64,000 bases of DNA from Rhizoclosmatium globosum (Eukaryota; Chytridiomycota; Chytridiomycetes; Chytridiales; Chytriomycetaceae): assembly GCA_002104985.1 (NCBI GenBank), contig MCGO01000036.1, positions 1 through 64,000 of the forward strand. The letters run 5' to 3'. The position numbers were made by a program, and so were the translations under genes. Positions within the stretch are counted from its first letter, which is position 1. Every line of letters begins with the position of its first letter. This document shows positions 1 to 64,000 of this stretch, piece after piece. The notes beneath the pieces are model-generated. The model was not told the origin of the DNA, did no database searches, and saw only the letters and a program-made list of their open reading frames with translations.

Positions 1-1
1 A

Positions 2-700
2 ACATTTCCAGTGGCGATCCTCCCCAAACCTATTAAGAACTTGAACATTTGGTTTGGGTCTATATCCGTGACAACTGCATCCGAAATCGAAAGAAACGTT
101 TTTCTCAACGTTGATCCAGACTCTGCACTTCAGTCGATTGAGAGTCCCTTTTCAGTGAAAGCAAGCTGTTGATTGAGGTTTACTTGGACGATTCTAAATT
201 CCAAACATCCAACATCTGTTCCTATTCTTCTTGTTCCAAGGTTACGAGTTCACCATGAGCCTACTATCCAAGATGAGCCTGTCAGTCCACCCCTACCCCT
301 AGACTGAAGCAATACCTATGTTTTCGAATAATCGCCACCAATTCCGCAGCTACAACCCAGAACCGAACAAGTGGATTCCCATTTTGATGTTACGCAAAGT
401 CCCCAAACGAAACCAATCAACGAAACTTTCCCTCAGATTTGATGTAATGGCGTCACCTCCTGTATTCTCGCGCCGAGTCGCTGCGATTCAAGAGAAATTG
501 CCAGAATTGGGTCCAGTCACACCATTAATGCATCCATCTTTTCGGACAAATCAATTGCCAATATCTCAGCGCCATGCCCATGATCGCCATTGTATGTCAC
601 ACAGTACTTTATTAGTAGATTTGGTCAATTAAGTGAATTTAACAGCTCAATTAAGCGAATATGACTCCTTGACGGAAGAACCGACTCTTGTCACACGTCC
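2..700 (+). other. Broken coding remnants at window edge
   Basis: Short protein-like stretches run on the + strand in changing frames: an open frame from base 2 to about 168, a second from about 155 to 274, a proline-rich one ending near 303, and an ORF from 318 to 632. None is long or matches a family I recognise. They may be the 3' end of a gene that starts outside the window, or leader exons of the TIR gene that follows. I cannot join them with convincing introns, so I leave them as remnants. Confidence 0.25.
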
Positions 701-721
701 AACTCAGGTTTTAATATACCA

Positions 722-1312
722 GTGACGCATCATATCAAATTAACAACTATTAAATCCCAGCCAGAAGAAGTTCCTTTGCTCTCAGGATACGAATTCCACG
801 TCATGATTTCGTACAAGTACGTTTCCCTTACTTATCTATGTATTCTTCCAAGCTCATGTACTGATTCCACCCACAGTTGGGGCCACAAAGACCTCGTGAA
901 GAAAATCCACGCAGATTTAATCTCCCACGGTCTCAAAGTATGGATCGACGAGGAACAAATGTCAGGAAACACAATCACGGCCATGTTACAAGGCGTTACA
1001 AAGAGTTGCGTGTTCTTATGCACATGAGTAAAGAGTATGAGGTGGGGGTATATTTGGATGCGTATAATTCAGTCTCATCTGGGCTTTTAGACTTCACGGA
1101 ATTGCAGGAACGAGCTTCAAGAGGCGGTTGATCAGAATAAGCAATGCATCCAAGTTCGTTTGGATCAGGTAATGAGAGATATCCGTTGTTTGTCGGATCT
1201 GATGTTTGATGCATTATCATACACAGGGGCCATACCCAGAAATCAGGGTGGAAACGGACCACTTTACTTTGATTTCAGTAATGGTTTCAGTGACTCTGTA
1301 ATGGAGGCTTGA
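722..1312 (+). pseudogene. TIR-domain protein, frame-broken
   Basis: The translated pieces fit a TIR domain, a fold used in NAD+-cleaving and immune-type signalling proteins. The first strand reads FHVMISY and is joined by a GT-AG intron (about 818-876) to a helix-strand segment that includes KVWIDEEQM. It continues to CVFLC, after which the frame breaks at about 1022-1024. The next frame begins MSKEYE; an intron at 1042-1090 leads to NCRNELQEAV and QCIQV, as expected for a TIR domain. A late piece, LYFDFSN, ends in a stop near 1312, but its splice junction is unclear. No NB-ARC or repeat domain is visible. It may be a real gene with one missing base, or a decaying copy. The family call rests on motif order only. 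Confidence 0.55.
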
Positions 1313-1372
1313 GAAAGGAGGTATTAGCCAGATTGAGGGCCATTCAATAGAAAAGTTGTCGGGTACGCAGAT

Positions 1373-3408
1373 TTATGACAATTCCAATGAACAGATACAT
1401 GGAACCGAGGAATCAAAATCAATTTCCATTAAATACTCGTTTTCCATGACTTTTTGTTTCCATTCCGAAATAGCCTATCCATAGAGCAATGAGTTGATAA
1501 ATATATTAAGGCAGGTTCAAACATACACGAAAGTCTGTCCATGGAGGACTGAGCGATTCATGGACAACGCATTCTAATATCGAAGTTCCATCTTCAATCT
1601 TGACCACCATCCTCCGATTCGTCAAGTCAGCTCGGACTTCTTGGAATACAGCCTATATGCCACGTTAGAGGTATCTTCAAGCGATTTACTTGACATCTTA
1701 CCTGAACAAGGCACTTCGCGTCTCTCCTCCTCGATGCATTACATAGAAACAGGCGCGGCATTGTCTCTACAGTTGCGGCAACCAGCCCCCCGACTGAGCT
1801 CTTCTCTTCATCCTGCTCCCTATTCCTCTCATTAATTTGTCCCATCCCTTCCACTTTCACCTCAACTGTATCTCGTCCAGATCCTCTCATCAGAATCCAA
1901 CTGCATGGTCCAATACATCTTCTCGTTTCACTTGACCCCCGCATCATCCCCAGAATCCATCAACATTTCAGAAACCCTATCTTCCTCGTCTCCATCACCA
2001 CCCACTCCCATACAGCCATCCATCTCCATCTTGACATCCAACTCAACAGCCCCCCAATCAACATCATCATCCCATGCGAAATCACCGCCCTCGTCAAATC
2101 CCTCATCATCGACATCACCACCCTCCAATTCTCCAGGCGCAATGCTATTCCGAGGTCGAATAACTTCCCATCTGCCCCTGACTCTGCTCATACTGTGCGA
2201 GAGAGGCAGCAAGGAGATGTTCATCTTGATCTGAGTAGTCACTGAACGAAGGAGATGGTGCACGATGCACGGTGGCTGTTGATAGTGATATTGCTGATGT
2301 TGTTGCGGCGGAGGTGGAGCGGGAGGGTATAAAGGTCCAGGATTATATCCGTTCAATCTATCATATCCGAATCCAGGTTGTTGTGGTGGTTGCACAAAAG
2401 ACTGATTTGTATAGTTGTTATTGTGTTGTGCGGCAGGAGGAGGAGGGGATTCCCTGGCAGCTCCACGACCACGTCCTCGAGGCGCTTTAGAAGCCCCCCG
2501 TGCAGATTTTGAAGCACCACGTGTTGACTTTGAAGAAGTTGCGCCTCCGCGGGATCCTTTTCCACGACCTTTCTGTTTTGGTTCTTCTGATTGCAGCATA
2601 ATCGTCAAAGAATGCATCGTCTGCATTTGACTGATTGTTTTTGCTTTGCCCAAGCGTTGGAGAAGGTGGAGCGCCGTCATCTTTGTATGAATCGTTTGTA
2701 GCTGTCCTTCGCGTCCTGCGTTTGTAGTTGTGTCAGGTTCCAGAACGACACATAATAATGATGCTCACAGTATTTCTTGATATAACCGTTCCAGATACTT
2801 GAGAATCTCTTTTGGATCGAGTACGGGAGCAGGAGTTGATGGAGGAAGGAGCTGTATGTTTTCGTTCCGAATGTGCAGTACACCCCGCTTTAATTTCGCG
2901 TTTTTGACGAGTACCTATATGAAACCATTCAATACCGCAATTAGCTATTAATTAATTTACTTTAGATCCAAGGGGAGTCAGAACAGAAAAGCTGTTCAAT
3001 CTCTCCAACTCAACAGCAACGACATCTTGTGTTCCATCGGTCAAAGTCAGTTGGAGCATTGAACGAGGCAGCGAATCGCGGATGAATTGCGGCGTCAGAA
3101 CAAAGTTTGACGAGTGCGCCGGGTCTTCAGTTGTTCCGCCGGCCTTTGTCTTGCGCAGTTTTTCGTAAGCTTTTGACTCGGCCTCGTCTTTAATTTGTTG
3201 GATTCTTTTGTTTGGTATTTGGTATTTGGTTTCGGTGGTTTGTTTGAAGTGGTGTTTAGAGAGGTGATGGTTGCTATGTTCAGGGAAGGATGACTCACCG
3301 TTCAAGCATCTCAAAGGCTCCAATGCCACAGTCAGTCACTAGTTTGACCTGAAGAGTCGTTGGTGCAAGGACAATGTTGTGCTGCGTTCCAATTGATGGG
3401 GGAAGCAT
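1373..3408 (-). CDS. RMI1/TDRD3-like OB-fold protein
   Basis: The start codon is at 3408, with an in-frame stop just upstream. Exon 1 leads through an intron that follows MLER into an OB-fold segment with LQLTLTDGTQ and VAVELERL. A second intron (about 2917-2961) continues to VLVKNAKLKRGVLHIRNENIQLL. This is the layout of the first OB fold of RMI1 and TDRD3, proteins that act with RecQ helicase and topoisomerase III. A third intron leads to an acidic stretch and then an RGG/proline/glutamine-rich linker. The far end (about 1373-1760) reads VVKIEDGTSILECVVHE, spliced to AISEWKQKV, which resembles the second OB fold of RMI1. The linker changes frame at about 2600 and 2265, and the segment at 1760-2150 is unresolved. 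Both OB folds together favour RMI1 over TDRD3. Confidence 0.5.
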
Positions 3409-3560
3409 CCTTCAAAATCGGTTTGAAGACAAAGAACAAAATAATAAATCAGATTCAAAAGATTAATCAAACAGAGTTGATGATACTTTTCAACTTCATA
3501 ATCTCAAGTGGTTCAAAAATAGAAAACAGTCCGCCACTTAAATACTATAAATAACGACAA

Positions 3561-4032
3561 ATGAAAAGTTTGGAGTGAACTCGGGGCACTTACTCACAAC
3601 CAACGTCTCGCTGTCACTGCATCAGTCTACCTCTGTGCAATTGCTTTAACAAGCACAGTCTATGTGTTCCTTGGCCACCATCTCATCTTTTTTTGGATAT
3701 GCGTGGTTCCATATCTGGTTCTACATAAAGTTCATTGAAGGGCCTCTTGGCATCAACACATCCACCTTCTTTGGCTTCATTCGATCTTGTATATGGAGAG
3801 AAATCATATCATATATCCTGGAAACTGTGACTGGAGTCACCCGTCATCAACTTGAACCAGACGACAGATGGTATTGGGCATCCTTATTCCTCACTGCATT
3901 TATAAACGGGTTTGAAGGTTTGGAGCTTTGGGAGATTTCGCTGTTGCTGGACTCGTGTTTCTCATTACGGGGAATCGTGTTGTGATGCGAAGAATCCTTG
4001 CAAGAGCTATTCCGCGGACGCTGAACCAATAA
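3561..4032 (+). CDS. Small multi-pass membrane protein, copy 1
   Basis: I do not recognise the family. Joined across its breaks, it is a protein of about 155 residues with several hydrophobic segments: one near LAVTASVYLCAIAL, one near IFFGYAWFHIWFYI, one near WYWASLFLTAFI and one near AVAGLVFLITGNRVV. The tail is basic (MRRILARAIPR). It is clearly related to the next gene downstream (shared NQRL, GPLGI, ERTIGV/ETVTGV, WYW, GNRVV), so this is a tandem duplication. Breaks lie in the A run after the start codon, in the T7 run near 3690 and near 3930. It diverges from the OB-fold gene with about 150 bp between start codons. Confidence 0.5.
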
Positions 4033-4218
4033 ATAACGTTTAACTTTTATTTTCTTCTTATTCCATTCTCAAATACGGAAACGCAATCTTTTCAGTAACA
4101 AGTTATTACAGAAAGAATGTAACGTAATCACTTCTTCACGACAGCTATAAAAAATTCATTTGACTCATGCAGGATGAAAAAGAAATATCGTCTGATTTAA
4201 ATTGACAAATTTGATCTT

Positions 4219-4678
4219 ATGAGCTGTTGGAATGAGTTGGCAGCTCTGCCTATCAACCAACGTCTTACGGTCACTGCAATCGTCTACGTTGCGCAATTGG
4301 CTTAGCAGGATTATTCTACTCTCTTTATGGTCATCACACCATCTTTCTTGGGTATCTGGTGTTCCAATTGTGGTTCTGCCTGAACTACATCCAACGTCCC
4401 TTGGGCATCGACCTTGACACCACTAATGGCATGATTTGCTTTGTAATATGGAGATTAACTATATCGTGGCTGCTGGAACGAACAATAGGCGTTAGTGATC
4501 GTCAAATTGAGCCAGATTGGTGCTGGTATTGGGGGTCCATGTTTCTCAGCAATGTACTTTGTGGATTACGATTTGCAGAAATGGTGGAGGTGGCGCTTGC
4601 TGGACTTGTTTATCTTCTCACTGGGAATAGGGTGGTTGCGGTCGGATTCTCAATCCACCACACCGTCCACCCATATAG
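4219..4678 (+). CDS. Small multi-pass membrane protein, copy 2
   Basis: This is the tandem paralogue of the previous gene, of similar length and with the same hydrophobic segments. It starts MSCWNELAALPINQRLTV, which aligns with WSELGALTHNQRLAV of copy 1. Conserved positions include RPLGID, the charged QIEPD before WYWGSMF, and LAGLVYLLTGNRVV. One base appears to be missing near 4293 (after IVYV), and another near 4640, where the C-terminus changes frame to a basic tail like that of copy 1. No signal peptide, enzyme motif or known domain is visible. The function is unknown; a membrane location is inferred from hydrophobicity alone. Confidence 0.5.
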
Positions 4679-4760
4679 TCTCAACCTTTCAACCGTTCAA
4701 GCCACTATGTGTATTTCAGTGCATCATAATCGCAATACAATAAATGTGAAAACACAAAAC

Positions 4761-5166
4761 TCAACGCTCATTCTGCACCTTGACAATATCCAAAACAGCA
4801 GCATTCGCCTCCAACACCACAATCCTTCCATTCTTCAACGAAACCTCAAAAGTCCCGTCATCCAACTTTCTTACAAACACTGGAGTCTGTCCTGTCCCCT
4901 TCTTGTGCGCCATAGCGACTTGACCCGCCTTACTCCTGGATCCAATTCATAGATTTTGAGGAGTCGAGCGGGGACAATGGGGCGTGAATTTTCCCAGAGG
5001 GAAGTACGGCCACTTCATATCGTAGAACCTGCAGTTTGTTTATGCTGATCGACGCCTGTGGAACAGGTTGTTGTGAGTACTGAGTTAGAGCTGCAGCAAC
5101 GTATATAGGTCTGGTTGTATTGCTTAATTCATAAGTGGAACTTGAGGTGATAGTAGTTGGGGGCAC
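4761..5166 (-). pseudogene. Partial copy of the tail of the 5.3-6.7 kb gene
   Basis: The translation aligns with the C-terminal domain of the neighbouring gene. LPSGKIHAPLSPLD matches RPDGKVHVPVNPMD, VFVRKLDDGTFEV matches VFVKKLDDGTFEF, and VVLEANAAVLDIV matches VVLEANATVRDIV. The membrane-spanning and ectodomain parts of the neighbour are missing, and I find no convincing start codon, so this looks like a tail-only duplication. Two frame breaks lie close together near 4930-4950. It may be expressed through an upstream exon that I cannot see, but a non-functional fragment is more likely. Confidence 0.45.
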
Positions 5167-5280
5167 TCCGGCACTGTCTTAAGATGTTGATAGGAGTCGT
5201 CTGGGCTTTTGCCTTCAAGAAACGGTTATCTATACCATGTTTATTCAATTTGACTAAATTAATTTGCCGGAGAAGCCAGT

Positions 5281-6684
5281 CTAATAACGTCCCGACTGGG
5301 CATTCACAATATCCCTCACAGTGGCATTCGCCTCCAAAACCACAGTCTGTCCTCCCTTCACTGGAACTCGAAAGTACCATCATCCAACTTCTTGACAAAG
5401 ACAGGGTACACTGGCAAAGGCACACCCAACAACTCCAACTGGTTCTTACTAGCCTTGTGTGCAATCGCAACCGCCAAAGCCTTCTTTTCCGGCTCGAGCG
5501 TCATGGCCTTTGACGGGTCCATCGGGTTCACTGGGACATGCACTTTTCCATCTGGGCGCAACTTCAAGTTCATATCATAGAAGCCATCTGCGAGTCTTCC
5601 GCTGGCTGACGAAGTGAGTGCAGGTTTTGCAGAGTCAGAGAAAGATGACGGAGCATTTGAGGACGATTCGCCGAACGAGCCGGACTTGTAAATTTTGTCT
5701 GAAGGGGCAAGAGGCTTGCAGGACGAGCGGAGGAAGTTACTTTAGATGGAGCAGAAGCCTCAATTTTTGGGAGAGAGTGGTACTCGTTCGAGGGAGAGAC
5801 ATAGGAAGGAGCGTTTGAAGGAGGGTTGTTGTCCTGACGTTCTGGGCGGGAGGGGCGTTGCTTTTCAAGTTCGTTGAGTGCGACAGGTGGTTCGGCACTC
5901 TTTCGGCCAACTTGAAGTAGGCAAACGCAATCAATGCAACTACAACGATTCCTCCAACTGCTCCTCCAATGATAGGTGCCATGGATGGTCCAGAGCTATC
6001 CGTTGTCGTGGATCCACCTCCACTGCTGGCAGTAGTCATAACAGTAGTCTTAACTGCATTTCCTATAATTAGAGTCATTAGTTTCAAGAAGAAAGACTAG
6101 AATCGAGATAATGGTGTAAACAGATAACGTCAGAAGGCACCCAATTTAATCCCAATCTCTTGCAAGTCGGACTCCACAAGCTCTAACTTCAGAAACTCCA
6201 GGAGAGTGGAGGAACATACCTTGAGTGGCTTGAACAACAGCACCAGCAGTAGTAGTTGCTAAATCAGTCTTATTAACAACCTAACCCCAATATCAGCCAA
6301 AAAGATCCTCACTAGCAGCAGCAGTAGCCCCAACAGATCCAGTTGGAATGGTCACTGTAGGAGCCGGAACAGACAGCGGATAACCCTTTCCTGCACAATA
6401 AGTGGAAAATGTTTGTGGGTCCTTGTAGTTCATCGACGACATCGAAAAGTCCCAAAAGTGGCCCGGGGCAGTGCAAAGGTACTGGTAGTTGACCATTGCT
6501 TGCATCACATTGGCCGTGCACGCTGTGGATCCGTTGGCAAAGAAGTCAGCGTTATAGGCATCCGTCTGAACATAATTAGGTCTTTCCATGATAATAGCTT
6601 GGTACATACAAAGTCTGAGCTTGACTTCTTGCAGGCGACCGCAACAGGACTGTCAGATGGAAGTTGTCGTCGAATAAGTGGCAT
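5281..6684 (-). CDS. Single-pass membrane protein with Cys-bearing ectodomain
   Basis: I do not recognise the family. The ATG at 6684 begins MPLIRRQLPS. An intron about 6570-6613 leads to an ectodomain with several cysteines (STACTANV, YLCTAPGHFWDF, TYCAGKGYP). A second intron near 6263-6308 and a third of about 150 nt (about 6066-6219) lead to a Ser/Gly/Thr-rich stalk and one membrane segment (IIGGAVGGIVVVALIAFAYF). A proline/serine-rich tail follows, then a small folded-looking domain ending VVLEANATVRDIV at the stop, 5281-5283. Single bases seem to be missing near 5890, 5715 and 5353. No signal peptide is obvious, so a further 5' exon may exist: there is an acceptor-like tract near 6715. 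A partial copy of the tail lies just downstream. Confidence 0.5.
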
Positions 6685-7094
6685 TGGTTTTGAAAGTTGG
6701 TTTTGAATGAGGAGATGCCTGCAAAAAATGCAAATCGAAATTTGCGGACTGATCTTTCTCTTTCATTGTTCTTTTTGGATGTCCAAGACCAACAATTGAG
6801 AGTCTCCTCGTTTAAAGTGGATTTTGGTTGATAGGATTGAAGAAACGAACCGCATTCGTGGATATAACTTAAGTGTGCAGTTCGTAAGCTACCATGGTAC
6901 CGTGCTTCCATTGATAACCAATGTGAGCTCATCATGCTCCAAAAATACAGTTTTACAGACCCTGAAATGCAACTGTGTATGCATGAGGATCTTGTGGATT
7001 CAGCCGTGGCAAAAGTTACGGCCGAGAATGGCGAGAGGTGGTTTTGAACACATTTGTTATGAAGTTGTAAATATTCCTTTTCATATATTTTACT
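6685..7094. other. Gap between membrane protein and CutA1
   Basis: About 410 bp between the 5' end of the membrane-protein gene and the 3' end of CutA1. It probably holds the promoter and perhaps a 5' untranslated exon of the former. I see no protein-like frame or RNA gene in it. Confidence 0.4.
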
Positions 7095-7467
7095 TTATTT
7101 TGTTGTTTCCGCCACAACCCAATCCCGGTATGCTGGTAATGAATCTTGGACATTGACGGAGATGATCTCGGGGACCTTGTATGGATGCTTGGATAAAACA
7201 TGTGCTTGAAGCGATGGGAACAGAGATGTCTGTGTTTTGCACATCTAATTGACTTTTGGTGAGAGGGCAACCGGTCTTATAATGCAATAAGATGGAACTG
7301 ACCAGCAAAACCTCCTCATCAATATTGACCTTTCCTTCCCACCGGTACATTGACACTACCTGTGGAACCAGGTTGGCACATGCGATTAATCGAGCCTCAA
7401 GCAGGGATGACGCAAGTTCCTTCGCAACTTGCAAAGACGGTGTTGTAATGTATACAACAGAGATCAT
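7095..7467 (-). CDS. cutA: CutA1-like divalent-ion tolerance protein
   Basis: There are two exons, 7467-7303 and 7244-7095, joined by a 58-nt GTCAGT...TTAG intron in phase 0, giving about 104 residues. This matches the usual CutA core length. The N-terminus VVYITTPSLQVAKELASSLL, then ARLIACANLVPQVVSMYRWEGK and EEVLL, and after the intron KTQTSL, HPYKVPEIISVNV and YRDWV, are the standard CutA1 landmarks in order. CutA1 proteins form trimers and are linked to copper tolerance in bacteria and to acetylcholinesterase anchoring in animals; the fungal role is unclear. The reading frame is intact. It is divergent from the Sel1-repeat gene with 67 bp between start codons. Confidence 0.93.
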
Positions 7468-7534
7468 TTGGTTGGTTCTTATATTTAATTTAGAAATTAA
7501 AAAGACCTGTCAAACCCAAACATTGAAACCAACG
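7468..7534. promoter_or_regulatory. Divergent promoter, CutA1 / Sel1 gene
   Basis: Only 67 bp separate the two start codons, so both 5' leaders and the core promoter must lie here or inside the coding regions. The stretch is AT-rich and contains a TATATTTAATTT tract. No other element is recognisable. Confidence 0.5.
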
Positions 7535-10052
7535 ATGGAATCAACAGCCCAAACAGAAACCCTCTCAAACCTCCTTTCTCAAACCTACGATAAATCAACA
7601 AGCCATCAGTCTCTCGCACCTAGAATATCCATCGCAACAGCCCCTCTCCCCGGAAAAAGGGCTGCGCGACATGACTATGAACTCAAAAACCCAGTCAAAA
7701 TCTCTGATGTTCAACGCGTTCTTTTTGATTCGTGTGAAACCCTCGCGCGCATCGGAAAGAAATTAAAAGATGATGGCAAACTCCTCAAACACATGCGCGA
7801 TATTCATGTTTGTAGCCTCCCCCTTCTCCAAATCTGACAAAACAAGCTTTCTAAAATCAAATACCTCTCTACTAAAAAAGGAATCCTTCACAACCAGAAA
7901 AGAAGACTTGAAAGCCCATCTAAAACCGCGTCCTACACCTCATCCACAAAGACCCTCTCAACACAAACTCTCAAGTCCTCTTCCTCAACATTAAACCTCT
8001 CTCCATCCTCTGGAACACTCACAATCCTCCAATCGAATCTCTATTCCCTCTATATTGCTGCATTCACAATGTCCCAACTCCTTAGTCCCGTCAGTCCTAG
8101 CAGTTTAGGAATCGAAGCGCCTGGTTGGGGGTTTGTCAGTTTATCCTCGAAACGGAAGCGGTTGGAGGAAGTATATCTTGAAATCGAGAGATCCTGGCAA
8201 GCACTGGTATGTCCTTTTTTTCTTATATACTAATAATCTCATAACGAAAACCACCGAAAAAGATGATGCATCTAACACTTGAAATCGCACGCGATGCACA
8301 TGGAGGAACACGGTCTGTTTGTGAAGGGCTTCATAAATTGGCTGTTGCAACGGGTGCGCCGGATTGGGAAGACTTGACGCTCGATGATGGAAGACTTTTG
8401 TTTGCGAGAGGGGAAAAATATGTGTTGGGACTTGGAGTCAACAAAAGCTACGACCTTGCGTGGAAAGCGTATCTATCAGCCGCACAATGTGGAAACGCAT
8501 CTGCAATGAATATGCTGGGTGTCATGAGTGAAACGGGTATGGCGGGGAATGTGGATATGGTGGGAGCTATGAAATGGTTTGTTACCATTCTATCAAAACG
8601 AATTTACTCATCTGCATGTATCTGGAAACAAGGTTTTCACAGGCCGCGAAAAACGACTGCCCCGAAGCTCTTTGTAATTTGGGCCGAATTTACGAAACAG
8701 GTCGTCAGTCACTCAAGATTTTTCTCTTGCGTCCACATTTTACCTGCGCGGTGCAGAACTCGGAAACCCGGATGCAATGACTTCTCTTGGCTGGCTTCTC
8801 GAGAACGGACTGGGCAAAGAAAAGGACGAAGGACTTGCTGTTCAGTGGTATCGATTGGCTGCGAATTCTGGTTACGCGAGAGCCATGAACAGTTTAGGCG
8901 GATGTTATTATCGCGGTGTGGGTGTCGACAAAGATTATGGAGAGGCTGTGATTTGGTATAAAAAGGGTGCAGAGTTGGTGAGGTTTTCATCATTCAAGCC
9001 AATGCAGTATTCACACAATATTTAGGGAAATGCCCACGCTCAAAATAACCTTGGAATATGCTATGAAGAAGGGAAGGGAGTATTGAAAGACCTTGTGCTC
9101 GCAAAGACTTGGTATAAAGCTGCTTCTGACTCGAAACATCCAAATGCGACAAACAATTTGGGTTATATGCATTTAATCGAGGTATATCACATGCGTTGGT
9201 TTCTTTCGTCGCTTAATCAAATCCAAGAAAAACTACACTGAGGCTTTGAAACTCTTTTACCTTGCATGGGCTCTTGGAAGGTGAGTTCTTGAAGTCTTTG
9301 ACATATGCCTAATGCAGCAATATAGCGCGGATGCAGCTTACAATATAGGCCACCTCTACGAAACAGGTTGCGAGGATAACGATGGAATCGTTGTCGAACA
9401 AAACACAGAACTTGCCCTCAGATGGTACCGTGACGCCTCTGAAAAGGTTTACATTTCTCCCATTTCCCACTAAAACTGCCTCTTTTTTGCATTTAACTAA
9501 TTCGACTCATCAGGATTCCACCAAAGCCCAAATCCGTCTCGCAACGCTTTTAACAACGTTACCAAATCCACGCCTCCACGACGCTGAAATCGCAATCACG
9601 TACCTCGAAAAAGCCGTGTCCACGAAATCCGCGGACGCAATGTGCTTGATGGGTCAGTTTTTGCAGTTGGGGATTGGGACGGGGGAGGAAGGTGAACCGG
9701 ATGATGCGGCTGCAGTCGAGTTGTTTAGTGAAGGGGCGAAAATGGGGCATGCTGGGTGTTTGTATCAGTTGGGTGGGTGTTATGAACGTGGGTTGGGGTT
9801 GAACGTGATTTTGAAAAGAGTATGAAGATTTTTGAGGAGGTGAGAGGGGTTTCTTTTGGGTGTTATGCTTCACGATGTATGGCTTATTCTTTCATACAGG
9901 CGGCGAGACTGGGACACGTTGAGGCAATTACGAGACTTGAATTCCACAGCTCTCTGGGAAACGTGTCTGGCTACTATGAAGCTGGACGAATCAGGATGCG
10001 AAGCACAAGTATTTGTTCGCGTGGTAGAAGTAGAACTGCGTTTGTTGAATGA
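7535..10052 (+). CDS. Sel1-repeat (TPR-like) scaffold protein
   Basis: This is a multi-exon gene. Exon 1 (MESTAQTETL...) is followed by a 39-nt intron, a Ser/Thr-rich segment, and an intron before MMHLTLEIARDAHGG. At least seven Sel1-like repeats follow, recognised by the pattern A-x-LG-x-x-Y/C-x-x-G-x-G-V...A-x-x-WY/F. Examples are MNMLGVMSETG, CNLGRIYETG, TSLGWLLENGLG, NSLGGCYYRGVGV, NNLGICYEEGKGV, YNIGHLYETG and YQLGGCYERGLG. Sel1 proteins such as yeast Skt5/Chs4 and Hrd3 are adaptors, for instance in chitin synthase activation or ER-associated degradation. The substrate here is unknown. Single G residues appear to be missing in G runs near 8700 and 9798. After the last repeat the C-terminus is uncertain and ends at 10052 in my reading. 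Confidence 0.85.
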
Positions 10053-10166
10053 AATAATAAAACCACATATCGAAGTTTTTAGAGCTATTTATACTAAAAT
10101 TTATATTGAAATATATGTAATAACTATGGAAACAAGAATATCATAGATGAAAAACCACGACCTACT

Positions 10167-12330
10167 TCACGACAAGAACACATTGATCGTACCATTACTC
10201 TGTGCAATAGCCGCAACAACATCTTTATCCGTAACCAACTCACGCACAAGAATCCATTCACCATCAACCTCCTCCTTCGCAGTCATTTCCGTAAACTGAT
10301 ACCCAAGCCGCTGCATCGCCATTTTCCTGTCAATCCGTGCATGAAGCTCGAGCAAACTAGCTTCCTTGATGGCATCGCCGCAACAAGAACAGTGTTTTCG
10401 ATGTGTGCACGGATTTTGACAAAGGACGAGGATCCAGAGATAGATGGACGATGCTGGTGTTGTTGCTGTTGCGAGAGTTGCGGGAACAGCTTGCTGGAGC
10501 TGTTGGAACGCGTCGAAGCCCGGAGTGCTGGTGTTGTCGATACGCCTTGGTTCCGTGGTAACGAGAATCGTAGGAGGTTGTCCTGAGGCTGAGACTGAGG
10601 GAATTGGAACATTGTAGACGGTTGCATTGGGTATTGGTAATTCTGTTGGAAATGGGTATGGTAATTGATGGGTTGTATACTGCTGTTAAATCCAGATGCC
10701 CCTGATTCGCGACGCATTGGAGGCATACTTGGAGTACCGTTCGGTGAGCCCATGCCTTGAGGAGAATAAGGGCTATTTGGTGATACTGCAGCAGATGAAT
10801 GACTGTATCCTCTTGCCCGCGCTTGAAATTGAGGTGGAATCTGAGGAATCTGAGGGATGTCGTTCCGTTGCCCATAACCGTCATTGAAAAAAGCCGATTG
10901 GTTGTGGGGATTGGAGAAGGAACGAGACGATGCGTAAAACAGGTTCTCCGAATTCTTTCGTCTTAGTGGCACAGGTGGTATGCTTTTCTGGTATTCCACT
11001 TGCTTGTTGATACGGTCTTTCCAGAGCTTGACTTGTTCGCCATTCAAGCAAATCAACGAAAACTTGACAGGCTCTGGTTCTGTTGAATCTTGCCAGTGTA
11101 CTTTGATTGAATAAGAACCGCTTTTTGAATCGGAAGTGTCTTCGACTTTGATAATCGACTTGATTTCAATGTTTCCACGAAGTGTGAAGGTGTGTATTCT
11201 GCCAGGACTTCTGAGCCCCCCTGAGCTTCCTTTCGCCCTTGGCCACGAAACGACTTTTGGCAGCAAATGAAAATGTTTTCAAAGAGAAAGATGTGGAACA
11301 TGTCTTCCATCGAGTCTGTTGCGACAGGAAACTCTTCCATCAACAAGAGGTCCCCAAATCATTAGTTTTCAAGTCCTAGAAATAATGAAGCATTTTAGCA
11401 TGGTGTTAAGATCTTAAAAAACGCACACCTTTGAATCCTCGAGTCTCTCCAAGAAATCGATTTTAATTCTCGCATTCTCGTCCTTTCTTTGCAATTCATT
11501 CAAGGTCTCTGTAATCTTCTTTACAGCATCGGCCGCCTTATTAAGCTCCTCCATATAAGGATAAGTATTTGGATCCGTGAGCTTTATCAACTCTTTGAGA
11601 AGCATCGGATATCGCATCAACCTCTGCAACGGCTTGATCAAGTAAGATTGGAGCTGTTGTGAAGCAATAATATGCTCTAATGCCTTCACATGCAACAACC
11701 TTGTTAGTCAGCTCAAAACACAATCAACTCTGTTTAAAGACACTCTTACCCGCAACTGCTCTCCCTCCATCAAGATCACATTGATTGCATTTTGGTAGTT
11801 TCGACAGAAAGGGTAGTACACTTGGAACGCCGCCTCCTATGATCAAAGTCAGCCAGTGAGCCACGTGAGATAACGCACTTCATCCCAAACCAACCACCAA
11901 ACCAAAGCACCTCCCAAGCAGTAAGCAGCCAATCAAAAGCCTCCAAAACACCAAAAAAAATACTAATACGAACATGTCTCAGAAAGAGTCCTCCGATGCG
12001 CTGGTTCCCAGGCCCAAGTCCCAATTCAACCTCCATTTCATCGAGGAACCCGCGCTGAAACTCGATCAATTCGGACAGATTCGCAAACAACGTTGTTCCA
12101 ATATCGAATGAAAGTGTCCGAATTGAAAGCAGCTCCATTTGGTATTCGTAAAGTTGCTCGAGCGACTGAACAAAGTCCCGCTCGGTTTTGATCAGTTCGT
12201 TCAGCAGAGGCGTCCGTGCATCCTTTTCTTTGATCTCTTTTGCGCTTTCGTTCGCAGTTGTGCCAGGGACGGTGCTGGGCATTTGGAGATCACTTTCGAA
12301 AAAGAGACTTGATTGAGCTGCACGCGCCAA
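10167..12330 (-). CDS. DH-PH-PB1 RhoGEF lacking the Cdc24 CH-like part
   Basis: This is a guanine-nucleotide exchange factor for a Rho-type GTPase, closely related to the gene upstream. It begins after an acceptor at about 12318. The DH domain includes LLNELIKTERDFVQSLEQL, FQVYYPFCRNYQNA and QSYLIKPLQRLMRYPMLLKELI. A PH domain follows with FHIFLFENIFICCQK, TFTLRGNIEI, IKVHWQDS and SLICLNGEQVKLW. A long Ser/Gln/Pro-rich linker leads to a C-terminal PB1 domain (FVKIRAHI, then LLELHARIDRKMAMQ and VFLS at the stop). Introns follow LFLRH, the codon after EGEQL, and LEDSK. Breaks of one base lie in a G run near 11350, an A run near 11260 and near 10365. No CH-like Cdc24 region fits in the roughly 185 bp to the next gene. 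Confidence 0.85.
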
Positions 12331-12513
12331 AACCACAAAAACACAAATGAAATGCTTTGCAATTCAAGCCCAAATTCAAAGTGAGAGACTTCTTTTCTTT
12401 TTAATAGCAAACTAAAAAAACATATACGGGAAAAAAAAGGGAACCAACGCATACTCCTGCCGTAACAACACTCACATTCTAAACCAATTCAAAAAAACAA
12501 AACAAAACGAACC

Positions 12514-15500
12514 CTTACGACAAGAACAAATTCAACAACCCAGTATTCGTGTTGAACGCCCTTGCAACATCATCATCCGTCCCCAACACTCCCACAACCG
12601 CCACTCCTTCGCACCTCCCTCCATCTGCACCTCCTCCTTCACAACCATCTGAATCGGGTTCGAAAGAATCGGCTTGTGCGGCATCATATTTGTCTTTCGC
12701 TCAACGCGGTTTCGCAGCTCTTGAAGCGTTGCTCCTCGTACTGGCATTGCAATAATAAGATATCGCCTTCATAGTGTGCGCGGATCTTGATGAATGAGGA
12801 TGACTGTCCTCCTGTTGGACTTCCGCCTGAAGCGGTTGTTGGGGACAGGTACGAAGAAGGGGCTGTTGGGTTTCGTCGCATTTGTTGGGGTGGTGCACCG
12901 TCTATTACGCCTGGTGATCGAGGGGAAGAGGTAGATCCTCGCTGCTGCTGTTGTTGCATGTGCTGTTGTAATCCATTTGCAGCAGGAGTTTGTTGTGGCG
13001 GGGGTGGGAATTGGAATGACTGTACGCTTTGCATCAAGGCGGCACTGGACGGCGAATTGCGGTCTCCAGCGAATCCCCCGTTCCACTACGTCTCTGCGGG
13101 TTACCTGCAATCGGTGAGCTGCGTCCATGCTGCAACCCAGCATCACTGCCCAACTTTCTCATCCCCGTTGGACCTCCACCTGGAGACCCAACAACTGGAG
13201 CATCAGACGAACCTCTTCGGTACTCGCCAGACCCCATCATCATTCCATTCGCCATACTTGGCTTTCTACCAACAGGAATACCACCCACATTCTGCTGCGC
13301 CCCTCTCACAACACCCGCCGGCTGCTGCTGCTGCTGCTGTTGCTGCCCAAACGCAAACCCTTCACTCTCCTCATCATCATCCACAATCTCCTCCTCACTA
13401 TCATCCTCATCATCACTGAACCCCGCAATCGGAAGCCCACTACTAGCCAAAGACGCCAACGCATTCAACGCCTCCCTAGATTTACTCACCCCAGCCCCAA
13501 CCCCAACCCCACCCACCACCACCAGGCTGCGTCTTCATAGACGCCATACGGGGCGTAATCTGTCCAACAGTCGACATGGAATCCATCCGGTTCGGCGGCA
13601 AAGGCCTTCCATCAAGTCCAATCACATACCCAGCGCCTCCACTCATACTCCTCATCCGCTGTTGATCCGCAAGACTAGGACTCAACGGCATCGGCGGAGC
13701 AGGGTACCCGAACCCTTGCCCCTGTCCTCCCAAGAACCTCCGGTCCTGAGACGGCCGCCTCATGACGGAAACCCCGCTAGGCGATGCTTGCATCATCACC
13801 CCGTTCTCCATATAATACACAGGCTGCTGCTGCGTGTCCATCCCAGCAAACGACATTTGTCGTCCAAATTGTTGTTGGTATTGTTGCTGGAGGCCAGGTG
13901 AAATAGGGCTCACAATTTGACCACCGTATCCACCGATGTAGCTTGTTCCATACAAGCTTGGGTTCGGGTTAGATGGGCTCCGCATGAGCATAGGTGATCC
14001 GCCCATAATTTGACCGCCGTATCCTGTTGCCCAAAACTGCTGGAGTTGAAGGATGCAGCGTATCCCGGTTCGTAAGTGTAGAACCACCCAAAGTGGAGTA
14101 TCCGTCGCTGGAGCGGGACATGATAGTTGGTTGATACCCACCGCCGTTGCTTTGGAATGGACTCATAGGGTTTCCAGCACTGTTTTTACGGCTCTTGTAC
14201 AAATCAACCTGACGTTGTAAACGACCGGTCCATAGAGCAACCTGCTCTTCGTTACGACACTTGAGCGAGAAACAGACCAAATCAGGCTCACTCGCTTCCT
14301 TCCAATACACCTTGATACTAAATGCTCCAAATGTAGGCTCAGATGAATCTTCGACACGAAGGATAGAGCTGATGTAAATGTTTCCACGAAGAATGTAAAC
14401 ATGGTTTCCATTGAGTTCTCCAGGTTTTCCAGCATCAGAACGTTTTCGGTTCGACTGTCGCTTGTTTGGTTGCTTTGACGTGTCCTTCTTGCAGCACAGC
14501 AGAATCTTTTCAAACAAGAAGAGGTAGTATTCACGTTCCTGGTCGTTGGAAGCAATCAGGAACCGTTCCATGAGCAAAAGCTCTCCAAAATCTCGTGGTT
14601 GAAGGCCCTACATTAGAACGCCATTAATTAAATCCAGAAATTAATTAATTAGAGGGGTGATCTTACCTTCCAATCCTCCATCCTCTCAATCAAATCCAAT
14701 CGATTCCTCTCATTCTCATCCTTTCTCTGAACTTCATTCAACTTTTCAGCGACACGCTTGATACTCTCCAATCCTTCCTTCAACTCATCCATGTACGGGT
14801 AGGTTGATTGGTCCGTGAGTTTGATGAGTTCTTTCAAGAGCATGGGATACTTCATGAGACGTTGAACGGGTTTGATGAGGTAGGATTGGATTTGGTGGGG
14901 TTGGATAATGTGACTGAGTTGTTTCAGTTCTTCGCCTTGCATGAGAGCAAAGTTTTGAGCGGTTTGATAGTTTGCACAGAATGGATAGTATACTTCGAAT
15001 GCCTCTTCCTATATTTTGATGTCGTTGGTGTGGGGGGTCTCTTCAAAACCGATTTGTCAGATGGAACTCACGTTTAAAAGGAACAACTGTCCAATTCTTT
15101 GTTCCGCAAGTCCCAAGTTGAGAGTCGACTCCATTCCAACCATAAAACGACGCTGGAAATCGACAAGTTCATTCAGGTTGCTGAACAGTTGATGCATCAT
15201 ATCCTTTGAAAAGACTTTTGTGGCAGCCAATTCAGACTGATACTTTTGGAGTTCTTCGAGCGAAAAGATGTATGCACGTTCAGTTTCGACGAGCTCTTTG
15301 ATGAGACGGCACGGTTGTCGAGTGGGTTCGTAATGTCCTTTGAGATTTCGGTGGAGAAGGGCAAAGGTTTTGGAGCGGGCAAGTTCTTGTTTTTTTCAAT
15401 GAGCAGAATGAGTTCTTCGACGAGTTTGAGGAACTTGAAGGATTGTTTTTAGTTTAGCATGCTGATATTAGATTGAGGGGCACATTCAGCCAAGACACAC

Positions 15501-16330
15501 CTTCATGAATCCCGCAGTATCGTCCTTGTACAGTTCCGATACACCACCTAGTTCAGCTGCAAGCTGCATATTCATTTCCTGTCTGCAGGCTGTGATGAAC
15601 TTGTACAGGTTGTCTTTACATGGCATTGTTGGATAGAAGGGGGGTCGCACAGTGGATACATCTGCGGGTTTGAGGAACGAGCCCGTTGTAGCTGCTGCAA
15701 GTTCGTTGTATACGACACAGAGAGGAGCACCGAGTTTAAAGCAGTTCCAGAGGACTATTAGGGGTAGGTAGTATAGCAAGTGATAGGGTGGGTTAATTAG
15801 CAGAACTGTTCGTTTGACCCTCCAAAAACATGACAATATCGTACCTTCGACTGGATCTGAAATGGCCGGAAGCGCCGACGGATCCTCGGCCTGTTGAAGA
15901 TACGCTTCAACGCCATCGGGAAACAGATAAAACTCAAACAGCGGAAACGAGTACAACGTCGCAATCAAATCGACACAGCGCTGGAAAAGCGGCTTTGTCT
16001 GTGGTTGGGTTTAGTGGGTTGGTATCGATGTAGCCTAGTAGCTAGTAGCAAGTAGCTATAGGGTATACTAGCTTATACAAGCCAGTCCTCCTGGGTGTGC
16101 TAGGCCTCCTTCCCTAAGCTATCCACGGAACCCTCTCTAACAAACAACGCAGCTACATCAGGACCACGTACCTCAGGAAGCGGAAGCGGGCGTCCCTGGT
16201 TCTCCTTCGGTGTTGTTGGTTGTTGCACTTGGCCCTCGCTTCGCCGCCGATCCCGTTCAAACTTGATTCGAACTTGTTCCGGCGTCAGCATCGGAAGTGG
16301 CATCTGCGATCCCAGTTGAAAGGACGCCAT
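12514..16330 (-). CDS. CDC24: Cdc24-like Rho guanine-nucleotide exchange factor
   Basis: The domain order is that of Cdc24, the exchange factor that activates Cdc42 in polarity. The start at 16330 opens MASFQLGSQM, and exon 1 ends at PLPEV. The CH-like region spans the next two exons (TKPLFQRCVDLI, then VLWNCFKLGAPLCVVYN). The DH domain follows (KELVETERAYI, FEVYYPFCANYQTA, QSYLIKPVQRLMKYPMLLKELI), then the PH domain (EYYLFLFEKILLCCKK, YILRGNIYISSIL, KVYWKEASEPDLVCFSL). A long Gly/Pro/Gln-rich linker with a poly-Q run encoded at about 13321-13344 leads to a PB1 domain that ends the protein; in Cdc24 this domain binds the scaffold Bem1. Single bases are missing near 15310 (C run), 12750 (A run) and 12610 (G run). 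Confidence in the family is high. Confidence 0.9.
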
Positions 16331-17509
16331 TTTGGTGGTTGGTTTGGTTTGTCTTTTGGAGTGATTTGGGAAGGGGTGATTTCGAGAAGTCCCTCTCTTT
16401 CTCCCTCGCTTCCTTTAACCATAGAATTGTGTATAATGAAAATAAGTTGATTGTATTCAGTGTGTAATAAATCATTTTACAGCCCCATCTCTTTGTGTGC
16501 AGTCTCAACAATCTACTCCAACAACATTCAAAGATCCGGCTCCACATTCAAACAGCCCGAAATAGTACGCAACATTAATTTACTTCCTTCTTCACGCCAT
16601 CATCTGCTTTACCATCAGCGTCAGAATTCTCCAACACTTTTTGGCCCAGCGCTCAATAATCATTATGTTACTAGTATAAATCCAATCCTTTATACGTTTT
16701 GATTCAACTTCAAATTTAAAAAGATGATAGGTACTGGATCGTTTCTCGATGGTATTATGGCAAAATCAAAATCAAAATCAATAACATTCTTCTGCATTCT
16801 TCCAAACTTCCAGAACTTTGGGAATATATTAAATTGTTACACGGAATGTCCATGCGGCAGTACTCTTGCGAAAAGAGGGCCCACAGACTTTAAGGAAGGA
16901 GATGGAAAGACTTGTATGTATTGAATCAACTTCTTGAGTGCGAAGCCGTACTGCCATGTGAATATGTCGGAGACAACGGTCGAAGGATGTGTACTCAGAT
17001 GTACTTATTGTTTACGAAAGGAACATACAAGAGCTTAAAGAGATTCCTCGCTTCGCCGCCGATCCCGCTCAATCTTGATTTTGAAATTAGTTGGGTCCAG
17101 CATCGGGAGGGGCATCTGTAATCCAATTTGAACGACCGCCATTTTGGGTGGTTGGTTTGGAACTTACCTTCATTGGCAGCAGGCATACAGTAACCTCAAA
17201 GTGTCCGCCACAGTGCATCCTTCCTGTTGAATAATGTTAATCACAGCCTCAATTTTCTCCCGATATATGATGCGAAAATCTCTGGAAGACTTGATGGTAT
17301 GGTCGAATCCTCCCTTGTTCCTTTGTTGAGTAATACGAAAGTCATACGAAATTCGAGCGTATTCGTGTTTTGCTCTGTATTTAATATCATACAGATTTAT
17401 TTTTCTACAGAAGCAGATTTCAAACAAATTAGTAAGACGATGGTACTTCTTGGCAGGAGCCACCGTTTGAAACAGATGAAACCAACCCTTAAAAAACACA
17501 CAAAAAAAA
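16331..17509. other. Gene-poor stretch upstream of Cdc24-like gene
   Basis: About 1.2 kb between the RhoGEF and the GDSL gene. Apart from the duplicated exon-1 fragment near its end, the ORFs here are short and have no recognisable motif. It probably holds the promoter of the RhoGEF and part of that of the esterase. Confidence 0.4.
17045..17162 (-). repeat. Partial duplicate of exon 1 of the Cdc24-like gene
   Basis: The sequence matches 16233-16352, including the start codon and about 18 bp upstream of it. The translation MAVVQIGLQMPLPMLD aligns with MASFQLGSQMPLPMLT, and both continue to IKxERDRRRSE. The copy then stops (EESL, stop). It sits in the same orientation about 800 bp upstream of the original, so it is a third, very short remnant of the RhoGEF array. 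Confidence 0.8.
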
Positions 17510-18620
17510 ATGCAAAGCATCCTGTCCCTCATCGCCTTGTCCTCAACCGCCCTCGCTGCATTGAATCCGTCCACTATTATCAAGGACGTTGTCGCATTCG
17601 GAGACTCGCTCTCTGATAATGGCAACTTTTACAAGTATGAAGGAACTCCTGCAGCACCATACTGGCAGGGACGATTGTAAGTAACAGATGCTAATATGGG
17701 CTTAGCTAACATGAGAGTATCTCAGCTCAAACGGTCCAGTTTGGGTTGAACAGCTTGCCAGCACCCTGAACAATGCGAACTTGCATGACTACGCCGTTGG
17801 AGCCTCTGTTGCCAACATTTCCGATGCATACCATCAGCCAATTTCGTTCTCCAAGTCTCTGACTGCCAGCGACATTCCTGATTTGAGCCAGCAAATCGCC
17901 CTCTGGAAAGCTGACGCTTCCGCCAACACCTTGAATTTAGACACAACTTTGTTCACTATCTGGGCTGGATTCAACGACTTGAGTGACACCATCAGTGCCG
18001 GGAACACTCCAAATCCAATCGCCTTCGCAACCACGATTTTGAACAATGTCCAAACTCTTCTCCAGTCAGGTGCCAAGAACATTTTGGTCAACGGGTTCCC
18101 TCCACTTGACAGAATTCCAAGAAACAACAAGCTCCCCGCAAATGTCACGGCTCCAATCAAGCAAATCGATGATGCATTCAACGCGATCCTCTCCTCAGGA
18201 ATCTCACACATCCAAGGCCTCACCCCGAAAGTCAATGTCATCTTCAACGACGTCACACCTCTTCTTTTGTACATTGACTCTCCAGAAGGCACCGCATACT
18301 ATGGTTTCAAGAATGTTCAAGACTCATGCAACACTTTTGGTGCAAATGGGACTTTTGTCACTTGTGCGACCCCTGATGACTACTTTTTCTGGGACACTGT
18401 TCACCCAACTACTAAGGCTCACAAGTTTATTGCTGCTGGTGCCTACAACACGTTGTTCAATATCTCTGGATTCCCAACTGTTACTAACGCTGCCACAACC
18501 ACTGTTACTACTTCCTCATTGCCTTTCGCAACCACTACTGCTCAAAGTCTCATTCAATCTGGTACGCAGAAAATCGGAATGTGTTTGTTGATGGCTGCCG
18601 TTGGAATTTTGATGTTGTAA
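17510..18620 (+). CDS. Secreted GDSL esterase/lipase, possibly GPI-anchored
   Basis: There are two exons, 17510-17676 and 17726-18620, with an intact frame of 353 residues. A signal peptide is clear (SILSLIALSSTALAAL). Block I reads VAFGDSLSDNGNFY, giving the nucleophile serine. GRFSNGPVWVEQLA and the oxyanion-hole region WAGFNDL follow, and the Asp/His pair lies in WDTVHPT. This order fits the SGNH/GDSL hydrolases, close to the plant and fungal lipase type that cut ester bonds in lipids or acetylated polysaccharide. The C-terminus is Ser/Thr-rich and ends in a hydrophobic segment (MCLLMAAVGILML), so attachment by a GPI anchor is likely. The substrate cannot be told from sequence. An ORF on the other strand at 17170-17625 is a shadow. 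Confidence 0.92.
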
Positions 18621-18684
18621 CCGAAAACGAATCGAGATAAATAAACTTGAAATGAACCAATATTTTTCTGCTTACTGCATTAGT

Positions 18685-18997
18685 TTAAGGATATATGTGG
18701 TAAGGCGGCAAGAATAACGCCGTTGTGTACAACTCCACTTCCAACATACCCAACAATCCAGCATTCTCCTGCGTTTCTTCGGTCCACTGTCGTGCATCAC
18801 AACAGTCTTGTCAGTTACAAACACAATTATGAAAAAGTTCAAACCCAATAGACCAGGACACCCTGATACTTGTCCTTTGGTGCATAAGACTCAAGAACAT
18901 CAAGATCCGCATCAGAATTTACATGAAGAAGCTCACAATAAACGACCGTCCAATCAGCTTTTTTGAATGTGTCAGAGTTCTGTTCTCTTTCATCCAT
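18685..18997 (-). CDS. Small acidic protein of unknown function
   Basis: There are two exons, 18997-18845 and 18786-18685, joined by a 58-nt GT...CAG intron, giving 84 residues. It begins MDEREQNSDTFKKADWT and contains DLDVLESYAPKD, then TEETQENAGLLGMLEVELY before the stop. I do not recognise it. No signal peptide or membrane segment is visible. The model is supported by an intact frame, a clean intron and a start codon only 39 bp from that of EMC6 on the other strand. It might share regulation with EMC6, but I have no direct evidence of a common function. Confidence 0.55.
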
Positions 18998-19036
18998 TTG
19001 TTTGTTTAAAAAAGAACCAGTCAAAAATCAGTTCAG
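18998..19036. promoter_or_regulatory. Divergent promoter, small gene / EMC6
   Basis: Only 39 bp separate the start codons of two oppositely directed genes. Transcription must start within this interval or inside the opposing gene. No TATA-like element is clear. Confidence 0.45.
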
Positions 19037-19535
19037 ATGCAACAGCAACAAGCGCAACCAGAGGAGGTCGAGGAGGTTAAATACAACCCTATTTCACCTG
19101 CTGGTACGTGTGAATAGCTTGATGGGGGCTCAATGAGCACCTGTATTGTAATGGGGATGACTAAACTCAACCCAACCCAACGCATACTCCAGCCATGCAG
19201 CGTAACATGCACATCCTTCTCTACGCCCGTTCAACACTTGCCTTAAGCTGTGGCGCTGCAGCCGGGATCCTCGGTCTCACGGTACACCTTCAACCCCAAT
19301 CTAGCTGTATATTAACCCATAAAATGACCAGGGAACCACCGGATTCATCTTCTTCTTTGCCGCCTCAGTCATCATGTCGATCGCATTGTTCTTGAAGACA
19401 GGATTCAAGCCAGACATTTACTTTCCAACGGGGAACGGAACTCTGCATGTCTTGACTGCCGAAGTGCTCAACTCGCTCTTCAGTTATATGCTCTTTTGGA
19501 CTTTGTTTACTGGATTGGTGCATTTGTTTGAATAA
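19037..19535 (+). CDS. EMC6: ER membrane protein complex subunit 6
   Basis: There are three exons (19037-19103, 19193-19281, 19332-19535) with an intact frame of 119 residues. The first exon encodes a short polar tail with a Q run. The core matches EMC6: NMHILLYARSTLALSCGAAAGILGLTG, then TTGFIFFFAASVIMSIAL, and near the end LFSYMLFWTLFTGLVHLF. The family has three membrane helices and a length close to this. EMC6 belongs to the EMC insertase, which places transmembrane segments, often tail-anchored or multi-pass, into the ER membrane. It is a single-copy conserved gene and a good marker for placing the organism. Confidence 0.93.
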
Positions 19536-19693
19536 AGGCCGCAGGGTTATACACATGTTTTATTTGTTCATTCTGAGGGGCTGAAGCAATAATATGAGGT
19601 CAATTCGTGTACATAGACTTTATCAATTAGAAACTTGAGCATAAAAGAAAAAAATCAATCACGCGCCAATATTCCTTAATCGCATGATTGGCC

Positions 19694-20529
19694 TTAATAA
19701 TCCTTTCTTTCAGCATATTTAGGCAACACTTCACCCACTCCAACAATCTGCACACCATCCAATGGAACTTCAGATGGCAAGATTTCATAGTAGTTCAAGG
19801 TGCAAGTCAAGAGCGTCTGCAACTCTCCATTTCTCCATGGAAGCATCTTGCAGTACCATCCACGACCAGCCGCTGCGTCCTCTTCATTCCATCTCTCAGT
19901 GTGTTCCTTGATCATTTCAACATACTAAAAAAAACACCATGAATTTTGATGTTAAATCACAACTCCTACAAGAAAAGTTTCAAACTCACATCAGCAGTCA
20001 ACGGCATCCACATCAACACAATCTTGGCTACAACACACGCAACGACAATAATCGGCTCTCCAGTCTTAAATCCAGCAACTAACCCAGCCAAGAAGATAGT
20101 CCATCCAATCCAATTCGACCATCGCCCAAAGTCCCGCAACTTCTTGATGGACGGCGCTCCCTTCACAGCAAGGTCTTCATTCAATGCAACCATACGTGCA
20201 CGGTACACATCCTCAGGAATCTAAAAACATGTGATATCAGTAACCCAAGATTTCACCTCCGGAATTTTTGTCGTTTGTAATGGTGGACGCTGAAAACGAA
20301 CCTTATCTCCCAAGAACTCTGGTCTCACCAACGAGTAGTAGTCAGGTGCGTTCTCCAGGTGCATGCGGACACAACACAAGGCACGGGTTCCCTTGGGGAC
20401 CTTGTACTTGACTGGCAAGAAGAAGTCTGGGTCTGGGTTCTTTCGGGCAGCGTACTGAACGGGTGGACGGCCATATGGATCTGGGGCTTCCATTTCGGAG
20501 GCGCCTGGGATAGGTGGAGAAAAGTTCAT
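19694..20529 (-). CDS. Two-TM membrane protein of unknown family
   Basis: There are three exons (20529-20302, 20220-19990, 19924-19694) with phase-0 introns and no frame problem, giving 229 residues. The N-terminus is proline-rich (MNFSPPIPGASEMEAPD). A basic segment and a middle region with two hydrophobic helices follow (WIGWTIFLAGLVAGF and PIIVVACVVAKIVLMWM). The C-terminal domain is hydrophilic (WNEEDAAAGRGWYC, LPSEVPLDGVQIVG). There is no signal peptide. I do not recognise it. The conserved look and clean exon structure suggest a genuine, perhaps organellar, membrane protein, but the location is not shown by the sequence. Confidence 0.75.
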
Positions 20530-20996
20530 TTGTGTGGAGGATGACGAGAGTGGGTTGGTTTGGTTGGGGAGCTGGGTGGTTTTGTATCAAATTTCCAATT
20601 TTTAATCAAACAGTTCATTCCGTTTGAGTGCTGTAGAGTGCTTCCGGGAAAGCATATGCATCCAGTCCCTTTTAATTTTGAAATCCTTGCGTTCCTTGTA
20701 ATCTTGGCAATTTATGCTCCACTCACGAATCAGAATTTATGATCATATTTATTCCAAGCTTCAATGCATATTAAAACCTTATCTGCACTATTTCCTGATG
20801 AATACGGTCTGTTAACTCCAAGCAAATGCCCTGTGCACTTCCTTCCTACACTGGACCACCCTTCATCCCTTAGGTGGTTAAACTCATTGTAATATGCTCT
20901 GTAACGTGAACGGAAGGAAGAGGTCAGAAATTATACCAGTCTGCCTTTTGGTGAAACTATGCCGGTCATGCTTTACTTTGAACAATGTTTTTAATA
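20530..20996. other. Spacer between two-TM gene and SET gene
   Basis: About 470 bp holding the promoter side of the two-TM gene and the 3' side of the SET gene. I see no coding frame or RNA gene. Confidence 0.4.
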
Positions 20997-21994
20997 TCAA
21001 AGAGTCTGGTCAAAAGGAAGAACCCCCCTACAATTACTTGACCCACATAAACAACGTATCCTATCTCCTCTATCATCCGTCTCTTCCTCTACCAGTCCCA
21101 TTGCATCTCCATAATCAAAACTCAATTCCTCCCCAGCCTCAATATCACGTCCCGCAAACAACGCAGCAGATGGAACCAACGAATTAACCCTGACAGTCCG
21201 AAAATACAGGTTGGGCGAACAGGAATGGTTAATGAATCGTGCTGCGTTTCCAAACTTTGATGGATCGATGTTCGTTCGATATGTTTTCGAGTTACTAGTT
21301 TCAGCGGGTTAGTGATACAGTACAAGTACAATAATAAGAGGAACGTACGTGTGTTCTTTGACACAGATGATATAGTTGGGAAGCTTCATTTCGCGTTGTA
21401 TCGCCCACCGTCTCCTTGCTTCATCGGCTCGAATGATTTCTCCAGCTACCAAAAAGTTCCCTAATTAATCCCCAACACGCGACGTTGCTAAATAAATTTC
21501 GTTACCATATTCCATAACAAACTGTCCCTTCTCAATCGCATTGTCGGAAACGAGAGCAAACCCCTTTCCCTCAGTTTCCACAACAGTAAACGGTCGAGTT
21601 ATTCCCTTTCCCACAACTCGATTAAAGCATTCTAATGAACATGAGCAGTTTATATTGCATTCAAAGATGGGACTTGATTCAGGAAAGGTTACGTCCAAGC
21701 AACCTGGTTTATCTCTGTGTCCAGTTTCGTACTAGTCAGCAAACACAAATCAATTTAGTAACAGATAACTGACATTCGATACGCTTGCCCTCTTTCTGCA
21801 AGACAACTGCAAATGGCAGCATTGATAGTATCTCCGCAACTTCCCTCACAACAGCAGCCCTCATAATCGCTAGACTCCCCCAGCGACTCCCCACCAAGTA
21901 ACGTGTTTCTTGCTCGATATGTGAATCCATCAAGTGCATATGAGGACTTGATCATTACTTTGGTTGGCTCCGTCCCATTCGACACATCTCTCAT
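20997..21994 (-). CDS. SET-domain histone lysine methyltransferase
   Basis: There are four exons starting at 21994. The pre-SET part is cysteine-rich (CCCEGSCGD, CSCL, then CNINCSCSLEC). The SET domain has its key motifs in order: GKGFALVSDNAIEKGQFVMEYAGEII, then KFGNAARFINHSCSPNL (the NHSC motif that binds cofactor) and ELSFDYGD. A post-SET stretch, CLCGSSNCRGVLPF, ends the protein. Pre-SET, SET and post-SET together indicate the SUV39/Clr4 or SETMAR class, which methylates histone H3, commonly at lysine 9. No chromodomain lies upstream. The first junction, after QAYRM, is off by one base, consistent with a missing G next to the donor. The catalytic core is intact. Confidence 0.88.
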
Positions 21995-22163
21995 TTGGAA
22001 TAAATAAATAAATAATATTAAATCATATAAAAGAACACTTTATTATCTAAGACATGTGAGGACCAAAAAAACAAAACAAATAACAACTTTGACTTGGATC
22101 AAAAATGCAACGTGCATAGAGCTAAACAAAAAACAAAACAAAAACAAACGAATGTTATCATCA

Positions 22164-25100
22164 TCATCCTTCAATCACAACAACATCTCCATGCTGCTGT
22201 TCCTCCTCCTGAGCAGTAGCCGCAGCAGCACCACCTTCCCCTTCATCAATCACTAACCACTTGGGTACCAAATGCCACGGCGTCTCAATCGCAGCCTCCA
22301 TCACGTTCTCAAATGCAGCAGCTAATTGGTCCACTTTTGGACTATCCTCAGTTATTCCTGAATCGTAAGCAAGTGGCTTGAAACTACTTTTCCTTCGATT
22401 GGTTTGTGGTGCGGTGGGTGCAACATAGTCGGAATGCAAGGACGAGGAAACGCTTCCCCGTTTCTTTATCCTGTTATTGTTTGTTGGGGATGCCGCAGTT
22501 GGGACTGCGGAGGTTGTTCGTCGGGATGGAGTGAGAGGGCGATCACGAAGAATGTGCTCTTCGTCACTGAGGAGTGGTGGTGTTGAAAGGTGGGATCGGT
22601 GGGAAGAAGATGACTCCGATGCACTGTCATCGATTTGAACTGGGGAAGTGATTGCAGCAGGTGCTTGGGCAGTCAAGGTGGATGGAACTGAGTTTCTTTG
22701 TGGGATACCAGCAAGGAAGGTTGGCTTGATTTCTTGTCGCAAAGTTTCGTCCGCAATGGAAATCGAGTGCCGCCTGGATCGGTTGAAAGTTGGAGCTGTA
22801 ACTGCTGGGCGAGTGTCAAGAGACTTGCATCGTCGGCCAGTTTTCTTGATTGAAGATGCGTTCTTGTCTGATACAGCAGCGGGTGGAAGGACTCTCCGTG
22901 AGGGCCTCTCAACAGCCTGAACTGGAGCCGGAATTGGTACTTGCACTGGAGCTATAAAACATAAATCAGAACCCTCAAACATTCCAAAATAAAGACTCAC
23001 CTTTCACTTCCTCATCAAACTCAACAACAGATTCAACGTGAATACTCATGCTAGAATCAGGTCTTGGATGCAACAACGAAGTCGGCCTCTTCTTAATAAC
23101 AGACGCAGGTCTTGCAGGTCGAATGAAACTAGAAGGTCGCTCCTTCTTTCCTCCAGCAGTCGCTGAAGCAAGGGTAACAGATGCAGGAGCCGGTTCACTC
23201 TTTTGCCACTTCTTGCCATCGAAATCAGTCGTCTCAAACAAAGTCTCAGTTGTGCTGTTTGCAACCTGCAAAGAAGCTTCCTCCTCCTCAGGTACGAGAT
23301 CCGCAATTGCTTGGAAAATGTTGGTGATGGGCGTAAACCACGATGAAGAAGCTTTTGGCTTGACTTGAGAAGGTGGATTTGGTCTAACTGGAGGGTTATT
23401 CGAGACGTCAAACATGGCCATCTCCTCCTCCTCTTCTACAGCAGACCCCGTCAACGCCGCAGTGAACCAGTTGCTCGATGCTTTTGGCTTAACGTTATTT
23501 GGGGGAATAGGCTTCTTCTTTTCTTCATCATCAACAGCAGCATTGAACCACGACGACGAAGCCGTGGGTCTGGTATATGGCTGCTCTTGCTGCTGCTGCT
23601 CTGCAATCGGACCCGTCGCGAACCACGACAACGAGTTCATTTTCTTGACTTGGTCCTTTGGATCTGGTTTCAAAGCTTCGGCTGGTGTTGGTTGCGGAGG
23701 GGGCACTGGCGTCTTGGCCGCCTCCACAATCGGCTTCAAGATGCCACTAAAAAACCCCGACGCCTCCGTAACAGGCTCTGGAAGAGGGACTTTGGCGAAA
23801 TCACCAAACCCCGACTGTTGAGTTGGACTTGTCACCACCTGTTCAGCAATTTTGGCGCCATTGCCCTCCCATACTGCAGTTTGTTTCAACGAAGATGACT
23901 GCTTCAACGAAGTCGAGAGCTTTGGAATCGCTCGAGTCGAAGACTTGACACTTCCCTGCCACATCACACTCTCCAAATCCTCATCCATCACAAACGCTTG
24001 GGAAGGCTTCACAGATGCAACTTCGTCTCCAGAATCTTCTTCTCCATGGCCACTAAAGACACTCTTGGCTTTACGCGTAGTAGACTTTTTCGACTTGACA
24101 GTTCCCTTCCAGACAATCGATTCCGCGTCGTCCATAGGTGAGTCCTTGTACGACTCAGCCTGACTCTCGTTGATAGTGTTTCCACGTCTGGATTTCACAG
24201 GACCTCGGTACACAATCGATTCAGCGTCATCACCAGCATACGATCCACCAGCCTGACTCTTTGCAGCCTGAGTAGTCGACTTCTTACTCTTGACGTTACC
24301 ACGCCACACGATCGATTCAGCATCTTCAAGAGCGGCATCTTGTGGGTTACTCGCAAGATCCTGCGCCATCTTCTTGGTTCCCTTCTTGGATTTAACAGAT
24401 CCTTTCCACATGATAGACTCAGCATCAGCCAAAAAGTCCTGCTCCTGTTGCTGGATCTGTGCAGCATTCGTCACTGGTGCTTTCTTTGACTTTACAACTC
24501 CAGTGAAAATGACACTTTCCGGGCTACCAACAATCAGCTGCTCCGGAGTAAGTTGTGCGACAGTTGGTTTCGCGCTTCCCTTCAACGACCTCACATTTCC
24601 TGTCCAAACGACAGACTCCAATTCAGGGTCAGCCACAACAGCTTGAGCAGTCGAAGTGGTATCAGGCACAACAGGTTTAACAGCGCCAGACCACAAGATA
24701 TTATTCAATTCGCCATCCTGGGTGAGAATCGGGGCTTCCGCTGTTTTCTTCTCCTCTTGAGCAGGCTGAGGTTGATGCCACAAAAGTCGACTTGACGGTC
24801 GATCAATGCGACTCGAAGGTCTCTCTACCTGTGGCACAAACGATTCCACGGTAGTCAAGTCAATACCAGAATCATGGTTCCCCTTCATAGGAGTAACAGC
24901 TAAAAAACCCCGAAATTCATCAGTAAACGAAACCCACCCCCTTAAACCAAAAAAAAAAGGGATACTCACACAACCCTCCAAGTCCTTCCAACTGTACATA
25001 ATCAAGTCCCCGATCAACAACATCAGCAACCTGCTGCTGCTGTTCTTGCTGCAACTCACCCGCTTCAACAACAGGACTCTTCACATCCCCATTCACACTC

Positions 25101-28100
25101 GACATACTCTCCACATCCGTCAACGCAATCATATCAATGGTATCCCCCGCACCCCTCCTCCCAATCGCGCCTCCAATAGCATGAATCTCCCCGCCAAGCC
25201 CTTCAATCTGCGCATCAAGGTAATCATCATCTTCAGGGATCCGTTCCAAAAAGCCTCGGCTGAATGTACTCGACGACATGGGTCGCGGCGGTGGTGGGGG
25301 GAACGGGACCGGACTGCTGTAACTGCTTCGTCGAGAGATGCTTTGAATCAGTTCGTCCTCCTCGGTATCGTCGCTGCTGTCAATGTCAAGGATACTGATA
25401 CTGTTGCGCTTGTTGAAGGATTCGTGGTATGCAAGTACAGGCCGTGTGAGGGACATTGTGCTCCATCGGTGTCGAGCTGATCCCTTTCGAGCCCGGCGTG
25501 CAGTTGGGGGAAGCAAAACGTTCAATTCGTCTTCAGTGCTTTGCTCTGAAGACGCGTCTTCATCTGACGACGTGTACGCGCTTTCATACGTAGATTCTCG
25601 GAACCCAACAACCCGTTGATGTCCAACTTGCTGTTGCTGCACCTGCTGCTGCTGTTGCTGCTGAGAATTAGACGAAACCGACCCAACATGTTCCACAACC
25701 TTCAAAATATCCGCTATAAAAAAACCCCATTAGATCCCCTCCCCCCTTAAAAAAAACAAATCTCACCTCTCCACCACGCATCCGCCTCATCAATTTCCCG
25801 TTCCGCATCAACATCACTATCAAACTCCGAATCACTCTCCCACACCCGCTTCACAGGCTTCACCCCAACCCCACTCTCAAGCCCCTCCCCGCCGTTCATA
25901 ATAAGCGGCGTCCAGGGACTCTCAAGGAGTCGCATAACACCCATGACTTCCGCTTCGATTTCAAGACCCACCATGCTTCCCTGTCGTGTAATGTACTCGA
26001 GTGCGACAAGGCGGCGTCTCGGCCGTCTCTTGCTTCCCGTTCAAGTCGCTTCACACGGTCTTCAAGGCCGGTGCTTTTGAGTGTGGCGACTTCAGCTGTG
26101 CGTTGATGTAATTCGTTTTTGACGGTGGCGATATGTGAGCGAGTGACAGTGAGTTCGGATTTGAGGCGGTGTGTGAGTTGGGATTGGGTGCTGAGGAGAG
26201 CATGAGCGCGTTCAAGTTGGGCTCGAAGAGTTGCAATTGTGGAGGCGGCGGTGGGATCGTGAGGGGTTGTGGAGTCTTGGAAGGGGCTGAGATTGCGTGG
26301 TTTTTGGGTTGTTGATTCGATTTCTTCATCTGCGTCTGCTGTGGTTGATGTGACAAGTGGCGTGACTGGTCTTGCAGCTCGAAGATGGGAAGGGGTTTGG
26401 AGGAGGACTGATGAGGTGGATGCAAGAACTGGAGTTGATGAACGGCGGAATGGTTCTTTCGCCGCCCGAGGTGGAGGTTTATAGTTGTTGAGAGGAAATT
26501 GCTTTGAGTTTGACGCCGTTGATGATGTAGTAATGCCGCCTGCTTAGTTTGTTAGGTACGAATTCGACTGATCAAAAACCCTCACCATCAATCTCAAACA
26601 CTCGCACGCATCCATCTAGACTTGCACTGTATAACCGACCAGTAGAGAAACTGGTCTCACCTTCAACAGGTTTCTCTACAGAAACCCACAAAATGCCAGC
26701 AGAGTGGTTATCATACTTCCGCACTATATTCCCACTCTTGACATCCCACTCATAAATGATTGCATCGTCACCAGCAGAAAACACTTGACCGGGCAAAAGA
26801 CCGATCGAAACGGTCCGTACTGCTGATGGTTTGTTTCCATAGTTGTTGTTGGTGTTTGAATCACCAGTACCAAAAAGGGTTTGACTTGCTGAGGATAAGA
26901 TAAAGGAGGCTCGTCGTTGGACTGTACCAACAACGGCATCGACTAAAGCAGGAAGTGTTGATGGTTCGTTGTTTGCATTGGATGATGAAGGGTTTAGCGC
27001 AGCTACCGCATCCCTGGAGTCTGTTGCTGCTGCTGATCGTGCTTCTGATGGATGCACATACTCTGCCTCTCCTTCTTCGCTTTCTGATGATGGTACTGTT
27101 GAATCTTTTGCTGGTGCCGCGATGCCTATATTTCAATATTAGTGGGCTGTGTTCTTGAGTCAAGAATGCAGTAAGGGAAATTCATGGAACTTGTGCTTCC
27201 ATAAAATGTCATTCACTGCTCTAACCCTTCTTCTTTGATGTTCGCTGCACTCACAGTTCGTTTTTTTGATGCTCGCTCCGCTCGCTGTTCCTTCCAACCA
27301 CTCCTTCCTCAACATAATCGACTATTTTTGTCGTCCGCATTCCGCCTTTTTCAACATTCCACAGCTCGTCCTTTTCTCTCGCTCAGTAATAATCTCATTT
27401 GTAAGCTCACCTAGAACCTTAACACACTTCCCAGTCTGAACATTCCAAACCCTGACACCACCATCCCGGGCCCCCGCATAGACGACATTAATACCCGCGG
27501 AGACTGAAAGAATATCAATAGAACCGTAAGGGTCTTTGAGGGTACGAATGCATTCATTTGTAGTGGTATCCCAAACCCTAACATCCGAGTCCATTCCCGC
27601 GGAAAAGAGCGACTGCGAATGAATAGCCAGACACAGGATAGGGCGAGAGTGGCCGGAGAGAGAGTGGATGCGTTTCCCGACATTCAAGTCCCAGATGTGA
27701 ATGAGTTTATCGAAGGAGGCGGTGTAGATGATGCAGTTAGGGGCAGCAGCAGAACTAGTTGAAGCGGGTTGGGACAGGGAAGCCAGGGACGGCGATCGTT
27801 TCAAAGCAGAGTTATTGTTGGTGTTGTTGTTGTTGTTGTTGTTGGTGTTCAAAGAGGGAGTCGGATCAAAGACAATCGCAGAGACGGCGGCTGTGTGGGC
27901 GCGCAACGAGTGGATTCGCTGGAACGCAGTGTCCCTTGTCGACCAGACAACCAACGAACCGTCGTCGGCGGCTGAGACCAAGAGCGAGTGCGTGCGCGAG
28001 TGAGTGAGGGCCGACACAGAGACCTGGTTGTTGTTGTCCTTTGCACTTGTACTTGTTGTAGCACTAGTAGCACCACCACCACCACCACTACCACTAATAA

Positions 28101-28296
28101 CTCCGTTAAACGACGATGGAAGCAGCGCCGCCTTGGCCGAATGCGTCAATGTCCGCTCAAACGACGATCCAACTTCTCGAACTACGACCAGTCCGTCCCG
28201 CGATCCTACACACACAAACTCTCGATTCCCTAACACTAATGCACAGGCGGAGGTGGTCCCGGAGGAGGCGACGGCGAGTGTCTCTGACACCTGCAT
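22164..28296 (-). CDS. Giant WD40 / coiled-coil / motif-repeat protein
   Basis: There are six exons (28296-27411, 27125-26586, 26542-25767, 25713-24970, 24899-23001, 22951-22164), about 1,877 residues. Seven WD40 repeats fill the first 475 or so: blades end in VVVRE, VVWS, IHIWDL, VRVWD, VRVWN, IYEWD and VRVFE. A coiled coil follows (about 575-650: LRAQLERAHALL, LEDRVKRLEREAR). Next come acidic and serine-rich stretches with a poly-Q run. Exon 5 holds eight or nine copies of a short motif of the type ESIVWKGSVKSKK, then four SSWF motifs. The tail is proline/serine-rich and ends QHGDVVVIEG. I know no protein with this layout. One base seems missing in exon 3 near 26020; otherwise the frame is clean. 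It looks like a scaffold; the partners are unknown. Confidence 0.82.
23290..23645 (-). repeat. Four SSWF-type motifs inside the giant WD40 gene
   Basis: Four spaced copies read NSLSWFATG, ASSSWFNAAV, ASSNWFTAAL and ASSSWFTPIT. Acidic stretches follow several copies and VKPKA precedes two of them. The spacing is 30-45 residues. This is a repeated short linear motif, not a folded domain. Confidence 0.8.
23850..24720 (-). repeat. Tandem W-x-G-x-VKS protein repeats
   Basis: Eight clear and one weak copy are spaced about 25-40 residues apart. Examples are ESVVWTGNVRS, ESVIFTGVVKSKK, ESIMWKGSVKSKK, ESIVWRGNVKSKK, ESIVYRGPVKSRR, ESIVWKGTVKSKK and ESVMWQGSVKS. The consensus is acidic-x-E-S-I/V-V/M-W/Y/F-x-G-x-V-K-S-K/R. 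The copies sit in disordered linker sequence. The DNA is not a simple microsatellite, so selection on the protein motif is implied. Confidence 0.9.
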
Positions 28297-29182
28297 CAAA
28301 AGCTGTCCTGTTGGAGGCGGTTCGTGGAAAATTTGATACCCACCCCCCTTACTTTGACATCAATAATGTAATGCGCACTTTGTAAACAAAAGGAATGGCT
28401 GGTGAGATATCTATCATTATTCGCTTTGGTTGAATCACTTGACTCGCTTTGACATCAAACCCCTTTCTCTGTTTCAGGCGTCTCTCGTTGATCCCCCTCT
28501 ACTAAGAATAATTAAAGTAGATGACTTTATCAAAAATAAGGTTGAAGAAGACGTTGTAAACAAAACAGGAAACCATCCTTCAAAGCCTACTGGTTATCAC
28601 CTATATACAAATAAATGTACCCAATTATTTACTGAGAAATGGTGTCTACGAGATGTCAAAGCCTCATTTTGCTTGCTGGTGAACTCCTGAACACCTTACA
28701 GCCATTCGCCGCAAAGTCCAACATGACTGAGAACTCATCGTCTTTGGCACACCCTCTCCTTTATATTATGATAGTGACTTCCGTGATAACTAGAGATAAA
28801 ACGCATTGGATTACATCTGGATTGGGAAGAATGCTTGAAATCCGATTGGAGTGGAGGAGTAAAATGTGTGTATGAAAGTGAGGGTAAGAGTTTGCGGATA
28901 TAGTGTTTTCAGAGGCCATGGAATCAAGTGCATGAATTCATTTGAGATTAAGGTTCCGTGGGGTGCAGGAGAGTCCAGATCGGAATCATACGTAAACGAC
29001 ACCTGAGTTGAATGCATAGATGGATGATTTGGTATAAACTTAGGTGTGTGGGTATTTAAGTCTCTTCTAGTTCATAAAATGCATCCATCGTATCTCATTT
29101 CTTGAATATCGTTACTCTTCTTCTTCTTTCTCTTTCTTTCTCTCCTCCTTCTCACTTTTAATTTTTACTAGTCAAATAAAGG
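28297..29182. other. Spacer between WD40 and SH3 genes
   Basis: About 890 bp between two divergent genes. ORFs here are short and without recognisable motifs. A long CT-rich tract (about 29105-29155) lies just before the SH3 gene and may be part of its promoter. Confidence 0.4.
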
Positions 29183-31575
29183 ATGTCAGGTTGCCTCCAA
29201 CTGAGCGCCAATTCCGTGTGTGGTAAGGGCCCCCTTGACCAAGTAACCACGCTCTCCACCAACTAAAAGCAACAACCAAGGCCCCACCTTTGCCGGTGTG
29301 TACGTTCAAGCGCCGAGTGGAAGCTTGTTTGGCACCGAGGCAGCGTTCAATTCGTTCGTGGCATCCGCGACAAACGAGTGTTCAAGTGGCAGTGGACAAA
29401 GTGCATTTGGCGTGTCGATTGTGTGTTCGCAGGTGGCTGTGGCGGCGTCGTGTGGACCGCAGCCATTTGCAGTGGCCCTGTGTGATCAACAGTGCTCGGC
29501 GGCTGTTGCTTCGCTCAAGAGTGCTGGGTGCGTGCGTGTTATTTGTTGATTGATTCACGTGGTTGTTAGGGTACTCTACTCTGAAGGAAAGAGGGAAGAG
29601 TACAATAGTAGGATCCATGAGAGAGATGCACATCACACCCAACAACCACAACCCTACTATGTGTACAACATGATCCATACTAACACTTGAACAGATGCGA
29701 TGCCCTCGCTGCAACCCGCCAAGCTTCCTGTGCTGCCTTTTCGCCACTTGTTTCTACGGCTGGTTCGTGTTGGAAAGGCGCGGACTCCGACAAGAACCAG
29801 TGTGGGTTCTCGGATCTGTCAAAGGCGTGTGTTCTCCCTGGGAACAAGGACATTGAATGCTGCTCAAATTGGCTCAAGAATAATCCATTGACTGCTACTT
29901 TGGTGGTGGTACCTGTCACTACAACAAGTGCTGTTACAACTACTGCTGCTGCTGCTATTATTCCACCCTCTAATATCATCGCTCCCTCTGTTGTTCCTCC
30001 TTCTGTTACTGCTCCTTTGGCTCCTTCCACCACCTCAGCCTTGATTCTACAGACCTCATCAAATATTCTAACAGTCACATCAAACGTTTCTTCCACAGCA
30101 ACAACGAATGCAAGCGCTACATCCAATTCCGATTCCGATTCACGTCTGAGTACAGGTGCAATTGCAGGAATTATTGTGGGCAGTCTTGCTTTTCTCCTTC
30201 TCCTCCTTCTCGTTGCCTGGCTTGCTATTCGCAAAGAACGAAATCCTGGAAAGACTACTTCCACCGCAAGTCAAGTTACTCCTGCTTCCTCCATGTTCAC
30301 CCGTTCCATCACACTCAATCGTAAAGGCGACAAGGAAGAGTCGATTTTCAAGGAAGCAAGCACTCCTCTCAACGTTGCAGATTCTCGCCCCTCCACTTCT
30401 TCCTCCCAACATCCACGCCGTTCCTCTGTTGACCTCGAAAAAGGATTCATTATAGCTACCTCTAATGGCCTCATTCCTCCAACCCCATCAACACCGATTC
30501 CCCCAATCCCAACAACCGAAACTACAAATGAACCAGAGAATCTCTATCGAGTCATTCACAACTACCGCCCCAACCTTCCAGATGAATTACGTCTAGTGAT
30601 GGGCGCCACAGTCATCATCCACAAAACGTACCCTGACGGGTGGGCCGACGGCACTGACGTCTTGACCTCCCAAACAGGCGTTCTTCCTCTCTCCTGTATC
30701 GCGCCCCTCCAAACTCCACTCCCACCAACACAAGCAACATCCCCCATCCGCGTAAACCGCCGCAAATCATCCCTCTCCCTCCTCCAATCCCAAGCCGGTC
30801 AATCTCAAGACCCATCCACAACAACCGAATCATCCCTCCCCACAACCCTAAAACATCTAACAGCCATCCGCGCATACACCCCTGTCCGCCCCGACGAACT
30901 CAAACTCACAGTCGGACTCCCCATCATTCTTCTCAAGACATTTGAAGACGACTGGGGAAAAGGATACATCCCCTCCACAGGCGTCGTAGGAATGTTCCCC
31001 CTCTCATTCGTCATCCGTCGCGACAACAACACCCCAACCACCACAGACGCACCACCCACAACCACCACCTCAACACCCCACCCCCCAACAACAACACCTC
31101 CAGGAGACCTAAGCAGCAGAACAAGCAGTCTAAACGGCATGCGCGAAGAATACCACTCCCAAACCCGCGTCGAAAGCGTCAAATCCCCCACTCTCCCTCC
31201 AACCTCAACCTCAACCTCCACCCCCACCGGTGCACCACCCCCTCTCCTAAACATAACCGAAGAAGAAGACCCCCACACTTCCACCACACTCCTCCGCCCA
31301 TCAACAACCCAAAGCACACACATCCTCTCAACAGAAGGCTTCCTACGCATGCGCGTTGTGCATTCGTACGTCGCACAGGCAGACGACGAGTTGACGCTTG
31401 TTCATGGAATGGACGTTTTGCTGTTGAAGCAGTTTATGGATGGGTGGGGGAGAGGGCAGAATGTGGAGACGGGGAGAGTTGGGATGTAAGTTGCTGATTT
31501 TTGAAGTTAATGTATTGCTAATTTTTGGTTTTTTTTCGTGTTTGATATAGGTTCCCGATGGTTTGTGTTGAGTAA
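29183..31575 (+). CDS. Single-pass membrane protein with three SH3 domains
   Basis: There are four exons (29183-29222, 29281-29527, 29695-31485, 31551-31575) with an intact frame of 700 residues. The ectodomain is cysteine-rich (MSGCLQLSANSVCG, TNECSSG, SIVCSQ, CGPQPF, LCDQQCS, then KGADSDKNQCGFSDLSKAC and ECCSNWL) and is followed by a Thr/Ser-rich stalk. One membrane helix follows (IAGIIVGSLAFLLLLLLVAWLAI). The inside part carries three SH3 domains (YRVIHNYRPNLPDELRL...GWADG; AIRAYTPVRPDELKL...DDWGKGY; MRVVHSYVAQADDELTL...DGWGRGQ) separated by Ser/Pro/Thr-rich linkers. No signal peptide is seen at this ATG, so a short 5' exon may be missing. The layout suggests a wall or surface sensor that recruits proline-rich partners; this is inference. 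Confidence 0.85.
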
Positions 31576-31880
31576 GAACGGGGTGGAAAGAAGCTTGTCT
31601 GTTGGAGATGCAGGATGAGCCTCATATTTTTTATAACACCTCTGTGTGTGTGTGTTCGTTTTATTGTGATTGTTTTGCCTCTTCGTTTTGATGATTATTC
31701 TGACCTCTTATTATAACTATCGTATAAAGTCTATATAGAACCTTTTCATGATTACTTCTTTCTTTAATTTGTAATTTTTGGGTATTTTAATCACAAATTT
31801 TACAGCCACGTTTTCAAAAGCACAATAAAAATTCCAAAAAAGGCTTGTCCCGAAGCCATCCAATTTGTTCTTCCAAAAAC
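31576..31880. other. Spacer between SH3 gene and surface protein gene
   Basis: About 305 bp. A short leader exon of the next gene may lie at about 31750-31800 (ATG ATT ACT followed by an AT-rich intron ending TTTTACAG), but this is weak. Confidence 0.3.
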
Positions 31881-33276
31881 ATGAGCGTCACTTATAACGG
31901 AGGCACCTTCGAGCGTTTCTTGTACGCTGGCCCACCCAGCGACTGCTTCAGCGACATTCCAGTTCCCGATCCAACTCCAGCTCAACTGAAGTGCTTGACG
32001 TTCTCCTCCCATCAAGCGTAACTGTTCCTTCCGACGACGTCAACACGGACAACGCATTGACGAAGCAGATGACGTTTTCTGACACAAGCTCTTCCTGTGG
32101 GGGTTCCGACCTTGTGACACGCTTGTCCACAGTATATGGCCACAACGTCACTGGTCTTCAGTTCAATATTGACAACATTGGTAATGCGGAGCCTTACGAT
32201 ATCACCGCCCTTAAAACTGGGTTTGACTTGGTCTTTTCGTCTGAAGGCAAGAGAAGTGATCCTACCGGACACTGTGAAATTGGATGGATCCCCACAGAAA
32301 GATTAGTTCCAGGCCAATACGTGTTGGAATACAAGAGTCCTGTCTGTGGCGCGTCCGGCCCAATTCTGCTTCACAACTCCCAAGAAAACAGGGTGAAGCT
32401 GAGTATCGCCATGGTCAACAACAACAGAGAAATATCCATGATGGAAGCTAACATCATCGATTACTTCTCTGAAGTTTTCGAAGTACCCAATGCCGCGATT
32501 GAAGTCCAAGTCCTCTCCAACGTGAAATTCAGTCTGAAGATACATCCGACTGGTCTACACCGTCTGACAAAACGTATTGCGTTTACACTTACATAGTCAC
32601 CGACAGAAAACAGATGTCCCGAACATTCTCCCTTATCAACTACAACATTGGGAAACAGCCTCTTTTGCCAGGTGCAAACCTCAAGGACGGCTGCATTGAC
32701 GAGCTTACGATTTCATTTGGACCCATGTTTACAAATACGAGCGAGGCGTGTGGAGCTCAGGATGCAGGAAGCAGGTTCCAGCGATACTTTGGGGGATTTA
32801 TCAGTCCACAAATGGGTGTCATGAATGAAGCTGAGATTTACTTGAATTTCACGGTTGGGATTGGAGGTCGTCGTGCTCTAGGGGATCTTTCGTTCTATTA
32901 CTTTGACAAGCCCGTTATTCCGACTACTGCTACTACTACCACGTCAGGTCCAACCACTTTGAGTTCCTCTACTTTGATTTCTACTGGTTTCATTTCATCT
33001 ACTGTCTCCGTCACTCCCGCTACTACAGCCGCAGCTGTCGCTTCTGCAAAAGACTCTGCAGCCTCCTCCGCCGTTGCTTCAGTTGCATCTAACGCCATCA
33101 CAGCTACTGTTGCTACTGCAGCTTCCGTTCCAACTGGATATGCTGCTCCAACTGGTAACGGCGGATCAATTGTTTACGGTGTTCCAACTGTGGCCAACAA
33201 CATCTACAAGAGCTCTTCTGTTGGGACTGTTGGAATTACCTCTGCCTTCATTGTTTCCTACTTCTTTGCTTTCTAA
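31881..33276 (+). CDS. Cell-surface protein with Ser/Thr-rich anchored tail
   Basis: I do not recognise the family. Across two frame breaks (near 31988 and 32537, each fitting one missing base) the gene encodes about 465 residues. The first part has cysteines in SSSCGGSD, TGHCEIGW and SPVCGASG, and several N-x-S/T sites. The middle resembles a repeat of the same type (DGCIDELTISFG, TSEACGAQ, YLNFTVGIGG). The tail is rich in Thr/Ser/Ala and ends in a hydrophobic segment (VGITSAFIVSYFFAF), as in GPI-anchored wall proteins. No signal peptide is visible at the first ATG, so a 5' exon is probably missing. A carbohydrate-binding role is possible but not shown. Confidence 0.55.
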
Positions 33277-33501
33277 ACTACTGCTACGTTCGTTGAATCT
33301 CATTTAAATCTCATTCATAAAAAATAGTTTATGAAGCTCTTTTAGTTTCGACGCAATATTTTGATGTCATGGAATTGTTTACACCCAACAACCTTGCCGT
33401 TTCTGTTTTGAATGTCTAATTTGGAGATGAAGATCCCCAAAGGATGATAGGACAAAAGCATGCTTTTCAGTGCACTCACAAATCCAAAAAGATAACTAAC
33501 A

Positions 33502-35236
33502 ATGGGCCTCATTGTTCTTCTCTTAGTACAAGCAGCCATTGCACAAGTGGTAACGCTGGACTACGGAAAGCTCGCAGTGAGAACTTCCCCTTCTGAGGCT
33601 TATCAAACCAACATTGACATTGGTCAACAGGGATCTGCCGCAAATGGATACTCACAGTTCCTTGGAATTCCCTATGCTACAGCACCAACCGGGCCACTTC
33701 GCTATAAACCACCCGTTTTGCCTATTCCAATGACTGGAACATATGACGCAACTCGATTCAGAGATGGTTGCATTCCCTCCACAGGTCCAGCATCAGGGTT
33801 CTCCGAAGACTGCCTCTTCCTCTCGGTCTTCGCTCCAACCAAGTCAATCGCATCCAGTACTCTCCTTCCAGTCGTAGTATACATCCACGGAGGATCCTTT
33901 GTTTCAGGGGCCTCAGGCGCAAGTGGCCAATTTACAAACCAGTTCTACAACGGAACAACATTCAACAAAGCTGCTCCATCAGATAGACAATCTGTAATCG
34001 TTACATTGAATTACCGTCTTGGATATCTTGGCTTCCTTGCAAGTTCAGACCTGGCTGCTGATGGAAGCCTCAATTTGGGCCTTCTTGATCAACGAGCTGC
34101 TCTTGAATGGGTTCAAAAGTAATTCGCTTGTTTGGAGGTGATGCATCCAGAGTGACTGTGTGGGGAACATCTGCAGGAGGACGTTCAATTCATCATCACA
34201 TGAATGCCAAGACTTCTGGCGTGCAGCTTTTCCACCGGGCCATTATCGAATCAGCCGCTGTTCGTTTGCAATCGAGTTTTGTGGCTGACACTCAGAACTA
34301 TTACGATACTCTTGCATCAGGTTTAAATTGCCCAAGGGATTCTAGTGCTTCAACCCTTTCTTGCCTCCGTGCTGCATCCATCAGTGACCTTTCAAAGGTT
34401 GCAACAAAGCTACCAGGAAAATACTATCCAGTCGTCGACGGAACCTACATCGCAACATCTTACCTCGAAAACACTCTTTCCGGAAACGCGCTTGCAATCC
34501 CAATCATCTGGCTCCACTCCCTCGACGAAGGCACTAGTTTTGCCCTCTCCGGAAACGCGAATCAATCCCCCGAAAAAGCCCTCTCATTCGAAAAAAGCTC
34601 CTTCGGATTCCTGAACGCCTCATCCCTCTCTTCAATCCAACAAATCTACCCACCCTCCGCATTTAAACCCGTCGGCCCATACCCTTCCACATTCGAAGCA
34701 GCAGCAGAAGCATACGGCGACGCATACTACAAATGCCCAATCCAAGTCTCATCCACAGCCGCAATCTCAAACCACCCTTCAACCCCAATCTACCAAACAC
34801 AATGGAACTTCATCGCCCCAAATCATCCAACCAAAACATTGGTGTATACCACACAATCAACATGCCATACACATGGGGATATAAATCAAGCCTCGCCGAT
34901 TCCGACATCCCCGTCTCAAAAGCCTTCATCGCAGCGTACTCGAATTTCATCTACGGAAACGCACCGGATACTGGCGGAATCGGGTTCACGTGGCCGCTGT
35001 TTAATACCAGGCAGGAGGTTGTGTTGGTGGACGCGAAGTTGAGTGGAGAAACGTATGTGGCAGATGCCCCGTTTTTGGCAAAGTGCGAGTTTTGGAAAGA
35101 GAGTGCTTTGTTATGGAATGCGCAGGGGAAAGGTGGGCAGGTGAATTCTAGTGGTGATGGGAATCCTGATGTAGGTGGGGAAGTGAATCCAGATGTAGGT
35201 GGATCGTTCGCGACTGCAACAATGACTGGAACGTGA
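33502..35236 (+). CDS. Secreted type B carboxylesterase
   Basis: A signal peptide opens the protein (MGLIVLLLVQAAIAQ). The type B carboxylesterase landmarks appear in order: FLGIPYATAPTGPLRY, SEDCLFLSVF, VVYIHGGSFVSG (oxyanion hole), NYRLGYLGF, LLDQRAALEWVQ, and VTVWGTSAGG with the nucleophile serine. Near the end, GVYHTINMPYTWG carries the catalytic histidine. Enzymes of this family cleave a wide range of esters outside the cell. Single bases seem to be missing near 34120 and 34848. The stop at 35236 may itself follow a frame break: the next frame continues through a Ser-rich stretch to a hydrophobic segment, like a membrane or GPI anchor. The exact substrate is unknown. Confidence 0.9.
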
Positions 35237-35606
35237 CTGGAGCTGTCTCTACATCAAGTCAAAAAGGGTTCTCTGCATTGGCAAGCGTTTTGTTGGATGG
35301 CTTTCTTGGTTGTGTAGAATTTGTGCTCTCACTCCATCCATCAATTAATTCATTACTCTGGCTATTTTTTCAAAATCCCAAATCGTTCACATCGGGTTAT
35401 GTTAGGGGTTCAAAAACGCGTTTGCTGAATTAGACGTTCCAAAAAGTCGATCACGCGGTATTCGATAAGTTGAATTCCCTACGCCATGAGAGGGAAGGCA
35501 CTTCAGAATATATAAATTTATATAAACATTAGGAATTGTGGTGACTTTTCAGATGGCAATCGGATAAGATTTGTTTCCCGCCAAAGCTGAAAATTACAAA
35601 CCACGA
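35237..35606. other. Spacer between carboxylesterase and phytoene desaturase
   Basis: About 370 bp. The first part may hold the anchor-like continuation of the esterase in another frame. The rest is presumably the promoter of the next gene. Confidence 0.35.
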
Positions 35607-37502
35607 ATGATGACTCAAATCAAAGCTTACACTGGCGAGACCCACAAGAGCAAGCAACGCATTGTGATTATTGGTGCAGGAGTTGGAGGTACAGCAGCTG
35701 CGGCTCGGCTTGCTACACTTGGGCATGAAGTAGTGGTACTTGAGTGAGTGGAATATTCCTACCTTCAATTTAGTCTTACTAATCATCATTCATCGCAGAA
35801 AGAACTCATTTGGCGGAGGTCGATGCTCTTTGATTAGCGAGAAGGGCTTTCGTTTCGACCAGGTTTTGATGGTTTTTGGCCTGTTGAATCCAACTCAAGT
35901 GTTTCAATAGGGTCCTTCAATTCTCTTGATGCCACAAATATTCCAAGAAACTTATGCAGACCTTGGATTTAATATGGATGATGTCCTGGACGTGAGAAAG
36001 TGTGATACAAACTACAAGGTTAGGTTGACAGCTAATGCTTGGCTCATGCTGATTCGCTTCGCGCACAGATCCACTTTCCTGACAATGATTCCCTCACAAT
36101 GACCACCGATCTTGTTGAAATGAAAAAGGAATTTGAGCGTGTTGAGCCTGGCTCGTTTGAGGGTTTCCTGGCTGGATGCAGAATCAAAATACAACCACGA
36201 CACGTCAATCAACATGGTTCTCAAAAAGACCTACAGGCATGGTGGGATTTTTTGACGCTTCAGAATGCGAGGTTTGGCTTGAAAATGAAAGTACTGGACT
36301 CTTTGTGGGGTCGTGCCGGACATACTTTAAGTCGGACAAGATGAAGAAAGCCTTCACGTTTCAATCTATGTATATGGGAATGTCGCCGTATGACGCTCCT
36401 GGTACCTACAATTTGCTTTCATATTCCGAGTGGGCCGATGGTATCTATCTTACGTGTAGACGTTTCAAATACAAACATCCATTGTATAGGAATCCACTAC
36501 CCAGTCGGTGGTTTCAATATGGTCTGTCAAACACTTGAAGCGATTGCAAAGATCGAGGCGCCACGTTCCAATACAACACCCCTGTGAAGCGCATCGACGT
36601 GGATTCTGCAACGGGCTTAGCCAATGGTGTAACTCTGGAAAATGGAGAGCAAATCCACGCAGATATTGTGGTCTGCAATCAAGATTTAGTCACAGCCTAC
36701 AACACACTTCTCCCAAAAACTCAATACTCACGTTCTCTCCAATCAAAAAACCAAACTTGCTCTACTATATCCTTTTACTGGGGCCTAAATCAAAAGCTTC
36801 CCACCGAGAACTTTCACGCCCACAACGTGTTTCTGGCCAATGAATACAGACCTAGCTTCGACTCAATCTTTAAAAACAACACCCTTCCTGACTCTCCGAG
36901 CTTCTACATTCACATTCCGACTCGTGTTGACCCATCTGCCGCCCCCGAAGGCTGTGAAACTTTAGCAGTCCTTGTCCCGACTGGAATCATCACTGAAAAG
37001 ACAACTGAACAAGAAATGAAGTCTATTCACGCTCGCGCACGAGCCGCAGTTATCGAAGCTGTTCAATCTCGGATTCCAGGCTGTGATGATTTTGAAAGCT
37101 GGATCGTGACTGAATCTGTCAATACGCCATTTACGTGGGAGGAAAAGTTTGGGTTGTGGAAGGGAAGTGCTTTGGGGCTGTCTCATGATCTCCTGCAGGT
37201 CATTTATATGCGTCCTAAAATGAGACATGCGAATTATGGAAATCTGTTCTTTGTTGGTTAGTGTGGCTGCATGATTTTTGTAAATTCTGATCACAATCGT
37301 TAGGCGCTTCTACTCACCCTGGTACCGGTGTTCCCGTGGTTCTCTGTGGAGCAAAGCTACTCGAGGAAGAGATCGAGACAATTCTCGCAAAGGGGAGGGC
37401 TTCAGGCACAAAAAGTATCTCGGCTTGTTGAACTTTGGGGACGCTGTCACTGCGGGATTGCTCGTAACCCTACTTCAGTTCTCATCGCCTTCATATCTAT
37501 GA
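35607..37502 (+). CDS. carB: Phytoene desaturase, CarB/CrtI type
   Basis: This flavoenzyme introduces double bonds into phytoene in carotenoid synthesis. The N-terminal FAD fold is clear (IVIIGAGVGGTAAAARLATLGHEVVVLE, then GGRCSLI and FRFDQGPSILLMP). The family signature AFTFQSMYMGMSPYDAPGTYNLL is followed, after a well-placed intron inside DG|IHYPVGGF, by NTPVKRI and VVCNQDL, and by the C-terminal ASTHPGTGVPVVLCGAKLL. A hydrophobic C-terminal helix (DAVTAGLLVTLLQF) ends the protein. At least five introns are used. Frame breaks lie near 36180, 36243, 36325, 36555 and 37410, more than in any other gene here, so it could be decaying; but no nonsense codon is seen apart from these. Family certain, activity uncertain. 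Confidence 0.85.
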
Positions 37503-40500
37503 ATGTTGGCTCTTCTAGTGTTGGCGTGGTCGAGGCATAATTCTCTTTCTTCAATTCTTTCAAATTATTCCCCTTATGAAATGCTTGAAAAAAAAAACTT
37601 TTGAAATATGAAGTATTATTGGAGAGTATAAGAAAAGCGAGGGTAAACAAAAAAATAAACAGTCCCATTAACAATAGGGTTTTCAAGAGTAACTTTCGAA
37701 TAGCGGCATTCAGGACATCTTGATTATTGACGAGACGGAACGCCAGCCTGATTTCTTGGCCCACAAACTGTTTCAAATTAAAGCTGACACGTTGCCAACC
37801 ATTTCCATCCAAATTTTTCGCCTTTTGGGGCTTACAATCGTTGCTAAACGTGCATTCCAACCAGTTTCGTCAAACCAATCATCAAATCGTGAATCAACCA
37901 ATTCAACACTGAATTGCTGGTTTGGTGCAACCCTTGATGAGTAAATATCGTTTTGGATATCATATGTTGCCGCCGAATTCATCACTTGCCACTCAAACAC
38001 GAGGAAGTCTCCCTCAGCGGGAACAAAATCTCTGTACAGCACATAAGATCCAGCTCCTTCGTTGTCAAAAACTGCCATCGGTGCATTGCTTTTAAACAGT
38101 ACACCAGAAGATAATTGTCCTGTTCTAGAAACTTGGATCCCACCTTCACTTCCGGGCTCACGAACAACATTCCAGTGCGTGAATTTTCCATTTTCAAAGC
38201 CGCCGTTCAAAAAAGGGTCAGTGGCACAACGGGGTTCAGGCTCGGTTTCAAAAACTTCCTGCTGTGGCTGTTGTCGTCTCTCCTCGAACGTGGGATTCTC
38301 TTCAGAATGAACGAAGTAACTGGATAATTTTCCCAATACATCTTTGAACTTCTCGAAATCATCGCTATCGATTGGCCAACTTCCAAACGAACGCCATCTT
38401 GAACATCGAAAACATCAGACCATTTTTTCGGAAACCCCTTCAAAGAGTTGGATCTCCCGGATTATTGCTTATGTCCTGGTTATTCACGAAAATGGAGCCG
38501 AAATCCCATCAAACAGACCCTTGGATTGACGAGTAGGGCTTTCATTCAAGTTGAATATGTCTGACCATGACTTAGGTGGAGCTTTTGGTTTTGTGTTGTC
38601 ACCACCCACAAAATAGAATTAATTGTCTCTCCGACGATAGTCTTTCCTTGACTCTGAACTTTCGGCGTGGGCTGTGAATTGAAGGCTTTGGCCCTTTGAT
38701 TGTCTGTATTCTTGATTAAAGCGAATTCCGCCAAACAGGAAATCAACTTACTTTTTGTTCCCATTCGTTTCAAAAATTCTTGAACTTTAAGCGATTCAAT
38801 CCAATTAGAGAATCGGTCTTCGTTATGGTTTTCTGAATCAACTTGGTTTCCATTTCCAAAAATTGGCGATTCTTCAGCCAGAATTTGCTTCTTTCCATCC
38901 GTAAATATCGTGGATTCTTGTGAGGAAGGGTTCTTGTTTTGATTTACGAAAATTGACTCAGACTTTGGATTCAATTGATTTTTGATGGCTTTCACACCTT
39001 CAGCAATTTGATCTTCCAGCGACGGATTCGATTTTCCAACAAAAAACCGAGAAATATCCGCCATCAGGTTTTCAAACTTTTCGGCTTCTTTAGAAACTTC
39101 TTGAGTCTTTGGTTGGCTCGTAAATATTGAGTTCGACGAGCTGGATCCAACTTTGCTGGTTCATCAGCAGCAGATACCAATATGTCAGAGAGAAAACCAG
39201 CGCTGGTTGGGCTACCGCTAGATGCAGCGCGGTACAAATAAGTTAAAAAGTCACCAAGTGCCCCTCCTGAAGATGATTGTGCCTCACTAAATGTGTCAAC
39301 AAAGATACTTTTTCGATCATACTCATTCATTTCAGGTCTTTTCTTGTCAGCCTTTATATTGTCAGCAATCGAAGTCAAGAGCGTTTTAACAGTCTCCTCA
39401 TTTTTAAACGATTTTAAGTAATCGTAAAATACTTCAATCGGTTCACGTGTGTCGCTTTTTGTAGATTCGCTTGCTTTCACAAAGTAACCCCCAAAAACTT
39501 TATCAGCGGCCCGAACGGATGGATCAGCGGTTTGCCCAACTGTGAGTGCTTGGAAGAATTTCTTCAAGAGTCCAGAAGCAATGTCATCTCCAGAATTTGC
39601 ATGCGTTTTCAAATTTTGTAACAAGGGAATGACAGGTTCTTGATCAACCCAGATAGAACGTTTAGTTTTGGAGGTGGCTTCGTTCTTCTCGGGCATTGGC
39701 TTATCAGTATTGGTTCTGAATTTTTAGAGATACTTTTGTCAGAAACCAAAATGTTTGTAAATAAAGCGCGAGCAGAGTCACTTCCTTTAGTAGAGGTGCG
39801 AACAGCCCCCGCCAAAGGTCAATGGGCCCAGTCTCGGATACCTCATTCGTTTGGGATAAAAAACGACTTAAGTAACGATTCCTTTTCTTTCACTTCTTCA
39901 TTTTGCAGATGTTCTTTTGGAGCCAAGAATTGATCTGTTTTTGGAGGTTCTGTCGCTGCAAGAGGTTCTTGCTCAATCCATATTGAATTTACAGGTTGCT
40001 GAGTTGCTTCTGCATTGCTTGCATCTGTTTTCTGTTGATTTTCTTCAACTCCAGTAAATACTGTTGACATAAACTTTCGGATCGAATCACCACCATCTGA
40101 TGAAGCTTTGTAAAATGTATCTCGTAACTTTGCCACTTCAGGGGCTATGAACGAATCTTTTTCCTGAGTTTGAGACAAAAAAATTGACTTCGGCGCTGGT
40201 TCCTTGCCTGAAGTAGAAGTACTTGGTTCATCAGGTTGAACAAAAAAACCTGAGAGACCCGAAGCAAATTCTTGCCGATAGATTCCGATTTCAGTATTTC
40301 GGGAGGTGGGACAAGTTGTTCTTGCTCAATCCAAACAGATTTGCTGGATGATGAACTTTGCTTTTGGGTGAGCTGCTTTGAATCCTTTGTAATTTCTGAC
40401 TTTGCGCCTTCGTTTGCCACCAACTCTTCATCAATTGAAACAAGTTTTCTTAATAGACGTGCAGACGACACACTCCCTATTAAAATTTTAATGTCAGCTT

Positions 40501-41340
40501 CACGAGGGGAGAAAGAACGGAGTCACCTTTCGTTGCAGATTTATACAACGCCTTCAATACATTTGCCATATCAACATCTTCTTCCTCAATGTCTGCTTTC
40601 GCCTTTTCTTTTTTATAAGTAGGTTTTGGAATTGGTTCCTTTTTTGACTTAGGTGAGTTTGTACTCGCAAGCCAGGTTTGAAATTGTGAAGAAAGGGCTT
40701 TCAGTTGATTATCCGCATTTGTCGGTGCGTCTTTTTCAAGAACCTGAGTTTCAAATATTCCATCAAAGACACTTTTGTCGCCTTTCCAAGTTTTCTTCAA
40801 TGATTCAATCTGTTTAAGAATATCGCTTTCCTGGTCTCCAAGTCTTTTAATCTGCTTTGTATTGGTTTGCACGAGTCTCTGATTTCTTGACAGGTGCACT
40901 CTTATCGCCCTCAAACACTGTCATTGTGTCTTTGATCCAGTTTTGTGATGATTTCGGGAGAAACGCCAATGGATCAAACTGAATAGAGGTCATCGGAACC
41001 TCCATTCCGTCTGTCAGAGTTTCTCGATCAAATAAGTAGTCAATGACAGATGCTCTGCTTTCATCTTGATTATATCGACTTCCGCCACTATCGCTCTTGA
41101 TAACGTATCCAATCGCTTTCATGCTTTGAGTATGACAAACCTGAAAGACGCGTGACACTCACCTCCAAGAAGTAGAATCCTTGCACTATCCACAAGATGC
41201 TAACTGAACTCTTTGTTCCTGGTTCTTTCATCGTTGTCCAAGAGCCAACAGAAAACGCGGTGACTTCAAGACAATAGTGTAAAGAGTGGCCGCTTCTTTT
41301 TTCTAATCGAGAAGAAAGTTGAGAAAAGAAGGGCAACCAT
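37447..41340 (-). CDS. Long disordered protein with Trp/Phe motifs and jelly-roll end
   Basis: The model runs from about 41340, across several single-base breaks, to a C-terminal region at 37447-38230; it may be two genes. Most of the product is charged and disordered. Short motifs recur: KSVWIEQEQLVPP, NSIWIEQEPL, RSIWVDQEPVIPL, KSIFLSQTQ, KSIFVDTFSEA, NSIFTSQPK, ESIFVNQNK. Between them are short helical pieces such as LKALYKSATKG, LRDTFYKASSDGG and LTYLYRAASSG, each followed by S-x-L-rich text; one is cut by a 53-nt intron (about 40480). The end looks like a beta-sandwich (FLNGGFENGKFTHWNVV, GSYVLYRDFVP, FLVFEWQVMNS, GWQRVSFNL), followed by a hydrophobic helix. I know no such family. Breaks near 40275, 39698 and 39135 each fit one missing base. 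Confidence 0.5.
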
Positions 41341-41449
41341 TATTGATTGTGAGCAAGTCTGCCAATCAGGAGTTTCGTGAGAATCTGCATTGTGTGCATA
41401 ACCCCTTTGAAGAAAATCAATTTATTACTGATGAAATTAAAAAGAAGAA

Positions 41450-42288
41450 CTAATTCATAGTGGTGTAATAATAAAGAGAATCAAACAAAGATTTGCGATA
41501 CCAGCTTCCTCCACGATTAGCGCTCTTTTGTTTCCCAGAAAATGCTGAATTATACCACTCGCCACCATCAGATTTATCACCGCGGCTTTTGCTGGAGTCT
41601 TTAAGTGGTTTGGTGTTTTCAGGAGGCTCCAATGAGAATTGTTTGATTGCATTGTCAACAAAAACTTTGGACAACCACTTTTGGGAAGTAGCAACACGTT
41701 GGCTCTTTTCTTTTTTGACTTCAAAGTGCTGATAAGGATCCCTTTCGCTCAATATGGGGTTTGAAGTTTGACGAACAGGTTCAGTTTCTGTCAATCCTTG
41801 TTTCAAATATTTAACTTTAGATCGAATTTCAGTAACTAGCCCAATCAAATACTGAACATTTTCATCTTCAGACACCTGAATCAATGGTTCCTTTTTCACT
41901 TCTGGCTCGGTGTTGGATTCCCCTGAATTATCAGTATGGCTTCCTGAGTTTTGATTGGTCTTTGCAATCCTTTCTTTCTTTTTTGGCGGAGAGACCATAA
42001 AAGACCCGAGCCATCCAACCGTTTCAGATGGAATGAGTTCTACGAAATCTATGGGTGCTTGGTTTGTTTTTTCTTGGTTTCTGAAGATTCTTTCAGTGTC
42101 AAACACAACGTCAACGAGAGATCTTGCTTGACTCGTCGGTGTATGAGTAGCTCGTACTTGGCTGCATAAATAATGGCTAGGGAACAAAGTTTAAGTCACA
42201 GGTACAGTATTCCATAGTAATGAGTACCTCCAATGAATAGCGTGAATGAAACAAGATTGATAATTGTACTAGACTGTGACTTGGTCAT
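41450..42288 (-). CDS. Membrane-anchored disordered protein of the same type
   Basis: The ATG at 42288 opens MTKSQSSTII and a membrane helix (LVSFTLFIGAIIYAA, spliced across a 46-nt intron). One base seems missing near 42145. The rest is charged and mostly disordered (FVELIPSETVGWLGSF, PPKKKERI, SEDENVQYLIGLVTEI), with motifs WLSKVFVD, WYNSAF and WYRKSLFDSLYYY near the end. It lies head-to-tail between two proteins of similar style, 46 bp from the upstream one. No known domain is visible. I infer that it is a diverged tandem relative, but sequence identity is limited to the short motifs. Confidence 0.5.
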
Positions 42289-42334
42289 TTTTATCAAAAT
42301 TCTTACAACATTTGGGGTGTGGTTGCAAATAAAA

Positions 42335-43611
42335 TCATTGCGTAACAAACATATCCGCTACACCCTTCCTCCAGGCCCTCCCATACTCGACAAGTGGTTC
42401 AAAAGTCTTCTGAGCCACAGACTGAGCCGTATCCAACTTCTCCTCACCATCCATCCACTCCCCTTCCGTCACAAAAATACTATTCCTCTTCACCTTCTTC
42501 GTAGGCTCACGTTCGTCTTGAATTGGATTACTTGCTCCACTAACTCCGTCACACCCCCCATTCTCCTCAATAATATCAAGAATCAACTGCGCAGTCTTTG
42601 ACTTCCCAACCACAACCGCCTGCCTCAACTTTTCAATATGCGAACACGCACTCGCCAAGTTATCCGCCGACACCTCATTCGAAGACCACCCCGTAACAAC
42701 CCTCGAATCCAAGACCTGAGCCCGTGATTCAGCAGGAATACTCTCAATAACAGGAATCTGTTTCGGCTGCTGCTGCAACTGCTGCTGTTGCGCCGCAAGA
42801 CTTCCAGTGACAACCTTCTCCGCAAGCCCAACAACCATCGCTTCGACTTCGACAACGCGACGAATTAATTGGATCCATGTTTCATCGGACGTTTTGACCC
42901 TGGGCCTCCTTGTTGTGTTGCAGATTATCAAATTCTTGGTGGAGAGGGTCTACAACCAACTCCCGAATCTGTTTTTGGAGCTTTGTTTCTTGAACGACAT
43001 CTTGATCTTCACGAATCGTCTCTTTTGTTTCGATGTTGCGAGTTTCTCCCACCACATGAACTTCCTTAACAACCGGCTTCTCCTCTTTCCGCACATCCCA
43101 GATCCAAGCACTTTTTTTCTTGATAGCCGGTACTGAAGTATCTTCTTGCGGCTTTGCTTGTGATTTTGGTTTCGCCAGAACAGGAGATTCGAGTTTCTTA
43201 GGTTCGATAACAACAGTCTGTGGCTTCTTGGAAGCTTTCGCAGCAACGGGTTCTCTACTTGATTGATCGTGAAACATCGACCCGAAGAACCCAGATCCTC
43301 GAGATTGAACTGACGCGATTGGGCTTACAATTGATGACGTGGGGACAGTGTGAGTCACTTTGTTAACAGTTGCCGTGGAGCTGAAGGCGGACGACCCTCT
43401 AACCAAGACATAAATAATAGCTTTTGATATTTTTGTTTTGGTGGAGAAAGGAAGGGTTAGATATCTCGCGGAACCAGAAATACTTAGTCTTACAAGTGGC
43501 CAGAATAAAGTACGCAGCCGAGTCGATCGCAACACCAAGTGGCTGAGACTTTGCTGCAGCCTCGCTTTCTTCGATTGGCTCCGTAGTAGTCTCAGTGATG
43601 GTCGTATTCAT
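42335..43611 (-). CDS. Disordered protein with Trp motifs and helical C-terminal part
   Basis: The ATG at 43611 opens MNTTITETTTEPIEE. A hydrophobic stretch (LGVAIDSAAYFILAT) is split by an intron of about 100 nt (about 43393-43493). A disordered basic/acidic region follows with KKSAWIWDVRKEEKP. After a frame change near 42890 comes a helical region (WIQLIRRVVEVEAMVVGLAEKV, a Q-rich run, ACSHIEKLRQAVVVGKS), then RNSIFVTEGEWMDG and a short end, VADMFVTQ. I do not recognise it. The motif S-I/A-W/F-V/I links it to the two genes downstream. The hydrophobic N-terminal segment suggests membrane anchoring, as in the next gene. Confidence 0.5.
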
Positions 43612-43697
43612 TGTTCCAGAAACTTTCGAAAAAAAATCATTCCAGTTTCGCAAATCAATATATTTTCACATCAGTAACATAACAAATCAAACAGTCT

Positions 43698-45050
43698 TTA
43701 GTACTTTCTCCCCTTGCGAATAGGTCCTCCAGGTGGTGGTGGAGGAACTTGTGCTGCGGGCATACTGTACATAGTAGGAGGGCCAGGAGCATATTGCCCA
43801 TTTCTCGCACCCGTTGAAGGTGGTTGGGTGGCTGAGGCTTGTTGAGGATACCAAGATGGAGTCGTTGGTTGAGAGTAAGAATAAGGCGGGGCCGCTGGTG
43901 CAGGGGCGACAGGCTGATGATACGATGGGGCTGGGGGATAGTAACTCGAAGCACTAGCGGGCGGTTGTGTTCCGTATGGATATTGAGCGGAACCGTAAGA
44001 AGATGAAGCTGGGGCAGCAGGAACAGGGACAGGGGCTGGAGCTGGTGGCGGCGCTGGAGCAGTTCCAGGGACATAGTAACCAACTGATGCAGCAACTTCA
44101 GCTGGGACCATAACCATTCCTGCGACAGGAGTAGCTGCAGCAGCTGGAACGGGAGCGGGAGGCTGAGGTGTGCTGTATGCATTTGAGTGGTGGGGAGGGG
44201 GAGAGTATCGTTCTGAACGACGAGGACCACCATATCCGCCTCTGTCCCTTCCACGGTATCTACCCCCATCATCACTTGGGCGCGAGTAAGGATTCGAGCG
44301 AGGTTGGTAGTAATCTCTATCTTGAGCAGCTGCAGGGTTTCCAAGTCGATCCCTCTTCAACGTTCCTGGTGGCGGAGGAGGTGGAACTTCATTAGGATCC
44401 TTCAAACGGTGGTTCTTGAAGTGGTCGTCATAAAGTGGGTTCACAGCTTTCACCTTCGGTGTCGCTTTCTTCAAGTCAACCTTTAACCATTGTTAGAATG
44501 GAAATAGAACTGAAGAAAAGACATACTCGGTATCCGTTCAAGAAAATTCCAGGACCAAGTGAGGCTTGAAGCACATTCTCCAAATATGATTCGTTTTCGA
44601 ACGCCACAAATCCAAATCCACGACTAGCCCTTGTGTGTTGATCCAACATTTGATAAGCCTCAACAACCCCACCATACGGAGCAAACGCGTTGAAGATATC
44701 AGCATCACTAACACCACCAGGCACACCTCCAATGAACAACTTCGGGTTTTGCTGAGGATTCGAAAGTTCACCAGGATGACTAGCTTTCGGAAGAGCACGC
44801 TTGACATCAATCTGATTCCCGCATAATTATGAGTACTAACTTCACTTCCAGAGAAACAAAAACCGTACCTGCTTCCCATCGAGAGTATGCGTCAGATTCA
44901 AAACGTGGGAAAGCGTGTCGGCGTACTCAAAGACAACGAAACCAAAACCACGAGACTGCTCCGTGTGGGGATCTCTCATGACCATTGCATCCTTCACCGG
45001 ACCAAACGAGTTAAAGTAGTCTCCCAAAGAATCTAAGAAGCGCGTGAGAA
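43698..45050 (-). CDS. hnRNP-like RNA-binding protein with two RRMs
   Basis: Three exons are clear. The first RRM lacks its first strand in the visible exon, which starts SLGDYFNSFGPVKDAMVMRD and includes the RNP1 sequence RGFGFVVF. The second RRM is complete: KLFIGGVPGGVSD (RNP2), ADIFNAFAPYGG and RGFGFVAF (RNP1), then after an intron DLKKATPKV. The C-terminal third is low complexity: an RGG/arginine-rich patch, then Pro/Ala/Tyr/Ser/Gln-rich text ending RKGRKY. Musashi, Hrp1 and hnRNP A/B proteins have this plan and act in mRNA processing, stability or translation. The 5' exon with the first RNP2 is not certain; a weak LFVGG-like frame sits near 45315. The family is secure and the orthologue is not. 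Confidence 0.82.
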
Positions 45051-45059
45051 ACAAGTGTC

Positions 45060-46191
45060 AAAAACATACGGGAATGGATAGGAAGGAAGGACGAGGGAGA
45101 GAGGACAAGTTGCTGACAGTTAGTTAAGTTAGTCGCACACAGAACTCTCCCAAAACTCTTCCTCAAAGCTTTTTATAATTCTGGGGCTTCCTCTTGCCTT
45201 CCTCCAAGTCTCCAAAACTCCGATTCAAGTCTCCGTAACTGTTGGCATACTAAGAACCTCAACACGCTCAAATCAAGTTGTAACTGGTTCTGTCTGGTCC
45301 ATGATTCGATCCGCCAACAAATAATACGCTGTTGTTAAAGATGAAAAGAGTCCCGTTGAGTCTAACTGAGCCTTCTCACTAAATCAAAAACTAGAAACCT
45401 GTTCTCTGACGCAGAAACTCGACTCTTCATATCATAACGATTCAGAGTGTTTCACTCAATACCAAACTATACTACAACACCCTACTGCTGCTACTTTTGC
45501 TGGTCTACACTAGCGACTAACGCAATCTATGTACAGGAGGGAAGAGGAAGAGGGAGGGAGGGAGATAGAGGTGGGGGCGCTGCGTTGCTCACTTCCAGTA
45601 GTTGACAAGCTCAAAGCTCCAACAAACAGCTTACTACAAATCGCAAACAAAAAGAAAGAAAGAAAGAAAGAGAGGAAGGGAAAGAGAGAGGCGTCAATTG
45701 ATGTTGATATCGCTTTTCAGATGAATAAGATTTCAAACTACGCACTTCTCAACGACTCTGTCAGCTACAAGAAGGTCTCTGGTTCTCGGGGGTGGTGCTC
45801 GTGCTGGATGCTGTTAGACTGGGTGGGCTGTGGGAGGGTGGCAAACCTGGGGCGGTGGTGGTGGGCCTGTGTGGTAGGCGTGGTGGTACATTTCTACTGT
45901 ATTTCTTCTCTTTTCTATATGCTCTCGTTATTCAAAGAGAAAGAGAAGAGGAGATAATATTGGATGTTGGTAATTTAACAAGATAAAAGAGAAGCTGTTC
46001 TGTATTTCTTTCTCGTGGCATTATTGTTATTGAATTGTGAACTACTAGTGCTATGAATGATGCAATCCGTCAATTTGAATCTATTTGAATTATCGCATTT
46101 GAAACAGATGGGTTAAGTCGGTGATTGGAAATTGAGAGAAGGTTCCAGTCCTTTCGCGTCTTTCCTGGAACAAAACAACAAAATTCCATAA
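45060..46191. other. Spacer between RRM gene and BAG gene
   Basis: About 1.1 kb between divergent genes. It should hold the 5' exon(s) and promoter of the RRM gene. A GA-rich purine tract (about 45535-45565 and 45645-45690) and G/T-rich text near 45790-45880 are present. The ORFs across it have no protein character. Confidence 0.4.
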
Positions 46192-47120
46192 ATGCCGGCC
46201 ACGTCTCCCACACCTCATTCCAAATCATCATCCAACAAACGACAATCAAAAATGTTCAGTGTTCTCAATCCATACGAATTCGATCTGTACGAACTCAAGC
46301 GCCAGCAACAAGCCAGGGCTCTTTACCAACGCAGACAAGAGCTTCTGCAGCAGCAACGCCAACAAGAACTGGCAAGACTCCAACGCCAGAAACAAAATCA
46401 TCAACAGAGAAAGTCTCCGTCTCGAGTAGCATTTACTCCTTCTCCATGGCGTGTGTACCCTCTCAAGCCTTCTACTCCATCAACGGATTCTGACTCGGAA
46501 ACTGGGACATGGAGACTACTGTTGAACAAACTGCCCGTCCTTCAGTTACCAGAACTATCCCCATCCGCTACGCAAACGAAGTAGTTCAAGAAACTCCATC
46601 CGCCACACCTCCAACAGAACCATCGTCAGAAGACACAACAGACATGGAAACGGAAGACACAGAATCTACTCTTGTGCAACCGAGCACCGAAGAATCTTCA
46701 GCATCTACACCCGAACATTCTGATATACTCGAAGAAGACGATACCGAACAACATTTGGGAGAAATCACAAACCTGGCAAAGTCATTTTACCTCGAATTCC
46801 CTCCACAAGATCCAGAAGAGGAATCAAACACATGGAAAACACGTCTCGAGAATTTGTCGAAATCTCTTGAAGTGAACCAGGGCACTGGAAAGCTTGTTCT
46901 TGGAGCGAAAGGAAACCGACCACTTCTGGAAGTCGAGGAAAAGTTGACAAAGTTCTTACTCAAGTTGGATGCCGTGGAGAGCAATGGTGTTGCCAAAGTG
47001 AGGGAAGCTCGTCGCAAGCTTATCAAGGAGGTGCAAACCCTTCTTGATGACATTGAACAAGTAAAACTTGCAGCGGCAAGGAAGCAAACGGGGGATACAG
47101 ATGAAGATATGAGGTTATAG
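46192..47120 (+). CDS. BAG-domain co-chaperone
   Basis: The start at 46192 is followed by a basic Gln/Arg-rich coiled region (LYELKRQQQARALYQRRQELL). One base appears to be missing near 46508, after which an acidic Ser/Thr/Glu-rich stretch runs to the BAG domain at the C-terminus. The core is GKLVLGAKGNRPLLEVEEKLTKFLLKLDAVES, then REARRKLIKEVQTLLDDIEQVKL. BAG domains bind the Hsp70 ATPase domain and speed nucleotide exchange. No ubiquitin-like domain is present, unlike BAG1. A second BAG gene about 5 kb downstream shares the same core (LVLGAKGNRPLLEVE), so the two are paralogues. Confidence 0.82.
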
Positions 47121-47479
47121 CTCAAATTCTTATATAATATACTTTGTCCAATAAATCAACTCTTAAAATTAAGGATATCGTTACTAATGCTTACCGAACT
47201 ATAGAGTTCATGAACGAGAAGACTGTCTATTAAAATGAATAGTTGCCATGCCATGACAGTATCGATGTAAATGCGCAACAGATTAATGTGGAACTGATTC
47301 ATTCACAGTGTTTCGTAAATTGAAATAGGAGTCAGCCTCCTCCGTGAGTTGAACCCATTTCCCCTCTGTTTTCATTTTGACTGGTTAGCCAAGACCCGTT
47401 TCATTTCTTGGCACTCTAGTTCCATAAAACGAAACGGGCTTGGGCACTTTCAACAAATTACTCATCAATCGCAATCGCA
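47121..47479. other. Spacer between BAG gene and protease gene
   Basis: About 360 bp of AT-rich sequence with no protein-like frame; it presumably carries the promoter of the protease. Confidence 0.35.
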
Positions 47480-49151
47480 ATGCACCTCGCCGTTGTTCTC
47501 CTCCTCGCACTTTTCGACCCAAGCACCGCCTCGTCGCTGCCTCTTTCACGTCGCCACTCTTCGGCAACAGTGGCGGAGCGCATCGCCGCCGCTGCCGCAA
47601 AACTCAACCCGCAATCAGCAAAGACCCGGCGCGCTGGAACAGAAGTTGCGCTTGGCAATGCGGGTGGTGCCTTCTTTGTCCCAATCACTTTGGGCTCTTC
47701 AAACCAGGTCTTTGAATTGCAAGTCGATACGGGCAGTTCTCTGACGGTTTGTAATGCACACACTGCTATTACACACATACTAAAACTAGGGTTCAGTGGG
47801 TGCCATCGTCGAGCTGTAATGCGTGCAGTAGTACTTTGACATCATCTGGATCTTCTTCAAGCAGTTTTACTAGGCCAAAGGGTTTTGGATCCAGTACCAA
47901 GTGCCAGTGTGCCTCTCTCAATTCCCCCTTTAACCCTAAATCTTCCTCTTCGTACCAGCAGACTTCCACAGCGCCTACCACAATCACGTATGGCTCAGGC
48001 CAAGTCCAAGGAATCCTCTCCACAGACACTATGACCTTTGCCTCAAACACCCTAACTGCTCAGACATTCCTGCTTGCCACTGCCGAAGACTCAATGACAT
48101 CTGCGTCCATGGCGGGTGTCGGCGATGGATTGCTCGGATTGGCGTTTCAGGATGGTTTGGATTCCACTAAACACCACGAAACTGTCCTCTACTCTCTCGC
48201 CTCCCAGAACCTACTCCCAAACAATATATTTTCCGTATGGTTAAACCAATCATCAGCTCCCACTAAACTCGTCCCTGTCGGTATGAATATCCCACTCATC
48301 ATTTTACCTCAACTTTCCTAAATATTCCTTTCAAAATTCACAACTAGACCCGTCTGGCGGCCGCCTCATACTTGGCGGAATAGACACAACACTCTACACT
48401 GGCTCCTTACCTTCATCCCCATAACCCCTTCCTCCATCAAAAACCAAGACTCCTCTGTCTCGTCCTCCTACTTCTGGTCCATCGCAACAACTTCAGTAAC
48501 AGTCTCGGGTAGCTCCGCAATAGCCGCCCCACAAAACACTCTCGCAATCATCGACACAGGAACGACACTCATCGTCCTTGACTCCACAACGCTTTCCTCG
48601 ATTGTTAAACAGATGAACGGGCTCGTGCAATATAATTCGCGCGATGGGTTTTACGAAACGCCATGTTCTTCTACGCTTCCGGATGTCACGTTTACGTTGG
48701 GTGGGGTTGACTTTGCATTTACCGCGGAAGATTACTTGATCCCTGTGGATACGACGGAGACTGTGTGTGCACTGGGTATGTATTTTATTTTTTTTTGCGT
48801 TAGTATTTAGTCGTGATTTTAAATGTGTTTTGTGTTTTTTTGGTTTTGTTAGCGTTCCAGGCGTATTCGGCGGGGAGTCAGCAAGATAGTACGTGGATTA
48901 TGGGGGATGTGTTTATTGCAAAGTATTATACAGTGTTTGATGTTGGGAACAGTCGAGTTGGGTTTGCGCTTGCTGTTGATGGGAGTGGTTTGAGTTCCAT
49001 TGCGAATAATGGCGTTTCCGCTGGAGTTGTTGTGAATCCCGCAATGGTCGTGAATCCTGCAACGGTTGCAAGTGCAAAGAGCGACGCTAAGGATTCTTTC
49101 TCTTTGTGGACATTGGTTGTTGGTCTGTGTTTGTGGAGTGGACTGTTTTGA
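47480..49151 (+). CDS. Secreted pepsin-like aspartyl protease, anchored tail
   Basis: There are four exons (47480-47746, 47797-48280, 48348-48775, 48853-49151). The signal peptide is clear ([19 protein letters not shown]), followed by a short propeptide. Both catalytic motifs are present: [15 protein letters not shown] and [25 protein letters not shown] and GDGLLGLAF are the usual flap and core stretches of family A1, and [16 protein letters not shown] lies near the end. A Val/Asn/Ala-rich stalk and a hydrophobic end ([14 protein letters not shown]) suggest a GPI-anchored yapsin-like enzyme. One base seems missing near 48405 (SLTFIPIT). Such enzymes process wall or secreted proteins; the target here is unknown. 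Confidence 0.93.
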
Positions 49152-49634
49152 GGAGCCTCTTAGTCATCAATTTAGTTCTTTTTCTCATTTTAATGGAATA
49201 TAGTTCCTTTGCATTTTGTTATAATGCGTTGTCTGTGCTGAGTAATGACCGCCTAGTTTGTGCAGACAAGCCAAACTGTTTTTCATTCTGCCAAGACACT
49301 TAAACCTGCCATTGGATGCAATTTCAGTACCGCCTCTCGTCAACCTTTAGGTACTGAATAGTTTTTCATCAACCACACCAGACTAGCAATAAATATCAGA
49401 AAGTTCTCCGAATGGCCCTTCGAAGGTTGACGAAGACTTTTTATTCTTCTTCCTCCTCAAGATCTCGTAGACATGGAAAATATGTCGCGATACCTTCAAG
49501 CTTCTCTTTAGAGCCTGAGGAAACCAACTACTTTAAAAGTCAAAAAAAATTTGGTCGAATTCAACTTAATGTGCATAGTGATGTTGTGTAAATATCGTTT
49601 CTGAAGATTGAATGCTTTTCCATTCACTTCAAAA
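49152..49634. other. Spacer upstream of the Zn2Cys6 gene
   Basis: About 480 bp without a convincing coding frame; it presumably holds the promoter of the regulator. Confidence 0.4.
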
Positions 49635-51671
49635 ATGCTCAAGTCCTCGTGCCTGCCCTGTCACTCGGCCCGTCGCAAGTGCATACCTGATCCCGCCAAG
49701 CAACGTCCCTGCGACCGATGCAGTCGAATCGGAAAGGCCTGCCAATATGAAGGATATGAACCACTTCTTGTATACAAGAGAACATGCCACCAGTGTAAAG
49801 TCAGCTGCCGTAAATGCATTCCAGGAGCTGACGGGTCTCCATGTAGTCGATGCGTTCGGATGGGTTTGGTCGAGTGTACGTATTTGGATCTAACGTTAGG
49901 AGAAGAGGTTGTTGTTGGACCAACAAAATCACTTAAAATGAAATTCGATCAGGATATTTCGGGTGGAATGAATGTTGAAGCATTAGCGCCGATAACGCAA
50001 CTTGAATCGAATGACGTAGTCTTGGACTTGTGTCTTGATGCATTGGAGATGCCACTACAGTCATTGGATCTGGGACCCAACATCATTGATCAACCAGCCA
50101 CATCGTTATATACGAATACCGACCACTGTTCGCGATGGATACGAATCCCATTTTGGAAGGTGTCATGAACAAGTTTGATATACCCATGGAGTGCTATGTT
50201 GATTCGAAAGAGCTAGAGGATCCAGAGTTGGTTGGAACGCGTGATGATTTTGTGTTAGTGTACAATTATTTGACATTAGAGATGGGGACTCCAGTTGCGC
50301 GAGGATACGATGCGAAAGCATTGCTGGAAGATTATTTTCATAAGCCTGCCCATCTTCGGTTTGTATTAGTGGGATTGGAGGTTACCAATTAATTCCTACG
50401 TACGATTACGAATAGTTTAATCTTGACGTGTTGGTCTTTCTTCAACTATAAAGAGGAGCGCAAAGCCGGAGCTGGCTATTATTTCAAACGCGCAAGAAAA
50501 GCTTTGCTTCAAGCAGACTTATCCCCTTCCTTTGATTTGCTAATTACGTACGGTTTGATTGATTCTTTTTCAACAGGTTTGATGAATTTACTGGACCCGC
50601 TAACTTCCATAGTTAACTTTCCTTGTTTAGTTCGCGGTGAAGCAAACGTTGGACGCCAATTTATGAATTGGGGCTTAGAGATTATTATTGCCTTGAAAAT
50701 GGACATAGATCCGATGATTCGCCGTGGCTATCTCACCTAACTCCGCGACAAAAGGAAGAGCGACGTCACGCGTTTTGGCACTGGACAATGGGCTATAATT
50801 TGCTTTTGTTTATTTCTCCACACCAAGCCGTATTTCCAATCTCATTCGATCGAGTTAAGATTCCAGGCCAAGTGTATGACCCATATCCGATTTTTGTTGA
50901 AATGACGTCTCTTTGTATCCGATTCAAGCTGTGGAATTTGATTGGAACAAGCAAACTTGGCTCGTTGCACCAGCAAGTTTGGAACAGGTTTATTAATTGC
51001 TCAGACAAAACTTTTGCCTCGTCTGCAGAAAACACTCCAAGGTATTCCACAAGAATACACTTAAGTTTTGAAAATCCTAAAGGCATGAGCGACTTTGAAA
51101 TCATTCATCTCGCTGCTCATGTCATGAAAATGAGGCATCTGTTTGTTACGCATCTGTTTTGTCTCAGACTTCAGTGTCTACGGCCTATCGTCCATTATGA
51201 TGTTGGCTATGTTGCCGTCGTGCCTACCAATGTATTGGACAACCAAACACAGTCCCTTATCATAAATGCGATTAATGTCTGTATGGAAGCAGCATGGCGC
51301 ACCCTCTCAATTTTCTGTTTTGCAAATCACGTCACTGAAATCGGGGAGCGTGAATGGCAATTGACTGACAAGGATCTCCAACTGTTCGATTTGCAAAACT
51401 GCCAACACAGGGGTTTGAAGCCTTTGTTTGTTTTTGGCTCTTGAGCTGTCGCATTGATCCTGTTTGGCTCCCACTTCTTCGTTTGGCGATTGTAATACGA
51501 AAGAATTGAGAAATCACTAAAGGTTCTAATGGGACCTGCACATATTTTACACAGTGGGAGGCTGACGCCCTAATTAAGACAATGCATGAAATGCTTCAAG
51601 AGATGGAGGATGTGCAAGAACTGGAAACAGGCGACCTTTCAATGACCAAGTTGAAACTAACGAAAAGTTAG
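49635..51671 (+). CDS. Transcription factor with two Zn2Cys6 clusters
   Basis: The N-terminus has two binuclear zinc clusters in tandem. The first runs CLPC-x6-C-x9-CDRC-x6-C and the second CHQC-x6-C-x8-CSRC-x6-C, about 23 residues apart. The rest matches the fungal-specific regulatory domain: GYYFKRARKALLQADLSPS, then DPDDSPWLSHLTPRQKEERRHAFWHW, and further helices to WEADALIKTMHEM near the stop. One intron lies at about 50358-50418. Single bases seem missing near 50114, 50712 and 51417, and an in-frame TGA lies near 51508. Such proteins bind DNA as dimers and control metabolic or stress genes. The target is unknown; the neighbours give no clear hint. Confidence 0.85.
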
Positions 51672-51927
51672 AGATTGGCGTCAAAGGAACTTATTGTTTC
51701 GGAATACACGGCATGAAGAGAGTGCGATTTGTCAGAGCCGTATTGTCATCTTGGACTGCTGGGGATGAATGTTGGGAAGAATAGAGTACAATGGCCTGGA
51801 AGAACCTTGGAGGCTTTTTTGGAAGCTGTACAGCTAATCCCGATCAGTGGTCTATTTTTATTACTATCTTTCATTCGAGATAAAAAGAGAAAATAGACTC
51901 GAATTTTCTTGACATCGTCCTTCAACA

Positions 51928-52792
51928 ATGGTTGAGAAACGCAAACGCCCTGCCTCCTCTTCAACTTCACACTCATCATCACGTCCAAACTCAGCGTCGA
52001 AGAAGAAACCGAAACTTTTGGTGGAAATCCTTCGGAATCGGATATCCTCAAAAAATATGACCGCGAAACAATCTGCTCCCACTTTTTCAACTCACCGACG
52101 AGAAAAGACGATCATCAATATTCAAAGCACTATTCAAAATGCAGTATATGCGATCGCGACCATCGAAGCAGTCTGAGTGCCCAAATCAGCCACTTGAAAT
52201 CGCATCACAGTTCAGTTTGGCCGCAAAAGTTTATGGAGTCCCGAACAAAATCATCTCAGAAGGCAAGTTTAATGTTAAGCTAGTGGTTTGCTTCAAATAC
52301 TCTTTCATATAGCCGGACTCTTCGCCATCCTTATGGAACAGCTTCCTTTCCTTCTTCAGCCCGACCACAGGACCGACTCAAAAGCAACATGATGCAGCAA
52401 TCACGCTTCAAAACTGGTATCGTTCCTTCTTTCTTCCCCGCCGATATTCCAAAGAAATCAATCGCCTCTCTGCGACCTTCCATTCTGAGTTTCCTCGTGG
52501 TGGATGGAACAAGCGACTTCAAGTCCTTGCGTCCAACTTGGAAGTCGACAAGAAAAATAAGAAGCTTGTTCTGGGTGCGAAGGGAAATCGTCCGTTGTTG
52601 GAGGTGGAAGATCGCTTGGAGAAACTTATCATCAAAGTTGATTCGGTAGAGAGCGGTGGCTTTTCTAGTGTCCGCGAACAAAGAAAAGAGCTTATCAAAG
52701 AGATACAAGGGTTTTTGGCTGATATTGAAGCTATCAAATTAGAAAGGATCGAAAAGGCTGTCAAGTCAAAGGGATATTGTCGTTTTCCTTGA
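51928..52792 (+). CDS. BAG-domain protein with C2H2/BED-like zinc finger
   Basis: There are two exons (51928-52262, 52313-52792) joined by a GC-AG intron (donor GCAAGT). The N-terminus is basic and Ser-rich. After one missing base near 52020 it reads a finger of type CSIC-x13-H-x3-H within CSICDRDHRSSLSAQISHLK. Exon 2 has an IQ-like segment (AAITLQNWYRSFFLPRRY) and then the BAG core (KKLVLGAKGNRPLLEVEDRLEKLIIKVDSVES, REQRKELIKEIQGFLADIEAIKL). BAG proteins regulate Hsp70, and an IQ motif next to a BAG domain is known in plant calmodulin-binding BAG proteins. A zinc finger in front is unusual. It is a paralogue of the BAG gene at 46.2 kb. Confidence 0.78.
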
Positions 52793-53492
52793 AATTTTTC
52801 ATTTTGCGAGTTTGTTGCGGAGTTCCATCAGCACATCAGTTCCAATAGTAACTGTATTTGTTAAGAAAGCCAATTAATATGGCACAATATGTGATGAATA
52901 AATATTAAAGAACAAGTTATCGTAAGAAGAACATGGAAATGACCCAAATAGACTTCCGCTTGAAACTGACTCCAAATTGACTCAAATCGCTTTTAAGTTG
53001 AATAAAACACTTAATTGGACAGCTTTATGCTAACTGGTAAGCGCTGGGGAGTGTCTGGCTCAAAGTCGCAAACCTGAGGCTGTTTATCCCAACTATTATA
53101 GATCTGTGCTCTGTCACGGAACATGGCAGGGCGCTAATACTTCTTGTACTTATGAATTCATATGCTCTCCTGCTATTGCGGTGGCTTGGATATCTGCCAA
53201 AGGTGGTGCTGTAGCGCTAGGCCATCTCCGCAGTTTTGGGGGGTTGCGGGGATGTTGAAAATCGCAAACGAAAAAAGCAAACAAAAACCGCAATAACGTT
53301 TTGAAATTACGTTATTGTTTGTTCAGTTTCAGCCTCAAATTTTGAGGTGGGTTGTTGACCAAATCAAAAATTGGTTGACCAATTCATTTTGATTTTCCAA
53401 GACTATCGAAAAAAGCCGACACTTAAATTGATACAAGAAGAGCAGCACGGCCTTCTTCCGCATTTATTAATACTCAAAAAAAAACATCGCTC
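52793..53492. other. Spacer between BAG-finger and ABC genes
   Basis: About 700 bp. It contains a more GC-rich island (about 53020-53250) without coding frame, and an A-rich stretch just before the ABC gene start. I considered a structured RNA here but found no support. Confidence 0.4.
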
Positions 53493-56400
53493 ATGACAAA
53501 AGAGAAAGATCCAGAGCAACCCGACGTTTCAAAGACAACGCGCCAAATTCACTGGAATGCCTTCACATTCACAACAGTGGGCTGGGTGTTCCCCGTATTA
53601 ATGACGGGTTGGAAGAAACCACTCGAGGAGAAGGTATTTGAAGTTCAGAAGATATTAGAGCCTTAATTCATCATGCTTGATTCAGGATCTTCCAACGCTG
53701 GCGGATAAGGAGATGGCATCCTATTCATCAAAGTGGTTAGACGAGTTCATGGTCCAGGCATCAGCATACTCAAAGTCCGGCAAGTCCTCCAATGAGCCTA
53801 GTCTGGCTCTGGCGTTGCTGCCTCATCTTGGAGGTGTCATGTAAGTAACCTCAAGTTAGAGTGCGGGACAAGGCCGAGGCGGAAAAAGACCGAACCCTAA
53901 CAACATTCAACAGTGCCGCTAATATTGTCTTCACTTTCGTTTCCATCGCGTGTCTCTTCTTGTTCACTTTCGTGATTGGAGATGTTGTGGACTACCTGAC
54001 TCCATCTTTCTCTCGAGAACATCTCTGGACCAAGTCTGGTTTGGGTCTCGCGCTGGCTTTATTCTTTTTGCAGCTCCTGAATACTGTGGTTACGATTCTT
54101 TCTCGCTCATTGTCGGTTGTAGCCGTCATTAGGACCCGCGCTGCTTTGACATCTGCCATTTACAAGAAGACATTGTATCTCTCTTCAAAAGCGCGAAAGG
54201 TAGTTATTAACTTGTAGCTGATGGTTTTATCTCGCTGATACATGAGAAATAGGAATACCCAGCTGGTAAAGTCAACTCGTTGGTGTCCTCAGATATCACG
54301 CAAACCACTGCTTTCATCAATATTATTCACACTGTAATTGGAATGCCAATTAAGGCAATTTGCCTCTTCGTGTTTATTTGGAGGCTCTTGGGGATATCTA
54401 CCATTGTCGCCGCAGCCATTTTCTTCCTTCCTGGCGCCTTCCTCTTTCTGGTCACCCCATATTTGGCCAAATGCAGTTCCGAATATGTTGCGACGCTTGA
54501 CGCCCGAACTGTAGCTCTACGTGAATTTCTTTATGGTATCAAAATTGTTAAGTATAATACGCTCGAAGACCACATTGGAACCAAAATCAAGTCTGCAAGA
54601 AACAACCAAATCGCGGTACTTCAGAAGAACGCTTTCTACACTTCTTTGCTGCTAATTATTATCTTGATTCAAGTAAGTCTATTTAATCGTCTATTTCCTC
54701 TTGACATTGATCCAATAAATCACATAGCAAGTTGGCGTGACTCCGATTACACTCATTGTTTACGGTGCTCTTGGAAACGCTTTCGTTCCATCCGTCATTT
54801 CAATGGCACTTAACTTTCTCAATATGTTCATGTCGGTCTCAATTGAGCTCCAGGAAGCAACGATGGTGTTCACATGTGTTGTATCGTACCAAAGAATTCA
54901 AACATTTCTTCTCGCTGACGAAATGGATGCATCTGATTATCCCACTATCAAGTCCGCAGAAGACTCTAACAAGTCCATTGTTCTCAGCAATTCTACATTT
55001 ACTTGGGAATCTTCAAAAGTTCAAGATGAAGAGGGGGATGACAAAATTTTATCAAAAGAGGCTGAACAGGGAAGCTGTTTTGCTTTGGAAAATGTTTCGC
55101 TTTCAATCAAGCGTGGCGCATTGGTTGCTGTCGTTGGTAGTACTGGGTCCGGAAAGAGCTCATTGTTGGCTGGATTAGCAGGAACAATGAGAAAAGTGAA
55201 AGGCGAGGTGAGATCAACAATTCTGAATTCGATTGTAGAAACCCTCTGACTATTGCTTGTTTATTTTCAAGGCGACGGTCTACGGCTCGGTTGCATACTG
55301 TCCACAAGAGCCCTGGATTCTTTCCGGCACAATTGAAGAAAACATCACCCTTTGGGAAACAAGTCGCAAGCAAGCCTGCAAAACTGCCGTTCATGCATGT
55401 GCATTGACCAAGGACCTTGCAAACTTTTCAAGTGGGCTTGGAACTCAGATTGGCGAAAAGGGGACAAATCTGTCTGGAGGTCAACGCGCTCGTATCGCAC
55501 TTGCCCGTGCCATAGCAGCACAGCCCGATATTTACCTCCTCGATGATCCGCTGTCTGCTCTTGATGCTCATGTTGGAAAAGAAGTTTTTGCCAGAGCAAT
55601 CAAGGGCCCAGCCATGAAAAACAAGACCGTGTTGATTGCAACACATCTTCTCCACATTTTACCCAATGTGGACCAAGTTCTTGTTATGGATGGGGGAGTA
55701 ATTGTTCAAAATGGAACGTTTGCTGAACTGATGGCGGACAAGAATGGAAAGCTCTGTGATATTATGAAGGATTATCATCTTGACGAAGAGACATCTGATT
55801 CTCCAGACACGGTTGTAGCAGTAAAGAAAGAAGATGCCTTGAAGAATTCGACTGAAGAAAAAGTCGTTGAAGATCGCGAAACGGTATGTGCTCTTTTAGT
55901 CAGCCTCCCTCAATGCTAAAAGTCGATTCATTATTCATTAGGGCAACGTAACTCTAAAGACATATAAATCATTCTTCAAACCTTTTGGTTTCCACTGGTT
56001 TGCTACTTTCACCATGTTTCTCGTGGTCGGAACTGTGTTTCAAGGGCTCGCTCAATTGACTCTTTCTGCCTGGTCCTCCAATTACTACAAGTTCGACAAT
56101 CTCATGATCTATCTTTACGCCTACGCTGCGTTTTCTATGATGGTTGCCATTTTCTTGATTGTCTGTTACACCGTCCTCCTCTTCTTGTCTGTTCGCTCTT
56201 CAAAGGTACTTCACGATCAGGCAATGGATAGTTTATTGCGCGCACCAATTTCATTCTTCGACTCGAATCCAATTGGACGAACGTTAAATCGGATGACGAA
56301 AGATATGGGAATTGTGGATCGTATACTTCCAAGCAACTTGATGTTTCTGGTCGGTGGTATTGGAGGATTTGTTTCCAGTATTGTTGTCATGTGCGTTTCT

Positions 56401-57720
56401 TCTTGGCAAGTTGTGCCCGTGACTGCTGGTTTGGTGGTGCTTGTCACACTGGCGTTTTGGTTCTACTTGCGTTCGTACCGTGAGCTCAAACGTCTAAACG
56501 CCATCATGAACACTCCAATTGTAGCCCACATTTCTGAGTCCGTGACTAATGTCAACAGTATCCAAGCATTCCGAGTACAGGACATTTTCATTTCACAACA
56601 ATATGTCAAGACGGATCAATCCAATCTCTCCATCCTACTTGTAAACATGGCGAAACTTTGGGTAGAATTGCAAGTCACTTTATTGGCTACAGCTCTAACA
56701 CTTATCCTTTCACTCTTTGGAATCTACGGCGTAATGGATCCCGCCTTCGTCGGAGTCGCATTAGCAATGACATCCACATTCTCATGGTCACTTATGCAAA
56801 TGCTATTCCAACAAGCCGAACTAGACGGCGACATGGTATCCGTCGAACGCCTAAACCACTACGCCGAGAACCTCCCCCGCGAAGCACCCAAAACACTTCC
56901 AAAAGATGCAACGCTGCCAAACTGGCCTTCAACCGGATCCATCGAAATCCAAGACTTGGTTCTCGCGTACGATTCGCGACCAGATCATAACGTTGTCAAC
57001 GGAATCTCCCTTACAATCAAGGATGGGGAAAAGGTGGGAATCGTGGGAAGGACCGGGTCTGGGAAGTCTACACTGATGGACTCTCTCTTCCGCCTCTTTG
57101 AAGCAAAGTCCGGACGGATTTTGATTGACGGGCAAGATATTGCGACTCTTGGGCTCCAGAAAGCTCGCCGTGGGATTCAAATGATTCCGCAGAGTCCGAC
57201 ACTGTTTGATGGTACTGTTCGCTCGAATATTGATGTTCTTGGGACTGCGAGTGATGAGGACCTTTGGTACGCGTTGGAGTGCTGTGGTATGAAGGAATAT
57301 GTGTCAAGCCTTCTTGAGAAACTCGATTCCGCCATCACTGAAGGTGGTACGAACCTCTCTGCTGGACAACGTCAATTATTGTGTCTCGCAAAAGTCTTGC
57401 TCCAAAATGGAAAAATCCTTGTCATGGATGAAGCCACTTCTTCTGTTGACGCCGAATCAGACCTCAGAATCCAGCAATCAATGAAAACCCATTTCAAAGA
57501 CGCGACGGTTTTGAGTATTGCTCACAGATTGAACACTATTGCCGCGTTCGATAGAGTCCTGGTTTTGGATCAAGGAAAGGTTGCTGAGTTTGAACCTCCT
57601 CACCTGTTGCTTTCTCGGGATGATTCCATCTTTTCAGAGATGGTAAATGCAACTGGTGCTGCGAACGCTGCTGTAATCCGTGCGATTGCGAAGGAACATT
57701 TTGAATCCACACAAGTTTAG
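53493..57720 (+). CDS. ABCC/MRP-type full ABC transporter
   Basis: Exons: 53493-53633, 53686 to about 53832, 53861-54199, 54253-54672, 54728-55207, 55272-55883, 55942-57720, almost all phase 0. The order is membrane domain, ATPase, membrane domain, ATPase. The first ATPase has Walker A GSTGSGKSSL, signature LSGGQRARIALARA and Walker B IYLLDDPLSALDAHV. The second has Walker A GRTGSGKSTL, signature LSAGQRQLLCLAKV and Walker B ILVMDEATSSVDAE. In the first ATPase the residue after Walker B is Asp-Pro instead of Glu, the usual degenerate first site of subfamily C. It lacks the extra N-terminal membrane domain. These pumps export conjugates and drugs or load the vacuole. The exon 2-3 junction gives only a 28-nt intron and is doubtful. 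About 1,300 residues. Confidence 0.93.
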
Positions 57721-57793
57721 ATTTTCTAACCAATAAATGTTAAGATTCCAAATATTGATTTTTCATCATTTTAAATTCGTGACGTTCCTGTTG

Positions 57794-57908
57794 GGCATGG
57801 AGAGATGTTTGCTTCTTCCATTTTATTGAACCGTTTGGTTTTAATTGAATTATTCTCAACATTCATTTTCTTGATGATGAACGGGGCATGGAGAGATGTT
57901 TGCTTCTT
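57794..57908. repeat. Pair of direct repeats 3' of the ABC gene
   Basis: The 24-bp sequence GGCATGGAGAGATGTTTGCTTCTT-like text occurs twice, at about 57795 and 57885, 90 bp apart in the same orientation. The first copy lies about 75 bp after the ABC stop codon. No other feature is linked to them. Confidence 0.75.
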
Positions 57909-58011
57909 GCAACGCAGATTGGATGAACATTCTTGGAAATTGATATGAAAGAGTAAGAAAGGCAAATTAAAATGGTTCATCTTATCAGCTTGTTTCTTTT
58001 CAGGGGTTTTG

Positions 58012-59452
58012 CATTGAGTGAGTCGGCGATTCGAGCCCAAAGTCGGCAATCCCGGCCCACCCCAAAAATCTTCCAGCTGCATTTACTGCAGAACCCGTCA
58101 AAATTATTTCCTCAAATAAAGTACAAACATTTTAAATTACGCAAAGATATTATGATTAAGAAGGCTTAGGCCAGTCTGTTCGTTTTAATTAGTTATGTCC
58201 AGGTTTCTAACTCAACACCTCATCTTCAACAATGCACTGAGGCAGCTTTCTCCACTCATCTCATTCACGCACATCAGATATCAACCATTTATTTATTGGA
58301 TTTTATTGTATTTAATGCAATTATCATTGTCTCCTTCGAATAATAGACTGTTGTTTGAAACTACCACCGACTATTTTGGAATTGGCGCCTCTTCTGATAC
58401 GTTATTATCTATGCTCGTTGTTATGTTAACTATTTTATTTGATTAGTTGAGAGTTTTAGGCTTTAAGCTATCTGGGAACTGTAATTATTTGGGTTATGAC
58501 ATTGTTACATTCTATTCAGCTTTACTTCTGAGCCTTTTTATTTGAGAGCGTCCCATACTGCGAATGATATAAACAAGTACTAATTAATAAATCTGTGGAA
58601 GCTGAGGATGTCATCTTGTTCTGGGGACCTTCTGGAAAATTGCATTTTTCAAGGTGATCTTCTTCCATGCACCAGCCGTTGAATCAGCGGTAATTACGAG
58701 CAATGAACTTATAATAGTAATATTTATACAATTAAAATTCACAAATGTTCAACTGTAAGCCTGCACAATTTGTTTCAAGGAGTGGCTCTTGGAAGGGTTG
58801 GTAGCCACAAATCCTAGCTGCCTCAACGTTTATGCAGTTCTGCTGAGAGTGTGCGTGAATATAGTATAAACAATAAATAATACTTAGCGAAAGTTTGAAG
58901 TTTCTGCAATCAAAGCTTCTAGCTCAAATAATGGTTGATTTTTACAATTCTATCCCATAACAATACACACTTTCCTTACGTCCAAACGTCCTATACTTCT
59001 GAGGAGAGCAGTATGTTTATATTTGAATACAATTTATGTAATTTATTGGACAGTAAGAGATACGCCAGATGAACTGGACTTGTTTAAATTTTTTGTGTCA
59101 TTTTCAAGAGAGCGGCAAAGAAGGAGGAAGGCTCTGAGCTCCCTCTTATATATTTTAAAAGCATAAAATATTTATTTCCTTTTACTTCCTGCGTTTTTAG
59201 GTGGTTATGACAGCTGTGAGAGGAGCTATAAGCCAAGATGTAGCATTCAACATAAACCTGGCACTACTCCTCACCGTTCTTTCCAAACCGCATATTCTTC
59301 TGCCATTTCATAGTATTTTATATTATCTTTAATATTCATAGAGTTTCGTGATACGAAATAGAACGAAAATGGAGTTATTCATTGTTTTATCATTTTTGGA
59401 GTGGGCCGGGATTGCCGACTTTGGGCTCGAATCGCCGACTCACTCATTGAGC
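58012..59452. mobile_element. Non-autonomous element with ~55-bp inverted ends
   Basis: A sequence of about 55 bp at 58012-58069 (from GAGTGAGTCGGCGATTCGAG to GGCCCACCCC) recurs as its reverse complement at 59394-59452 with only a few mismatches. The interior is AT-rich and has no long ORF or transposase-like frame. This is the form of a non-autonomous DNA transposon, roughly 1.44 kb. Each end holds an internal near-repeat (AGTCGGCGATTCG and AGTCGGCAATCCC). I do not see a clear target-site duplication. It could also be a foldback structure with another role. Confidence 0.6.
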
Positions 59453-59638
59453 AGAGCTGAACATCATCCAACTCGGAAGGAAAACATGGATGGTTGAACG
59501 ACTTTGTATAAATAGTAAATATACATAAGGATATTATTTCGCGCGCGCTTCCAAAAAGACTAAAATTCAGGATAATCAGGATGATTCAATAAATAGCACT
59601 ATATATATAACACACTCCAGACATTGGACTTCTCACGG

Positions 59639-61004
59639 TTATTGCTGTTGCTGCTGCTGTTGCTGTTGTTGCTGTTGAGACTTGAGCCAATCACTGCGAC
59701 GAGTCCATTCTTGTTCCTCTGCTGGAATCCAACCAAGGTCAAGGAACCTAAGGTAATGAAGGTGTAAGTAAGATCAATCATATTTGACTCTTGATGCACT
59801 TTCATAGTTGAGTATCGACTCGGACATGAATGCTCGCTTCGTTCGCAACCCTCACGTTCGTTCTGTTCGCAACCCTCGCGTTCGTTCGCAAACCCGCGCG
59901 TTCATTCGCAAACCCGCACGTTCCCTCCATTCAACGTTAATTCTCGCTAACGCTATGTACGCTCAAATACAAACTTGAAAACTCACCAATCATACAACTT
60001 GTTCACCTTATTCACATCAATAGGAAACCACTGCCTCAACTCCTTTTTCTTAAAGACAGGACGAGTGTAGGTACCAGCAATGACAGCCTGTTTAATTTGA
60101 ATGTACTGGGCGGGAAACAAGCGGAGGGTACGACAAAGTAGGGTTTCTTGGGTGGAGAGGGAGTCCAAGCAGGGAGTGTCGGGAGAGAAAGTGAGGGGCC
60201 CGCCTTTTGCCCAGGAGACAGGTTGAGCAGAGGAAGTGTCTTTGTAGAGGCTAAAGTCGATTTCTTTTGGGATGGGAGGCAGTTTTTCGCGACGGACTTG
60301 GACGGGAGGGGTGACAGTAGTTGGAGCAAGGGGAGGAGATACTTGTTGGATTGGATGATGATACTTTGTACTAGTAGTAGAGTATTCTTGGATGTGAGTA
60401 GGCTTAGTAGTAGTAGCTGAAGGAGGGGTGGTTGATGAGTCCAAGCTTTCAGCGCGTGGCCTTTGAGATCTTTTTGTAGTAGCAACCAACGAGAGGGAAG
60501 CAGAAGTCGAAGGAACGGTTGAAGTACTAAATCTGCGAGTGACTTGGTTGTAGTTGTTGTAGTTGTTGTTGTTGAATTGAAGTGGATCAACCGAGCAAGA
60601 ATACAACGTCAAATTCAAAGCTGGACCAGGAGACGAAGTGCTCTGAACTTGAACGATTCACCGCCAACGTCAACTTCCGAATTTGAAAGTGACTCATCAT
60701 CGTCTTCATCATCGTCGTCTGAATCAAAGGACGAGTGAGTCAGGACGGGACTCAGATACTCTTCAATGCTCAGACGCCGTCGCTTGGCCTCGTCTGAAAC
60801 CATCGCACGAAAGAGGACCTTTGGATCAGTTGATTGCGAGTGCGAGTGCGAGTGCGAGTGCGAGTGTGGGTGTGAGTGTGGGTGCGAGTGCGAGAAGCCC
60901 CGCTTGAGTGGCAGTGCTGCGTGTGAGAAGTGGAAGGTGCTTAGTTGGTTGACATCCACTCGAACTATCTAAGAAGAGTACTTACCAACTGTTGTCTGAG
61001 GCAT
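59639..61004 (-). CDS. SWIRM-domain chromatin protein (FUN19-like)
   Basis: Exons: 61004-60986, 60916-59987 and 59747-59639. The first exon is only MPQTTV plus one base. The second has a His/Ser repeat (HSHPHSHPHSHS), an acidic Asp/Glu-rich stretch (SFDSDDDDEDDDES), a long low-complexity region, and then the start of a SWIRM domain: LDSLSTQETLLCRTLRLFPA, FKKKELRQWFPIDVNKVNKLYDW. The third completes it (FLDLGWIP) and ends in poly-Q. SWIRM domains bind DNA or histones; the fungal type with a single C-terminal SWIRM resembles yeast Fun19 and fission yeast Laf proteins, linked to histone deacetylase. One T seems missing near 60617. The intron at 59748-59986 carries tandem repeats. Confidence 0.78.
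59833..59930. repeat. Tandem repeats in the SWIRM gene intron
   Basis: About five imperfect copies of a 16-21 bp unit of the type CGTTCGCAAACCCGCG lie in the last intron of the SWIRM gene. They are GC-richer than the rest of the intron. Confidence 0.75.
60836..60896. repeat. GAGTGC microsatellite coding for His-Ser repeats
   Basis: About ten near-perfect copies of the hexamer GAGTGC or GAGTGT encode, on the minus strand, the His-Ser/His-Pro run of the SWIRM protein. The length is likely to vary between strains. Confidence 0.85.
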
Positions 61005-61438
61005 AGTTTTAAGATGGTTGCTGAACACGGTTGAATTCATTTGGTGTGGTTGTTGGAGCAATGATCACTTTCTGAAAAGTGCTTTGCGTGTTTCGGAGGG
61101 AGAATATTTGGGTGGAGTTTTGTTGCTTGGCTTCGACCACTTCTTTTCCTGGTCTCGTTTTTCGCATTCCGCAAGCCAACGGTCCAATTACCAGAGACAC
61201 ATTAATCAAGGAAAACAGTTATTACTACCTTTGAGAACCATGCGTTTATCTGAAATCAAACAACGACACTTCATTTTCACATACAAGCCCAACAGAGTTT
61301 CCGAGAGTATAAACCTCTTTTATTTCCAAGTAAGTGTCCGATACACTACTCGTCTCCCCTCTCCATCCCTCGGCGCCTCTGTATCATCCTCAGATACTTC
61401 AGGAAACACTTCAAACCCTCTCACACGTCTCCGTTCCT
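61005..61438. other. Spacer between SWIRM gene and glycosyltransferase gene
   Basis: About 430 bp between two minus-strand genes. It should contain the promoter of the SWIRM gene and the 3' end of the glycosyltransferase transcript. The + strand ORF crossing it looks non-coding. Confidence 0.4.
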
Positions 61439-63382
61439 TCACTCTTCCATCCACTTCCATTCCTCCACCATCCCTTTATTCTCACTACCACCATCACCAC
61501 CACCATGACACTCACTCCCATACCCGCCATACACAAACACATCCGCTTCCTCAAACAACACTTCTTCTACAACCCGCCAAAACAGTGCATGCACAGACGC
61601 GAGTTGCGATGCTTCAAACAAGTGGCTCAGGTCAATGTATCCATGAATCCGTTTCCGGAGGAACCAATACACGTTCAATAAATGTTGTGGAGGCGGGTTC
61701 ATGGATACAGGTGCCAAACTTGTTAATTTGACTGGTTTCTGGAACACGTCGTGGGCGTCGTAGTGTGGGTACAACCCGGTGCTCATGTACACTGTTGCGT
61801 GTTCGATGGGGTCGTCTGGAGGTGGCAGCGATGGATCTGGTTTGTAACCGGGTGGGAGGAATCCAAGGTGCCAGTTTTGCATTTTGAGGATTTTCTTGAC
61901 GTGTTTCAAGAGGGTTGCGGCGCAGGTGCGGGTTTGGTCTTGAGTTAAAGTAAACGAGGATTCGTGGAGGTTCCACCGAAAAGCTACGAGTGGGGTTTTT
62001 GTGGTGGTGCGGAGAGCAGTGCGGATTAATGTGTATAGACTTTGGTGTGGGGAGAGAATAGTCGTTGATAAAAGAGAGCTTGTGAAGTGGATGGGAAAAG
62101 TGGATGATTGCCCTGTGCAAACGGAGTTATGAATTAGAACAAGACACTCATTCAGATGCATTCATTACTTGCTTCCGAACAATTAAAAGGTCAGCATTGT
62201 GCACGGATGGATCTGATACAAGTAAACGCGCAGTTTCGGTTATTGTTTCTGATATGCATCCATAGCTTGCGCCACTTGCCGATTCGACAAAACATTTGCA
62301 CTGGGCGGTTCATTCGAGTCCTTTGTTTTGCTACCGAATTTGCTGAGCTGTCTTCATTTTGATTCTCATCCTCATCATCTTCGTCGTCTTCCTCAACCTT
62401 CATCCCTTCTTCTTTTCGTGACTCCATCACATTATACCAGGAGACTGATTCATGATTCTATCTTCAATAGCGGGATCGGACTCCTTAAGCGAAAACAGAC
62501 AAATATCCGACACGACTCTTTCAAACTTCACACAATGTCCACTTGAGTTGAATCCAGCAGTCCATTCTGGCCAAGCCAAATCGTCATGCTCAGAGCTACA
62601 CTCCACGTCAACATCAGCATTGTTTACAAAAACGACCGATACGGGTATTTCTGTCACGTTCGAGTATTAGAACACACTAACCCCACATAACCACAAAACC
62701 AAACCTTTCGAATCCCCTCTCTTCCTCGCTCCTCCATCTCCAATAACATCATTCCATTCCTCAACCGTCACAACCCTCAAATAATCCGTCAGAGGCGCCA
62801 CAACAGAATCACTCTTTGCATGCAACTCTCTAATCGTATCCCCAAACCCACCCCTACCATCACCTTTCACCCGATCCGCGTATTCCCAATTCCCAAACAC
62901 CTGAAACCAATCCGCCATCGCCACAGCCGCTTCCCCACCCCCCTGAGTTGACAGGTCCGTAAAGACAGCCTGGTACGACTTGTCCGCCGTTCTGTATCGC
63001 TGGAGAGACGGGAGTATGAGTGTTCTGTTTAGGGTGTGGGCTATAAGGATCCATTCCGCGAGGAGGTTTAGGTTCGCGTGAGAGTCTGAGTGGATGGATG
63101 TGGTTGGGATTGACGCGAGGGCAATGAAGCGGTGGTTTGGGGGTATTCGGTCGGGAAGTGTGGTAGGTTTTGAGGGGTTGAAGGTGGATGTGGATTTAGG
63201 TGGAGAGTTGTTTGTGGGTTTGGATGAGTCAGAGTGGGGTTAGCAATGTACGCGAGGAATCCACGGACAAAGACGAGACTAAATGCAGCGAAAACGAGGA
63301 GGAATAGGGCACAAAGTCCGAGGAAGGAGGCTAGTTTTGATCTTGTTTCGCTTCGATTTAGTTTGTCTTGTTTGGTCCTCAT
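61439..63382 (-). CDS. Type II membrane glycosyltransferase, fucosyltransferase-like
   Basis: The ATG at 63382 opens MRTKQDKLNR, a membrane anchor (LGLCALFLLVFAAFSLVFV) and a Ser/Pro/Thr stem, the plan of a Golgi glycosyltransferase. The catalytic region starts RFIALASIPTTSIHSDSHANL and includes LLAEWILIAHTLNRTLILPSLQRYR, like the donor-binding start of GDP-fucose O-fucosyltransferases. Further on are TKTPLVAFRWNLHE and EHATVYMSTGL. A late segment reads VEEVLFEEADVFVYGGYGSEC. Introns lie near 62655 and 62105-62204. Single bases seem missing near 63245 and 62690, and near 62438. The class is inferred from scattered motifs and topology, so the donor sugar is uncertain. It is divergent from the last gene with 44 bp between start codons. 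Confidence 0.45.
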
Positions 63383-63426
63383 TTCTGTTGTGGGTGTTTG
63401 AAGTAAACAACAAAAGAATAAAAACG
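63383..63426. promoter_or_regulatory. Divergent promoter, glycosyltransferase / last gene
   Basis: Only 44 bp lie between two start codons on opposite strands. No TATA-like element is clear. Confidence 0.45.
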
Positions 63427-64000
63427 ATGACTCAAGCAAACGACGCTGCAGAATCGGAAACTTATAATGAATTCGAATCTAGTAATAGGTCATTCATCTA
63501 CGACCTACTCGTTCGCATAAGTTCCGTTGTAGACCTTGCGGTACCTGAGCCTGATGTACCAGAGGACAAGTATCAGGCTGCCCTGGCTGTGGTTGCTGAG
63601 GCTGTTGCAGCTGAGACGAATCTGTCTGAAAAGAGTGATGAGAATGGAAAGGGTGGAAAGAGAAAGATCAAGGATGCGGTGGGTCGTATCTTGCGTGCAG
63701 GTTGTAGGTTCTCCTTTCCACAACTGATGCTTACATTCTCCTGTTATAAATAGCACTGGATGCTGTCGATCCAACTGTTGAAACTGGAGATACCGATTCT
63801 GGAGGATTCGTGTTGTTCAAGGAATGCCACCTTCCTGCTGTCAATCAACCTCCAGCAAAAGAAGATCTGAAAGGAACTCTCAAACTACCGTTTCATTATC
63901 CAATTCCGGGAAAAGCCGATTTTGGGTTTGGTCTTGCGCAGTCCGGCTCAACAAGATCCGAAAAAGGAACAACTAAGGAATGGGAATGGTCTGATGCAAA
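63427..64000 (+). CDS. Unknown protein, runs off the window
   Basis: The first exon (63427-63700) opens MTQANDAAESETYNEFESS and is acidic with a Val/Ala-rich helix (AALAVVAEAVAAETNL) followed by a basic patch. A GT...TAG intron (63701-63753) leads to an exon that reads GGFVLFKECHLPAV, LPFHYPIPGKADFGFGL and is still open at the window edge. The frame is intact. No signal peptide or membrane segment is seen. I do not recognise the family. The rest of the gene lies outside the window. Confidence 0.6.

What the first reader, a model, noticed from the sequence alone, without database searches (positions are those of the whole stretch)
22164..28296. Novel giant scaffold: WD40 propeller, coiled coil, motif arrays
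A single gene joins a seven-blade WD40 region, a coiled coil, acidic/Ser-rich linkers and two separate arrays of short motifs. The exon structure is clean over 6.1 kb. I know no described family with this order. The layout is that of an adaptor that oligomerises and gathers many copies of a partner.
Basis: partly seen in the sequence, partly recalled or inferred. Interest (0 to 1): 0.75.

Follow-up and report, generated by a model that had tools for sequence, protein, structure and literature searches.

The report
Chytrid-specific multivalent WD40 scaffold protein
A single large gene in a pond fungus makes a protein of an apparently undescribed family, shared by many chytrids, that looks like a hub: a propeller, a long helix and a floppy tail carrying many copies of one short binding motif.

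Summary
The window is Rhizoclosmatium globosum (BCR33DRAFT_369463 equals the tail of my model). Six exons encode about 1.85-1.88 kaa: seven WD40 repeats, a long helix ending in LLESPWTPL, acidic linkers, eight motif units (A-E-S-[IV]-[VM]-W-x-G-x-V-K-S), four [SN]WF sites and a conserved C-tail. The exon structure is not clean: the frame breaks in exon 3 near 26,010 and the public protein starts just after it. Nine relatives read through there, and 12 of 18 carry WD40 and helix in one protein, so this is one gene.

Named relatives fall in Chytridiales, Cladochytriales, Rhizophlyctidales and Spizellomycetales; none outside chytrids was found in three capped searches. No Pfam family was met outside the propeller. 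The array looks constrained: 8 of 8 units pair in order with Siphonaria, codons are randomised while residues are kept, and the exact W-form core occurs nowhere else in the 56.9 Mb genome. Farther genera pair less well, and four members have no strict units.

Best reading: a self-associating, multivalent scaffold with a private short linear motif. Self-association and partner are inferred. A new family of a known kind of protein.

The parts
22164..28296 (-). whole gene, start codon to stop codon
   Evidence: tblastn of Siphonaria P0003 and Chytriomyces P0005 begins at residue 1 = 28296
27411..28296 (-). exon 1: WD40 blades 1-5 (blade count by eye)
26586..27125 (-). exon 2: Ser-rich insert, then WD40 blades 6-7 (blade count by eye)
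   Evidence: P0002, P0003, P0005 match
25767..26539 (-). exon 3: linker, long helix (about 26237 to 25929), LLESPWTPL (25929-25903), WESDSEFDSD (25845-25813 with the V before it), WW; holds the frame break near 26007-26010
   Evidence: P0002, P0003, P0005 continuous here
24970..25713 (-). exon 4: acidic, Ser-containing, Gln-rich linker
   Evidence: identical in public protein P0001
23001..24899 (-). exon 5: motif array 1, GFGDF site, array 2
23941..24708 (-). array 1: eight units, seven of them strict, core S-[IV]-[VIM]-[WFY]-x-G-x-V-[KR]-S in the strict ones; spacing of the seven strict units 33, 33, 34, 32, 33, 50 residues
23797..23814 (-). single SGFGDF site; GFGD[FHN]A in relatives that have it
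23281..23634 (-). array 2: four [SN]WF sites (first SLSWF at residue 1379), the last followed by TPITNIFQAIADLVP
   Evidence: outer coordinates worked out from the residue-to-base positions
22164..22951 (-). exon 6: basic/Ser-containing tail and conserved C-terminal segment DQLAAAFENVMEAAIETPWHLVPKWL (22331-22254)

Best explanation
It is a scaffold protein of a family restricted, as far as seen, to chytrid fungi. The propeller docks one partner (inferred from its fold). The roughly 105-residue helix makes the protein self-associate as a coiled coil (inferred). The disordered tail of members with an array displays three to thirteen copies per chain of one short linear motif (E-S-h-h-W/F-x-G-x-V-K/R-S) that binds one kind of globular partner with avidity (inferred). 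The invariant SW site and the C-terminal helix add a further conserved contact, perhaps to a membrane or a second partner (inferred). Shown by sequence: one gene, conserved order, array conserved at protein level. Shown only by prediction on a relative: propeller, helix and disorder. Not known: partner, location, process.
For: One gene: WD40 and helix lie in one predicted protein in 12 of 18 relatives (11 by Pfam calls, plus P0006 by alignment). The 18 include two records each for Physocladia and Cladochytrium. Invariant columns over the 17 aligned relatives include the L-x-x-P-x-T-P-L region, W-x-x-D-x-x-x-D-S, a W of the WW pair and the S-W site. Array: 75 strict units in 17 sequences, window included (P0001, P0002, P0007 left out); 13 of 17 have three or more, 4 have none. 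Window against Siphonaria: 8 of 8 units are reciprocal best matches in the same order. Among identical array residues the codon is the same in 53 of 173 comparisons, 0.306 against 0.326 expected from the gene's codon usage, so the copies are old at DNA level and kept at protein level. DNA pattern for the exact W-form core: 5 hits in 56.9 Mb, all in this gene, reversed control 0 (units with F or Y cannot match this pattern). AlphaFold of Phlyctochytrium P0010: propeller blocks mostly 89-97, last one 82; helix 368-481 about 70-87; array region below 50. Four of seven helices tested peak at a 3.5-residue period.
Against: No partner, localisation or expression data. Best period is 3.6-3.65 in the three closer relatives tested, with 42, 43 and 115 of 1000 shuffles reaching the observed power; in the other four 0, 13, 34 and 66 of 1000 do. 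P0015 (Cladochytrium), P0016, P0017 and P0019 have no strict array units, so the array is not needed by the whole family. Unit pairing weakens with distance: Podochytrium 8 of 8 reciprocal, but units 2 and 8 cross; Physocladia 4, Chytriomyces MP71 4, C. hyalinus 3, Dinochytrium 3, Phlyctochytrium 1 of 8. Four proteins expected to share the fusion or not labelled partial lack it or the propeller: P0012, P0017 and P0018 have no WD40. AlphaFold shows no confident docking of the array; the SSWF helix there is below pLDDT 50.
Confidence: 0.5

Rival explanations
1. The array does not recruit a partner: the alternating acidic-aromatic-basic units are stickers that drive self-association or a condensate, possibly by unit-to-unit beta pairing or by docking on the propeller of another copy.
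For: Each unit runs acidic (D-A-E), hydrophobic/aromatic (h-h-W), then basic (V-K-S-K-K) in a region predicted disordered. Unit number is elastic: 3 to 11 strict, up to 13 by the looser expression.
Against: Position-specific residues (S after K/R in 64 of 75, E in 62 of 75, D before it in 55 of 75; V in 73 of 75 and G in all are partly or wholly set by the search expression) and ordered one-to-one unit pairing with Siphonaria look more specific than sticker composition needs. No confident docking in the AlphaFold model, which is weak evidence.
Confidence: 0.25
2. The gene is a microtubule or centriole/basal-body protein of the POC1 (Pix) or NEDD1 type: WD40 plus coiled coil at the zoospore centriole, with the basic array segments binding microtubules.
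For: WD40 then coiled coil is the Pix order, and Pix was found in the chytrid Batrachochytrium (passages of PMC2582488); chytrids keep NEDD1 (passage of PMC12659703). Basic K-S-K-K segments follow most units.
Against: In Pix the coil lies near the C-terminus (passage); here about 1,200 residues follow. No family over its cut-off outside the propeller. Relatives were found only in chytrids although cilia are widespread (capped). NEDD1 itself was not tested.
Confidence: 0.15
3. Two genes, as the public annotation implies: a WD40 gene (exons 1, 2 and part of 3) and a separate tail gene starting at MVGLEIEAEV.
For: P0001 starts there and the frame breaks just upstream.
Against: P0002 of the same genus and P0003, P0005, P0008, P0009, P0010, P0011, P0013 and P0019 read through in one predicted protein.
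Confidence: 0.05

Closest known systems
EDC4 / Ge-1 (mRNA decapping scaffold)
   Same: N-terminal WD40 propeller, low-complexity linker, extended coiled coil; tetramers assemble into megadalton oligomers and are proposed as a multivalent platform (passages of PMC13103063).
   Different: EDC4 ends with its helical region; here the helix is followed by a long disordered tail with a motif array. No Ge1_WD40 match at this gene and no EDC4 C-terminal family.
POC1 / Pix centriolar proteins
   Same: Seven WD40 repeats followed by a coiled coil; present in a chytrid (passages of PMC2582488).
   Different: Pix has its coil near the C-terminus (passage). No long tail or motif array in Pix (recalled).
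Coronin
   Same: N-terminal propeller then coiled coil (recalled).
   Different: The coronin N-terminal model DUF1899 hits other contigs of this genome, not this gene.
Katanin p80
   Same: N-terminal WD40 and a helical C-terminal part (recalled).
   Different: con80 was not seen in the seven members scanned and is found on another contig of this genome.

Membership tests
WD40 beta-propeller proteins | WD40 repeats forming a propeller | tested here: met
   PF00400 4.6e-17 in the window protein; AlphaFold of relative P0010: 27 strands in residues 8-274; PDB matches of P0009 by sequence and of the P0010 model by fold
EDC4 / Ge-1 | Ge1_WD40 model over cut-off | tested here: not met
   Own genome: one match below the cut-off, on C390, none at C290
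EDC4 / Ge-1 | C-terminal EDC4 helical domain | tested here: not met
   No such family up to E 1 in seven members without called WD40, P0001 of this gene among them
POC1 / Pix | conserved coiled coil near the C-terminus | tested here: not met
   Helix lies mid-protein with about 1,200 residues after it; definition from passages of PMC2582488; Pix itself was not aligned
Coronin | DUF1899 N-terminal segment | tested here: not met
   5 matches, on C2, C275 and C209
Katanin p80 | con80 domain | tested here: not met
   1 match, on C410
LIR/AIM (Atg8 ligand) array | [WFY]-x-x-[ILV] core (recalled) | tested here: not met
   2 of 75 units
RVxF (PP1 ligand) array | basic residue before [VI]-x-[WF] (recalled) | tested here: not met
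   0 of 75 units
Gamma-ear (GAE) ligand FG[PDE][FWYLM] (recalled) | aromatic or L/M at position 4 of FGDx | tested here: inconclusive
   FGDF in the window and 6 of the 13 relatives with a GFGD site, FGDH or FGDN in the other 7; 5 of 18 relatives have no GFGD
NEDD1 | gamma-tubulin-binding C-terminal part (recalled) | not tested
   no NEDD1 model or sequence was run
Oligomeric scaffold | self-association through the helix | not testable with these tools
   Pro-free helix in seven relatives; heptad power mixed

The most novel reading that the evidence does not exclude
A hub protein shared across the chytrids: a coiled-coil propeller scaffold whose tail carries a private linear motif, found in one gene only, that grew from few copies to more than ten in some genera and recruits a matching, still unknown chytrid adaptor, organising a structure special to zoosporic fungi.
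Probability: 0.3. Interest if true: 0.62.

Novelty: new variant of a known kind. Interest (0 to 1): 0.42.

Why it matters
Few clade-specific chytrid proteins come with a testable mechanism (my judgement, not a searched claim). This family's tail is single copy in the window's genome at the thresholds used, it occurs in genera of four orders, and it offers a defined motif of about 11 residues that can be used directly as bait. It also shows that a model chytrid carries this gene split in its public annotation, which could hide it from transcript and proteome work.

Tried and rejected
Intron across the frame break: stop-free GT/GC-AG options of 30-160 nt within 26180-25900 were listed. The GT-AG choice I used as working model drops 25 residues that P0002, P0003 and P0005 have, so I read it as a break inside an exon. 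Whether it is an assembly error or real cannot be told from the sequence. Known linear motifs LIR and RVxF were rejected for the array. GFGDF as a gamma-ear ligand is not upheld across the family. Tau-like or WH2-like readings were considered by eye only and dropped. Pfam matches in the non-propeller proteins (N-glycanase_C, Prefoldin_3, Nucleoprot-TPR, COX2, DUF3584, HMMR_N, PRCC, TMF_TATA_bd, YopE_N) are all below cut-off and differ between members; NCBIfam gave only sub-cut-off matches. Rfam and tRNA scans of the window: no match. PDB sequence search with P0017: nothing below E 0.5. Papers: no hit for SPPG_01949 or BCR33DRAFT_369463; no description of the family seen in the listings, nor in the passages of PMC13358043, PMC8887899, PMC12659703, PMC13103063, PMC2582488; no paper was read whole and supplements were not available. 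One structure job and one fold search were used; the 50 fold matches shown are WD40 propellers, natural or designed.

Full report
What it is. The window is contig C290 of a genome of 56.9 Mb in 420 contigs. The gene's public protein is BCR33DRAFT_369463 of Rhizoclosmatium globosum, an aquatic saprotroph (passage of PMC8887899).

Gene model. Five introns with GT-AG ends separate six exons. The public protein P0001 equals residues 640-1851 of my model, so the last three introns agree with it. Exons 1-3 are supported by tblastn of Siphonaria P0003, Chytriomyces P0005 and R. hyalinum P0002; P0002 skips a stretch at the start of exon 3 that Siphonaria partly has. Inside exon 3, near 26,007-26,010, matches of these three continue in another frame. 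Intact copies exist in relatives. The public model starts just downstream, so it is a fragment. My working protein of 1851 aa passes the break by a doubtful 74-nt intron and so lacks 25 residues.

Is it one gene? Three searches gave 19 proteins, one of them the window's own (in each only the 7,984, 7,980 and 7,996 candidates sharing most words were scored). Of the 18 others, 11 carry WD40 Pfam calls, and P0006 shows the last blades in the alignment. Fusion of propeller and helix is therefore usual in the family, though Spizellomyces remains open. P0002 lacks most of array 1 in its predicted protein (1 strict unit); whether that is a gene-model error was not tested.

Distribution. Looked-up hits fall in Chytridiales, Cladochytriales, Rhizophlyctidales and Spizellomycetales, with Blyttiomyces unplaced within Chytridiomycetes. 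In the own genome the array exon gave one match at E 10 or better. The helix query P0017 gave two matches in this gene and four weak ones elsewhere, E 0.3 to 3. The propeller has many generic WD40 relatives: P0009 gave 48 matches at 1e-10, one of them in this gene, with 35 of 431 candidates scored.

Anatomy. AlphaFold of Phlyctochytrium P0010, with 17 sequences, gives a propeller at residues 8-275, one helix at 368-481 ending at LLESPWTPL, and disorder elsewhere except short helices at 884-893 (SWF site, below pLDDT 50), 958-980 and 1087-1109 (47-75). This model is of a relative; the window protein itself was not folded. The helix has no proline in the seven members tested. Its best period is 3.5 residues in P0009, P0010, P0017 and P0019, and 3.6-3.65 in P0002, P0003 and P0005, which are closer to the window.

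Array 1. The strict motif occurs 7 times in the window, plus one looser first unit. Over 17 sequences there are 75 strict units: W in 54, F in 19, Y in 2; E in 62; S in 60 and, after K/R, in 64 (some positions are set by the search expression). Shuffled proteins give 0 to 0.005 on average. The eight window units match Siphonaria units 1, 2, 3, 4, 6, 7, 8, 9 as reciprocal best pairs. Podochytrium also gives 8 of 8 but units 2 and 8 cross; Physocladia gives 4, Chytriomyces MP71 4, C. hyalinus 3, Dinochytrium 3, Phlyctochytrium 1 of 8. Codons among copies are as mixed as codon usage predicts. The exact W-form DNA pattern is found only here in the genome. Rhizophlyctis and Borealophlyctis show short runs like DIESVLRPAAV, possibly a W-less older form; this is by eye and by one loose expression.

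Array 2. An S-W-[FL] site is present in every one of the 19 proteins: once in P0005 and P0008-P0019. Counting [SN]W[FL], it occurs four times in the proteins of Rhizoclosmatium, Siphonaria, Podochytrium and Physocladia. So array 2 is a local expansion, from one to four, of a site kept by the whole family.

How it works. Inference from anatomy: propeller docks, helix associates, tail presents many similar ligands. Among the proteins compared, EDC4 works most alike (passages of PMC13103063), but membership is not met. POC1/Pix, coronin and katanin p80 are not met either. The partner is unknown and should be sought with the motif as bait.

Verdict. The new facts are its conservation, the constraint on the array, its apparent restriction to chytrids, and the split public annotation. 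WD40-coiled-coil scaffolds as a kind are known; no description of this family turned up in Pfam or in the literature searches.

Noticed in passing
window 20997-22039, minus strand: A SET-domain gene lies just downstream: SET PF00856 1e-14 in one open stretch and a Pre-SET match below its cut-off in the next; a Cys-rich post-SET-like end is seen by eye. Probably a histone methyltransferase.
   Followed up: partly
window 26007-26010: Reading frame changes within exon 3, and the public protein of this gene starts just after it; either an assembly slip or a real change.
   Followed up: partly
P0005 and P0008 (Chytriomyces): Array 1 is enlarged (11 and 10 strict units) and W is largely replaced by F in its middle, unlike the window.
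   Followed up: partly
window 29190-30500, plus strand: A divergent neighbour reads by eye as Cys-rich then Ser/Thr-rich with a long hydrophobic stretch, like a membrane-anchored surface protein.
   Followed up: no
P0006 and P0007 (Physocladia obscura), P0014 and P0015 (Cladochytrium tenue): Two distinct family proteins are recorded for each of these species, perhaps alleles or duplications.
   Followed up: no
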